Part shown: positions 1 through 44,567 of the stretch, one piece after another
Layout: each line of letters starts with the position of its first letter
How positions within the stretch are numbered: position 1 is the first letter of the stretch
Assembly: GCA_020056635.1 (NCBI GenBank)
Contig: JAGVHI010000006.1
Location: 1-44,567 of the forward strand
Direction: 5' to 3'
Length of the DNA stretch: 44,567 bases
From: an archaeon
Lineage (GTDB): Archaea > Micrarchaeota > Micrarchaeia > Anstonellales > Anstonellaceae
The notes under the pieces: model-generated
Told to the model about the DNA's origin: nothing
Seen by the model: the letters and a program-made list of their open reading frames with translations, nothing else
Database searches by the model: none
Translations under genes and position numbers: made by a program

Positions 1-1
1 C

Positions 2-1006
2 GCCTCCTCATTCCTCTCCTCCTCGCTTGGCCCTGCGCACATATGGCTTGCGTTCCTGCTTGTTTTCCCAGCTCTCGATTCCATCATTCTGCTCATCTCC
101 TTATTCCGCTCGCCTGTTTTCCTGCAAACAAGGAAATCGCACCCCCTCTCCGATATCGCATACTCCTACTCCCTGCTTTCCCCGCCAATCCCGCTATTGC
201 ATTCTGCAGCCGCCATCCTTTCGCTCTCGCTCATTCTCTCCGGCCTTTTCTTCCTCGCAAACCAATCGATTCTTGCAATCCTCTGCCTCTCGCTTCCCGC
301 GCTTCTGCTCTCCGCACTAATCTACCTCTCAGAGCTTCGTGCATCTGAGCTTGATTCTGCCATACCCGATGCGATGTTCCGCGCCTCCTCCTTAGGCAAA
401 TCCGTCTCGTTTGAGCGGATGCTATCCTCCATAGCAGAGGCGGGCTACGGGCAGCTTTCAATTGAGTTTGAAGGGTTGATGCGCCAAATCCGCACAGGGG
501 CCAACCCCCCAGACGCGCTCAATTCGCTCGCGCTTCGCACAAACTCGCTCCTCCTCTCGCGCTGTGCTCATCTGCTGATAATCGCCTACCGCGGCGGCTC
601 AGACACATACTGGGCAGTGCGCGTGGCAGCCGAGGACATGCTATCGCTTTTTTCGCTCATGCGCGAGCGCGCATCCGCCCTTTCCCTGCAGAAATACACC
701 CTGCTTGCCGCATCCGCAATCCTAATCCCCCTAATACTAGGTTCTGTCACGCTCGCGGTTTCCGGTTTTGCAAAGGATTTTGCAACCCTGGAAATATCGC
801 AGGCAAAAGCTCCGGAAGGCCTGTTCTCTGCAGCGCGCGATTCGGCATTTGCCTACCTTCTCATATTCTCGGCAATCTCCTCATTGTTCATCGCAAACCA
901 GGAAGGTCAAATCAGGCGCGCCCCAATCTACTTTTTCACTGCAGCCCCGCTTGGCGCAGCAGTCTTTATTGTCTCCTCAAGCGTCAATCTGTTCGGGTTC
1001 CTATAG
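2..1006 (+). CDS. TadC/FlaJ-type pilus assembly platform protein (T2SF family), 5' partial
   Basis: The reading frame is open from the first bases of the window to a TAG at 1004-1006, so the gene begins upstream. An in-frame ATG at 197 exists, but the hydrophobic sequence before it (LAFLLVFPALDSIILLISLF) reads as a real membrane helix, so I take the longer partial frame. The soluble middle (ELDSAIPDAM through SGGSDTYW-like residues) has the pattern of a T2SF domain: a helical bundle starting with ELxxAIPDAM and ending with a GG(S/D) turn. It is flanked by membrane helices, with a pair (LLAASAILIPLILGSVTL; AYLLIFSAISSLFIA) and a last helix at the C-terminus. This family is the inner-membrane platform that works with a secretion ATPase to assemble type IV pilus-like filaments. 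The pilin-like genes at 11001 and 33152 could be substrates (inference). The ATPase is not in the window. Confidence 0.75.
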   Translation, partial: ASSFLSSSLGPAHIWLAFLLVFPALDSIILLISLFRSPVFLQTRKSHPLSDIAYSYSLLSPPIPLLHSAAAILSLSLILSGLFFLANQSILAILCLSLPALLLSALIYLSELRASELDSAIPDAMFRASSLGKSVSFERMLSSIAEAGYGQLSIEFEGLMRQIRTGANPPDALNSLALRTNSLLLSRCAHLLIIAYRGGSDTYWAVRVAAEDMLSLFSLMRERASALSLQKYTLLAASAILIPLILGSVTLAVSGFAKDFATLEISQAKAPEGLFSAARDSAFAYLLIFSAISSLFIANQEGQIRRAPIYFFTAAPLGAAVFIVSSSVNLFGFL

Positions 1007-1010
1007 GAGG

Positions 1011-1018
1011 TTTTTATT
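1011..1018 (+). promoter_or_regulatory. TATA-like box for the tRNA-Val gene
   Basis: A TTTTTATT stretch lies about 25-32 bp upstream of the 5' end of the tRNA at 1043, the usual spacing of an archaeal TATA box. Assigned by position only. Confidence 0.4.
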
Positions 1019-1042
1019 CTTCTCCAGCGTAACAAATGCAAC

Positions 1043-1155
1043 GGGCCCGTAGTCGAATGCTTTGCTTATGGGCAAAGCTTGCCAGCAAAGCCGGCAATGG
1101 TTAAGACGTCGCTCTTACACAGCGAAGACTCGGGGTTCGATTCCTCGCGGGCCCA
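1043..1155 (+). tRNA. tRNA-Val (TAC anticodon) with an intron in the D-loop
   Basis: The 7-bp acceptor stem (GGGCCCG at 1043-1049 with CGGGCCC at 1148-1154) and discriminator A1155 close the molecule. The anticodon stem TCGCT/AGCGA (1109-1113/1121-1125) holds a loop with anticodon TAC at 1116-1118, which reads valine codons. The T arm is CGGGG-TTCGATT-CCTCG (1131-1147). The D stem is GTC/GAC (1052-1054/1105-1107), but its loop is about 40 nt too long. Removing 1058-1097 restores a normal D-loop containing GG, and a mature length of 73 nt. CCA is not encoded. It lies 45 bp ahead of tRNA-Gln and is probably co-transcribed with it. Confidence 0.93.
1058..1097 (+). other. tRNA-Val D-loop intron (40 nt) with a relaxed bulge-helix-bulge
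   Basis: Exon bases GTCG (1052-1055) pair with CGGC (1092-1095) at the intron end, with one G-U, giving a 4-bp central helix. An AAT bulge (1056-1058) follows on the first strand and another AAT bulge (1096-1098) on the second. The inner helix is GCTTTGC (1059-1065) with GCAAAGC (1085-1091), seven perfect pairs. Cutting each bulge after its second base gives exactly this interval. The outer helix of a strict bulge-helix-bulge is missing, as in the known relaxed form. Confidence 0.8.
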
Positions 1156-1200
1156 TTTCTGCCGGGTTTTTTAACCTATTTTCACATAACTCTTCTCACT

Positions 1201-1311
1201 AGCCCCATCGTCTAGCGGTCAAGGACACGAGGCTCTGAACCTCGTTACATCGGTTCGAAAGGATTCGGGCTCAAAATCATGCGCCTAATCCCGCTCATCC
1301 GGTTGGGGCTA
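1201..1311 (+). tRNA. tRNA-Gln (CTG anticodon) with an intron in the T-loop
   Basis: Acceptor AGCCCCA (1201-1207) pairs with TGGGGCT (1304-1310), with discriminator A1311. Anticodon stem CGAGG/CCTCG (1228-1232/1240-1244) encloses loop CTCTGAA with anticodon CTG at 1235-1237, which reads CAG glutamine codons. The D arm starts GTCT at 1210 and contains AGCGGTCA. The T stem is ATCGG (1249-1253) with CCGGT (1299-1303), but 45 bases separate the strands where seven are expected. Taking out about 38 nt (near 1260-1297) gives T-loop TTCGAAT and a 73-nt tRNA. CCA is not encoded. Confidence 0.9.
1260..1297 (+). other. tRNA-Gln T-loop intron (about 38 nt)
   Basis: GGATT (1261-1265) pairs with AATCC (1287-1291) and forms the inner helix next to the splice region. 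Outside it only two central pairs (G1257-C1292, C1256-G1293) are canonical, so the bulge-helix-bulge is imperfect. The boundary could be one base to the left (1259-1296), because either choice leaves the same mature sequence. Confidence 0.7.
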
Positions 1312-1335
1312 TTTTTTATTTACAAAAGGTGCGTT

Positions 1336-1653
1336 ATGCTGCTCGTGCTCTCAACATTCGCAACGAAACTCGAAGCGCAGAGGATAGCGAAAACGCTCCT
1401 TGCAAAAAAATTAATCGCATGCGCGAATATCGTTCGGTGCGATTCGTTATACGCCTGGAAAGGTAAAATGAAATCACATCCTGAACATATCGCGCTTATG
1501 AAAACTACCGATTCCAACTTCCCGAAACTTGAGAAAGCGATAAAAGCGATGCATTCATACAAGGTTCCAGAAGTGATGGCAATAAAAATTTCAAAAGCTT
1601 CTCCTGCCTATTCAAAATGGGTGTCCTCATGTACCTCAAAATCCACAAAATAG
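1336..1653 (+). CDS. cutA: CutA1 divalent-cation tolerance protein
   Basis: The 105-residue product starts MLLVLSTFATKLEAQRIAKT and has the CutA pattern: a short first strand, a helix with AxxLAKKLIACANIV, then SLYAWKGKM and a C-terminal region VPEVMAIKISKASPAYSKWV. CutA proteins are small ferredoxin-like trimers in the cytosol. They are linked to metal (copper) tolerance in bacteria, and their biochemical role elsewhere is poorly defined. I chose ATG 1336 because it matches the family length and follows an AAAGGTG ribosome binding site; the in-frame ATG at 1279 lies inside the tRNA-Gln gene. The 3' end overlaps the next gene (DUF424), so the two are likely co-transcribed. Confidence 0.9.
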   Translation: MLLVLSTFATKLEAQRIAKTLLAKKLIACANIVRCDSLYAWKGKMKSHPEHIALMKTTDSNFPKLEKAIKAMHSYKVPEVMAIKISKASPAYSKWVSSCTSKSTK

Positions 1654-1928
1654 GGAACGAAACAATAGTCGCAGCCTGCGACAAGGCGCAGATTGGAAAG
1701 GTGCTTCGCAAAGATGCGCTAGTGCTCGATTTGGACAAGTTCCGCTCCTTTTACATGGGCGAGCCATGCGGGGAAAAAACGCTCATCTCCGCGCTTTCCG
1801 AGTGCACAAGCGCAAACCTGGTCGGAAAGAAGGCAGTAGGTGCCGCGATTAAGACAAAACTGGCAAGCGAGGGCTCGGTGCTGAAATTCGGGGAAGTGCC
1901 GCATCTTCAGATTTACCGGATAATCTAA
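1629..1928 (+). CDS. DUF424 family protein
   Basis: About 99 residues, beginning MYLKIHKIGNETIVAACDKA. It contains the archaeal DUF424 signature: a short N-terminal sheet, KVLRKDALVLDL, a charged central helix and a C-terminal VPHLQIYRII strand. DUF424 proteins are small conserved archaeal proteins, often beside information-processing genes; no enzymatic role is established. It overlaps cutA by 25 bp in a different frame, suggesting translational coupling. In-frame ATG 1617 is possible, but ATG 1629 gives the typical N-terminus. Confidence 0.75.
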   Translation: MYLKIHKIGNETIVAACDKAQIGKVLRKDALVLDLDKFRSFYMGEPCGEKTLISALSECTSANLVGKKAVGAAIKTKLASEGSVLKFGEVPHLQIYRII

Positions 1929-1971
1929 TTTACCAGTCCGTTTTAAACTTCTTCGAATATAAAATCTGACC

Positions 1972-3561
1972 ATGAGCGAGGTTTACAGGGAACTTGACAG
2001 GCAGTGGAAGGCAACATGTCGCATAGTGCTTGGGGGCGAAATAGGCCCGCTTGACGAGTACAAGGAATGGCTCTGCGGGCTCAATGACCCACTTACCCTT
2101 AGGCGCATTTCTTCCGGGCATATGGTGGCAATGACTTCGAATAGCTACTGCGAAGGCTCTGCAGTGCAGGACATGGCGCAGGTAGACTTCATGCGGAAGT
2201 TCGAGCCCATCTCAATAAACGACATGAAAGACATCGATTCGCTCTTTGAATCTGTCGCAGAACGGTTTTCCTACTGCGGGAACATTACAATAGGCAACTC
2301 AAAATTCGTGGAATCTTCTTCCGAAGTATCGGACAGCTTCTTTGTCTACAAGTGCACAAGGATTTCCGGATGCAAGAACGCTGCTTATTCGCAGTGGATG
2401 CGCCTGTCCGAGAACCTTTTTGGCACAAACGAAGGAGGCGAATCGCAATTCTGCATACGCTGTGGCATAGTATACCGCAACCAGCGCTCTTTTGAACTCT
2501 GGATTGGGGGAAACACTTCTGATTCATACTACTCATATGGCTTGGAGGGCTGCAAGGACTGCATATTCTGCTTCAACCTGATAGGAAAAAGCAATGCAAT
2601 AGGAAATCTGCAGCTTCCAAGGAATAAATATTCAGAACTCAAGGAAAAGCTTCTCTCTGAGCTTCGTTCGGAGCTTATGGAAAAAAAGAAGCTGCCTTCG
2701 CTCATCGAGCTCATATCGCAGGAAAAGCCGGACTACTCGCATGCGCTCTCTGCTGTAAAGGGTCTTTCTTCTGCCACGCGTGACAAGGACAAATCCAGGC
2801 TTGAGGGGGCATTCACAAAAGCATCCTCCGTAGTTCTCGGGGAACCGCTCAAAGGGATAGATGCTTATGCAGGGTGGCTTTCAAGGCACACGATTGTAAC
2901 GCGCGATTCAAAATCGGTCCTAAGCAAAACAGCGCTGCAGGTATCCGAGTACCCGATTATGCGGGAATTGCCTGAAAACAGGATTGTGACGCAGGAGGAA
3001 GCGACAGTGCTTGGGGAGAAGCTTGCTGCGTGGCAAACCCCTCCATCTTCCATTTCGCTTGCTGATGCCCCTCATATCCTTAGCCCGATTGCATATTTTC
3101 CACCAGAGCGGAGGCTTGGTTCTTACAAGAACCTTGTTGCATGCCAATGGGGCGCGGAATCCACTGACTGCTACCGGACAGTGGTGGCTTCGCACGACAA
3201 GTACTGCGGATACAATGCCTGGCCCCGCAACTCGGAGAACATATTCGGAAGCGGGCTTGTTTTCAATTCCGAATTCTGCTTCAAGTGCTTTGATGGGGTA
3301 GGGCTCAAGCGCTGCTTTGAGGTGGACTCCGGGCGCGGGTGCTCTGACACATGGTTCTCGCACAATGTGGAAGGGCTGCAAAGTGCGCTATTCTGCTTCA
3401 ACACCAAATCCAAGCGCTACGCTGTCGGGAACGCAGAGATTGGGCCTGAGCAGTTTGCCAAAGTGAAAAAATTGGTGCAGGATTGGGCAATCTCAGAGCT
3501 TAAGAAAAGGAAGAGCGTGCCGATTTCAGTGTACGATATTGCTTGCAAGGGGAAAAAATAA
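1972..3561 (+). CDS. Cysteine-rich protein made of two tandem copies of one unit
   Basis: 529 residues of unknown function, with no signal peptide or membrane segment. The chain is an internal duplication of about 265 residues. VLGGEIGPLDEYKEWL near residue 20 matches VLGEPLKGIDAYAGWL near 290. SENLFG matches SENIFG, followed by QFCIRCG and EFCFKCF. A closing CIFCFNLIGKSNAIGN matches LFCFNTKSKRYAVGN, followed in both by a charged helix and a short tail. Many cysteines occur as CxxC pairs, which suggests zinc binding. The closing motif resembles the Cys-rich repeat proteins of some phages and uncultured bacteria that end in a C-x2-C...NKxYxxEEY pattern (weak similarity judged by eye). An AT-rich ATATAAAA element lies about 10-15 bp upstream, so the transcript may have almost no leader. 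Confidence 0.55.
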   Translation: MSEVYRELDRQWKATCRIVLGGEIGPLDEYKEWLCGLNDPLTLRRISSGHMVAMTSNSYCEGSAVQDMAQVDFMRKFEPISINDMKDIDSLFESVAERFSYCGNITIGNSKFVESSSEVSDSFFVYKCTRISGCKNAAYSQWMRLSENLFGTNEGGESQFCIRCGIVYRNQRSFELWIGGNTSDSYYSYGLEGCKDCIFCFNLIGKSNAIGNLQLPRNKYSELKEKLLSELRSELMEKKKLPSLIELISQEKPDYSHALSAVKGLSSATRDKDKSRLEGAFTKASSVVLGEPLKGIDAYAGWLSRHTIVTRDSKSVLSKTALQVSEYPIMRELPENRIVTQEEATVLGEKLAAWQTPPSSISLADAPHILSPIAYFPPERRLGSYKNLVACQWGAESTDCYRTVVASHDKYCGYNAWPRNSENIFGSGLVFNSEFCFKCFDGVGLKRCFEVDSGRGCSDTWFSHNVEGLQSALFCFNTKSKRYAVGNAEIGPEQFAKVKKLVQDWAISELKKRKSVPISVYDIACKGKK

Positions 3562-3635
3562 ACGGCAACCTCCCACTCACCAATTTCTCTCTCGTAAGGC
3601 ATGCCTATAAAAATATCCTCTGGGTATTCTCCCCG

Positions 3636-4361
3636 ATGGCTAATATCCTCCAGTATTCCCTGAAAACGTACCTGAGCCATATTCGGTTAATCTCCCTATT
3701 TTCCATATCCCTCCTCTTCGCTTTCCTAATCCCGCTTTTCGTGCGCATCCCGACTTTCGTATCAATCGGCGCAATATTCCTCCGCACAGGCTCGATTCCC
3801 GAGCTTACGCAGGTGGAGTCCGCTGTAATGGTGCTTTCTTTCCTAATCTCCCTATTCCTAATCTCATTTGCAATAGTGAACATAAACCTTGTAATCCGCT
3901 CAGAGCGCACGCAGACGCACATAGGAAAGGAAGTGATAAGCGGCCTTTCCAAATACACGCTAAACGTGTTCTGGCTCTACCTCTCGGCCGAGCTTTTGCT
4001 CCTAATCATACAGCTTCTCACTTTCGAGTGGGGCGCGCAGCAAATCCTCTCCCCAATCCTCTCGTTCCTGGCAATCCTGCCGTTCTTCTACGCCCCTGCA
4101 GGCCTGGTTATCGATGACCTGCGCCCGTTCCGCGCAGTGCAAAAATCATTTTCCATGGTGCTCTCAAAGCTCCCCTATTTCCTGCTCTGGCTTGCAATCG
4201 CATTCTTCCTACTGGCAATACCTGAGTTCCTGTTCTTTGCAATCCTGCCCCACGAGATTGTGCCGTGGCTCCTGCTTGCGCTAAATTCTATCATCATAAT
4301 GCCGTTCCTAATCGTGCTGCAGACGCAGATTTACATAAGCAAGTATTCTATTCTGAATTAG
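3636..4361 (+). CDS. Multi-pass membrane protein, about six helices
   Basis: About 241 residues. Six hydrophobic segments are visible: LISLFSISLLFAFLIPLF, a second around AVMVLSFLISLFLISFAIV, LNVFWLYLSAELLLLIIQLL, ILSPILSFLAILPFFYAPAG, LPYFLLWLAIAFFLLAIPEF, and VPWLLLALNSIIIMPFLIVL. The arrangement resembles the membrane domains annotated near glycerophosphodiesterases or as DUF-type permease-like proteins in archaea, but no catalytic motif is visible and I do not assign a function. I chose ATG 3636 because CCTATAAAAATATCC just upstream is a good TATA region and the sequence before it is unlike a protein N-terminus. Confidence 0.6.
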   Translation: MANILQYSLKTYLSHIRLISLFSISLLFAFLIPLFVRIPTFVSIGAIFLRTGSIPELTQVESAVMVLSFLISLFLISFAIVNINLVIRSERTQTHIGKEVISGLSKYTLNVFWLYLSAELLLLIIQLLTFEWGAQQILSPILSFLAILPFFYAPAGLVIDDLRPFRAVQKSFSMVLSKLPYFLLWLAIAFFLLAIPEFLFFAILPHEIVPWLLLALNSIIIMPFLIVLQTQIYISKYSILN

Positions 4362-4433
4362 CCCCCTGGGGCTTACAGATAGGTATATAATGCTTAATCG
4401 GGAGAATAATATGATATTTGCTTAGGTGTGTCC

Positions 4434-4613
4434 ATGATTTGCGAACGGTGCTCTGACAACGTGCACTTCGTTGAGAAGTGCGAATACTGCGGGAAAATGG
4501 TCTGCGTGAACTGCGAGAAGAGCGCAAAGAGGCTAAAGAAGGTCACGCGGCTCGTGATTTGCAAGGACTGCTGGGGCAAACTGTCTGTGCGAAAGAAGTT
4601 CAAGTCCGCATAG
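4434..4613 (+). CDS. Small Cys-rich zinc-binding protein
   Basis: A 59-residue protein beginning MICERCSDNVHFVEKCEYCG, with further pairs VCVNC and ICKDC. The four CxxC pairs plus histidine form a B-box/zinc-ribbon-like module. It is strongly basic towards the C-terminus (KRLKK, VRKKFKSA), which fits a nucleic-acid or protein adaptor. A TATA box (TATATAAT, 4384-4391) and an AGGTG ribosome site at 4424-4428 precede ATG 4434; GTG 4428 is an alternative. Function unknown. Confidence 0.65.
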   Translation: MICERCSDNVHFVEKCEYCGKMVCVNCEKSAKRLKKVTRLVICKDCWGKLSVRKKFKSA

Positions 4614-4633
4614 AAAAAGCTATTTCTTCCACT

Positions 4634-4693
4634 TTTCCTTATCCCTAAGATAAGTGGCATCTACTTCTCAACTTTCCTTATCCCTACAATAAG
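4634..4693. repeat. Direct repeat: the 3' end of ileS partly duplicated 39 bp away
   Basis: Positions 4634-4654 and 4673-4693 match at 19 of 21 bases. The second copy is the end of the ileS coding sequence (GIRK near the C-terminus, minus strand). The first copy lies just beyond the ileS stop and would still read LILGIRK. It looks like a short tandem duplication that moved the stop codon or left a remnant. Confidence 0.75.
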
Positions 4694-7693
4694 CTCGTAC
4701 TCCGCAATCTCCCATTTTTTCCCGTCCTTGACGGTCTGCTGGAACTCAATGGATTCGGCATTTACCTCTTTTGCAAGCCCCTTCTCGTTCCTCTTTAGCA
4801 TCGCAACCAGCTCCTTGCTCCCAGCCACCCGCACCGCAATGCTGTCCCCCTCCAACAGCTTCTCCTCCTTGCGCGCAAGCTGTATCCTCCGCGCAGCCTC
4901 CCGCACCATCGCCTCCTCGAGAAGCGCTTCCGACATCTCGGTTTTCAGGAACACTTTCCCAGAATCGAACTCCGCGATCGCATAGCCATGCGCGCTCTCC
5001 GTAAGCTCCACCATGTCGCGCTCGATTTCGTATTTCCCGCCAAGCATGAACTTTCCGTTGCCAGCAGCCAATTCCCGCACAATTTCCCCTGCATCCATCC
5101 CCTCGAGCAATTTCCTTGCTTCCCCCGCCTTCTCCTTGAATTTCGCGCCAACTTTTGCGAAATTGACTTTAGCGGAATATGCGCTTTTCATGCTTGATGC
5201 AACTTTCAGCTTTTTCACGTTTGAGAGAAGCTCGATTAGGTTTGCGAGCCTCTCAACCGCATTTTTCACTTCTGTGGAATCGCTCACAATCACGGCTTCC
5301 GCAAGCGGCCAGCGAAGCTTCACATTCGCCTGCTGGCGCGCACGAAGCGATGAGGCTGCAATGGACTGCGCGATTGCAACCTGCTTCTCAAGCGCAGGCT
5401 CAACCGCCCTCTCCTCTGTTGCGGGCCAGGGAAGCAGGCTTATGGATTCAGCCCCCTCCCATTTCCTAAACACCCTCTGGTAAATGTCCTCGCAAATGAA
5501 CGGCACAATCGGGGTCGCAAGCGCAAGGGACTCAAGCATGCACCTGTACGTCACATGCAGTGCTGCATCAGCGTTCCTCCCGCAATCCAGCCTTTCTTTC
5601 ACAAGCTTGATGTAGAACCTGCTCACATCCTCCACAAGGAATGAAATAATTGCTCTCGATGCCTCGTGCGGTTTGTGCCCCTCGAATGCTTCGGTTGAAA
5701 CCTTGGTGACTGCGGCCAGCCTGGAAAGCATCCACCTATCCTCGGTCTCAAGCGATTTTGGCACTGGGGGCTTTTGCAGGCAGAACCGCTCAAGGAACAC
5801 GCCCATGTTGTAAAGTATCCCAAGCTTGCGGTGCGCCTCTTTTAGCTCTTCCCAGTTGAATTTCAAATCGTCCCAGTAGGTGTTGGACAGGCTCCAGAGC
5901 CTAAAGGAATCAGCGCCAAATTTCCCAATCATTTCATTGAACGGCACGAAATTCCCCACTGATTTTGACATCTTCTCCCCTTTCTCATCAACGAAGAACC
6001 CATGCATCCCAACTGCGGCATACGGCGCCTCCCCATTCTGCACGACTCCGCTCCCAAGCAATGAATAGAACCATCCCCGTGTCTGGTCCTTTCCCTCTAT
6101 AATGAAATCCGCTTTTCGCAGCTTCAATCTCTCCTGGGGCGCAAGCGACGCCCAGATTGCGTTGCCTGAATCGAACCACACGTCAAGCACGTCTGGCACC
6201 CTTTCCATTTTCTTTTTGCATTTCGGGCATGGCAGAACAACCCTGTCTATGTACGGCCTGTGCAGCTCAGTCACTTCTGGAAGCTCGCTTTTGGAGCCCA
6301 CCACTTTTCGCTCCCCGCATGCGCATTCCCAGATTGGAAGCGGAATCCCCCAATACCTCTGCCTTGAGATGCACCAGTCCGGGGCGCCTGCCACAAAATC
6401 CCGGAACCTAGTTTTGGCAAAATCAGGAGTCCAGCCCACTTTTTCAATCTCCTCTAGCATCCTGCCCCTTACTTGCGATATTCCTATGAACCACTGGTCA
6501 GTGGTCATGAACACGAGCGGGGTCTTGCACCGCCAGCAGTGCGGGTACCTGTGCCTTATCTTTCCTGCGTGTATGAGCGCCCCGTTCGAATCCAAATCCT
6601 CGATTATCCTCTTGTTCGATTCCCTTGCAAGCATCCCCTCATACTCGCCTGCCTCATGTGTGAACTTCCCTGCGGAATCAAGTGGCGAGAATATGTCAAG
6701 CCCGTATCTCCTCCCGATCACAAAATCCTCAGGCCCGTGCCCGGGCGCGCAGTGCACAAGCCCGCTTCCGTCCTCAAGTGTGACATACTCGTCCGACATC
6801 ACCACTTTGCGCTTTGCTTTTTTCCTGATTTTTTTCTGGAGCGGAAGCTCATACTCCGCCCCATCCAGCTTCTTTCCTGAAAATTCGCCAAGCACGGTTG
6901 CGCTTTTCAGCGGCATGAATGCCATGAGCACCTCAAGCCTGTCCTTTGCCACAATAAGCTTCTCCCCGTCAACCTGCACCTTCACATACGTATATGTGGG
7001 ATGCACCATCACCGCAATATTCGAAACCAACGTCCAGGGAGTGGTGGTCCAAATCACCAAATACTCGTCCTCGGCCCCAGCCACCTTGAATTTCACGTAT
7101 ATGCTCGGGTCATCCTGCTCATCGTACTCCAGCTCGTAATTCGCAATCGTGGTCTGGCAGCGCGAGCAATAGGGGAGCACGTACACGCCGCGCGAGAGCA
7201 GCCCCTGCTCGCTTGCGCGCGCAATCGTGCTCCAGCTTGCATCAATGTACTCATCCTTGTAGGTGACATAGGGCGCCTGCCAGTCCATCCACGCGCCAGC
7301 GCGCTCGAACTGGCTGCCCATCACCCCGATGTACTTGGTTGCAAACTCCCTGCACCGGTGCACGAACTTTTCAATCCCGACCTTCTCCTCAATCTCCTTT
7401 TTCCCCCCAAGGCCCATCTCCTGCTCGACTTTCACCTCAATCGGAAGCCCGTGCGTATCATAACCTGGCTGCGCCCGCACAGAATAGCCCCGCGCCCTCC
7501 GGTATCTGCACACCGCGTCCTTGAGGCACTTGTTCCATGCGGTTCCAGGGTGGATTTCGCCGGTTGCATAGGGCGGCCCGTCGCAGAAATACCATTCCTT
7601 CCCTTTGGAATTCGCCTCTTTCACCTTGCGGTAAATGCCCTCCTTCCTCCAGAACTGGAGCACGGATTCCTCTAGTTTGCTTTGGTTGTGCAT
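4661..7693 (-). CDS. ileS: Isoleucyl-tRNA synthetase
   Basis: 1010 residues, the usual length for this class Ia enzyme, which charges tRNA-Ile with isoleucine in the cytosol. The ATP-binding HIGH element appears as IHPGTAW around residue 48, preceded by GPPYATG; the final His is replaced by Thr, a form I recall from archaeal IleRS. The editing domain carries WTTTPWTL. The GEKMSKSVGNFV signature sits at residues 572-583. ADFIIEGKDQTRGWFYSL is the typical IleRS core. A CPKCKKK cluster just ahead of DVLDVWFDSG and CACG earlier suggest zinc knuckles. The ribosome site GGTGCG is 4 nt before ATG 7693. The gene starts 16 bp after the stop of an upstream membrane protein gene, so they may share a transcript. 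Confidence 0.97.
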   Translation of the reverse strand: MHNQSKLEESVLQFWRKEGIYRKVKEANSKGKEWYFCDGPPYATGEIHPGTAWNKCLKDAVCRYRRARGYSVRAQPGYDTHGLPIEVKVEQEMGLGGKKEIEEKVGIEKFVHRCREFATKYIGVMGSQFERAGAWMDWQAPYVTYKDEYIDASWSTIARASEQGLLSRGVYVLPYCSRCQTTIANYELEYDEQDDPSIYVKFKVAGAEDEYLVIWTTTPWTLVSNIAVMVHPTYTYVKVQVDGEKLIVAKDRLEVLMAFMPLKSATVLGEFSGKKLDGAEYELPLQKKIRKKAKRKVVMSDEYVTLEDGSGLVHCAPGHGPEDFVIGRRYGLDIFSPLDSAGKFTHEAGEYEGMLARESNKRIIEDLDSNGALIHAGKIRHRYPHCWRCKTPLVFMTTDQWFIGISQVRGRMLEEIEKVGWTPDFAKTRFRDFVAGAPDWCISRQRYWGIPLPIWECACGERKVVGSKSELPEVTELHRPYIDRVVLPCPKCKKKMERVPDVLDVWFDSGNAIWASLAPQERLKLRKADFIIEGKDQTRGWFYSLLGSGVVQNGEAPYAAVGMHGFFVDEKGEKMSKSVGNFVPFNEMIGKFGADSFRLWSLSNTYWDDLKFNWEELKEAHRKLGILYNMGVFLERFCLQKPPVPKSLETEDRWMLSRLAAVTKVSTEAFEGHKPHEASRAIISFLVEDVSRFYIKLVKERLDCGRNADAALHVTYRCMLESLALATPIVPFICEDIYQRVFRKWEGAESISLLPWPATEERAVEPALEKQVAIAQSIAASSLRARQQANVKLRWPLAEAVIVSDSTEVKNAVERLANLIELLSNVKKLKVASSMKSAYSAKVNFAKVGAKFKEKAGEARKLLEGMDAGEIVRELAAGNGKFMLGGKYEIERDMVELTESAHGYAIAEFDSGKVFLKTEMSEALLEEAMVREAARRIQLARKEEKLLEGDSIAVRVAGSKELVAMLKRNEKGLAKEVNAESIEFQQTVKDGKKWEIAEYELIVGIRKVEK

Positions 7694-7709
7694 AAACGCA
7701 CCGTTTTAT

Positions 7710-8051
7710 TCAAATCCTAAAATGCCGTATCACATGTGAGGATAGAAGCGGCACAGCAAGGAACAGCACGAAAATCCTTGCAGCCCCTGTAGATTGCGGC
7801 ACCCCTGCCTCGATTGCCACGAACGCAAGCGCTATTGCAAGCACGTACGCGGCCTCGACCACCCAGAGCCTCTCGCCCTTCATATTGCGCTCGAACTCCG
7901 TCATGAAGAACCCAAGCACTGATGAGCCAAGCGAGAACAGGAGCGCAAGCCAGCCCAGTCCCCTAATCGAGAACAGGTCTGCAACCCAGGCGAGCGCAAA
8001 GAGCGCGCAGGCAAGCGCCACCACCACGAAAAGCGCCTTGAGACGCTTCAT
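7710..8051 (-). CDS. Small membrane protein, four helices
   Basis: 113 residues with four hydrophobic stretches: ALFVVVALACALFALAWVADL, LGWLALLFSLGSSVLGFFM, VVEAAYVLAIALAFVAIEAG, and IFVLFLAVPLLSSHVI. A basic N-terminus (MKRLK) suggests the N-terminus is inside. No known family recognised. The ribosome site GAGGTGG lies just before ATG 8051, and a TATA box (8091-8099, minus strand) is about 40-48 bp upstream. It probably leads a two-gene transcript with ileS. Confidence 0.6.
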   Translation of the reverse strand: MKRLKALFVVVALACALFALAWVADLFSIRGLGWLALLFSLGSSVLGFFMTEFERNMKGERLWVVEAAYVLAIALAFVAIEAGVPQSTGAARIFVLFLAVPLLSSHVIRHFRI

Positions 8052-8179
8052 TTTCCACCTCGAAACTGATGGAATGGATTCTCCGCCAACCTATATAAGT
8101 ATTTGTCCTTCTTCTCGATTTTTGCATCATCCCCTCGCTTTTAATTCATTGCTTCCCAATTAAGCAGCGGGATGGAGCT

Positions 8180-9136
8180 ATGGCGATCGATTTGCTTCCT
8201 TGGACCGAGAAGTACCGCCCCCAGAAATTGGACGAGGTGGTCGGGCACAAGGAAATAGTGGCGACATTGAAATCCTATGTCCACGCAAGGAACATGCCAA
8301 ACCTTCTTTTCGCAGGCCCGCCTGGAATCGGGAAAACCACGGCAACACTCGCACTTGCGCGCGAGCTTCTTGGGGATGAATACCGCTCCTCATTGCTTGA
8401 GCTAAACGCGTCCGACGAGCGCGGCATAGACGTGGTGCGTGGCAAGATAAAGGATTTCGCGCGCTCCACCTCGATTGCAAAAGTCCCCTTCAAGCTCATT
8501 TTCCTAGATGAGGCGGACTCGCTCACCTCGGATGCCCAATCCGCATTGCGCCGCACAATGGAGCTCTACGTCTCAGCCACCCGCTTTATTCTGGGCGCAA
8601 ACTACTCAAGCAAAATAATCGAGCCAATCCAGTCCCGCTGCTCCGTATTCAGGTTCCGCCCACTGCCAGAAGAGGAAGTGGAGGAAATGATCGAGCGGAT
8701 TTCCAAGAACGAAGGGCTCAAGGTGGATAAGGAGGCAATGGCTGCGCTAAAATACGTTTCAGAGGGCGACATGCGCAGGGCAATAAACGCGCTCCAGGGG
8801 GCAGCCCTCTCTTCCAAGCACATAACCGCGGAGCTTGTGCACAGGCTCTCCTCGCGCGCAAAGCCTGTTGAAATCCGCCAGATGCTTGATTTGGCAATAG
8901 GGGGCAATTTCCTTGAGGCAAGAAAGAAGCTTGATTCGCTCATGATAAGCTATGGCATGTCTGGCGAGGACGTCATGATACAGGTATACCGCGAAATCCC
9001 GCTTCTCAATGTTCCTGAAAAGAGCAAGGTTTTCCTGATAGACAAGCTTGGGGAATACAACTTTCGGCTGGTTGAAGGGGCGAACGAGCGCATACAGCTG
9101 GAAGCAATGCTTGCGCAGTTCTCGCTTGCGAAGTAG
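8180..9136 (+). CDS. rfcS: Replication factor C small subunit (clamp loader)
   Basis: 318 residues, typical of archaeal RfcS. It forms the pentameric clamp loader with RfcL and uses ATP to open and place PCNA on DNA. Visible motifs: PWTEKYRP at the start, Walker A GPPGIGKTT (46-54), Walker B FLDEADSL near 108, ALRRTME, and the SRC motif (IQSRCSVFRF) used by trans-acting arginine fingers. The C-terminal helical collar follows. GGATGGAGCT before ATG 8180 acts as ribosome site. rfcL is not in this window. The last 11 codons recur downstream as a 33-bp repeat. Confidence 0.97.
   Translation: MAIDLLPWTEKYRPQKLDEVVGHKEIVATLKSYVHARNMPNLLFAGPPGIGKTTATLALARELLGDEYRSSLLELNASDERGIDVVRGKIKDFARSTSIAKVPFKLIFLDEADSLTSDAQSALRRTMELYVSATRFILGANYSSKIIEPIQSRCSVFRFRPLPEEEVEEMIERISKNEGLKVDKEAMAALKYVSEGDMRRAINALQGAALSSKHITAELVHRLSSRAKPVEIRQMLDLAIGGNFLEARKKLDSLMISYGMSGEDVMIQVYREIPLLNVPEKSKVFLIDKLGEYNFRLVEGANERIQLEAMLAQFSLAK
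9104..9136 (+). repeat. 33-bp direct repeat, copy 1 (last codons of rfcS)
   Basis: Identical to 10487-10519 apart from one base (G9124 versus C10507). The copy here is coding and ends at the rfcS stop codon. Together the two copies bracket 1350 bp that hold the GT-C glycosyltransferase-like gene. Confidence 0.9.
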
Positions 9137-9148
9137 TCTGCCTTCTTT

Positions 9149-10426
9149 TCAAGCGTTCCCGCGCCAGACCTTGAATACATAGCTCTTGGGCTGCGGGTCG
9201 CACCTTTTCGACTTTAGGAACAAATACTCCTGCCCATTTATGATTTCGTATTCAGGGCTTTCATTCATGCCAACCTGCTTTTCGTAGACCACTAAGCTGG
9301 TTCCACGCTCCAGAAAATCCACAAAATCAATCTCGAGGGGAAGGGGTTCGGCAACCACCCCCTCCCGGTAAAAATCAACCCACCTGTCGCTCATAACCCT
9401 GCATTCCCTTATTTTTTGGTCTTGCGGTATCGAATATTTCTCATGCCCGCCTAAAGCGGCTGGCATGAGGAGCAGCACTGCAATGGCGGCAGCTGCAAGC
9501 ACGACCGCAAGGCCACTCAAGGGCAATCTCAGAAATTGTTTCGCGTTAGAAGCCGAGAACCTCCCCCCCAAAACTAGCGCCTGCACCGGCACAAGTATAT
9601 CCAAAAATCTCATTTCTTTCACTCCAGAAAATAGGAATTGCAGGATCCCAATGAATCCTGCCAGCAAGTATGGGTCTTTGGCGCTTTTCGCATCCAGTCC
9701 AGCCGCCCAGTATATGGAGGCCAAAAAGAAAATTATGGCAGCAGCATGCTCGATTCCAAGGGGCGCAGCTATCCCTTTCATGCCGATATTGAGATACAAA
9801 AACTCATCCACGCTAAAAAGCGGGTTTCCGGCCTGGGCATAATTGAACGCAAGCCATGGCGCCCAGGCGAGCAGGAAACCGGCGATGAACCATAGCCACC
9901 CCTTTCCCTTAATCTGCAACAGGAAAACCGGGGCATATAGGATAAAATTATACCTGGAAAGGGTCGAAAGGCCGAAGAGCAGCCCCTTCGCATTGGTGGG
10001 CACCGACAATGCAATAAGCAGGAACGATAATGCATACAGGTCGCTTCCAACATTGGAGTTCAAAAGTATTGTCGGGAAGAGGAGGGCAAGCGCCGCGAAG
10101 GCAAACTGGCTTGTTTTCCGCCCCATCTCCTCCTTCCTATAAACAAGCACAAGCGAGGCCAAGTAGAGGAAACTTGCCAAAATGGCTGAAAGCAATGGAG
10201 CCAATTCTCCAGCGCCAAACGCGCAGTTTACCGCCCCAGGTAGCGGCGCCCTGAGGAATTCAAAATAAATCCTCTCCCCGCAAAACCATTTCCCTTCCAA
10301 AAGATATACGTACGGGTCCCAGTTATAGTGAAGGGACTGGTAGACTTGGAATGCCAGGAATATCGGGAAGAAAATTAGGAGCCATCTGTTTTCAACTGCA
10401 AACTCCTGCAAACGTGCAAAATGCAT
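9149..10426 (-). CDS. GT-C type membrane glycosyltransferase-like protein
   Basis: 425 residues with about 8-10 hydrophobic segments. After a first helix (LLIFFPIFLAFQVYQSL) comes YNWDPYVYLLEGKWFCG...YFEFLRAPLPG, the pattern expected of the first outer loop of GT-C enzymes (protein O-mannosyltransferase and ArnT type), where an acidic residue (D of WDPY, or E of YFEF) binds the lipid-linked sugar donor. STLSRYNFILYAPVFLL matches another family trait. The C-terminal ~80 residues are outside or soluble, with a few cysteines. Family assignment is by eye. Its coding is richer in A/T than its neighbours. It sits between two copies of the rfcS 3' end, which suggests recent insertion. Confidence 0.6.
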   Translation of the reverse strand: MHFARLQEFAVENRWLLIFFPIFLAFQVYQSLHYNWDPYVYLLEGKWFCGERIYFEFLRAPLPGAVNCAFGAGELAPLLSAILASFLYLASLVLVYRKEEMGRKTSQFAFAALALLFPTILLNSNVGSDLYALSFLLIALSVPTNAKGLLFGLSTLSRYNFILYAPVFLLQIKGKGWLWFIAGFLLAWAPWLAFNYAQAGNPLFSVDEFLYLNIGMKGIAAPLGIEHAAAIIFFLASIYWAAGLDAKSAKDPYLLAGFIGILQFLFSGVKEMRFLDILVPVQALVLGGRFSASNAKQFLRLPLSGLAVVLAAAAIAVLLLMPAALGGHEKYSIPQDQKIRECRVMSDRWVDFYREGVVAEPLPLEIDFVDFLERGTSLVVYEKQVGMNESPEYEIINGQEYLFLKSKRCDPQPKSYVFKVWRGNA

Positions 10427-10486
10427 TTTGCTACCCTGCTTACTAGTGCATTACAACAATTTTAAAGCAGGGCGCAAGGCAAAATT

Positions 10487-10519
10487 GCAATGCTTGCGCA
10501 GTTCTCCCTTGCGAAGTAG
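10487..10519 (+). repeat. 33-bp direct repeat, copy 2 (rfcS 3' end remnant)
   Basis: A non-coding copy of 9104-9136 with one mismatch, including the TAG. It lies between the glycosyltransferase gene and the Cys-rich gene and has no remaining rfcS frame upstream. See the finding on this pair. Confidence 0.9.
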
Positions 10520-10521
10520 AA

Positions 10522-10938
10522 TCAACACATATTCCGGTAATTTTCAGCTGCTTTTTTCTCGATGCAACCATTTTTGCAGCCCATTATCACGTCACCGGAG
10601 AAGGTTGGCACTCCAGCGCAAACCAATCCCGAAGGGCAGTCAAAATCAAGATTGCAGCTTTTGATGCATTCGTCCTCTGCGCAATCGGGCATCCCTGGCC
10701 CTGCAGCGCCCGGCGGGCCGCACACGCCCGGGTTGCACCAGTATCCATCATCGCACCGCCTGTCGCAGTAGTTCCCTCCAACTGTCCTGCCCGGGCCCCT
10801 ATCATCGGCCGAGGTATTGTTCGCATTTGCATTGGGCGGCGCAATTATTTTTGGCTTTAAACTTTCTAAATACAGCCAAGCGACGGCAACAAGCAACACA
10901 AATAGCAGAAGTGATGCTGCGACTGCCTTTTTTTCCAT
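10522..10938 (-). CDS. Membrane-anchored cysteine-rich protein
   Basis: 138 residues from ATG 10938 (TTG 10941 is also in frame). A short basic start MEKKAVAAS leads into one hydrophobic helix (LLLFVLLVAVAWLYLESL). Then comes a low-complexity linker rich in Asn and Pro, then about 90 residues with roughly a dozen cysteines (YCDRRCDDGYWCNPGVCG, CAEDECIKSCNLDFDCPSG, GCKNGC). The pattern suggests an outward-facing domain held by disulfides. Function unknown. The divergent neighbour is a pilin-like gene. Confidence 0.6.
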   Translation of the reverse strand: MEKKAVAASLLLFVLLVAVAWLYLESLKPKIIAPPNANANNTSADDRGPGRTVGGNYCDRRCDDGYWCNPGVCGPPGAAGPGMPDCAEDECIKSCNLDFDCPSGLVCAGVPTFSGDVIMGCKNGCIEKKAAENYRNMC

Positions 10939-10960
10939 CAAACCGCTTTCGGGAGAAAGG

Positions 10961-10997
10961 TTTATATTGCAAATTCCCGTATGCCTCTCGGGTGATT
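10961..10997 (+). promoter_or_regulatory. TATA box and ribosome site of the pilin gene
   Basis: TTTATATT at 10961-10968 is a good archaeal TATA box 33-40 bp before the GTG start at 11001. GGTGATT at 10991-10997 is a near-perfect anti-16S match 3 nt before the start and decides the GTG start. Confidence 0.7.
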
Positions 10998-11000
10998 GTT

Positions 11001-11498
11001 GTGTTCCGGAAAGGTCAAGCTGCTATGGAGTATCTGATGACTTACGGTTGGGCATTGCTCGTGATTGTGATTGCAATCGGTGTCCTCCTCATATTAAACC
11101 CGTTCAAGGCAAGCCAGCAATGCATTTTCGAGGGCTCTGGCCTTGCGTGCAACCAGCCTTCAAACCCAATAATTGGGACAGGCGGCGTGCTTTACATGAC
11201 GCTTACAAACGGGATGCAGAACTCAATCTTGGTTAAGGACGTGATATGCACTGCAAGCAGGGAACCACAAACCGCCCCGGCCACCCCGATGTTTGCGATA
11301 AACATCACTGCGCAGGGAAGCGCGCAATTCAATGATACCATGAACAAGGTGTATTGCACGGACGTGAACGGCGGCACGAGCTTCACCAAAGGCTCGGACT
11401 TCTCAGGCAAGCTCTGGGTATGGTACAAGAACAAGGACGACCCATCCGGCTACCCTGACCGGCAGATGACTGCGAACATCGTCTCAAAAATCGAGTAA
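11001..11498 (+). CDS. Class III signal peptide pilin/archaellin-like protein
   Basis: 165 residues from GTG 11001, starting V(M)FRKGQAAMEYLMTYGWALL. The KG-QAAMEY site followed by a hydrophobic helix (LLVIVIAIGVLLIL) is the class III signal peptide, cut by an EppA-type prepilin peptidase between G and Q with E at +5. The remainder is a beta-rich surface domain with four or five cysteines. Type IV pilin subunits with this motif assemble into fibres outside the membrane. A T-rich stretch directly downstream may end transcription. Confidence 0.85.
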   Translation: MFRKGQAAMEYLMTYGWALLVIVIAIGVLLILNPFKASQQCIFEGSGLACNQPSNPIIGTGGVLYMTLTNGMQNSILVKDVICTASREPQTAPATPMFAINITAQGSAQFNDTMNKVYCTDVNGGTSFTKGSDFSGKLWVWYKNKDDPSGYPDRQMTANIVSKIE

Positions 11499-11531
11499 AT
11501 TTTTTCCCTTTTCCTTCTTTTTTCTTTTTCA
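11499..11531 (+). terminator. T-rich terminator region after the pilin gene
   Basis: Directly after the TAA lie several T tracts (ATTTTTTCCC, TTCTTTTTTC, TTTTTC). Archaeal RNA polymerase terminates in oligo-T without needing a hairpin. Position-based call. Confidence 0.5.
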
Positions 11532-11591
11532 TGGTCCAGCTTGGGCTAGCGCCTTTCTTTTCCAATACAAAAACCGCGGTCAAGCGCCTGC

Positions 11592-12806
11592 CTAGCTTCC
11601 GTACATTTTTGCCTTAAGCAGAAGGCCCAATATGACTGGCATCACATCAGAACCAAGAATGTGCCCCAATCCCCCGTGCGCGCAAGCCCTTTCGCCGAAT
11701 TTTTTTACATCATCTGTTCGGACATTCTTCCCCCAGATGCAGATTGGGACAGGGTCAGCGGAATGCCCCTTTAGCAAAACCGGGGTCGAATGGTCCCCTG
11801 TAAGCACAATGTACGCCCCTCCCCATTTCATAAGCTTGCCCACAGCCGCGTCTATTTTCTCAATCATCTTTCTTTTCCCCTCAAAATCCCCATCATGTCC
11901 GAAGTTATCAGTCGCCTTCACGTGCAGGAGCACAAAGTCCTTTGTCTTGAGCGCCGCAATCGCAGCATTCACTTTTGCATCCAAATCAGTGTCTTTTGTG
12001 CCTGTTGCCCCTTTCACATTTTGTGCGTCCATCCCAACATACCTGCAAACCCCCTTGTACAGCGCCCCGCCTGCAATGCATGTTCCGGCAATCCCAAACC
12101 TCTCGTTCAATCCCGGAATCTTATGGAACATCCCGGTCCCACGAAGAAGCGCAACGTTTGCAGGCAATTTCCTTTCCTTCATTCTTTTCAAATTCAGATG
12201 ATGTGCGGACATTTTTTCGTGCGCAATTTTCATGAACTTGTTGACAATTTCTGCAGTCCTCCTCGCCTCGGGGCTCCCATCCTTTGGCTTGCACGCAAGC
12301 ACTTCCCCCTCCCCATGCGGGTCTGTGTCGCTGATTGCGGCGCAAAGCCCCCTCCCCCTAAACACGACCGATGCGCGGTGCTCCACAGTGGGCCTGAAAA
12401 TCACAAGCACCCCATCCACCATCATCCCATCAAGCGCCTTCCCAATTTCCGCAGCCTCGGCTGTTGAAATCCTGCCAGCCCGCCTGTCAAGTAGCTTTCC
12501 CTTCGCGTCCACGCTCCCGAAATTGCACCTAAAAGCCACATCCCCGTGCTCCAAATCAATGCCTGCCCCAAGCGCCTCGAGCGGCCCCCTCCCTGGGTAA
12601 AATTCGCGCGGGCTGTACCCAAGAAGCTGCAGGTGCCCGGTATCGCTCCCAGGGATTATTCCTTCCCCAAGCGTGCTCATCATCCCATTTATCCCTTCTT
12701 TTGCAAGCCTGTCAATATTCTTTTTCCTGGCAGCCTCAAGCGGGGTCCTGCCCTTTACCGGAAGGTCCCCAAGCCCGTCGCAGATGAACAATATCGCCTT
12801 TTCCAT
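11592..12806 (-). CDS. apgM: Cofactor-independent phosphoglycerate mutase (archaeal type)
   Basis: 404 residues from ATG 12806; converts 3-phosphoglycerate and 2-phosphoglycerate in glycolysis/gluconeogenesis. It belongs to the alkaline phosphatase superfamily. Visible motifs: ILFICDGLGD at the start (metal-binding D), GSDTGHLQLLGYSP (the serine nucleophile region), YPGRGPLEALGAG, HVKATDNFGHDGD and TGDHSTP (metal ligands). An upstream open frame to 12941 overlaps the next gene's promoter. GGTG six bases before ATG 12806 supports this start. Divergent from the ABC permease, with a 67-bp gap. Confidence 0.93.
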   Translation of the reverse strand: MEKAILFICDGLGDLPVKGRTPLEAARKKNIDRLAKEGINGMMSTLGEGIIPGSDTGHLQLLGYSPREFYPGRGPLEALGAGIDLEHGDVAFRCNFGSVDAKGKLLDRRAGRISTAEAAEIGKALDGMMVDGVLVIFRPTVEHRASVVFRGRGLCAAISDTDPHGEGEVLACKPKDGSPEARRTAEIVNKFMKIAHEKMSAHHLNLKRMKERKLPANVALLRGTGMFHKIPGLNERFGIAGTCIAGGALYKGVCRYVGMDAQNVKGATGTKDTDLDAKVNAAIAALKTKDFVLLHVKATDNFGHDGDFEGKRKMIEKIDAAVGKLMKWGGAYIVLTGDHSTPVLLKGHSADPVPICIWGKNVRTDDVKKFGERACAHGGLGHILGSDVMPVILGLLLKAKMYGS

Positions 12807-12873
12807 CCGATGCACCATTTCCGCTAATGGCAAAAGCAGGAATATAAACATTCGCGCCCCCGAACTCCCTTGG

Positions 12874-14619
12874 ATGAAAGCTCCAAGCCAGCTAGTGCTT
12901 GTGCTCTCGGTGCTCTCGCTAGGGGTGCTGCTGACTTTCACCTACTTCAACCAATGGGGCGAGCTTTTCTCAAACCCGGACACAGTGCTGCTCCCCTATC
13001 TCATTTTCCGCACCCTTCTTCGAATGCTGCTTGCCTATTCACTCGTCATCCTGTTCGCATTCCCGTATGGCATAATAGCCGGGCTCTACCGCCGCGCGCG
13101 CTTTTTAATGCTCCCGCTCCTTGACATCCTGCAGTCTATTCCAGTGCTTGGCTACCTGCCTGCCGCAATCCTGTTTTTCGTCAACATCCTTCCGGGCGAG
13201 CTTGGCTACGAGCTCGCATCCATATTCCTGATTTTCACGGGCATGGCTTGGGCAGTGACCTTCAGCATCATAGGCGCGGTGCGCAACATCCCAAATGACA
13301 TCCGGGAGGCATCGAACTCGTTTGGCATGCGCGGGTGGAGGTACGTGCGCCATGTGGTGCTCCCTACAATATTTCCCGCTTTCATAACCGGAAGCGTGCT
13401 TGCGTGGGGCGGCGGCTGGTACTTCCTTGTGGCTGCAGAGCTCATATCATACGGGAGCGTGCCGCACGCGCTTCCAGGAATCGGCTCGTACATGGGGAAC
13501 GCGGTCTTCTCGCAGGGCAACATTGCATCTGCGATATTTGGCCTCATCCTGTTCATCGCGGTCGTGTATACCATAAACCAGACCGTTTGGAAGCCCTTGA
13601 TTGCCTACTCGAAGCGCTTTAGGATCCAGACCATGGAATCGAATGCTGCAGTGAAGTTCGAGCCGGCAGAGGGTAAAATAATCGACATGTTTGAATGGCT
13701 CATGGAGCGCAAGGGAGGCATTGACGAATTCCTGGCAAGGGCGTTTGACCGCCTAGGGGCGTTTGCATCGACTGTAAAGCTCCCAATAAGGCACATCCCC
13801 CGCAGGCGCGTGCACGTCCCGCTCCCGCGCTGGGAGGTGTTCTCAATCTACACCGGCCTTTTCATCGGAATAATGCTCCTGTTCGCGTTCTTCTACGCTT
13901 CTGCGCTTGCGCAGCAGCTCCGCAACATAGTGCACTCCATCTCCTCGTACCCCGATGCGCTCAACCTCCCTGCCTACACATTCTTCTCATTCCTTCGCAT
14001 ACTCGCCGCCTACCTGATTGCGCTTTCATGGACAATGGTTGCCGCAATCCTCGTGACTAGGAGCAAGCGCCTCTATGACCTGTTCCTCCCGGTTTTCGAC
14101 ATAGGGCAATCAACCCCGGCGCTTGCGCTCTTCCCGTTCATAGTAGTGATTGTGATACAGGTGCTAGGCGGGGGCACTCTCTCAATCGAGGCCGCTTCAA
14201 TACTCCTGCTTCTCACAGGCACGCAGTGGTACCTCCTATTCAACATAATCGGGGCAATACGCCACATACCTGGGGACGTGCTTGAGGCCTCGCGCGCTTT
14301 CGGGGTGCGCGGAAAGCAGTTCTACCGCGACATCCTCATCCCAGCAATCATTCCCGGCATCCTGCTTGGCTCGATTCAGGCATGGGGCGGGGCATGGAAC
14401 GCGCTAATCGTGAGCGAATATATAGTTTTCTCAAGCAACACCTATTCTGTGCAGGGGCTTGGGGCGTTCCTTACGCGCGCGACGCTGCAGCCAAACCCGG
14501 ACCCGTGGATAATAACGCTTGCGGTTGCGACCATGACTCTCACGGTGCTGCTGATGAATTACCTTGTCTGGCGCCCGCTTTTCGCATATGCTGAGAAATA
14601 CAAGTTCGAAGGGACGTAA
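12874..14619 (+). CDS. ABC transporter permease: two permease units in one chain
   Basis: 581 residues from ATG 12874. Two similar integral membrane halves are fused: residues 1-245 and about 310-581. Each has the binding-protein-dependent permease EAA loop: EASNSFGMRGWRYVRHVVLP in the first and EASRAFGVRGKQFYRDILIP in the second. Each then ends near a WKPL/WRPL motif (TVWKPLIAYSKRF, VWRPLFAYAEKY). The family is the nitrate/sulfonate/taurine (SsuC/TauC) type. The fused pair could make the whole channel without a dimer. ATPase follows 2 bp downstream. No solute-binding protein gene is in view, so the substrate is unknown. Confidence 0.85.
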   Translation: MKAPSQLVLVLSVLSLGVLLTFTYFNQWGELFSNPDTVLLPYLIFRTLLRMLLAYSLVILFAFPYGIIAGLYRRARFLMLPLLDILQSIPVLGYLPAAILFFVNILPGELGYELASIFLIFTGMAWAVTFSIIGAVRNIPNDIREASNSFGMRGWRYVRHVVLPTIFPAFITGSVLAWGGGWYFLVAAELISYGSVPHALPGIGSYMGNAVFSQGNIASAIFGLILFIAVVYTINQTVWKPLIAYSKRFRIQTMESNAAVKFEPAEGKIIDMFEWLMERKGGIDEFLARAFDRLGAFASTVKLPIRHIPRRRVHVPLPRWEVFSIYTGLFIGIMLLFAFFYASALAQQLRNIVHSISSYPDALNLPAYTFFSFLRILAAYLIALSWTMVAAILVTRSKRLYDLFLPVFDIGQSTPALALFPFIVVIVIQVLGGGTLSIEAASILLLLTGTQWYLLFNIIGAIRHIPGDVLEASRAFGVRGKQFYRDILIPAIIPGILLGSIQAWGGAWNALIVSEYIVFSSNTYSVQGLGAFLTRATLQPNPDPWIITLAVATMTLTVLLMNYLVWRPLFAYAEKYKFEGT

Positions 14620-14621
14620 AA

Positions 14622-15410
14622 ATGGCAAAAGGAAAGCACCCCGAAATAGAGCTTAGGCACGTGACCAAGGAGTTCACCGAGAACCGCTCAAAAGGGGTTG
14701 CAATTTCGGACATCTCTTTCCAGATAAACGAGCACGAATTCGTGTGCGTTGTGGGCCCCTCCGGCTGCGGCAAGTCCACCCTGCTTCGCATCATGGCAGG
14801 CCTTGAGTTCCCCTCCTCCGGCCGCGCCATTTTCTGCGGCAAGCCGATCGCAGGCCCAAACCCCAAGCACTCCGCAATGATTTTCCAAACATTTGCGCTT
14901 CTCCCATGGCGCAACGTTTCCGAGAACATTGAGCTTGGCCTCCAGTCTGTAGGGATGCCAAAGCAGAAGCGTGTGGAAATAGTGAACAAGTACCTGCGCA
15001 TCATGGACCTTGAGGATTTTGCAACCGCCTACCCGTTTGAGCTCTCGGGCGGTATGAAGCAGCGCGTGGGAATTGCGCGCGCGCTTGCGATCGAGCCAAG
15101 GGTGCTTCTTATGGACGAGCCATTCTCCTCACTCGATGCGATGACCGCGGACCAATTGCGCAACGACGTGCTTGAGATTTGGCGCAACCCCAAAACAAAA
15201 ACGAACACATTCGTTATGATTACGCACTTAATCGAAGAGGCAGTGTTCCTGGCTGACAGAGTTATCGTATTGTCGAAAAGGCCTGGGAGGGTTATTGCTG
15301 ATATTCCAATCGACATCCCCCGCCCCCGCCCAGAGCACGTGCGGAGCAAAATATTCTTCGACATGTGCGACATGCTTCGCAGGCTAATCAGCTACCATGA
15401 GCAGAAGTAG
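14622..15410 (+). CDS. ABC transporter ATPase (nitrate/sulfonate type)
   Basis: 262 residues. Walker A GPSGCGKST (45-53), Q-loop FQTFALLPW, signature LSGGMKQRVGIARA, Walker B VLLMDEPFSSLD and switch H in MITHLIEEAV are all present. It resembles SsuB/TauB/NrtD ATPases. It energises the fused permease upstream (gap 2 bp, likely one transcript). The 3' end overlaps the convergent DHH gene by 23 bp (15388-15410). Confidence 0.93.
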   Translation: MAKGKHPEIELRHVTKEFTENRSKGVAISDISFQINEHEFVCVVGPSGCGKSTLLRIMAGLEFPSSGRAIFCGKPIAGPNPKHSAMIFQTFALLPWRNVSENIELGLQSVGMPKQKRVEIVNKYLRIMDLEDFATAYPFELSGGMKQRVGIARALAIEPRVLLMDEPFSSLDAMTADQLRNDVLEIWRNPKTKTNTFVMITHLIEEAVFLADRVIVLSKRPGRVIADIPIDIPRPRPEHVRSKIFFDMCDMLRRLISYHEQK

Positions 15411-16779
15411 AACCTTGTTTCTCAATCTTCTTTAGCACTTCCTCAAGCACGATTTTCTCAAACTCCTTTGTAATCCGAAGCGACGCAGCCACATCGTGCC
15501 CGCCCCCTGATTCAATCCCATCTCTCAATTCTGATTTCAGCTCCTCAATCAATCTTGTCGCATTGAACCCCGCATCCCGGGCTGCGGAATTCGCCCTGAA
15601 CGAAATCAGCCTCTCCCCGTGCCCAATCACAATTGTGGGCTCTCCCTCTTTTTTCACAGAATCAAAATACGCGCCCGTGATTTTGCCCCGGGAAGGGAAT
15701 TCATTGTGCTTCGCAAGCTTGTCCAGCCCAATCAAATACACCTTGAACCCCCCAACCTGCTTTTCCCTTGCGTAATCTCCAGCCATTTTTGCAATGTTCT
15801 CCATCTTTTCCCTTGCCTGCCCGACAATTTGCGCAAGCAATCCCTCGTCCGTTAGCACGCTCTCGAAAAACTCCAGTGTATTTGCAAAGTTCGCATAGGT
15901 TGCAAGGAAATCAAGCGCAAGCGCCTTTCTCTCATCCTCCTCATCTGGAGAGTATAGCCTGCTCTTGTCGCCAGTGAGCGATATTCTTGAAACCGCGTCC
16001 ATCCTGCCCGCCTCCACCCCGGCGATTTTCGCAATTTCGCAGCAAAGCAGGCCCGCAGGGTATTCGCTTGCAGCCCCTGCCCTCCAAGGGGTTACGAAAA
16101 CTGATGCAAGCTCATGTGCGCATGAAGCGGGAGGGTGGTGGTCCACTATCAGGATTTCAATTCCAGCGCTTTTCACAATAGCCAATGCCTCAACGCTCTC
16201 AACGTTCGCGCCAAAATCAACCAAAATAAGCAGGGGGGCAAATGCGCCCCTAAGGGCAGAAATGTCCCGCAGCGCATCAGCAGTATTGTAAATTGCGGAA
16301 TTGTGCTGAACTGCTGAGAATTTCGCAGGTCGAAGCACTGACGCAACCCCAATGCCTGCAGAAATCCCATCCGCATCGTTGTTATAGCGAAGAATAACCT
16401 GCCTCCCAAGCAATTTTGCAGCAAGCAATTTCCTCGCAGCCTTCTGCATCTCGGGCACAAGCTTTTGCATTGTTTCATTATCCAAAAACAGCTTTGCATT
16501 CGCAAGCTTCGCACCGCTCTCTGCTTTTTCCACTACCTCGGCAGCTTTCTTCCCCTCAACCCTTTCTACCTGCTCGCACACAAGCTGTGCTTTTTCCCCC
16601 CTAAACTCAAGCCTTCCTTTCATTCTCACATACTCGCCTATTGCAAACCTCTCCGGGCTCAGCGCTTCAGTAACCCCATTCTCATTTGAAATCAGGTAGA
16701 CTAGCGTTCCCCTTGCCTCAAAGAAGCGTGAAACAATCCCCTCTACCTCTGCCTGCTGCTCATTTCCAATCGATGTCAT
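15388..16779 (-). CDS. RecJ-like DHH/DHHA1 phosphoesterase with an OB-fold
   Basis: 463 residues from ATG 16779 (ATG 16788 is possible). N-terminal residues ~8-75 look like an OB-fold nucleic-acid domain. The catalytic core shows RYNNDADGIS (D135, D137), VDFG (D188) and VDHHPP (D213-H214-H215), the metal-binding motifs of the DHH family. A C-terminal GGGHDVAAS matches DHHA1. In archaea such proteins (GAN / RecJ homologues) bind GINS in the replisome or act as single-strand nucleases. This copy fits that group. Its start faces the archease promoter. Confidence 0.85.
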   Translation of the reverse strand: MTSIGNEQQAEVEGIVSRFFEARGTLVYLISNENGVTEALSPERFAIGEYVRMKGRLEFRGEKAQLVCEQVERVEGKKAAEVVEKAESGAKLANAKLFLDNETMQKLVPEMQKAARKLLAAKLLGRQVILRYNNDADGISAGIGVASVLRPAKFSAVQHNSAIYNTADALRDISALRGAFAPLLILVDFGANVESVEALAIVKSAGIEILIVDHHPPASCAHELASVFVTPWRAGAASEYPAGLLCCEIAKIAGVEAGRMDAVSRISLTGDKSRLYSPDEEDERKALALDFLATYANFANTLEFFESVLTDEGLLAQIVGQAREKMENIAKMAGDYAREKQVGGFKVYLIGLDKLAKHNEFPSRGKITGAYFDSVKKEGEPTIVIGHGERLISFRANSAARDAGFNATRLIEELKSELRDGIESGGGHDVAASLRITKEFEKIVLEEVLKKIEKQGSTSAHGS

Positions 16780-16830
16780 ATGATACATTTTATAGCTCCA
16801 AAGGAATATAATCAAACCGAGGGTTTTCAC

Positions 16831-17241
16831 ATGGAGCCAGAGGGTGAAGGATTCAAGTTCATAGAGCACACGGCTGACGTGATGTTCGAGGCCTACGGAA
16901 AGGACTTTCCAGAGGCAATATCAAACGCGGCAAAGGCAATGTTCTCAATCACCGGCCATGCAAACCCGAAAAAGAAGTTCGTGCTGGAGATTGAATCGAC
17001 CTCGCTTGAGCTTCTCGTAGTTGATACGCTCGCGCAGCTGCTTGCGGAATCGGACATACGCGAGATGGTGCTCTCAAAAATCGAAGTGAAGAAATTCGAC
17101 CCGAACAAGTTCACGCTCTCATTGGTTGCTTACGGTGAGCACAAGCCTCCAAGGGATTCAATAAAAGCGGTCACCTACCACGAGCTTGCTGTGGAGAAAT
17201 CGCCTAATGGCTGGAGAATACAGGTGCTATTGGACATTTGA
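16831..17241 (+). CDS. Archease (cofactor of the RtcB tRNA ligase)
   Basis: 136 residues, starting MEPEGEGFKFIEHTADVMFE. FIEHTADVMFEAYG is the archease hallmark (H and D bind calcium). TYHELAVEK near the C-terminus is the second family motif. Archease speeds RtcB through its Mn/GTP-dependent cycle, which seals spliced tRNA halves. This matches the three intron-containing tRNA genes seen here. ATG 16831 was chosen over 16780 because of family length; AATATAAT about 25 bp upstream is a TATA box. Its end overlaps the next convergent gene by 15 bp. Confidence 0.93.
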   Translation: MEPEGEGFKFIEHTADVMFEAYGKDFPEAISNAAKAMFSITGHANPKKKFVLEIESTSLELLVVDTLAQLLAESDIREMVLSKIEVKKFDPNKFTLSLVAYGEHKPPRDSIKAVTYHELAVEKSPNGWRIQVLLDI

Positions 17242-18600
17242 AGAAGGCGGCAGGATGCCATCGCCTCCTCTTCGCTTTGCAAACTTGAAATACGCAACCC
17301 CTGCGGCAGCTGCTATGGCAACTGCACCAAGCGCATAAACGTAAATATCGCTGCCCCCTGCATTGTTTTCTGGCTTTAAAGCGCCCTCCTCCTTTCCATT
17401 ATCCGTTTCTGCAGGGGCTGGCTCTACTGTAATATTCCCAGCACTCTTGTTTTCTACATCCCCCCCTCCAATCTCTGCGCCCCCTTCACCCTCTTGCTCT
17501 TCTGCCTCAACGCTTCCGCACAGGCCGGTATCATTTACAAGCTCCCCTTCGATGCATACCATCTGCCCATTTTTCGAGCAATTCCCCTCCAGCGTCCCGT
17601 CGCTGCAGGATAATGGAATGCACCTAGTTTGCGTCGCATCCGCCCGGTGCGTTTGCGGACAGCCGCACCTCTCTATATCCTCAAATAGCCTGCCTTTTGG
17701 CGTGCAATATTGCGGCTTATTCGCAGAGCACTCCCCAAACGCAGTCCCATCAGAGCATTTGAAATCCGAGCATAGCGGCTCCCCGTTCTGGGAGTAAATG
17801 CACGTTTCCCCTTTTGCAGAGCAGTCCTCAACAGCAAAATCATACCTCCATTTGCCATTCAGGCAGTATGTCCCGGCAACTCTTGAGCCGTCCTTGTCTC
17901 CGGAAAAAAGGCACTTCCTGTTTTTCCAATTTCCTTCGGTGCATTCGGGCAGCATGCAATCGTTTCCGTCAACTGAGTAGAACGGGGGGCATCCGCACAA
18001 GCCAGGCATTTTTTTCGGGTCCCAAATCCTATACCCAGTTGCAAACACTTCGATGTTGCAGACTTTGGGCTTTATCACCATGCATTTGTTCCGTGCAGTC
18101 ATATCGCTGCAATAATACCCCTCCTTGTAATCGCATGCCCCTAAAATCTGAATGTCCTTTAGGTAAAAGGAGAATGTCCTGCCTGCAAACTCCCAATAAT
18201 TCCGGACGCCCTTCTCAGGATTAAGGAGCATTCTCATATATTCTATTTTTTCAGGCTTCATGTCCCTAATGATCAAATGGTGCCCAAGCAGGCTCACATT
18301 CATTCCAGCGCAAATGTCATGGTTATCCGGAATGCCGCACGTCTCGTTTATATCAGTATATTCAAGCGCCATGCTCAGGTTCTCAAATGCCGCATCCATG
18401 CCTCCCAAATCCGCACTTTCATTCTGCTCCAAGTTTATCTCACCAAGCCTGTGCGTGTTATAGCTGGCATCAAATTCCTCGATGCCCAAAGTGAGCTTAA
18501 TATAATCTATAACCGGGGCGCACAGCTGCGGCTCATCCTGCGCATTGGCAGTTTGCATCAGGGCGAACAAGAGGAAAATTGCCCAATAAACTCGTTTCAT
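17227..18600 (-). CDS. Secreted Cys-rich protein anchored by a C-terminal helix
   Basis: 457 residues. Signal peptide MKRVYWAIFLLFALMQTANA is followed by a mature chain of ~370 residues with about 30 cysteines. Two or three short tandem modules are visible (CSDGTAFGECSANKPQYC; CSDGTLEGNCSKNGQMVC; an earlier ECTEGNWKNRKCLFSG). Next come an acidic, Gly/Glu-rich linker (residues ~385-425), one membrane helix (VYALGAVAIAAAAGVAYF) and a KRR stop signal. This is a typical archaeal surface protein, with the Cys modules outside. Function unknown. The same Cys-module type occurs in several archaeal surface proteins. Confidence 0.65.
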   Translation of the reverse strand: MKRVYWAIFLLFALMQTANAQDEPQLCAPVIDYIKLTLGIEEFDASYNTHRLGEINLEQNESADLGGMDAAFENLSMALEYTDINETCGIPDNHDICAGMNVSLLGHHLIIRDMKPEKIEYMRMLLNPEKGVRNYWEFAGRTFSFYLKDIQILGACDYKEGYYCSDMTARNKCMVIKPKVCNIEVFATGYRIWDPKKMPGLCGCPPFYSVDGNDCMLPECTEGNWKNRKCLFSGDKDGSRVAGTYCLNGKWRYDFAVEDCSAKGETCIYSQNGEPLCSDFKCSDGTAFGECSANKPQYCTPKGRLFEDIERCGCPQTHRADATQTRCIPLSCSDGTLEGNCSKNGQMVCIEGELVNDTGLCGSVEAEEQEGEGGAEIGGGDVENKSAGNITVEPAPAETDNGKEEGALKPENNAGGSDIYVYALGAVAIAAAAGVAYFKFAKRRGGDGILPPSSNVQ

Positions 18601-18611
18601 ACCTCATCCCC

Positions 18612-19829
18612 TCACTCATACCTTAGCGCCTCAACAGGAGGCAGGTCTGCAGCCCTCCTTGCCGGTATGAACCCTGCAATCCCCCCGACCCCGAGCGCAA
18701 ACGCCATTGCAAAGAGCGCAAGCTCGACTGAAACTTCTGCGGCAATCCCGAACGCCCCTACAAGCAGCGACACTCCGGCCCCAAGCGCCACGCCAAGCAC
18801 CCCCCCAACCATCCCAATAAGGGCCGCTTCCAGTATGAACGATTCAAGTATGTCATTCCTTGTCGCTCCAATAGCCTTCAATACGCCGATTTGCTGCGTC
18901 CTCTCCATCACGGCCATGAACATCGCATTAGCTACCCCCACCCCTCCCACGAGGAGCGAAATTCCTGCAATCCCACCCAAAAATACCGTGAGCAGGCTGG
19001 TTATGTTCCCCACCTGCTCGTTTATGAAATCCGATGTGATCAGGGTGAAATCCTCGTTCCCCTCGCCAACCTTGTGCGCGGAGCGCAGCTCAAGTGAGAT
19101 ATCCTCTGCCACGTCCTTTGCCTCAAACCCGGGCTTGGTCTTCATGTAAATATAATTTATCTCGTTTGGGAGCAGCACAGAGCCAAACATGTCCTTTGCG
19201 TCCTCATATGGCAAGTAAACGCTCGTATCAGTGTCATCAAAAGTGTTCCCAGTCCTCTTAATCAGCCCGACCGCGCGGAACTTCTTCCCGTTTATGAGCA
19301 CAACAGAGTTCAGCACAATCGGAGACCTGAAAATGTCGTTTGCAATCTTCGCCCCGAACACCACAGTCCCCCTGTCCCCTGGCGCAAGCCACCTTCCCTG
19401 CTCGATTTCAATCGTAGTCACGTCAGTAAACGCCTCTGGCTCCACTCCCATTATGTTCGCAGACAGGTTCTGCCCCCGGAATTCTATTGTGGGCCGCTGC
19501 ATTATCACGTTTGTAGACAGCCTTATTCCCGGGACCTTCTCAAGCCTTTGCGCATCATTCTCAAACAGCTTCCCGCTTGTTGGCGAAAGCTGCCCTCCTC
19601 CCCCTCCGGACTGCAGCTGCTTCAGGCTCCCGGGGGTGACGATAATTTCATCCTTCCCGAACATCTCCAATTCCTTGTTTATGCCATTTGTCAGCCCCTG
19701 CGCAATGGCGATGAGCGCGACTATCGCCCCAATCCCGATCACAATCCCGAACACGGTGAGCCAAGAGCGAAGCCTCCGCTGCCTCATGTTGCGTATGGCG
19801 AACAAAAACAGGTCCAGGTGTCTTGCCAT
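18612..19829 (-). CDS. MacB/FtsX-type ABC permease
   Basis: 405 residues from ATG 19829. First helix at residues ~20-40 (WLTVFGIVIGIGAIVALIAI), a ~220-residue outer MacB_PCD domain (EIIVTPGS...), then three C-terminal helices with the FtsX pattern ERTQQIGVLKAIGATRNDIL. Such permeases pair with a LolD-like ATPase and drive mechanotransmission or export of lipoproteins and peptides. No matching ATPase is in view; the only ATPase (14622) belongs to another type. Starts just inside the overlap with the preceding Zn-ribbon gene, so co-translation is likely. Confidence 0.85.
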   Translation of the reverse strand: MARHLDLFLFAIRNMRQRRLRSWLTVFGIVIGIGAIVALIAIAQGLTNGINKELEMFGKDEIIVTPGSLKQLQSGGGGGQLSPTSGKLFENDAQRLEKVPGIRLSTNVIMQRPTIEFRGQNLSANIMGVEPEAFTDVTTIEIEQGRWLAPGDRGTVVFGAKIANDIFRSPIVLNSVVLINGKKFRAVGLIKRTGNTFDDTDTSVYLPYEDAKDMFGSVLLPNEINYIYMKTKPGFEAKDVAEDISLELRSAHKVGEGNEDFTLITSDFINEQVGNITSLLTVFLGGIAGISLLVGGVGVANAMFMAVMERTQQIGVLKAIGATRNDILESFILEAALIGMVGGVLGVALGAGVSLLVGAFGIAAEVSVELALFAMAFALGVGGIAGFIPARRAADLPPVEALRYE

Positions 19830-19840
19830 GCTCCCAATTC

Positions 19841-20095
19841 TCAAAAGGTATTCTTAACTATTGGCAGCCGCACGTAATAGACGCCGTTCTCGTCCATCAC
19901 CACGACCGGGTCGCGCGAGAGGGATTTTAAGTCGATTTCAAACACCCCTCGCTCAAGCATCCTGATGTTCTCTAAATCCAGCGCAACAATCTTCTTCCCA
20001 TTGCCGTTCTTGGTAAACACAAACGCAGAGGAGCCGCAGTCGCAGGTCTGCCGCACCTTCTCGAACTCCTTGCCGCAGACCTTGCACGTGTGCAT
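19841..20095 (-). CDS. Zn-ribbon protein (possibly DUF2072/OapC-like)
   Basis: 84 residues: MHTCKVCGKEFEKVRQTCDCG shows an N-terminal zinc ribbon (C4, C7, C18, C20). A beta-rich tail follows (KIVALDLENIRMLERGVFEIDL). It starts 11 bp after the GTPase stop. The pair GTPase plus Zn-ribbon resembles the archaeal origin-associated set OapA-OapB-OapC, in which OapC is a DUF2072 Zn-ribbon. I rate this as likely but not proven. The DUF2073 (OapB) partner is absent between them. Confidence 0.6.
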   Translation of the reverse strand: MHTCKVCGKEFEKVRQTCDCGSSAFVFTKNGNGKKIVALDLENIRMLERGVFEIDLKSLSRDPVVVMDENGVYYVRLPIVKNTF

Positions 20096-20106
20096 AAAGA
20101 CCCCGA

Positions 20107-20730
20107 TTAGAACTTGGCAGCTATTGTTTCGTAGAGCTTTTCAACGTTTTCCCCAGTCACTGCGGAAATCCCGACCATCGGGTACTGCGGGAACGCCTCC
20201 CTTATCCGAAGCATGTTTGCGGTCGGCAAATCTATTTTGTTCGCAACGAGTATGACTGGCACGCTTTTTGCCTCAAGATTGCCCAAAATCGTGATATTCA
20301 CCTGCGTGTACGGGTCCTCGCTTGCATCCATCATCACAAGCGCGGCATCCACATCCGCAAGCCCCTTGATCGCCTCGATTATGCCCCTTGTTGCTTCCTT
20401 TGCACGGGCTTTTGCTTCCTTCTCGCCCAAACCGAACTCCATAAAATCCCGGTAATCAACCTTCACCGCAATTCCCGGCATGTCCAGTATTGTCATCGGT
20501 ATCGTCATACCGCCCTTCATCTTTATCACTACATGCTCCTTTTTCTGCACCAGCCTAGTTTCGTGGGGTATTACGGATACTGCCCCAAGGGGCTCTCCGG
20601 ACCAGTCTATGCATATCCGGTTGGCAAGCGTGGTTTTCCCTGCATTCGTGGCACCGTACAGCCCAAGGGCGATCGATTTCCTCTTCCTAAAGAGCTTTTT
20701 CCTTAGCCACTCTATTATCTTCCCTAACAT
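20107..20730 (-). CDS. Era/Der-like small GTPase (possibly OapA-like)
   Basis: 207 residues. G1 YGATNAGKTTL (25-35), G3 DMPG, G4 NKID and G5 SAVTG mark a P-loop GTPase. A basic N-terminal stretch (LRKKLFRKRK) precedes the core. Archaeal Era-type GTPases of this length commonly lie beside a Zn-ribbon gene, as here. Linked to RNA/ribosome or replication-origin-associated functions in other archaea, not settled. Confidence 0.8.
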   Translation of the reverse strand: MLGKIIEWLRKKLFRKRKSIALGLYGATNAGKTTLANRICIDWSGEPLGAVSVIPHETRLVQKKEHVVIKMKGGMTIPMTILDMPGIAVKVDYRDFMEFGLGEKEAKARAKEATRGIIEAIKGLADVDAALVMMDASEDPYTQVNITILGNLEAKSVPVILVANKIDLPTANMLRIREAFPQYPMVGISAVTGENVEKLYETIAAKF

Positions 20731-20888
20731 CTAAATCCGCCACATCCATACGCAATCAACAATTAAAAAAGCAACCCAAGAAGCGCCTCTTATCGGCGTT
20801 CCATTCCCTGCCACAAACCCCCCGAAACCTTTAAATGCCCCTTCCCGATAAGCTCTTTAGTTTCCTGATAAACCTTTGAGGTGGTTTG

Positions 20889-21260
20889 GTGGCAAAAGGA
20901 AAAGACATGCTGGCAACAATCGGGCCATGGGCTTACATAATCGGCCTTTTGATTGCCGTTCTTGCGGGGGTTTTCGCTCCTGGCAACACAACCGCAATCT
21001 GGGGCCTAATGGCGCTCGGGCTGCTAGTCGGGCTTGCAAACGTGACCGAGAAGGAGGTAATGCTCTTCCTGGTCGCATCGCTTGCATTCCTGCTCTCCGC
21101 AAGCTCGCTTGGAAGCGTGTTTTCGGTGCTCCCGACGGTTGCAGACCTTGAGATGGGCAAGTGGGTCGCAGGGATAATGAGCTACCTTGTGGCATTCACC
21201 GCGCCCGCAGCGGCAATAGTTGCGCTAAAGGCGCTCTACGAGATTTCAAAATCAGCGTAA
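20889..21260 (+). CDS. Small membrane protein, four helices
   Basis: 123 residues from GTG 20889, with ribosome site GAGGTG 5 bases upstream. Segments: MLATIGPWAYIIGLLIAVLAG, WGLMALGLLVGLANV, VMLFLVASLAFLLSASSL, VAGIMSYLVAFTAPAAAIVALKAL. The middle carries a VTEKE loop. Function unknown. It ends ahead of a hairpin/T-run. Confidence 0.55.
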   Translation: MAKGKDMLATIGPWAYIIGLLIAVLAGVFAPGNTTAIWGLMALGLLVGLANVTEKEVMLFLVASLAFLLSASSLGSVFSVLPTVADLEMGKWVAGIMSYLVAFTAPAAAIVALKALYEISKSA

Positions 21261-21285
21261 ATCTCCAACAGGCAAGCGCAACGCA

Positions 21286-21335
21286 CGGGGCTTCTTTTTG
21301 CCCCGCTTCTTTTCTTTTTCCGTTCTTTCTTTTCC
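21286..21335 (+). terminator. Hairpin and T-rich terminator
   Basis: CGGGG (21286-21290) pairs with CCCCG (21301-21305), and T-rich tracts follow up to 21335. It ends the 20889 gene and faces the end of the next, minus-strand gene. Confidence 0.55.
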
Positions 21336-21351
21336 CAAAATGAGCTTTTCC

Positions 21352-21813
21352 CTACCTTTTCCACGTTACTCCGTAATTCTTGCCCCAGAGCCTCAGGCTT
21401 CCCCGATGTGCATATTCCCCGCCCCACCCAACCGGGTAATCCCACCTAGACAGGTTGAGCCCCCCTCCATGGCTCTCCGTCCTGTATCCATAATGCGGCT
21501 CCCCCACTTCGACTCTCAGGCTTGTGCACTGCTCCTTGTTTATCGAAATGCTGACATTGTAATTCCCGGGCGATTGGAACTTGCAAATTGCGCTCCCGCT
21601 CCGGATTCCGTTACCAACCCATCGCTCGCCCAAAGGGCATTCTACATACACGGATTCCCGCCACCCCGCATCGGTTGAAAAATATACTCGCGCCTCATCC
21701 CCCGGGCCAAGCACTTCGCTCTCTATCCGGAGTGCGCATCCCCCCTCGCTTGCAAATGCTAACCCCAAAGCAAGCAGCAATGAACATAACACAATCCCAA
21801 TTCCCTTTGCCAT
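21352..21813 (-). CDS. Small secreted protein with a signal peptide
   Basis: 153 residues. MAKGIGIVLCSLLLALGLAFA is a signal peptide; cleavage after AFA would leave a mature chain of ~130 residues with four or five cysteines (GGCALRIES, VECPLG, AICKF, EQCTSL). The mature part is beta-rich with two to three likely disulfides. No family recognised. A T-rich segment (TATA-like TTTTTATT) lies about 20-27 bp upstream on the minus strand. Confidence 0.6.
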   Translation of the reverse strand: MAKGIGIVLCSLLLALGLAFASEGGCALRIESEVLGPGDEARVYFSTDAGWRESVYVECPLGERWVGNGIRSGSAICKFQSPGNYNVSISINKEQCTSLRVEVGEPHYGYRTESHGGGLNLSRWDYPVGWGGEYAHRGSLRLWGKNYGVTWKR

Positions 21814-21860
21814 AGGCTAGCTTATGTGGAAAAAAGAATAAAAAGAAGAGACCTGCACAC

Positions 21861-21940
21861 TTTCGCGGGCGACAAAAAAACTATCATGCACCTCGCGGTG
21901 CAAGCCCGAGAAGCCTTCAGCTTCCCGGTCGCCCACGAAA
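21861..21940. ncRNA. Candidate structured RNA or terminator fold beside hppA
   Basis: Outer stem: TTTCG (21861-21865) with CGAAA (21936-21940), a C-A mismatch, then GGGCGAC (21867-21873) with GTCGCCC (21928-21934). The enclosed part holds two more hairpins: TGCACC/GGTGCA (21887-21892/21897-21902, TCGC loop) and GAAGC/GCTTC (21910-21914/21920-21924). A three-way junction results. It starts right after the hppA stop. On the minus strand a T-rich tract follows, so a transcription terminator is the simplest reading. A leader or separate RNA on either strand stays possible. Confidence 0.45.
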
Positions 21941-21941
21941 C

Positions 21942-24071
21942 TCAGATCAGGTGCAGCGAGTATTTCACGAACAATGCCACGAACAGCAGCGATATTGTGT
22001 TCAATATCTTAATCATCGGGTTTAGCGCAGGTCCGCTCGTGTCTTTCAGCGGGTCTCCAACAGTATCCCCAACAACCGCAGCCTTGTGCGCATCGCTCCC
22101 TTTCCCGCCGAACGCGCCGCGCTCAATATACTTTTTCGCATTGTCCCAAGCGCCCCCTGAAGTGCTCATGAACACAGCTATGAACTGCCCTGAGATGAGC
22201 GCGCCTGCAAGGAACCCGCCAACTGCCGCAGGCCCAAGCGCAAACCCGATCACAAGCGGGGTCCCTACTGCAAGCAGCCCGGGCACGAGCAGTTCCCCAA
22301 GAGATGCTTTTGTTACAATATCAACGCACCTTGCGTAATCCGGCTTCTGCGTCCCTTTCATTATGCCCTTCATGGTCCTAAACTGCCTCCTCACCTCGAT
22401 AATTATGCCTTCCGCGGCTTTCGCCACAGCCATCATCGAGTAGGCGGAGAACACGAAAGGCAGCACCCCTCCGATAAGCAGCCCAATGAGCACAGCAGGC
22501 TCCATGATGTTTATGACTGGCAGACCGCCCACCACTGCCAGCCCTGCCACTCCGATTTTCTCTGCCGCAATATTGACTTCCTGCGCAAACGCAAGCAGCA
22601 GCGCAAGCGCGGCCAGCCCAGCAGAGGCAATCGCAAACCCTTTCGTAGTTGCTTTGGTGGTGTTCCCGACCGCGTCAAGCTTATCAGTAATATCCCTGAC
22701 CGATTTTGGCATGTTGCTCATTTCCACAATCCCACCAGCATTGTCCGAGACCGGGCCGAATGTATCCACTGCAACTATGATGCCTGTGAGCGAAAGCATC
22801 GCCATCGCTGCCACTGCAACCCCGAACACCCCTGCGAACTTGAATGCAAGGAATATCCCAAGCACAATCACAATCGCAAACGGGCCGGTGCTCTTCAACC
22901 CGACCGCAAGCCCGGCTATGACATTTGTTCCAGCGCCTGTTTTTGCCGCTTCTGCAATTGTCTGCACAGGCTTTTTCTTGGTGGAAGTAAAATAATCGGT
23001 TATTTGCACTATTGCAAGCGCCACCACCAGCCCCACAATGGATGCCCCAAACGCGCCAAGCTGGCTCACCTCCGGGTTATCTCCCGGAAGCACTGCAAAG
23101 CAAATCACTGCAAATGTTATCCCAGAAAGCACGGCTGTCACCAATATGCCTTTCCAAAGCGCAGCCATCGGGTCTCCCTTTTCCTTCACTTTCACCACAT
23201 TCACTCCAAACACGGTCGCAACTATTGCGCCTGCCGCAATCAAAAGCGGGAATATCACCCCGTATATCCCAAACACGAAATTCCCAAGTATCATCGCCGC
23301 GATGAGCGTCACAACATACGATTCGAACAAATCCGCGCCCATCCCTGCGCAGTCCCCCACATTGTCCCCTACATTATCTGCAATCACCGCAGGGTTCCTT
23401 GGGTCGTCCTCAGGAATGCCTGCCTCAATTTTCCCCACCAAATCTGCTCCAACATCCGCGCCTTTTGTGAATATCCCTCCCCCAACCCTTGCAAACATTG
23501 CAATAAGCGATGCACCGAATCCCATTCCCGCAATCATTTGGAGAAGCGAAGTGATCCTGTCCGCCCCTGAAGGCAGCAGCCCTGTTTCCATCGCATAATT
23601 ATACCAATAAATAAGCACCACTATTCCAGTCAACCCCAATCCCACGACCGCAAGCCCCATCACGGTCCCAGCCTGGAACGAAACCCCGAGCGCCGCATTC
23701 AGCCCCTTTTTTGCAGCCTCGGCAGTCCGAACATTCCCCAATGTGGTCACGGCCATCCCCATATACCCTGCAACCGCAGAGAACACGGCGCCAACTATGA
23801 ACGCTATTGCAATCCCAATCCACGTCGGGTCCACGTACATTCCAAGCGCGAAGAACAGCACTGCAATGACCGCTGCAAACATTGCCACAGTCTTATTCTG
23901 CCTTGAGAGGTATGCCATCGCCCCTTCCCTTATCGCATCCGCTATGAAGTTCATCCTCTCATTCCCGGTCGGCAGCTTCTTGATTTTCAAGTAGTACACT
24001 ATGGAGCCGCCGATTGCAAACAGCCCGCAAATAAGCGCGATAGCCTGGTATAGCGATGCGTCTATGGTCAT
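21942..24071 (-). CDS. hppA: Membrane-bound proton-translocating pyrophosphatase, K+-independent type
   Basis: 709 residues with about 16 membrane helices, the standard length. It hydrolyses cytosolic pyrophosphate and pumps protons out. Seen: GGGIFTKGADVGADLVGK, DNVGDNVGDCAGMGADLFES (substrate/metal-binding), and DTFGPVSDNAGG. The determinant site reads GNTTKATTKG: K473 (instead of A) and T476 mark the K+-independent subclass in the established classification. Ribosome site GAGGTG lies 5 nt before ATG 24071; TTATAAAT at about -35 to -42 is the TATA box. A 6-bp inverted repeat covers the ribosome site (see its own entry). Confidence 0.97.
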   Translation of the reverse strand: MTIDASLYQAIALICGLFAIGGSIVYYLKIKKLPTGNERMNFIADAIREGAMAYLSRQNKTVAMFAAVIAVLFFALGMYVDPTWIGIAIAFIVGAVFSAVAGYMGMAVTTLGNVRTAEAAKKGLNAALGVSFQAGTVMGLAVVGLGLTGIVVLIYWYNYAMETGLLPSGADRITSLLQMIAGMGFGASLIAMFARVGGGIFTKGADVGADLVGKIEAGIPEDDPRNPAVIADNVGDNVGDCAGMGADLFESYVVTLIAAMILGNFVFGIYGVIFPLLIAAGAIVATVFGVNVVKVKEKGDPMAALWKGILVTAVLSGITFAVICFAVLPGDNPEVSQLGAFGASIVGLVVALAIVQITDYFTSTKKKPVQTIAEAAKTGAGTNVIAGLAVGLKSTGPFAIVIVLGIFLAFKFAGVFGVAVAAMAMLSLTGIIVAVDTFGPVSDNAGGIVEMSNMPKSVRDITDKLDAVGNTTKATTKGFAIASAGLAALALLLAFAQEVNIAAEKIGVAGLAVVGGLPVINIMEPAVLIGLLIGGVLPFVFSAYSMMAVAKAAEGIIIEVRRQFRTMKGIMKGTQKPDYARCVDIVTKASLGELLVPGLLAVGTPLVIGFALGPAAVGGFLAGALISGQFIAVFMSTSGGAWDNAKKYIERGAFGGKGSDAHKAAVVGDTVGDPLKDTSGPALNPMIKILNTISLLFVALFVKYSLHLI

Positions 24072-24076
24072 GAATC

Positions 24077-24091
24077 CACCTCTCCGAGGTG
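24077..24091 (-). promoter_or_regulatory. hppA: Inverted repeat covering the hppA ribosome site
   Basis: CACCTC (24077-24082), a TCC spacer, then GAGGTG (24086-24091). On the minus strand GAGGTG, the ribosome site of hppA, can pair with CACCTC immediately upstream. The TATA box predicts a start near 24085, so the second arm may lie at or outside the RNA 5' end. It is then either an mRNA hairpin that hides the ribosome site or a DNA operator at the start point. Confidence 0.5.
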
Positions 24092-24105
24092 ATTGAACTG
24101 ATAAG

Positions 24106-24113
24106 ATTTATAA
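24106..24113 (-). promoter_or_regulatory. hppA: TATA box of hppA
   Basis: ATTTATAA on the plus strand (TTATAAAT on the minus) sits 35-42 bp before ATG 24071. Confidence 0.6.
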
Positions 24114-24135
24114 GAAGTCGCTAGCCCGTGCTCTA

Positions 24136-24771
24136 TTATTTCGCTTTTCGCGCTGCGGCTTTCTGCTCCGCTGCAATCTCCCGCAACAATCCGATGACCA
24201 TCAAATCCAGCTTCGCAAAATCCGGATCATCGTTCGCATTATACAGCCTGTCGTGCTGTATGTTCCGCGAGCCGGCATTGCTCGCCAATATCACTTTAAT
24301 CCCAGCTTGCTTTGCACCCCTCGCAAATTCCATAATCTGGGGAATGCGCCACTCCTCAGTATCCATTATGATCAGATTCACGTTTTTCGGAAGAAGCGCG
24401 CCGGGCAGGTCTATCTCGCCTTTCATGTCAAGTGATGGCGCCGTATATTTTAGCTCGTTCCTTAAGTGCCCCCTATACCCCTCAAGGCTCTCCTGCCCAA
24501 GGAATGACACAAGGCATATCCTCATTCCCTTTGACAGCCTGGCAAAATCAGCCTTTATCATACGCACTTTACCGGTGCTTGGCTCAAGGCTGCCTCTTTC
24601 TACAACTTCCTTTGCACTTCTCAGAGCCTGTTCTCTATTGGCATCCGCAGTTCCGCGCCTGCCCATCATTCCCATCCTGCTTCTCGGTTCTGCTGGTAAC
24701 GTCTGTTTCCTTTTTGCCCTCTGCCTTTCTACAAGTGCAAAAATAAGCGGGCCGATAAATTTCTTATCCAT
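24136..24771 (-). CDS. Unknown alpha/beta protein
   Basis: 211 residues from ATG 24771 (TTG 24777 is in frame). The first 60 residues are basic and low-complexity. From residue ~70 an alpha/beta core begins: MRICLVSFLG, NVNLIIMDTEEWRIPQIMEF, GIKVILASNAGSRN. The stretch IIMDTEEWRIPQI...GIKVILAS vaguely recalls the second half of thymidine kinase-like P-loop folds, but no P-loop is present and I make no assignment. The tail AAEQKAAARKAK is a charged helix. It faces away from tRNA-Leu. Confidence 0.45.
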   Translation of the reverse strand: MDKKFIGPLIFALVERQRAKRKQTLPAEPRSRMGMMGRRGTADANREQALRSAKEVVERGSLEPSTGKVRMIKADFARLSKGMRICLVSFLGQESLEGYRGHLRNELKYTAPSLDMKGEIDLPGALLPKNVNLIIMDTEEWRIPQIMEFARGAKQAGIKVILASNAGSRNIQHDRLYNANDDPDFAKLDLMVIGLLREIAAEQKAAARKAK

Positions 24772-24854
24772 GTCCAAGCTTATGGCAAATCATGCTTTTA
24801 ATCCAAATCCCCCAGCGCACCAATCAATAAAAACTCGCCTTCCCTAATATTCCC

Positions 24855-25061
24855 GCGGGAGTCGCCTAGCGGTCAATGGCGCGAGGCTCAGGACCTCGTC
24901 CCTTAGTGGGTTCGTGGGTTCGAACCCTTTTCTTTCCCGGAAAGAAAAGCGTTCACGGAAAAGAAAGCCGTGACTGCGAAAAATATCGGAAGCTCCGCTT
25001 CACGTTTTTTCGCCCTGAAACATGGAAAGAAAAGGATTGCCCAAAAATCCCATCTCCCGCA
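24855..25061 (+). tRNA. tRNA-Leu (CAG anticodon) with a long T-loop intron
   Basis: Acceptor GCGGGAG (24855-24861) pairs perfectly with CTCCCGC (25054-25060), with discriminator A25061. Anticodon stem CGAGG/CCTCG (24882-24886/24894-24898) contains loop CTCAGGA with anticodon CAG (24889-24891), which reads CTG leucine codons. A class II variable arm (CCC...GGG around 24900-24910) supports leucine. T stem GTGGG (24914-24918) pairs with CCCAT (25049-25053). The T-loop between them carries about 123 extra bases. Spliced, the T-loop reads TTCGAAT and the tRNA is about 84 nt. Confidence 0.88.
24925..25047 (+). other. tRNA-Leu T-loop intron (~123 nt), strongly structured
   Basis: A perfect 12-bp helix joins 24926-24937 (CCTTTTCTTTCC) to 25024-25035 (GGAAAGAAAAGG). 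Inside are TCACGG/CCGTGA and GCGAAAAA/TTTTTCGC with an inner CGGA/TCCG hairpin. GGAAAGAAAAG also occurs at 24939-24949, so a second fold competes. The central splice helix is imperfect, so boundaries are approximate. Confidence 0.6.
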
Positions 25062-25082
25062 TTTATTGTCACAAAAATCCCA

Positions 25083-25125
25083 CCGGAACGCTGAAAGCGT
25101 TACGGGGTTATCGCGCCAGCGATAA
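25083..25125 (+). other. Two tandem hairpins between tRNA-Leu and taw1
   Basis: Hairpin 1: AACGCT/AGCGTT (25087-25092/25096-25101, loop GAA), extendable by CCG/CGG across a mismatch. Hairpin 2: TTATCGC/GCGATAA (25108-25114/25119-25125, loop GCCA). They lie 32-75 bases before the taw1 ATG. Could be a leader, processing site or small RNA. Confidence 0.4.
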
Positions 25126-25157
25126 GATCTCCCACATTTCTTTTCATGTGATCTATC

Positions 25158-26246
25158 ATGTCCCGAACCAAAGACCGCTCAAAGACAAAGAATTTCCGCC
25201 AACTTCTCAAGCAAGCAAAATCAATCCCAGAGCCGGTGCTAAAGAAGCTCGTGAAACAGAAATACCATATTATTGGAAACCACTCGGCTGTGAAAATGTG
25301 CGGCTGGACCGGAAAAAAAATCAAAGGCGGCATAGCCTGCTACAAAAATGCTTTTTACGGAATCGAATCCCACCGCTGCATCCAGTCCACCCCTGTGCTG
25401 CTTTTCTGCAACCACGCGTGTGTGTTCTGCTGGCGGATGATGCCCGAGGAAAGTTTAATACTAAACAAGCCAGCCTTTTCAGATACTCCTGCTCCCGAGT
25501 TTGAATGGGACAAGTCCGAAGCAATCGTGGACCAGTTCATCTCTGCGCACCGCAAAACCGTTTCAGGATTCGGAGGAAGCTCTCTAGTGGGCAAGACGCT
25601 TTTCAAGGAGGCAAACGACCCGAAGCACGTGGCGCTCTCGCTCACAGGCGAACCCACAATGTACCCTTACCTCTCGGATTTGCTCTCAGAGTTCCACAAG
25701 CGCGGCATCTCCACATTTCTGGTGACAAACGGCACATTCCCGGAAGCGATTGAAAAATGGGAAACCCTCCCAACGCAACTATATGTTTCGCTCGTAGCTC
25801 CGAATAAGGAAGTTTATCTCAAGGCAATCAGGCCAATCTCGCCAATTTTATGGGAAAAGTACATGAAAACACTTGCAATGTTCCCAGAGCTTGGAAAGAA
25901 AACAAGGACTGTACTAAGAATGACGCTAACAAGAAATGTGAATACCGCGCCAATCGAAGGCTACATTGAGCAAATCCTTATTGCAAAGCCCCATTATGCA
26001 GAGGTAAAAAGCATGGTGTTCGTAGGCGGCTCAAGAAATCCAAGCAGAGGGCTATCGTTCGATTCCATGCTCTCAATGGATGAGATTCGTGAATACGCAA
26101 AAAAGCTGGCAGACGCCACAGGATACCTGGTAGCTGCAGAGCATATCCCTTCCAGGATTGTTCTTTTATGCAGGGACAAGGAAGCGGTGAAAAAGCGGCT
26201 TATTGATTTCAAATTCCTGTTTCCAAATGCTAAAACGAGCTCTTGA
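25158..26246 (+). CDS. taw1: 4-demethylwyosine synthase (Taw1/TYW1 family), radical SAM
   Basis: 362 residues, the length of archaeal Taw1. The enzyme uses SAM and a [4Fe-4S] cluster to build the tricyclic wyosine base from m1G at position 37 of tRNA-Phe with pyruvate. The cluster motif CNHACVFCWR (C84, C88, C91) matches the CX3CX2C of this family. Two additional Cys (C48, C61) and KMCGWTGKK earlier are expected for its second cluster site. LSLTGEPTMYPYL and LVTNGTFPEAI are further family marks. ATG 25158 is preceded by a weak GTGAT ribosome site. Its end overlaps the convergent lysK by 17 bp. Confidence 0.93.
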   Translation: MSRTKDRSKTKNFRQLLKQAKSIPEPVLKKLVKQKYHIIGNHSAVKMCGWTGKKIKGGIACYKNAFYGIESHRCIQSTPVLLFCNHACVFCWRMMPEESLILNKPAFSDTPAPEFEWDKSEAIVDQFISAHRKTVSGFGGSSLVGKTLFKEANDPKHVALSLTGEPTMYPYLSDLLSEFHKRGISTFLVTNGTFPEAIEKWETLPTQLYVSLVAPNKEVYLKAIRPISPILWEKYMKTLAMFPELGKKTRTVLRMTLTRNVNTAPIEGYIEQILIAKPHYAEVKSMVFVGGSRNPSRGLSFDSMLSMDEIREYAKKLADATGYLVAAEHIPSRIVLLCRDKEAVKKRLIDFKFLFPNAKTSS

Positions 26247-27276
26247 GCCTCCCCATCGCCCCGCTCACTATTGAAATCGCCTTCTTGTACTCAGAAATTT
26301 CAACTACCTCTTCATCTGTATGGTCAAGCTTCGAATCTCCCGGCCCGTACGCAATTGTCGGAATGCCGGCAGGCCCTGTGATATTCATGTCCGCGCTCCC
26401 GCTCTTCTTCACGTACCTTGCAGTAAGCCCATGTTCCCGTATTGCAGGCACGAACGCGCGCACAAGCGGGTGATTAGGCTCAATCCCATACCCAGCAAGC
26501 TGCTCCTTTACCTCAATATGCACATTCTTTGGCAATATCGATTTCATCTTGTGCTCAATATCCAATGCGCTCTTCCCAGGCGGGAACCGCACATCAATGT
26601 CAAACTCAAGCTCCGAGGGAATGACATTTAGCACTTCCTTATCCCCGCACTTAACATGCGTAATATTCATGATTACAGAATCAAATGTCCCGTGCTGCGG
26701 GTAAGTGCTCCTCATTGCCTGGTAGAACTCAAATGTCCTCTCGACCGGGTTCTCCTCGCTCATTCCCGCGTGTGTTGCCTTCCCATGCGTCTTGCCCTCA
26801 ATCACCATGCGCCCCTTGTAAGCAATAATCACTCCACTCATGTTGCTCGGCTCCCCAAGTATCGCGAGCTTTGGCTTGCAGTATGTAAGAAGATGGTACG
26901 CACCCTTCGAAGTGGTGATTTCCTCTTCCACCACTCCCGCAACCATCACATTGTAATCAACATTTGCCTTAGCCGCACCGAACAATAGCGCAGCCATCGG
27001 GGACTTGGCATCCACTGCCCCTCTCCCAAATATTTTCCCGTTCTCATGCTTCACGGGCAGCTTTCCCGGGACAGTATCAATATGCCCGAACACAAGCAGG
27101 TCTATGGGCTCATTGCGCTTGCAATTGGTCGCAACTGCATTTCCAGCCTCATCTATCCAGCTCTCCATAAACCCCAATTCCTTCATCTGCGAATGAAGCA
27201 CTCGCGCAGCTGGCGCCTCGTGCCTGGAAGGGCTGTATGCCTCCACAAGCGCTAACAAAAATTCTGTTTCATTCAT
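26230..27276 (-). CDS. lysK: LysW-carrier lysine (or ornithine) hydrolase, M20 family
   Basis: 348 residues. It removes the finished lysine (or ornithine) from LysW in the last step. M20 metallopeptidase signs: VFGHIDTVPG, GRGAVDAKSPMAALLFG, AGVVEEEITTSKGA, LGEPSN (metal ligands H, D, E), and HADEE-like DHTDEEVVEI near the C-terminus. It is the last gene of the minus-strand operon, 29 bp after lysJ. Confidence 0.93.
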   Translation of the reverse strand: MNETEFLLALVEAYSPSRHEAPAARVLHSQMKELGFMESWIDEAGNAVATNCKRNEPIDLLVFGHIDTVPGKLPVKHENGKIFGRGAVDAKSPMAALLFGAAKANVDYNVMVAGVVEEEITTSKGAYHLLTYCKPKLAILGEPSNMSGVIIAYKGRMVIEGKTHGKATHAGMSEENPVERTFEFYQAMRSTYPQHGTFDSVIMNITHVKCGDKEVLNVIPSELEFDIDVRFPPGKSALDIEHKMKSILPKNVHIEVKEQLAGYGIEPNHPLVRAFVPAIREHGLTARYVKKSGSADMNITGPAGIPTIAYGPGDSKLDHTDEEVVEISEYKKAISIVSGAMGRLKSSF

Positions 27277-27305
27277 GATATCGCCTCAACCCTACCGCAT
27301 TCTGT

Positions 27306-28481
27306 TCATTGGACTATCTCTTCAAGCGCAGCCATCACCCTATCCGCATCTTCCCTTGTGAAAATCAGCGGAGGGACGAACCTAAGCACAGTGTCCCCTG
27401 CAGAAAGAGCAATCACTCCCTTTGCAGCCAGCGCAAGCAGGTATTCCTTCGCAGGCTTTTTCATCTCAACCCCGATTATTAGCCCCCTGCCCCTCACTTC
27501 CCTAATATCCTTTTTCCTCCCTGCAAGCTCCCTAAGCTTTGAAATGAAATATTCTCCAACATCCCTTGCATTCTCAAGCAGCCTATCCTTCTCAATAGTT
27601 TCAAACACCGCAAGCGAAGCTGCGCAGCAGAGTGGGTTCCCTCCGAATGTTGAGGTATGCTGCAATGGCTTTAGCGATGCCGCAACCTCCTCCCGCACAA
27701 TAGTTGCGCCCATAGGAAGCCCGCCCGCAATCCCCTTTGCTATGCACACAATATCTGGCTTTATCCCCTCATGCTCGCACGCGAACATCTTTCCAGTCCT
27801 TCCCATTCCTGTCTGAATCTCATCAACTATCAGAAGCGCGCCCTTCTGGTCGCAAATTTCCCGCACAGCCGTCAGATATCCCTCTGGAGGAACCCTAATG
27901 CCCCCTTCCCCCTGTATGCACTCCATGAACACCGCAGCAGTATTCTCATCCACTGCCTGCCTCATGGACTCCGCATCCCCATATCTTGCGTACTTCACCT
28001 GCTCCACAAGCGGGAGGAAAGGTTCCTTGTAAGCAGGCTTGAAAGTAAGCGACAATGCGCCCATGCTCTTGCCATGGAAGCCCATCATGCATGCTACAAA
28101 ATTCTTCCTCTTGGTATGCGCCCTTGCGAACTTGAGCGCTGCCTCTATCGCCTCTGCCCCGGAATTCGAGAGAAATGACCTGCTCACCCCCAATGGCTCG
28201 CCTATTTGCGCAAGCTTCGCAAGCAACCTTGCCCTCTTCTCATTCTGGAACAGCTCATAGCAAGTAATGAGCGTTCCAGCCTGTTCGCTCACAGCCTTCA
28301 CAAGCGCAGGGTGGTTATGGCCCAGAACCGCTACCGCAACCCCTGCAGCACAATCAAGGTATTCCTTCCCCTCAGTATCCCAAACCCTGCACCCCTGCCC
28401 CCTAGCAAGCGCAATGTCCCTCTTTGGGTAAACAGGTATCTCAAAGCGCTTTTCCATTTCCAATATTTCCTTTGTTTCCAT
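27306..28481 (-). CDS. lysJ: LysW-aminoadipate (or glutamate) semialdehyde aminotransferase
   Basis: About 391 residues from ATG 28481; GTG 28490 is an alternative. PLP-dependent class III transaminase, similar to ArgD/LysJ. SNSGAEAIEAALKFAR, FHGKSMGALSL, VDEIQTGMGRTG, and the cofactor lysine in CIAKGIAGGLPMG are all present. HTSTFGGNPLCCAASLAVFE follows. It converts the carrier-bound semialdehyde to the amine. Fourth enzyme gene of the operon, 13 bp after lysZ. Confidence 0.93.
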   Translation of the reverse strand: METKEILEMEKRFEIPVYPKRDIALARGQGCRVWDTEGKEYLDCAAGVAVAVLGHNHPALVKAVSEQAGTLITCYELFQNEKRARLLAKLAQIGEPLGVSRSFLSNSGAEAIEAALKFARAHTKRKNFVACMMGFHGKSMGALSLTFKPAYKEPFLPLVEQVKYARYGDAESMRQAVDENTAAVFMECIQGEGGIRVPPEGYLTAVREICDQKGALLIVDEIQTGMGRTGKMFACEHEGIKPDIVCIAKGIAGGLPMGATIVREEVAASLKPLQHTSTFGGNPLCCAASLAVFETIEKDRLLENARDVGEYFISKLRELAGRKKDIREVRGRGLIIGVEMKKPAKEYLLALAAKGVIALSAGDTVLRFVPPLIFTREDADRVMAALEEIVQ

Positions 28482-28494
28482 GCAATCCACTCAT

Positions 28495-29283
28495 TTACTT
28501 TGAAATATGCGTCCCCTTTCCCGAAAGCGCGGATGAAATTGGCGAATCCACTGTCCCATTCGCAATTATCACTTCCCCCACTCCGCCAGAAAGCGCTTCC
28601 CTCGCTGCCAATAGCTTTCTCTTCATTCCTCCAGTCGCCTTCTTAATCGCATCCTCTATTTGCGAAGCGCTCATTCTTGCAACCAACCCTTGCGGAAAGT
28701 TCTCATAATACCCGTCCACATCAGTCAGCAGCACGAGTCTCTGCGCCCGAATCGCAGATGCAATCATCGCTGCACTCCTGTCCCCATCCGAGTTCAAAGG
28801 TTCGAATTCCTCTGAAAGCGTTATTGGAGCAACCACTGGCGCAAACCCCTCCCGCAGCAATATTTGCAATAGCTTCGCATCCACCTTCTCAATCTTGCCT
28901 GTATAATCATCCCGAATCATCTTTGTTTTCCCGTTCTCCAAGCTTGTGAGTATTTTCCTCTTCGCACGGAGCATACTCCCATCCATTCCGCACAAGCCTA
29001 CTGCATTCACTCCGAGCTTCTGCAACCTCGCCACCAAGCTCTTGTTTATTTTTCCAGCAACCGCCATCATGAAAATCTCAATCATTTCCCTTGTAGTCCT
29101 GCGTGACTTGAACCCTTCTGGGGAAGTGATTTGCTCGACTTTCACTCCCATCCTTTCCGCAAGGTTCGTGGTTTCAGCAGCCCCGCCATGCACAAGCACA
29201 AACGGTTCCCCTAGCTTTGCTGCATCCGCAAGGAGCTTCTCCTCCTTTCCGAATATGCTCCCACCCATTTTGATTACTATCAT
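28495..29283 (-). CDS. lysZ: LysW-aminoadipate (or glutamate) kinase
   Basis: 262 residues from ATG 29283 (MIVIKMGGSIFGKEE); an in-frame start further upstream overlaps lysY. It belongs to the amino-acid kinase family (ArgB-like) and phosphorylates the carrier-bound side-chain carboxylate. VIKMGGSIF, FVLVHGGAAETTNLAERMG, GLCGMDGSMLRAKRK, LNSDGDRSAAMIASAI and GGMKRKLLAAREAL are all typical. It lies between lysY and lysJ. Confidence 0.93.
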   Translation of the reverse strand: MIVIKMGGSIFGKEEKLLADAAKLGEPFVLVHGGAAETTNLAERMGVKVEQITSPEGFKSRRTTREMIEIFMMAVAGKINKSLVARLQKLGVNAVGLCGMDGSMLRAKRKILTSLENGKTKMIRDDYTGKIEKVDAKLLQILLREGFAPVVAPITLSEEFEPLNSDGDRSAAMIASAIRAQRLVLLTDVDGYYENFPQGLVARMSASQIEDAIKKATGGMKRKLLAAREALSGGVGEVIIANGTVDSPISSALSGKGTHISK

Positions 29284-29320
29284 TTTCTCACTCGCCCATC
29301 CCGGTTCGCCATTCCATCCC

Positions 29321-30367
29321 CTAAATTGGATGCATTCCTGGCCTCCATAGCCCTTCCTTCTCATCCAGCCCGAACATGAGGTTCATGCACTGGATTGCCT
29401 GCCCCCCGCTCCCCTTCACCAAGTTGTCAATCGCGCTCATCACAACCACCCTTGGCATTGTGGGGTCAAGCTCGAACCCTATATCGCAGAAATTGGTTCC
29501 CACCACCATTTTGGGCTCAGGATACCGGTACAGCGTTCCCTTTTCCTTCACCAATCTCACAAACGGGCTGTCCCGATAAAACCCCCTATACGCTTTCCAC
29601 ATGTCAATATCCGCCAATTGCTTTGGCAGCCAGCAATGCACAGTGCTCATTATGCCCCTGACCATTTCCACAGCATGCGGGGTGAGTCCAACCCTTACCT
29701 GCCTTCCAGCAAGCAAGCTCATCTCCTGCTCTATTTCTGCGGTATGCCGATGCCCAGTCGGCTTATATGACCTCACAACCCCCTGCCTTTCCGGGTGATG
29801 GGTTGAAATGTCAAAGCTCGCGCCAGCAGCAGCGCTTCCGATCTTGGCGTCTGCAATAATCCTCTCAGTGTCTATAAGCCCGTTCTTCACCAATGGCGCA
29901 AGCGCCAGTATCACTGAGGTGGAAAGGCAGCCTGCGGCTCCCACGAGCTTCGCATTCCTAATCTCCTCGTGATGCAGCTCCGGAATCCCAAGCACGGCTT
30001 GCGAGAGCAGCTCCGGATGCCTGTGCTTGGTGTAATATCGCTCGTAAGTTTGCGCATTCCTCAGCCTAAAATCCGCTGACAAATCAATGATTTTCATTCC
30101 GCTATTCATGAACTCCGCCACGTAATCCATGGCCTTCTCATGAGGGGTGCAAAGGAACACCACATCCGAATCGCGCTTCATATCCTTCACTGAGCTGAAC
30201 TTCTGCTGCGAAAAGCTCCTCAAGTTCGGGTGTATTTTGGTTGCAAACTCGCCTGCGAACCTCTCGCTTGTAATCTCTTGCACCTGCACTTGCGGGTGCA
30301 TGAGCAACAAGCGGTAAAGCTCGCCCCCAGTATAGCCGGATGCCCCAATTACGCTTGCCTTAATCAT
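29321..30367 (-). CDS. lysY: LysW-aminoadipate (or glutamate) phosphate reductase
   Basis: 348 residues. NADPH-dependent reductase of the ArgC type. IGASGYTGGELYRLL binds the nucleotide. The active-site Cys is in GAAGCLSTSVILAL. THHPERQG, TPHAVEMVRGIM, and DNLVKGSGGQAIQCMN are standard. It reduces the carrier-bound acyl phosphate to the semialdehyde. 13 bp after lysX. Confidence 0.94.
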   Translation of the reverse strand: MIKASVIGASGYTGGELYRLLLMHPQVQVQEITSERFAGEFATKIHPNLRSFSQQKFSSVKDMKRDSDVVFLCTPHEKAMDYVAEFMNSGMKIIDLSADFRLRNAQTYERYYTKHRHPELLSQAVLGIPELHHEEIRNAKLVGAAGCLSTSVILALAPLVKNGLIDTERIIADAKIGSAAAGASFDISTHHPERQGVVRSYKPTGHRHTAEIEQEMSLLAGRQVRVGLTPHAVEMVRGIMSTVHCWLPKQLADIDMWKAYRGFYRDSPFVRLVKEKGTLYRYPEPKMVVGTNFCDIGFELDPTMPRVVVMSAIDNLVKGSGGQAIQCMNLMFGLDEKEGLWRPGMHPI

Positions 30368-30380
30368 ATCAAATCAACCC

Positions 30381-31229
30381 CTATCTCTTTGCAACGCCCA
30401 TGAAAAAATCAATCATCTTCCCGGGAAGGTCTACTCCAGTTGGCGCAATCGAGTTCCTAAACTCGGCGGTATGGTTCACCTCGTGCACCATCACCCCTTC
30501 CTTCCCCTCCATCATATCCACCCCGTAAATCCCGTTCCCCGCAAGAGCGGCGCTTGCCCGCACTGCAAGTTCCTTCATTTCAGGTGTAAGCGCGCATCCG
30601 CTTGCGCTCCCGCCCCTCCCGGTATTGGTAATCCAGCCAGGCGAGCTTCGGTAAATCGCACCAACCGCCTCGTTCCCAATCACAAACGCCCGAATATCCC
30701 TGCCCGGCTTTTGCACGAACTCCTGCAGGTAGTAAATTTTCTGCCAAACGTTCCCCATCTCTTCCCTGCTCTCAATCGCAGCCTCAAACGCATCCCAGTC
30801 ATTCAGCTTCTGCACCATCCTTGCCCAGCTGCCCACTACTGGCTTTATCACAAGCGGGAATCCCAACTGCTCCGCAGCCTTCCTCGCGCTCTGGGGCGAG
30901 CACGCAACAATGGTTCTCGGAGTGGGTACTCCTGCCCTTGCAAGCGCAAACGAGGTGGATGCCTTGTCCCCAAACAGCCTTTGCGCTGCATAGGAATTCA
31001 CAACAGGCACGCCCGCGTTCTCCAAGTACTGCGTAATGTACAGGCTCCTAGAATAGCTCGAGGACCGCTGCAGTATCGCATCAAACTTCCCAAGCTCCCC
31101 TGTCTCGTGCGCATCCATCACAATATCCGAATCATTTATTTTCTCAAGCTCCGCTCCCCTCACCCTCGCCGCTTCGCAGAGCTGCTTGTTCTCCACAGTT
31201 ATGATTGAATACACGACCCCCAATCTCAT
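30381..31229 (-). CDS. lysX: LysW ligase for aminoadipate (or glutamate), ATP-grasp
   Basis: 282 residues. ATP-grasp ligase of the RimK/LysX family; attaches the amino group of aminoadipate (or glutamate) to the C-terminal Glu of LysW. Seen: RLFGDKASTSFALARAGVPTP, FPLVIKPVVGSWARMV, YYLQEFVQKPGRDIRAFVIG and the metal-binding EVNHTAEFRNS. NTGRGGSASGCAL is the typical loop. Sequence alone does not tell LysX (lysine) from ArgX (arginine). 25 bp after lysW. Confidence 0.93.
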   Translation of the reverse strand: MRLGVVYSIITVENKQLCEAARVRGAELEKINDSDIVMDAHETGELGKFDAILQRSSSYSRSLYITQYLENAGVPVVNSYAAQRLFGDKASTSFALARAGVPTPRTIVACSPQSARKAAEQLGFPLVIKPVVGSWARMVQKLNDWDAFEAAIESREEMGNVWQKIYYLQEFVQKPGRDIRAFVIGNEAVGAIYRSSPGWITNTGRGGSASGCALTPEMKELAVRASAALAGNGIYGVDMMEGKEGVMVHEVNHTAEFRNSIAPTGVDLPGKMIDFFMGVAKR

Positions 31230-31254
31230 TTGCTCGCCTCTTGTGAAAACTTCT

Positions 31255-31425
31255 CTACTCGCCCCAGTCCTCCTGCACCTCTGGCGCTTTCTGCACTGCA
31301 GGCGGGTTCACTACGGTCACTTCCAGTTTGCATCCGCAATCCGGGCAGGAAACAATCTCCCCTACCTCTACATTTGCAGCAAGCGCAATTATCCCAGCGC
31401 ATTCAGGGCATTCAGCATCTGCCAT
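31255..31425 (-). CDS. lysW: LysW amino-group carrier protein
   Basis: 56 residues: CPEC (C6, C9) and CPDCGC (C27, C30) form the zinc site. The C-terminus EDWGE is the conserved signature whose last glutamate is joined to the substrate. The upstream in-frame codons are dropped because MADAECPEC matches family starts. It is the carrier for all the following operon enzymes. Gap to lysX 25 bp. This is a strong marker for the LysW-type pathway. Confidence 0.96.
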   Translation of the reverse strand: MADAECPECAGIIALAANVEVGEIVSCPDCGCKLEVTVVNPPAVQKAPEVQEDWGE

Positions 31426-31456
31426 ATTACCAATCCTCCTATCCAATATATTATTA

Positions 31457-31771
31457 TCAGCATCCGATATGCTCGCCAGGACAGTCAGTTTCCCTAATCT
31501 CGTCACCCCGGTGTGCATTCTCCCAAATCCTGGTCGATACCAGATCGCGAGGCCTGATGCTCGGTTTTCCTTCCGCAATATTCAGCTGGTGCAGCGTTTC
31601 CTCAAGTTCCATTCTTATTGCCGCAGCCGCCTCCTTATCCACTCCGCCCCTCCTCAGCCTGAACGCAAGCCTCTCCCCTGCTCCCGCAAGCCTGCATATC
31701 CCATTCACGACTTTCCTTGCGGCGTCCAGCCTGGCTGCTTGCGCAGATGGCTTGGTCTGGGGGTTACTCAT
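31457..31771 (-). CDS. Small helical protein upstream of lysW
   Basis: 104 residues, rich in Ala, Arg, Glu and Leu, mainly helical. It carries an Arg-rich stretch (RLAFRLRRGG), and no motif was recognised. Its stop is 31 bp before the lysW start, so it may be the first gene of the lys transcript. A perfect 16-bp palindrome lies 27-42 bp upstream of its ATG. Function unknown. Confidence 0.45.
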   Translation of the reverse strand: MSNPQTKPSAQAARLDAARKVVNGICRLAGAGERLAFRLRRGGVDKEAAAAIRMELEETLHQLNIAEGKPSIRPRDLVSTRIWENAHRGDEIRETDCPGEHIGC

Positions 31772-31797
31772 GCTTCCACCTGCATCTCTTCTGCAGC

Positions 31798-31813
31798 TGT
31801 ATATTAATATACA
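31798..31813. promoter_or_regulatory. Perfect 16-bp palindrome, TATA/operator of the lys transcript
   Basis: TGTATATTAATATACA equals its reverse complement. It sits 27-42 bp ahead of ATG 31771, where a minus-strand TATA box is expected, and contains TATA-like cores on both strands. A dimeric repressor site overlapping the promoter is plausible. Confidence 0.45.
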
Positions 31814-31825
31814 TTATGTTAACAA

Positions 31826-31854
31826 AATAACAAAAATTAGTCTGTTTTGTTATT
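31826..31854. repeat. 10-bp inverted repeat around a stop codon
   Basis: AATAACAAAA (31826-31835) and TTTTGTTATT (31845-31854) are exact inverse copies with a 9-nt spacer. The stop codon of the upstream minus-strand gene (31837-31839) lies in the spacer. Could act as a terminator hairpin or a DNA site. Confidence 0.5.
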
Positions 31855-32409
31855 CACTTCGGGAAGGGGCATCCCGTTTGGCGCAAGCCCTAGCTCGGCC
31901 ATTACCTGCGCATGGCTTGCCTGCGCCACGTCTCTTGCTACAAGCTCGTTTGCAGCATCGTATCTCCCTTCCAGCACAAGGTTCACAATCTTTAGGACTT
32001 CTGATACCATGGCTTTCTCCTTTTGCAGCGCCATCTCCTCCTCCCGCCCAATCCCATTCCTGCTCCACACCCCCTCCACGCGCTTTAGCTCCTCCCTAAG
32101 CGCCCTTCGAACGGCAAACAGGCCCCCTATCTCGTCCCGTGTGAGTTCCTGCACCCATCCATGGAAATGTCCCCTGTCAATGAGCGCCCACGTAAGCACT
32201 CTTCCCAACTCGTACCTCACGTCCTCAAGCGTGCACTCAAGGCTCTGCAGGCCCAAATTCAGCCCCAGTTTCCTGCTTCTGTCAAATGCCTGCTGTAACC
32301 TCTCCTTAATGAGCTTCCAGTCGGGCGGCTTTTCTCTCGGAGATGCATTCCTTGCGGAAGTCGGGATGTTCGCAGCAACAAGTACCGTGCCGTTGGTAGG
32401 CCTTCCCAT
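31837..32409 (-). CDS. Helical protein of unknown function
   Basis: 190 residues from ATG 32409 (a TTG at 32439 is also in frame). Mostly alpha-helical, with an Arg/Glu-rich centre (FAVRRALREELKRVEG). No recognised domain, signal or cysteine cluster. TTAATAAATT around 32440-32451 (minus strand) makes a TATA box that favours the ATG at 32409. It is head-to-head with the ACT-domain gene at 32493 (83 bp between starts). Confidence 0.45.
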   Translation of the reverse strand: MGRPTNGTVLVAANIPTSARNASPREKPPDWKLIKERLQQAFDRSRKLGLNLGLQSLECTLEDVRYELGRVLTWALIDRGHFHGWVQELTRDEIGGLFAVRRALREELKRVEGVWSRNGIGREEEMALQKEKAMVSEVLKIVNLVLEGRYDAANELVARDVAQASHAQVMAELGLAPNGMPLPEVNNKTD

Positions 32410-32492
32410 AGTCCGCCCATATGCTTTCCCCCACTCCAATTTATTAACGCTTTCGCACTATTACTTTGGAAAAATAACATTCCGTGATTTGC

Positions 32493-33155
32493 ATGGTTTC
32501 AGTTGCGCGCATCGTGGAAAAGCTCGTCTCCTCGCAGCCCTACCTTGAGGATGCGATGTCGCAAGGCATCCTCAACCTCGCGCGCGTTTCCCAGGAATTG
32601 GCGCCCCAAATAGCATCCGAGCTTGGGCACAAGGCAACCGACGCCGCTATAATAATGGCATTGCACCGGCTCTCGGACAGGCTAAAGGCGCAGCGCAAGT
32701 CTGAGCGCACCCGCATTTCCCTTTCCGGCATCGAGCTTGCAATACGCTCGGACATAGTTGAGATAACCGCGGTCCGCGCGCCTGACATATTCGACAAATT
32801 GCACGGGATTTACGCGCTGGTCGAGCATGAGCGGGGCGACACGCTGAACATAATACACGGCACGTACGAAGTGAGCATCATCGCAAACAAAAAATACAAG
32901 CGGGCAATCGAGCAGAAGCTAAAAGGCGAAAAAATCCTCTCAGAAATGGGGGACCTCGCCCTTCTCTCAATCAAAATACCCCCAAAAATTGTCACCACCC
33001 CTGGCTTTTTTGCGACAATCACGCGCACGCTTGCCTGGAACGGCATCAACATCTACGAGTCGGTTTCCACGCTCACAGAATATTCGCTCGTCCTTGGAAG
33101 CAAGGATGCAACCCGGGCATACTCAATTTTGCAAGATGCGCTGAAAAAAGATTAA
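32493..33155 (+). CDS. ACT-domain regulatory protein
   Basis: 220 residues from ATG 32493. The N-terminal ~80 residues form a helical, DNA-binding-like part (MVSVARIVEKLVSSQPYLEDAM...ASELGHKATDAAIIMALHRL). The C-terminal part holds two ACT-like halves: DIVEITAVRAPDIFDKLHGIY and LALLSIKIPPKIVTTPGFF...NGINIYESVSTLTEYSLVL, the style seen in aspartokinase regulatory domains. ACT domains bind amino acids. The ribosome site CGTGATTT is 2 nt before ATG 32493. Its position close to the lys operon makes an amino-acid-sensing regulator plausible (inference). The 3' end overlaps the next convergent gene by 4 bp. Confidence 0.65.
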   Translation: MVSVARIVEKLVSSQPYLEDAMSQGILNLARVSQELAPQIASELGHKATDAAIIMALHRLSDRLKAQRKSERTRISLSGIELAIRSDIVEITAVRAPDIFDKLHGIYALVEHERGDTLNIIHGTYEVSIIANKKYKRAIEQKLKGEKILSEMGDLALLSIKIPPKIVTTPGFFATITRTLAWNGINIYESVSTLTEYSLVLGSKDATRAYSILQDALKKD

Positions 33156-33685
33156 TCACCGCAGATCGAAGTCCCTTCGAAATAGAAGTTGATAGGTTCC
33201 CTCCCAACCTGCGCCTGCCCTGCAATCCCCCTTATCCTGTCATAATCCAAGGTTACTGTGTGCTCATGCCCCTTGCTCTGGTGCCTCATGCACCCTGGCA
33301 GCTCCACCATCACGGTCCTCTGCTGCCCCCGGTCAAATGGCACTGGCCAATCCGCCCATGCCGCTCCATCCACTGCGATGATGGCAGTATCGTTCCCGTC
33401 AATTTTGAGCATGGTGAGGTTTTTCTGGTTGTCCTCCATGTTCTCAATTATCACGCTTAGGTTGTAAGTGATCGCGGCTGCATACGGCTCATCCTCGCTC
33501 CACTCTATTATAGAGAATGGTTTTGCGACATTGTTCCAGTATTCCTTGATCTGCTGGTCGTGCGTGCTCGTGATCGAGGGCATAAGCGCCATGATAAGCA
33601 CGACTGCCCCAAGCGCAATCACCAGTATTGTCGCAAGTATGACTAAGTATTCAGATGTCCCTTGCCCACGCTTCCATCCTTCCAT
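33152..33685 (-). CDS. Class III signal peptide pilin-like protein
   Basis: 177 residues beginning MEGWKRGQGTSEYLVILATI. RG-QGTSEY plus the hydrophobic stretch (LVILATILVIALGAVVLIMAL) is a class III prepilin signal: cut after G7, E at +5. The rest is a beta-rich domain with only two cysteines (C near the C-terminus). It lies 8 bp after secD, so secF-secD-pilin is one likely transcript. Confidence 0.8.
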   Translation of the reverse strand: MEGWKRGQGTSEYLVILATILVIALGAVVLIMALMPSITSTHDQQIKEYWNNVAKPFSIIEWSEDEPYAAAITYNLSVIIENMEDNQKNLTMLKIDGNDTAIIAVDGAAWADWPVPFDRGQQRTVMVELPGCMRHQSKGHEHTVTLDYDRIRGIAGQAQVGREPINFYFEGTSICGD

Positions 33686-33693
33686 TGCCTCGC

Positions 33694-35400
33694 CTACTCG
33701 AACAGCTTCTCCACAATTGCCCCGTATGCCGGCCTTGAGATGAACACTCCAAGCAACGCACCCAGTATCGTGGATTGCGCAAACCCGATGATTTCAACCA
33801 AGCCCGAGAACATGAGGGGCAGCATCGCAATGGTTGCCACAATCACATTTGTCACAATGATTGAGAACGCCTTTTCCAGCTTCCTGTGCATGTCCGCGCT
33901 CTCCTTTTTCAAAAGCTCGTCAGTCACCACGATCTGCGCATCCACGCTCACGCCGATTGCGGCAATGATGCCCGCCATCCCCGCAAGGTCGATTGTGAAC
34001 GAACCAAGTATCGAAACCAGTATTATTATTTCCGAAATGCTGATGAACACTATTGGCAATACCACTTTGAGCGTATGGTACCTAAGCCCGACCATTATTG
34101 AAATCGCAATGAGCGCAAGCACTGCGCCAATCGCGGAAAGCCGCAGAAATTCCGCCCCAAGCGGCGCTGGAATGGATGTTGCGCTCCCCACGTTCATCTG
34201 GACCGGAAGCGCGCCTCCCTTGAGTATCGATTCGATTTCCCTTGCGTTCCTGTCCGCTGAAATCGACCTGTCCCTGTAGCCCACCCCTTCAGCCGGGCCC
34301 GAAATAGTATACCCGTAATTTTTCACCCCTTCTGTAACCGAGGCCGCAAGCCTGGGCGAGGAGAGAAGCCCAATTGCCCTCCAAGTTGAAACCGTGGCCT
34401 CGCCACCTTTCCCAAAAGAATACCTAGGCTGCATCTCATCCCTTGGCTTCTCCACAACCACAAATCCCTTCGCCAGAAGCGCCTCCCTTATTTTCGCGGA
34501 TGCGTTTGATGAAACGATTGCTTTGCTCGTATTGCTTGCAGGCTTTATCGAATCCTGCACAAGCTCGAAATTCTCCTCCAAGTACATCCGTATATCCCCG
34601 CCGGACAGGCGCAATGCGTCACCCGCAGCAGTCACTGCCCCCTTCTCCCCAATTTCTGGCGCCCCAATCGTTACGGTATTCGCAAGCAGGTCGCTCCGGT
34701 TCACCACGATTATCGCATCCGTCGGCCTGTCAAGGAACATGTACAGCGGGAAATCAGCCTTCCCCTTTACAGTTTGCGAAAACTTCTGCGCCCCTGCCTC
34801 GGTGACCTGGAAAGTCACCCCCCAGTCAGCCCCCTGCAAATACTGCGAGGGCATGCGCGCAATTGTCCCTGAAAAAATATCGTCCCCCCGAATCGCCACC
34901 TTCCCGTCCACCACCCCAAAATAAACCCCTTGCGTGGATAGGATTTTTTCCACATCCTTCACGAACTCCGGGTTGCTCTGTGGCACCTCCACATAGATTG
35001 CGCTGTCGCCTACCGGGCTCACCCTCACCTCGGTGAGCGCAAAAGTCGACGCCCTTGTCTTGATTGTTTGCACCATCTCATCCATCTCAAGCTGCGTGAC
35101 GGGCCTCTCAAGCAAAAGCGGAATCCTCACTCCCCCTGAAAAATCAATCCCGAACCTAATCCCATGCAGGCTTGAGTTCGCAAGCGAGAGGAACACTATT
35201 AGCGCAAGCCCGGCGATTTTCACATTGCCGCCCCTCCACACTATAGTGAGCATGCCGATTAGCGCGATTGATATTATGATCGGCGCAACGCCCATCCCTG
35301 GCGCGGCAACACTCACAATAAGCGAAAGCAGGGCTATCCCAAACAGGGTTAGCACTTTGCGGTCCGCAAGCCCCCTTACCAATTCATCTCTCGTAATCAT
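33694..35400 (-). CDS. secD: Protein-export membrane protein SecD
   Basis: 568 residues. SecD helps SecYEG-dependent protein movement across the membrane, using the proton gradient. Helix 1 with GIALLSLIVSVAAPGMG, an outer P1 domain (residues ~90-360) containing GIRFGIDFSGGVRIP (the D1 motif), then five helices at the C-terminus including GVSVDAQIVVTDELLKKE, the D4-type motif of archaeal SecD. Starts 5 bp after the secF stop (35406). Chain is longer than bacterial SecD periplasmic cores, as in archaea. Confidence 0.93.
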   Translation of the reverse strand: MITRDELVRGLADRKVLTLFGIALLSLIVSVAAPGMGVAPIIISIALIGMLTIVWRGGNVKIAGLALIVFLSLANSSLHGIRFGIDFSGGVRIPLLLERPVTQLEMDEMVQTIKTRASTFALTEVRVSPVGDSAIYVEVPQSNPEFVKDVEKILSTQGVYFGVVDGKVAIRGDDIFSGTIARMPSQYLQGADWGVTFQVTEAGAQKFSQTVKGKADFPLYMFLDRPTDAIIVVNRSDLLANTVTIGAPEIGEKGAVTAAGDALRLSGGDIRMYLEENFELVQDSIKPASNTSKAIVSSNASAKIREALLAKGFVVVEKPRDEMQPRYSFGKGGEATVSTWRAIGLLSSPRLAASVTEGVKNYGYTISGPAEGVGYRDRSISADRNAREIESILKGGALPVQMNVGSATSIPAPLGAEFLRLSAIGAVLALIAISIMVGLRYHTLKVVLPIVFISISEIIILVSILGSFTIDLAGMAGIIAAIGVSVDAQIVVTDELLKKESADMHRKLEKAFSIIVTNVIVATIAMLPLMFSGLVEIIGFAQSTILGALLGVFISRPAYGAIVEKLFE

Positions 35401-35405
35401 GTTCC

Positions 35406-36584
35406 CTAACTCCGGAATATGCTTGAAAATATCGGCTTTTTCTCAACATGCCCCTCGCGCTCCCTCTTCTCCCTCCCTTCCATGTAGTGCAATACGAGCA
35501 CTCCATTGATCCCCCAGGTCGCTACCATATCCCCAATCAGCCCGGCTATTGCCACGCTTGAAATCTCATAATACGTGTTGATGTGGGTGAGGGACGCAAG
35601 CACGAACAGCGCGCCGAACGCCACAAGCGCCGCAGCGCTCATCGTAAGCCCTGTTTTCATTGACTCAAACGCCCTGTCCTTCGCATGCCCTTCCCGATGC
35701 TTAACCACCCTCATGGTGAGCAGCACGTCGGTATCAAGCGAGAACCCGACTAGCATGAGCAATGCGGCAAAGCTTGGGAGCGTGAGCGGTATCCCAAACA
35801 GCCCCATGGCCCCAAGTGCAATAACAATATCCGCCGCAGCGCCCAAGAGCACTGCAATGCTCGGCACCACGCTTTTGAAAATCAGGAACACCGCAACCGA
35901 TGTGATGAGCACCGATATGACTGAAATCCACACCACCTTGTCAAAGAACTTGGATGACAATGTGGCGGAAATCTCCTGGAATGATATTGACTCATACTCT
36001 CCAATCAGCTCCTCAAACGCAACGGTGAGCTCCTCCTTGTACCTGTCATTAAGCTCCGCATACGCGCTTGCAACCTCCTTTTTCATCTCGTTCGTGGTCA
36101 TTTGCGCAGGGTCCTTTCCCTCCCCTGCAATTGAAAATATCTCCAAGGCGGCCTTCTCCACAGCCTCGCGCTCGATTGCATACTTCTCCTTTGATGCGGT
36201 ATTGTTGGTTGCAAGGACATCCGCCTCAAGCTTGGAAACTTCGTCTATTTTCGCGAAAAACAGGCTTTTCTGCTCCTCGGCGCGCGACAGGTTCGCATCC
36301 CTCGAGAGCTCAACCTCCACTACTTTGCCCAACGGGTTCTCAAACTCCCTCACCCTCGCATCCGCAAACCCTCTTTTTGCAAACTCATCCTCAAGCACAG
36401 CCGCGTTTTCAAAATTGAGCTTCGCATCCTTCCCATACTGCAAATCCGCAAGTATGCCTCCCCTAAAATCAATCCCCTTTTCCACAGGGGAGAAATGCAG
36501 CAGTATTGCCAGGGATGCGATTATGACCACAAGCGGCACTATTGCAAGTAGCTTGTAGTTCCCGGAGTAAATATTTGGGATCAT
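35406..36584 (-). CDS. secF: Protein-export membrane protein SecF with a large insert
   Basis: 392 residues from ATG 36584. First helix ~12-30 (LLAIVPLVVIIASLAILLHF), GIDFRGGIL at 38-46, then the P1 domain, interrupted by a helical insert at ~100-200 (LSRAEEQKSLFFAKIDEVSK through ELTVAFEELIGEYESI) with many charged residues. Then five helices: VVWISVISVLITSVAVFLIF, PSIAVLLGAAADIVIALGAMG, SFAALLMLVGFSLDTDVLLT, and two more. GFSLDTDVLLTMRVV is the D-motif. Archaeal SecF is usually about 280-300 residues, so ~100 residues are extra. Confidence 0.9.
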   Translation of the reverse strand: MIPNIYSGNYKLLAIVPLVVIIASLAILLHFSPVEKGIDFRGGILADLQYGKDAKLNFENAAVLEDEFAKRGFADARVREFENPLGKVVEVELSRDANLSRAEEQKSLFFAKIDEVSKLEADVLATNNTASKEKYAIEREAVEKAALEIFSIAGEGKDPAQMTTNEMKKEVASAYAELNDRYKEELTVAFEELIGEYESISFQEISATLSSKFFDKVVWISVISVLITSVAVFLIFKSVVPSIAVLLGAAADIVIALGAMGLFGIPLTLPSFAALLMLVGFSLDTDVLLTMRVVKHREGHAKDRAFESMKTGLTMSAAALVAFGALFVLASLTHINTYYEISSVAIAGLIGDMVATWGINGVLVLHYMEGREKREREGHVEKKPIFSSIFRS

Positions 36585-36612
36585 CAATAAGCCCTCTCGG
36601 ATATGGATACTG

Positions 36613-36651
36613 CATCAGGCTTTAAAAAAGAAGGGGAAATCATCAGGCTTT
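36613..36651 (-). repeat. 11-bp direct repeat in the secF promoter
   Basis: CATCAGGCTTT occurs at 36613-36623 and 36641-36651 (period 28). The first copy overlaps TTTAAA, a candidate TATA box 37-42 bp upstream of secF ATG. Possible operator pair. Confidence 0.4.
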
Positions 36652-36656
36652 TGCGC

Positions 36657-37313
36657 CTACTCCCGCTTTGCTTTCGAGCCAAGGTACAGGACTTTTGCAA
36701 ACTCAAGGTGGAGCATAAGCAGCTCCTGCTGCGCATCCTCCACAAGCTGCCCCCTGCCGCTTGCCTCAAGGCCAGCCTTCAGCTTTTCCCCAAGTTCCAA
36801 GTCTCTAAATACTGCATCAATCCCTTTACTGCACATGTGGATTGCAAACGCCGCAGCAGCCACATCCTCTGGCTCCAGCCCGGCAGGAAGCGCCTCATTT
36901 TTCAGCATGGCATGTATTGCAGGTGCAGCCTTCTCCAGCCTCCTTGCAAAGAATTTCCCCAATATGGCAGCCGCAAGCGCGCCTTCTGCCTCGAGCCTAA
37001 GCTCGCCGCTTTCAGGGATATACTGCCCTGCCATTCCGATTGCCACTCTGGAAAGCCCAACTGCTTTTGCAAACGATCCAAGCTCCCTCCCAACATTCCC
37101 GATTTCCGAAATCGCCCTGCTCTCCTTGACCTCTCCTGATGCGATGTTCGCCGTACTCTCATGCAAAGGCGATCCCAGCCGTTTCCCCAATCCCCCTCCT
37201 GTTTTTTTCCGCCCTGCAAGCGCCCTAAGCGCGCTCTCCCTGTTTGAGAACCGAGGCTGCCTTGCTATGAACTCATGCACGTCTGTCTTCCCGATAAATG
37301 CTGTGCTCCTCAT
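36657..37313 (-). CDS. Unknown protein coupled to the protease-kinase gene
   Basis: 218 residues, alpha-helical and Ala-rich, with no clear membrane helix. A basic N-terminal half (ALAGRKKTGGGLGKRLG) is followed by helices with regular charge patterns (EDVAAAAFAIHMCSKGIDAVF). No recognised domain. Its start overlaps the stop of the giant upstream gene by 4 bases (ATGA), so it is translated together with that gene and probably belongs to the same system. No homologue is known to me. Confidence 0.5.
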   Translation of the reverse strand: MRSTAFIGKTDVHEFIARQPRFSNRESALRALAGRKKTGGGLGKRLGSPLHESTANIASGEVKESRAISEIGNVGRELGSFAKAVGLSRVAIGMAGQYIPESGELRLEAEGALAAAILGKFFARRLEKAAPAIHAMLKNEALPAGLEPEDVAAAAFAIHMCSKGIDAVFRDLELGEKLKAGLEASGRGQLVEDAQQELLMLHLEFAKVLYLGSKAKRE

Positions 37314-40300
37314 TGTTTCTCACCTGCAAATTGATTCCACGCCTGCTCTGCATCCCTGGACAAGCTTTGTTCAATGCGTTCCACGACTTTTGCCGCATCC
37401 ACGCGCGTCCCGTTCTGCCTCTGCCCGACGCGCCCATATGCCTCCAGTATCTCTCCCCTGTTTGAATTGAAATTTCTGCCTATCTCGCCCCACGCGCTTT
37501 CAAACTCCGCCTTCATCATTCCCATCTCCGCTCGCGTTGCCTCAAGCCCCCCTCTCAACCCTGCATCTCCGCTCCAAAGCCCCCACACCCTCTCAAGGCC
37601 CATTGGGATATCGAACCCTGCCCCCCACACATCAATTCTCCCAAGCGTCCCATCTCCCCTAATCATGAAGTTCTGGCTGTTCGGATCGTCAAGCAGGCCT
37701 GCCTCATGGTATGCCATCAGCCGCGCAACGCTACCAAGGAACGCATCCCTTTTGCTTCCGCCTTGCATTATGTCCTCCACAACCAAATCCTGGTATTGCT
37801 CCACGCGCAGGAACCTGCCAAATGCCATCCCTGGCGCCCTCTGCATAACCACGCAGCCCCCGCAGTCGAACATGCGATACCCAAGGTCAAGCCCAAGCTC
37901 CCGTAGCATCCTGTGCGAGGCGACCTCCTCTGCAACATTTGCAAGCTTCACGAACACGGAACTTTTTTCAGTTCCGTCAGTCACCTGTATTTCATAAACC
38001 CTGTTTGACGCGATATACCTGTTTGGTCTTGCCGAATTGTCATGCCGCATCCCAATCTCCTGCTGCAGCACGCCTTCAATCGCCCCCATGTAAGGGTAGA
38101 GCTGGTGCGGCATATTATTCTGGTTTAGGTATCCTATAAATTCCGCAAAATCCCCTGAATTTTTCGATGACCACCCCTTATATGACTCGCCTACTCCCTC
38201 AAGGCTCACAAATCCCTCTTCAGGCGAATCAGGGTGGATTTCCACATACCGCTGCAGCTCCAGCCCAAGCTCGCCCATTCTCCCCTGTGCCACTGCGTTC
38301 GGAATCTCAATTTCCCCGCCCAGCACCCTCAGCCTGATTCCAGCGCGCGATTCGTGCCTTTCTCCAGCAACCGCGGCTTTCGGCTGCTGGTGGTACTCCG
38401 CCCCAATCCCCTCGTCAGCCCAGTTTGCAACCGGCCTCTTCTTGCCGGTTTTCGCATCTGTTTCAAACGTAATTTCCTTCAAATGCGTCGGAACCTTTGG
38501 CCCCTTCATCCTTACTCCAGGATAAGCTTGCGAAGCCTGCTCCACTATCCCTCCCTCTTTTCCTGTGGAGCAGGATACAAATATCACATCCACATCAAGG
38601 TTTCCGCCCGCATCGTGCGCAAACCACCTTTGCATTCCCGGCGCGCCAACCAAATCCCCCACCCTGATAAACTCCCCTTCCTTTCCCCCAAGCTGCACCA
38701 TGCCCTCGGTCCCGTGCCCGCCAAGCACAAGCGCTGATATTCCGTCCGCCCCCCCGTACTCTCGCGCAATCCTGTTCAGCCTGCCAACCGCCTCCCGCTT
38801 GCTCCCTGCCTCAATCACCCTCACATCATAGTGCTCCCTAAGCGCGTCTATTTTTGCGGCATCATGGTAAAATGCCCCGTTGTTATCTGCTTGGGGATAG
38901 AGCACCACTGCAAGCGGCTTTGATTCGTCCCTCGGCAGCAGCTGGGACTCAAGCATTTGCGCGCTCCACCTGCCAAAATGCGAAATCCCGTTCTCCCTGC
39001 ACAATTTTGCCGCAATTCCAGGGCTCTGGCTCTCGGTTCTTGCAAGCGGCCCCACATTTAGCACCATCTCCCGAAGCTCTGCATAAGGCCTCTGCAATTT
39101 CGGGTCATGCGCCGCAGTCCACTCATTAAGCAGCCTCTGCCTCACATCCTCCGGGATTCTCCAAAGCGCATTTTGAAGCTCGCTTGGGCTTATCTCGCGG
39201 TATGTCGCTTCAGCAAGGAACGCAGCATCCTCCCAATTCGCGCTTTTAGGCTCAACCCCAATCCTGTTTAGGATTTCCACCCCTCTCTGCACTCCGCTAG
39301 AGGTCAGGTCCGGGCTGTGCAGCATCGCATCATAGCACGTAAGCGCGATGTACAGGTTGGAATCGCTTGTGTGCGCCACTATCCCTTCTACCTCCTTAAG
39401 CTTCCCAAGGCTGAAATCGCCAGCCTGTGCAATATCCCTCAACGCCCCAAGCGCGTTCGCAAGGTTCATTTCGCTTGAGCGCTCAGTCATGGCGCTCACA
39501 AGCCTAAGCGACCTCTCTGCTGCAACCCGGAACATTGGTGCATCAATCAATGTGCCAAACTGCTCAAGGGCTTTTACCTGGCTCTCCTCGCCTGTTTTTG
39601 CCAGTATCCCAGCCACTCTCCCAAGCATTTCCCCTGGGGCGAAATTGCCCCTTGAAAACAGCGTTCCCAGCGCCTCAATCGCAGCAAGCTGGCTTTGCGC
39701 GCCAGGCTCCTCCACTATCAAATCAATGCACGCTCTGAACCTCTGCAAATTGAGCGGCTCTTTTGCATCGAACTTCTCCTTACTCAAAAGCGCCTCATAC
39801 GCCCCAAGTGTCGCGCGCGACACAGCCTCATCCGGCATGCTTAGCGCATCTTCCACTGTCCCCTCATCTCCTCTCCCTGTTTCCCTGATGCGCTTTGCAA
39901 CCTCGCCAGCACCCTCTTCCATTTGCGGCGAGGCCTTTCTCCCACCCGCTTCCCGTATTTTCGAAACAGTATCAGCCTGCTGCCCAACCCCTGGCTCTTT
40001 TTCAGCCCGCGCCCTTTTTGCAACCTGCTTCCCTGTTTCAGCCGCCCCCTTCACTCCAATATAGGTAAATATCCCATTCTCCACAAGGGCTGCTAGCGCC
40101 TGGCTTGAGAATCCGAAATCTGCCATCTGCTTTGCGGTAAAGTAAGCCCCCTCCCCCATCCCGACAAGCATGTATCCTGCAGCTCCTGCCCCAGCCGCCC
40201 CGACTGCCCCAAGCGCAAGCCCGGACTTCACCCCAATGGCACGCAAGCCTGATGCAAGCGGGCCTGCCCAGAGCGCAGCGAGGAAAACCGAACCCCCTAG

Positions 40301-41398
40301 CTCATCCCCCTGCGCAATCTGCTTCCCTGCTTCAAAGCTGAAATAGAGTTTCTCGAACAGCTTGCCAACCGGCCCGCCAACCGCGCCGATTCCGACCACT
40401 GAGAGGTCTCGGACCACCTTGTTCCATGCCAGCGCATCCTGCCGGAAATTCTCGGGCACCTCAAACAGCCCCCCGAAAACAGGCGATGTTGCCCCGGTTT
40501 CCACATTGATTTTCCTCTGGATGCCCTGCTTTATTCCAACCTCGAGCCCGGCGCAGCTTTCCGAAAGGCCGCTTATTATGCCAAAACACCCCTCCACCCA
40601 GGCGGAATGCCCTCCCTCAACTGGTGCGGATATCCTGTTTGCGGCATCATTCCATTCCCCAGACAGGCGTTCAAATGCCTGCGGGCTTGCAAACTCCCGG
40701 TGCGGCCCGTAGAAAACCAGCCCCTGCGCATCATAATCCTTTTTGCCCATCTCGTAAAACTCTTTTGCGCCGTAATAGATCACGTCAGATTTCCACGCGA
40801 AATAGCCTGAAACGAATGAAGCGTCAAGCGCGCCCCTCCCAAGCGCCCCTGAAAGGAAGTCGATGTGCTCCCTCCCGGTTGCCTCGTATCCCGAAGTTGC
40901 GCTTTTCTGCCCCTTTTCCAAGAATGGCACCATCTGGTCCAGCTGCAAATAAAGCGAGCTTTCGGCAGCCGACATGAAATTCACCATCAGCCTTGTTGCC
41001 GCATCGCGGTCATTCCCGCTTCCGAATTCCCCCCTGTTCAGCATCTCAAGCAAGTTCCCAGCCTGCAGGAAATTCTCCTCATAAGACGTGCCAAGTGCAT
41101 CCAGCGCGGCCTTTTTTGGCCCCATAACTGGCTGGTCAAGCAAGAGCGACTGCATCCTCGCATACTCGCCATCCAGTTTCTTGAGCAGCTCGCCTGCAGA
41201 TTCCCTCACCAAATCCGGCCTGCCCAAAGCAAGGACTGCCGCCTCCCGCACGCTGGTCTGGCCATTTGAATCCAGCCTTGCTATTTTAGCCTGCTCCAAA
41301 TAATGCGAATGCGAATCGGAAACGGCCGGAGCATGCGATGCAAACTCGGCAGGAGGCCCCCTCCTCTGTCCCGGCAGCTCATCAACCATGTTCCCCAT
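37310..41398 (-). CDS. Giant protein: helical repeats, caspase-like protease core, kinase-like domain
   Basis: 1362 residues; no signal peptide. Residues ~1-320: mainly helices. ~330-450: hydrophobic, Gly/Ala-rich (AVGAAGAGAAGYMLVGMG), possible membrane insertion. ~460-520: charged linker. ~520-780: HEAT/ARM-like helical repeats. ~825-965: alpha/beta domain with the clan CD motifs LVLGGHGT (H895) and VIFVSCSTG (C943), i.e. a His-Cys dyad after hydrophobic strands, as in caspases, gingipains and the C80 toxin protease. ~1140-1280: kinase-like fold: VFVK (K1151), EEVASHRML (E1157/E1158), VVMQRAPG hinge, DDPNSQN (D1238, N1243), and IDVWG (D1256) with the standard D-x4-N and 13-residue N-to-D spacing. 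The end is charged helix. Domain calls are by motif only. It has its own TATA-like box (AGGTTTAATTTA near 41430). Confidence 0.7.
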   Translation of the reverse strand: MGNMVDELPGQRRGPPAEFASHAPAVSDSHSHYLEQAKIARLDSNGQTSVREAAVLALGRPDLVRESAGELLKKLDGEYARMQSLLLDQPVMGPKKAALDALGTSYEENFLQAGNLLEMLNRGEFGSGNDRDAATRLMVNFMSAAESSLYLQLDQMVPFLEKGQKSATSGYEATGREHIDFLSGALGRGALDASFVSGYFAWKSDVIYYGAKEFYEMGKKDYDAQGLVFYGPHREFASPQAFERLSGEWNDAANRISAPVEGGHSAWVEGCFGIISGLSESCAGLEVGIKQGIQRKINVETGATSPVFGGLFEVPENFRQDALAWNKVVRDLSVVGIGAVGGPVGKLFEKLYFSFEAGKQIAQGDELGGSVFLAALWAGPLASGLRAIGVKSGLALGAVGAAGAGAAGYMLVGMGEGAYFTAKQMADFGFSSQALAALVENGIFTYIGVKGAAETGKQVAKRARAEKEPGVGQQADTVSKIREAGGRKASPQMEEGAGEVAKRIRETGRGDEGTVEDALSMPDEAVSRATLGAYEALLSKEKFDAKEPLNLQRFRACIDLIVEEPGAQSQLAAIEALGTLFSRGNFAPGEMLGRVAGILAKTGEESQVKALEQFGTLIDAPMFRVAAERSLRLVSAMTERSSEMNLANALGALRDIAQAGDFSLGKLKEVEGIVAHTSDSNLYIALTCYDAMLHSPDLTSSGVQRGVEILNRIGVEPKSANWEDAAFLAEATYREISPSELQNALWRIPEDVRQRLLNEWTAAHDPKLQRPYAELREMVLNVGPLARTESQSPGIAAKLCRENGISHFGRWSAQMLESQLLPRDESKPLAVVLYPQADNNGAFYHDAAKIDALREHYDVRVIEAGSKREAVGRLNRIAREYGGADGISALVLGGHGTEGMVQLGGKEGEFIRVGDLVGAPGMQRWFAHDAGGNLDVDVIFVSCSTGKEGGIVEQASQAYPGVRMKGPKVPTHLKEITFETDAKTGKKRPVANWADEGIGAEYHQQPKAAVAGERHESRAGIRLRVLGGEIEIPNAVAQGRMGELGLELQRYVEIHPDSPEEGFVSLEGVGESYKGWSSKNSGDFAEFIGYLNQNNMPHQLYPYMGAIEGVLQQEIGMRHDNSARPNRYIASNRVYEIQVTDGTEKSSVFVKLANVAEEVASHRMLRELGLDLGYRMFDCGGCVVMQRAPGMAFGRFLRVEQYQDLVVEDIMQGGSKRDAFLGSVARLMAYHEAGLLDDPNSQNFMIRGDGTLGRIDVWGAGFDIPMGLERVWGLWSGDAGLRGGLEATRAEMGMMKAEFESAWGEIGRNFNSNRGEILEAYGRVGQRQNGTRVDAAKVVERIEQSLSRDAEQAWNQFAGEKQ

Positions 41399-41455
41399 GC
41401 CTAATTTGTGCCATTGCTGGTAAATTAAACCTATCTAAAAGACGGAAAAATGTTA

Positions 41456-41538
41456 CGCCGAGGGCAGGATTTGAACCTGCGTGCCTTTCGGCAACGGATT
41501 AGCAATCCGCCGCACTAACCAGGCTATGCGACCCCGGC
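41456..41538 (-). tRNA. tRNA-Ser (GCT anticodon)
   Basis: Read on the minus strand: acceptor GCCGGGG (5' end at 41538) with CCTCGGC (3' end), one G-T pair, discriminator G (C41456 on plus). Anticodon loop TTGCTAA gives GCT, reading AGC/AGT serine codons. T arm GCAGG-TTCAAAT-CCTGC. The long variable arm (GCCGAAAGGC) fits serine. No intron, 83 nt, CCA not encoded. It is the only tRNA in the window without an intron. Confidence 0.95.
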
Positions 41539-41640
41539 ACAGAATTGTTTTGTGCATTGGCAAATTAAAACTATCACCTGCTCAGCCTTTTTCTGTGCAA
41601 GGGAGGGCGGGTTTTTATTCCGGGACAGCGAAATTTCAAC

Positions 41641-42756
41641 ATGTCATACATGCCAGCTGCGCCGCAGGCGGCAACGAAGCTCGATTCCCTGCTTAAGCAT
41701 TACGGGCTTGAGTTCCTTGCGCCCGAATTGAGCAGGATACCCAGTATCGAGAAGCTGGCTGGCGGATTGTACGGGAGAGAGTTGCTGGCGGAGCTCGGCC
41801 TTCGGGCACGACTTGGCAATGGAGCCAAATTCGCGGCGTTATTGGTTTCCCCAGCGCTTGTCGCAACATCTTTTCTTTTAAAACCGAGACAGGGTGGAAT
41901 CATCAAAGACGCATCTGCGGCATTCTGGAAACTCCATAACATAAGGGCGGATTTCAACGTGAAGCTGAATGAGCTCCTGGACGTGCCATTTGGAAGCCCG
42001 GCGCCGGAACTCACGAAGGCTGCGTGCACCGCATTCGCATATGCGATGCAAAAGAACGGTGTTGTATATAAGCCCGAAACCAATCACGCCAGGGGCCTTA
42101 TCAATGGAAAGATAGACTGCGACCTGTCATCCGAACTTCTCATACAGCTGGGGCGGGAGCGCGGGCTGATGCTTGAGGCAGTAATAATGCCGCGGCACTA
42201 CCTGGTGGCGCGCCGCAACGAAAGCGGCAGGGTCACGCACCACATTGAGACGACCGCACTCCTAAGCAATGAGACTGCACAGGCCAATCTCAATTTATGG
42301 AGCAAAAAGCACCCCGAGATGATGCAAAGATTCCTATTGGACTTTGCGGAATTCGGAGCTTCAGAATCGCTGTTGCCCGTTGACAAATGGGTGGCGCAAA
42401 ATGCCAGTGAAGAGGGAGGGCAATTTAGCTACTTTGGCGCAGATTTCGGCTTTTCCGACGGGCTTTTCAGAAGGCTAGCCGATCCATTCAATGCCCTTGG
42501 CCGGGATTACTATAGGCAAATGGAGGCTCTTCTGAAATTCCGGTGGGAAAGGAATCCATCTGAGGGCAATCTTGAGGCTTTTGCCAATTACTTCGCTTTT
42601 CTAAAGCAGCATAGGGGGAGCCCATTTGGAACCTCTATGCCTGTTAGGGGCGTGTATGGGAGCGACAGCAACAGCGGAGAACTGTCTAGTCTCTACAAAA
42701 CCGGCATTAGGTTGTTCGGAAAAGAGAAGCTCGAGGACAGTGGCATCTCCCTTTGA
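41641..42756 (+). CDS. Transglutaminase-like (SirB1-type) protein
   Basis: 371 residues. A Cys-His-acid triad of the transglutaminase superfamily is visible: NGKIDCDLSSELL (C160), MPRHYLVARR (H186) and HHIETT (E203). The family includes bacterial SirB1 and various proteases and peptidases. The N-terminal ~100 residues are helical with one hydrophobic segment (FAALLVSPALVATSFLL, ~64-80) that could be a membrane helix. The rest after ~220 is helical. TTTTTATT (~41612) serves as a TATA box and the leader is short. It is divergent from the tRNA-Ser and giant gene. Confidence 0.55.
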   Translation: MSYMPAAPQAATKLDSLLKHYGLEFLAPELSRIPSIEKLAGGLYGRELLAELGLRARLGNGAKFAALLVSPALVATSFLLKPRQGGIIKDASAAFWKLHNIRADFNVKLNELLDVPFGSPAPELTKAACTAFAYAMQKNGVVYKPETNHARGLINGKIDCDLSSELLIQLGRERGLMLEAVIMPRHYLVARRNESGRVTHHIETTALLSNETAQANLNLWSKKHPEMMQRFLLDFAEFGASESLLPVDKWVAQNASEEGGQFSYFGADFGFSDGLFRRLADPFNALGRDYYRQMEALLKFRWERNPSEGNLEAFANYFAFLKQHRGSPFGTSMPVRGVYGSDSNSGELSSLYKTGIRLFGKEKLEDSGISL

Positions 42757-42808
42757 GCGGCATTTGATTTTTTCCATGCCTTGGAGTGCAGCATTCCGCG
42801 AAAATGGG

Positions 42809-42818
42809 TTTATATAAA
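42809..42818 (+). promoter_or_regulatory. TATA box of the 42-aa zinc protein gene
   Basis: TTTATATAAA is a consensus archaeal TATA box, 32-41 bp ahead of ATG 42850. GAGGCGATT just before the start is a good ribosome site. Confidence 0.7.
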
Positions 42819-42849
42819 TGTCAGGTGCATACATCCTCCTGAGGCGATT

Positions 42850-42978
42850 ATGATGCAACACGATTTCCTTTCATGCGAGAAGTGCAAGGCGGAGCTTACG
42901 CGAGCGACGCAGAAGAACCACGTGGACAAGCAGGGGTTCGTACACTCGTTCTGCGAGAAGTGTTTCCAGACCAAGTAG
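42850..42978 (+). CDS. Small 42-aa zinc-binding protein
   Basis: MMQHDFLSCEKCKAELTRAT is followed by KQGFVHSFCEKCFQTK. Two CxxC pairs (C9-C12, C35-C38) form a single zinc ribbon. Start chosen at ATG 42850 (or 42853) because of the GAGGCGATT ribosome site and the strong TATA box at 42809. Function unknown; small zinc ribbons of this kind are common in archaea. Confidence 0.65.
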   Translation: MMQHDFLSCEKCKAELTRATQKNHVDKQGFVHSFCEKCFQTK

Positions 42979-42996
42979 CTAAATTCTATTTCTCAG

Positions 42997-43077
42997 GTGG
43001 CGAAACGCCCGAAAGCGATATTCGCCACAGTAAAGTTTCTCTTTTTCATCAAAATTTTTCTCTTCGAAAGAGAAAAA
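42997..43077 (+). ncRNA. Two stem-loops downstream of the 42-aa gene
   Basis: Stem A: GTGGCGAA/TTCGCCAC (42997-43004/43021-43028), with inner CGC/GCG (43006-43008/43015-43017). Stem B: TTTTTCTCTT/AAGAGAAAAA (43055-43064/43068-43077, loop CGA), ten perfect pairs. May be a terminator or a small RNA. The rest of 42979-43201 has no gene. Confidence 0.4.
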
Positions 43078-43201
43078 GTTTGAGGCAAGCGCTTCCGGTT
43101 TAGCCCGCACAGCCCATGCGCGGTGTTCGGAGTTGCACTCCTACTGCTAGAAGTGCTTCCAGAGTCGATGACCTTTTATTCATGGTTACAGAGAACATAA
43201 C

Positions 43202-44567
43202 ATGGCGCTGAAAAATGCAATTACGCGGGAACCAATCCAATCTCCAATGGCAGAGGCTGCGTTGAAGCAGGGTTCTAATATAATTCCAACGCCGCACTAT
43301 ATCGGTTTGGATATCATAGAGCATGAGTACAGGCGACATGGGTGGGGAGAGGACGCAGGTTCAGCTGCCAATAATATCAAGGCACTGGTAAAGGCTGAAT
43401 ATTCAGATTTCCTGTCCACCGCCATCCGCGTTCTAAGGGAGGAATGGTCAAAGCCTCCGGCAACGAAAGGAGAAACCCTCGACTTTGTTGCAGATATTTG
43501 CTCAATTATATGGAGCAATTTTGATTACAGTCCCACCTATATACTCACGCAGGCATTTCCCCCAGAGCAAAAGGAAAAATTCAGGCGCCATTGGCTTCTC
43601 TCTAATCGCAGGTACCTTGACTGTGACACAAGCGCGTTGGTGGCTGCCGATGCGCTAAACGCCTTTGGAATCCAGTCCAACATAGTGCTGGTTCCACATC
43701 ATGCTCTTCTAAAAGTTCAGGTTGGAAACGAACCAATATTTTTCGAGACAACCGTATTCGGGAGAAGGCTGGTCGACCACAATGCCTTGGAAATCGGGTT
43801 TTTTTCGATTGGTTCGCTTTATCTGATGGATACGTATTACAATGAGAAGCGGTTCCGAAACGCGTATCCGATTCAAATGGCTGACGTTCCATTCAGCGAA
43901 TGGATAAAATATAACGAGCTGCAGTCGCGGATAAATTATCTCCGACTCGGGGAAAATGAAAATAAAACTCCGCTGCTGCTTGAGGCGTACGGGGAACTGA
44001 TAAAATATAGTCCTGCCGAAGCCCACTGCGGAATTGGGCGGGTTCTCTTTGAGCTGAAGGATTATGACAAGGCAGTGGAGCACTTTTCCGAGGCAATACG
44101 CTGCAATCCTGTAGATAACCCTGCAGATATATACTGCATGCATCCGGAGGTCGAATACCGCATTGATGCTTATTTGGCAAAGGGCGATTTCGGGAAGGCA
44201 TTGGAGGACTGCAATGCGCTCATAAAACTTGTCCCGGATGCGCCTGAGTATTACAATCTCCGCTCAACTGTTTATCGCCTCCTTGGGCAAGGCGAGAAGG
44301 CCGCAAAGGACATTGAAAAGTCCAATAGACTCATTGAAAAAGCCAATCCTGCATATTATGTCAAGTGCATGAAGGAGGCCCGGGAATGGATGGCTGACAG
44401 GAAGTATGAAGGCGCAATCCTCCATGCAACGCGTGCGATAGAAACATGCCCAACAAAACCAGATGCCTATCTATTGCGCTCAAAGATATATGGCGCCAAG
44501 GGTGATGCCGAAAAAGCGGAACAGGACTTGAAAACTGCTGCCGAAGTGGATCGCCTCTATGGCATTA
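43202..44567 (+). CDS. Transglutaminase-like protein with TPR repeats, 3' partial
   Basis: Open from ATG 43202 to the window end (455 codons seen). Residues 1-190 form a transglutaminase-like domain: YLDCDTSAL (C141), VPHHALLKV (H166/H167), FFETT (E182), the same triad layout as the gene at 41641. From ~260 to the end lie about five TPR units (AHCGIGRVLFELKDYDKAVE; YRIDAYLAKGDFGKALED; and three more). TPRs bind protein partners. Together with 41641 it suggests a duplicated family. TTTTATT near 43173 is a candidate TATA box. Confidence 0.6.
   Translation, partial: MALKNAITREPIQSPMAEAALKQGSNIIPTPHYIGLDIIEHEYRRHGWGEDAGSAANNIKALVKAEYSDFLSTAIRVLREEWSKPPATKGETLDFVADICSIIWSNFDYSPTYILTQAFPPEQKEKFRRHWLLSNRRYLDCDTSALVAADALNAFGIQSNIVLVPHHALLKVQVGNEPIFFETTVFGRRLVDHNALEIGFFSIGSLYLMDTYYNEKRFRNAYPIQMADVPFSEWIKYNELQSRINYLRLGENENKTPLLLEAYGELIKYSPAEAHCGIGRVLFELKDYDKAVEHFSEAIRCNPVDNPADIYCMHPEVEYRIDAYLAKGDFGKALEDCNALIKLVPDAPEYYNLRSTVYRLLGQGEKAAKDIEKSNRLIEKANPAYYVKCMKEAREWMADRKYEGAILHATRAIETCPTKPDAYLLRSKIYGAKGDAEKAEQDLKTAAEVDRLYGI

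Follow-up and report, generated by a model that had tools for sequence, protein, structure and literature searches.

A T-loop intron of a Micrarchaeota tRNA-Leu(CAG) gene carries a copy of a dispersed element with a proposed triple-helix core

Introduction

A tRNA-Leu(CAG) gene lies within a 44,567-nt stretch of archaeal DNA, hereafter the window, and its T-loop is interrupted by a long structured insert. The locus raises the question of what this insert is: how it might leave the transcript, whether it carries a function of its own such as a guide RNA, or whether it is a relic of an inserted element. The window corresponds to C7, one of 27 contigs in a 1.1-Mb genome (G000). It encodes an isoleucyl-tRNA synthetase whose closest matches come from Candidatus Micrarchaeota, with identities mostly of 53–60%.

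The insert has the layout of an archaeal tRNA intron

ARAGORN and Rfam both recognise the 5′ part of a tRNA-Leu(cag) at 24855–24938. We enumerated all excisions with a bulge-helix-bulge (BHB) score and ran the resulting products through ARAGORN. Removal of 24922–25044 leaves a complete 84-nt tRNA-Leu with the T-loop TTCAAAT, and the 123 nt removed agree with the T-loop intron of about that length in the original prediction. The parts of the gene are listed below.

24855–25061, + strand: tRNA-Leu(CAG), interrupted gene (ARAGORN and splice-site enumeration)
24855–24921, + strand: exon 1, ending at T-loop C56 (ARAGORN, splice-site enumeration)
24916–24919, + strand: 5′ strand of the BHB helix, GGGU (sequence; pairing score with 25039–25042)
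24922–25044, + strand: predicted 123-nt intron in the T-loop at position 56/57 (top BHB score among excisions restoring full-length tRNA-Leu(cag))
25039–25042, + strand: 3′ strand of the BHB helix, GCCC (sequence; pairing score with 24916–24919)
25045–25061, + strand: exon 2, comprising the 3′ part of the T-loop, T-stem, acceptor and discriminator, AAATCCCATCTCCCGC A (sequence, splice-site enumeration)

The splice motif consists of a 4-bp helix, GGGU/GCCC, flanked by two 3-nt bulges (UC^G and AA^A), and the cuts fall at TTC^GAA and CCAA^AAAT. The locus has both marks of an archaeal BHB tRNA intron, the motif itself and an excision that restores tRNA-Leu(cag). Adjacent cuts score equally or 1 point lower, so the exact intron position depends in part on homologues of the same layout; these are Ala CGC and Phe GAA and, by inspection, Ser CGA, Arg TCT and Ser GGA. 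The intron of Tyr GTA lies at 58/59 and was confirmed once a second intron, in the anticodon loop, had been removed. Two further interrupted tRNA genes occur in the window: tRNA-Gln(CTG) (1201–1315) has a short T-loop insertion of about 38 nt without the Y-R-R′ core described below, and the D-loop of tRNA-Val(TAC) (1042–1155) is interrupted by a short hairpin intron (GCTTTGCTTATGGGCAAAGC...).

The G000 genome encodes a 399-aa epsilon2 splicing endonuclease that aligns end to end with the ARMAN-2 enzyme (4fz2/9w2k; E = 5e-130). It retains the loop motif GTYK, and this loop has been implicated in broad specificity (PMC12397907). The host endonuclease is predicted on these grounds to accept non-canonical sites, and we read the 123-nt insert as a BHB intron that this enzyme probably removes.

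The intron has two competing folds and no guide-RNA boxes

Folding divides the intron into the following elements.

24926–24937, + strand: pyrimidine arm (Y), CCTTTTCTTTCC, predicted to pair either with the R arm (hairpin 1) or with 25024–25035 (closing helix) (folding)
24939–24949, + strand: purine arm (R), GGAAAGAAAAG, in hairpin 1 (folding)
24953–24973, + strand: hairpin 2, with the stem TCACGG/CCGTGA enclosing R′ (folding)
24957–24967, + strand: second purine strand (R′), GGAAAAGAAAG, mirroring the R arm (exactly so over GAAAGAAAAG) and lying largely within the hairpin 2 loop; proposed third strand (mirror tests, folding)
24975–25013, + strand: hairpin 3, TGCGAAAAATATC...CGTTTTTTCGC, with a conserved 3-nt bulge and pairs that covary between copies (covariation)
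25024–25035, + strand: distal GGAAAGAAAAGG, predicted to close the intron by pairing with the Y arm (folding)

The internal hairpins of the original prediction are recovered, as is its 12-bp closing helix (24926–24937 with 25024–25035). The second occurrence of GGAAAGAAAAG (24939–24949 and again 25024–25034) does provide for a competing fold, and in energetic terms the competition is close, with constrained minimum free energies of −80.3 kcal/mol for the local hairpin and −80.2 kcal/mol for the closing helix. The ensemble prefers the closing helix (P 0.88 vs 0.12 for the local hairpin), which is also included in the splice-competent fold. Compared with its dinucleotide-shuffled versions, the intron is more stable (z −3.8). 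Between the two occurrences lies GGAAAAGAAAG, which mirrors the stem arm and is not a further competing copy. The distal third purine copy recurs, imperfectly, in tRNA-Leu(GAG) of a relative (G004) and is absent from most copies of the element described below. The predicted partner of the Y arm in the Leu intron is mostly this distal copy rather than R, which counts against the triplex explanation that we favour.

Archaeal introns with C/D guide RNAs exist, for example in the tRNA-Trp of Haloferax, and the Leu intron resembles them as a long structured tRNA intron. It differs in having no C/D pair, in line with what had been seen at the outset: no C box is found at one mismatch or fewer, and a single CTGA stands isolated. 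Searches against Rfam return no family other than tRNA in 24855–25061, and no group I intron in the Leu intron. The suggested guide-RNA function consequently finds no support, and a C/D guide RNA intron was rejected because the box pair is absent.

The intron interior is a copy of a dispersed element

The interior of the Leu intron matches many sites within its own genome. A covariance model built from 15 copies identifies 16 strong copies in G000 (E < 1e-7), nine of them inside tRNA introns. These nine comprise T-loop introns of Leu CAG, Ser CGA, Arg TCT, Ala CGC and Tyr GTA and anticodon-loop introns of Glu TTC, Glu CTC, Gly TCC and Leu TAA, where the contexts of the two-intron Ser and Arg genes were assigned by eye, without confirmation by ARAGORN. 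Four copies lie near a tRNA (just downstream of Lys TTT and upstream of Gly TCC, Thr and Arg) and three elsewhere, among them a second copy in the window.

42990–43079, − strand: copy of the element lying outside tRNA genes and bearing a mirror of its own, AAGAGAAAAA / AAAAAGAGAA (covariance-model match, E 1.8e-11)

Shorter related forms are present in G000 introns of Phe GAA, Asp GTC, Gly CCC and Ser GGA. Similar sequence in the introns of different tRNAs, here nine in a single genome, is the mark of a transposed tRNA intron family. As 7 of the 16 strong copies lie outside tRNA introns, splicing alone does not account for copy survival, a point that weighs against the explanation favoured below. 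The suggestion that the intron is a relic of an inserted element was close, to which we add that its interior is one copy of a dispersed element recurring in many tRNA genes. At two loci (L071, G000:C21:38515; and L239, in G002), the element is flanked on one side by the complete tRNA and on the other by a short duplicate of a tRNA 5′ end, an arrangement that resembles a target duplication.

A second purine strand mirrors the first

Copies of the element share a common anatomy: a pyrimidine arm (Y), a loop, a purine arm (R), a CC..GG turn, and a second purine strand (R′). R′ is R read backwards, a mirror and not a complement, and is separated from it by the short C-then-G turn. When R′ strands were swapped among 26 copies, which had been chosen partly by their mirror, the strands matched their own R better than any of 5000 swaps (23.3 vs 21.2 ± 0.4). 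Among 159 purine-armed hairpins chosen without a mirror requirement, 64 have perfect 8-nt mirrors, compared with 32.7 ± 3.5 when downstream sequences are swapped. Perfect direct matches between R and R′ number 19 in the same set, and on this comparison R′ was rejected as a competing direct repeat of R. In 56 hairpins chosen by arm and turn only, with R′ not used in selection, the A-runs beside the turn match in length between the two strands in 52 (13.4 on average and at most 28 in 20,000 shuffles); since the copies share ancestry, all of these mirror tests overstate independence, and many of the loci were retrieved with a model built from mirror-bearing copies.

The copies contain 14 different combinations of arm and third strand, at least nine of which are exact mirrors. 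The tRNA-Tyr orthologues illustrate how they vary, with GAGAGAAAAG..GAAAAGAGA in G000 and GAAAGAAAAAA..AAAAAAGAAAG in G004, all three strands having changed together. Inspection by eye revealed no consistent complement of R′ elsewhere in the element. No mutation process known to us generates mirror repeats; the simplest explanation is therefore selection for R.R pairing along the Y:R stem. Mirror equality is the hallmark expected of a purine-motif (R.R-Y) triple helix, and we suggest that the element may form one.

Our best explanation, to which we assign a probability of roughly 0.6, is that the tRNA-Leu(CAG) insert is a BHB intron housing a probably selfish dispersed element with a proposed R.R-Y triplex core. 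The intron at T-loop position 56/57 would be excised by the epsilon2 endonuclease of the cell, and its interior would be a copy of a dispersed Micrarchaeota element, most likely selfish and presumably of no benefit to the host, that survives chiefly in positions from which it can be spliced out (introns of tRNA and rRNA) or immediately beside tRNA genes. R′ would fold back antiparallel onto R to build a purine-motif triple helix (A.A-U, G.G-C) on the Y:R stem, and this triple helix could make the intron compact and stable and bring the splice sites together. To our knowledge, cellular RNA has no established example of a long natural triple helix with a purine third strand. The three-strand covariation over the 14 combinations makes the proposed triplex directly testable with short synthetic RNAs.

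Orientation and covariation bear on whether the proposed triplex is RNA or DNA

Triplexes of the purine motif are familiar from DNA. RNA is generally considered a poor third strand in this motif, so an RNA version would be unusual. Where removal of the element restores a tRNA, the element is in sense orientation in 24 cases and antisense in none, as scored from an automatic list in which not every isotype name or intron length can be trusted. This ratio favours RNA, or a form of copying that keeps orientation.

The mirror could instead act at the DNA level, where a purine triplex of intrastrand or H-DNA type would promote copying, recombination or insertion of the element in the manner of bacterial class II motifs, and the introns would simply be sites that tolerate insertion. 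Such an origin would suit the retention of the mirror in copies outside tRNAs and a tandem duplication of the element with a tRNA-Ala 3′ fragment in one relative (G010). The Y-R-R′ order is also that of the class II intrastrand triplex motifs (ITxF), which run 5′-pyrimidine, purine, reverse-Hoogsteen purine-3′ with R′ mirroring R, and for which a link with genome instability has been drawn (Holder et al. 2015, PMC4666352). Class II motifs are G/C-rich, and the ITxF search rule limits their loops to 1–6 nt, whereas the present element is A-rich and its second loop is often longer; the R-R′ turn of the Leu copy has 7 nt (24950–24956), although in many other copies it has 6 nt or fewer. The element also differs from these motifs in sitting within stable-RNA introns in a fixed sense orientation, for which there is no obvious DNA-level reason unless it is inherited by copying. 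The turn and hairpins 2 and 3 moreover behave as RNA helices, and the pairs of hairpin 3 covary across copies. We consider a DNA-level origin of the mirror unlikely.

The element is patchily distributed and looks mobile

Searches at the level of the order and the phylum found matches in 13 of 84 and 23 of 301 genomes respectively (the latter at E ≤ 1e-4 and in at least 10 Micrarchaeota families), the phylum-level counts being lower bounds because of strict filters. The element had no match in 18 archaeal genomes from outside Micrarchaeota. In relatives it occupies tRNA introns (D-loop, anticodon loop and T-loop), 16S rRNA, and sites just downstream of intact tRNAs. At least four copies lie within the 16S rRNA gene of G273 and one more in its leader. 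In G027, three tRNAs, assigned by eye as Ala (element in the anticodon loop), Leu (D-loop) and Gln (D-arm), share a core identical over about 50 nt, suggesting recent mobility; identical cores at three unrelated sites look selfish. More tentatively, and at somewhat less than even odds, we propose a phylum-wide class of mobile BHB mini-introns in Micrarchaeota tRNA and rRNA, whose conserved core would be an RNA purine-motif (A.A-U / G.G-C) triple helix kept by three-strand covariation.

The element might also be an RNA useful to its host, with the triple helix shielding the intron after excision, probably as a circle, so that it acts as a stable small RNA, or aiding the folding and splicing of long introns and the termination of tRNA transcripts. 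Conservation of Y-R-R′ in orthologous Ser CGA, Tyr GTA and Glu CTC genes of two genera, where the G004 copies occupy the same position as those of G000, is in keeping with such a role, as are nine intact tRNAs followed after 2–10 nt by the start of a Y arm in sense. Its patchy occurrence across the phylum and the selfish look of identical cores at unrelated sites argue the other way, as does an uninterrupted tRNA-Leu(CAG) in G031. The original prediction had named such a relative, together with an absence of RNA from the interval, as evidence against its proposal; the G031 gene shows only that the intron is optional. We consider host benefit distinctly improbable. The tRNA-Leu(CAG) of a further relative, G034, is also interrupted at 56/57, by a short intron of unrelated sequence.

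Several individual loci add to the range of contexts. The 16S rRNA gene at L248 (G273, 1834–2330) has several insertions of Y-R-R′ type, each with its own mirror pattern, and an apparent 23S rRNA gene (L246, G028:C80) carries a Y-R-R′ copy. The duplication in G010 (L233, G010:C62:12695–12877) is a tandem one of 109 bp, made up of the element and the 3′ end of tRNA-Ala(GGC).

No transposase common to the carriers of the element was found. An IS200/IS605 (Y1) transposase was rejected as the common mover, with none present in the five carriers G000, G002, G004, G010 and G027. Tyrosine integrases occur in several carriers and, in the neighbourhoods fetched, have the element nearby only at G000:C4 and G010:C37. 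The first of these sites (L263, 1624–2823, − strand) encodes a tyrosine recombinase that carries a zinc ribbon at its C terminus; roughly 1 kb away lies a tRNA-Leu(TAG) whose intron is of the Y-R-R′ type, and similar integrases are encoded on G000 contigs C12 and C20. Viral contigs contain no exact match to three Y-R-R′ patterns.

Relation to other archaeal tRNA introns

Large-scale transposition of BHB tRNA introns has been described in Thermoproteales (Fujishima et al. 2010, cited in PMC4033280). The Thermoproteales introns are comparable in that similar introns occur in many tRNAs, at non-canonical positions and several per tRNA, alongside a broad-specificity endonuclease. They differ in phylum and endonuclease type, and the element reported here adds a shared structured core with a mirror third strand and is also found in rRNA and adjacent to tRNAs. 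The substrates of the ARMAN-2 epsilon2 endonuclease share the enzyme type, the phylum and non-canonical intron positions with the present introns, but a shared intron element or triplex is not mentioned in the available sections of that report (PMC12397907). Ordinary spread of tRNA introns of the Thermoproteales kind through A/T-rich, low-complexity introns, with the mirror a matter of chance or composition, could draw on the known transposition of whole introns between archaeal tRNAs (PMC4033280) and on A-rich arms that yield short mirrors by chance (about 33 of 159 when swapped), but is very hard to reconcile with a copy-specific mirror match far above swaps, with the A-run test, and with patterns like AAAAGAGAAA/AAAGAGAAAA in 16S introns.

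A full-text search of freely accessible papers found no earlier account of the element and none joining Thermoproteales intron transposition with bacterial triplex motifs. A BHB intron housing a probably selfish dispersed element, as we prefer to read the Leu insert, would add a second example, independent of the first, in which the proliferation of tRNA introns goes together with a splicing endonuclease of broad specificity, and a defined mobile core with identical young copies bears on the origin of archaeal tRNA introns. A second repeat family (GAACCCTTTTGCTCGC...GCAAAAGCGTTCACGGAAAA) also occurs in tRNA introns and elsewhere in G000 (L072, G000:C9:6130; L070, G000:C5:1630; L078, G000:C8:31651), and identical 18–19-mers are present in several relatives.
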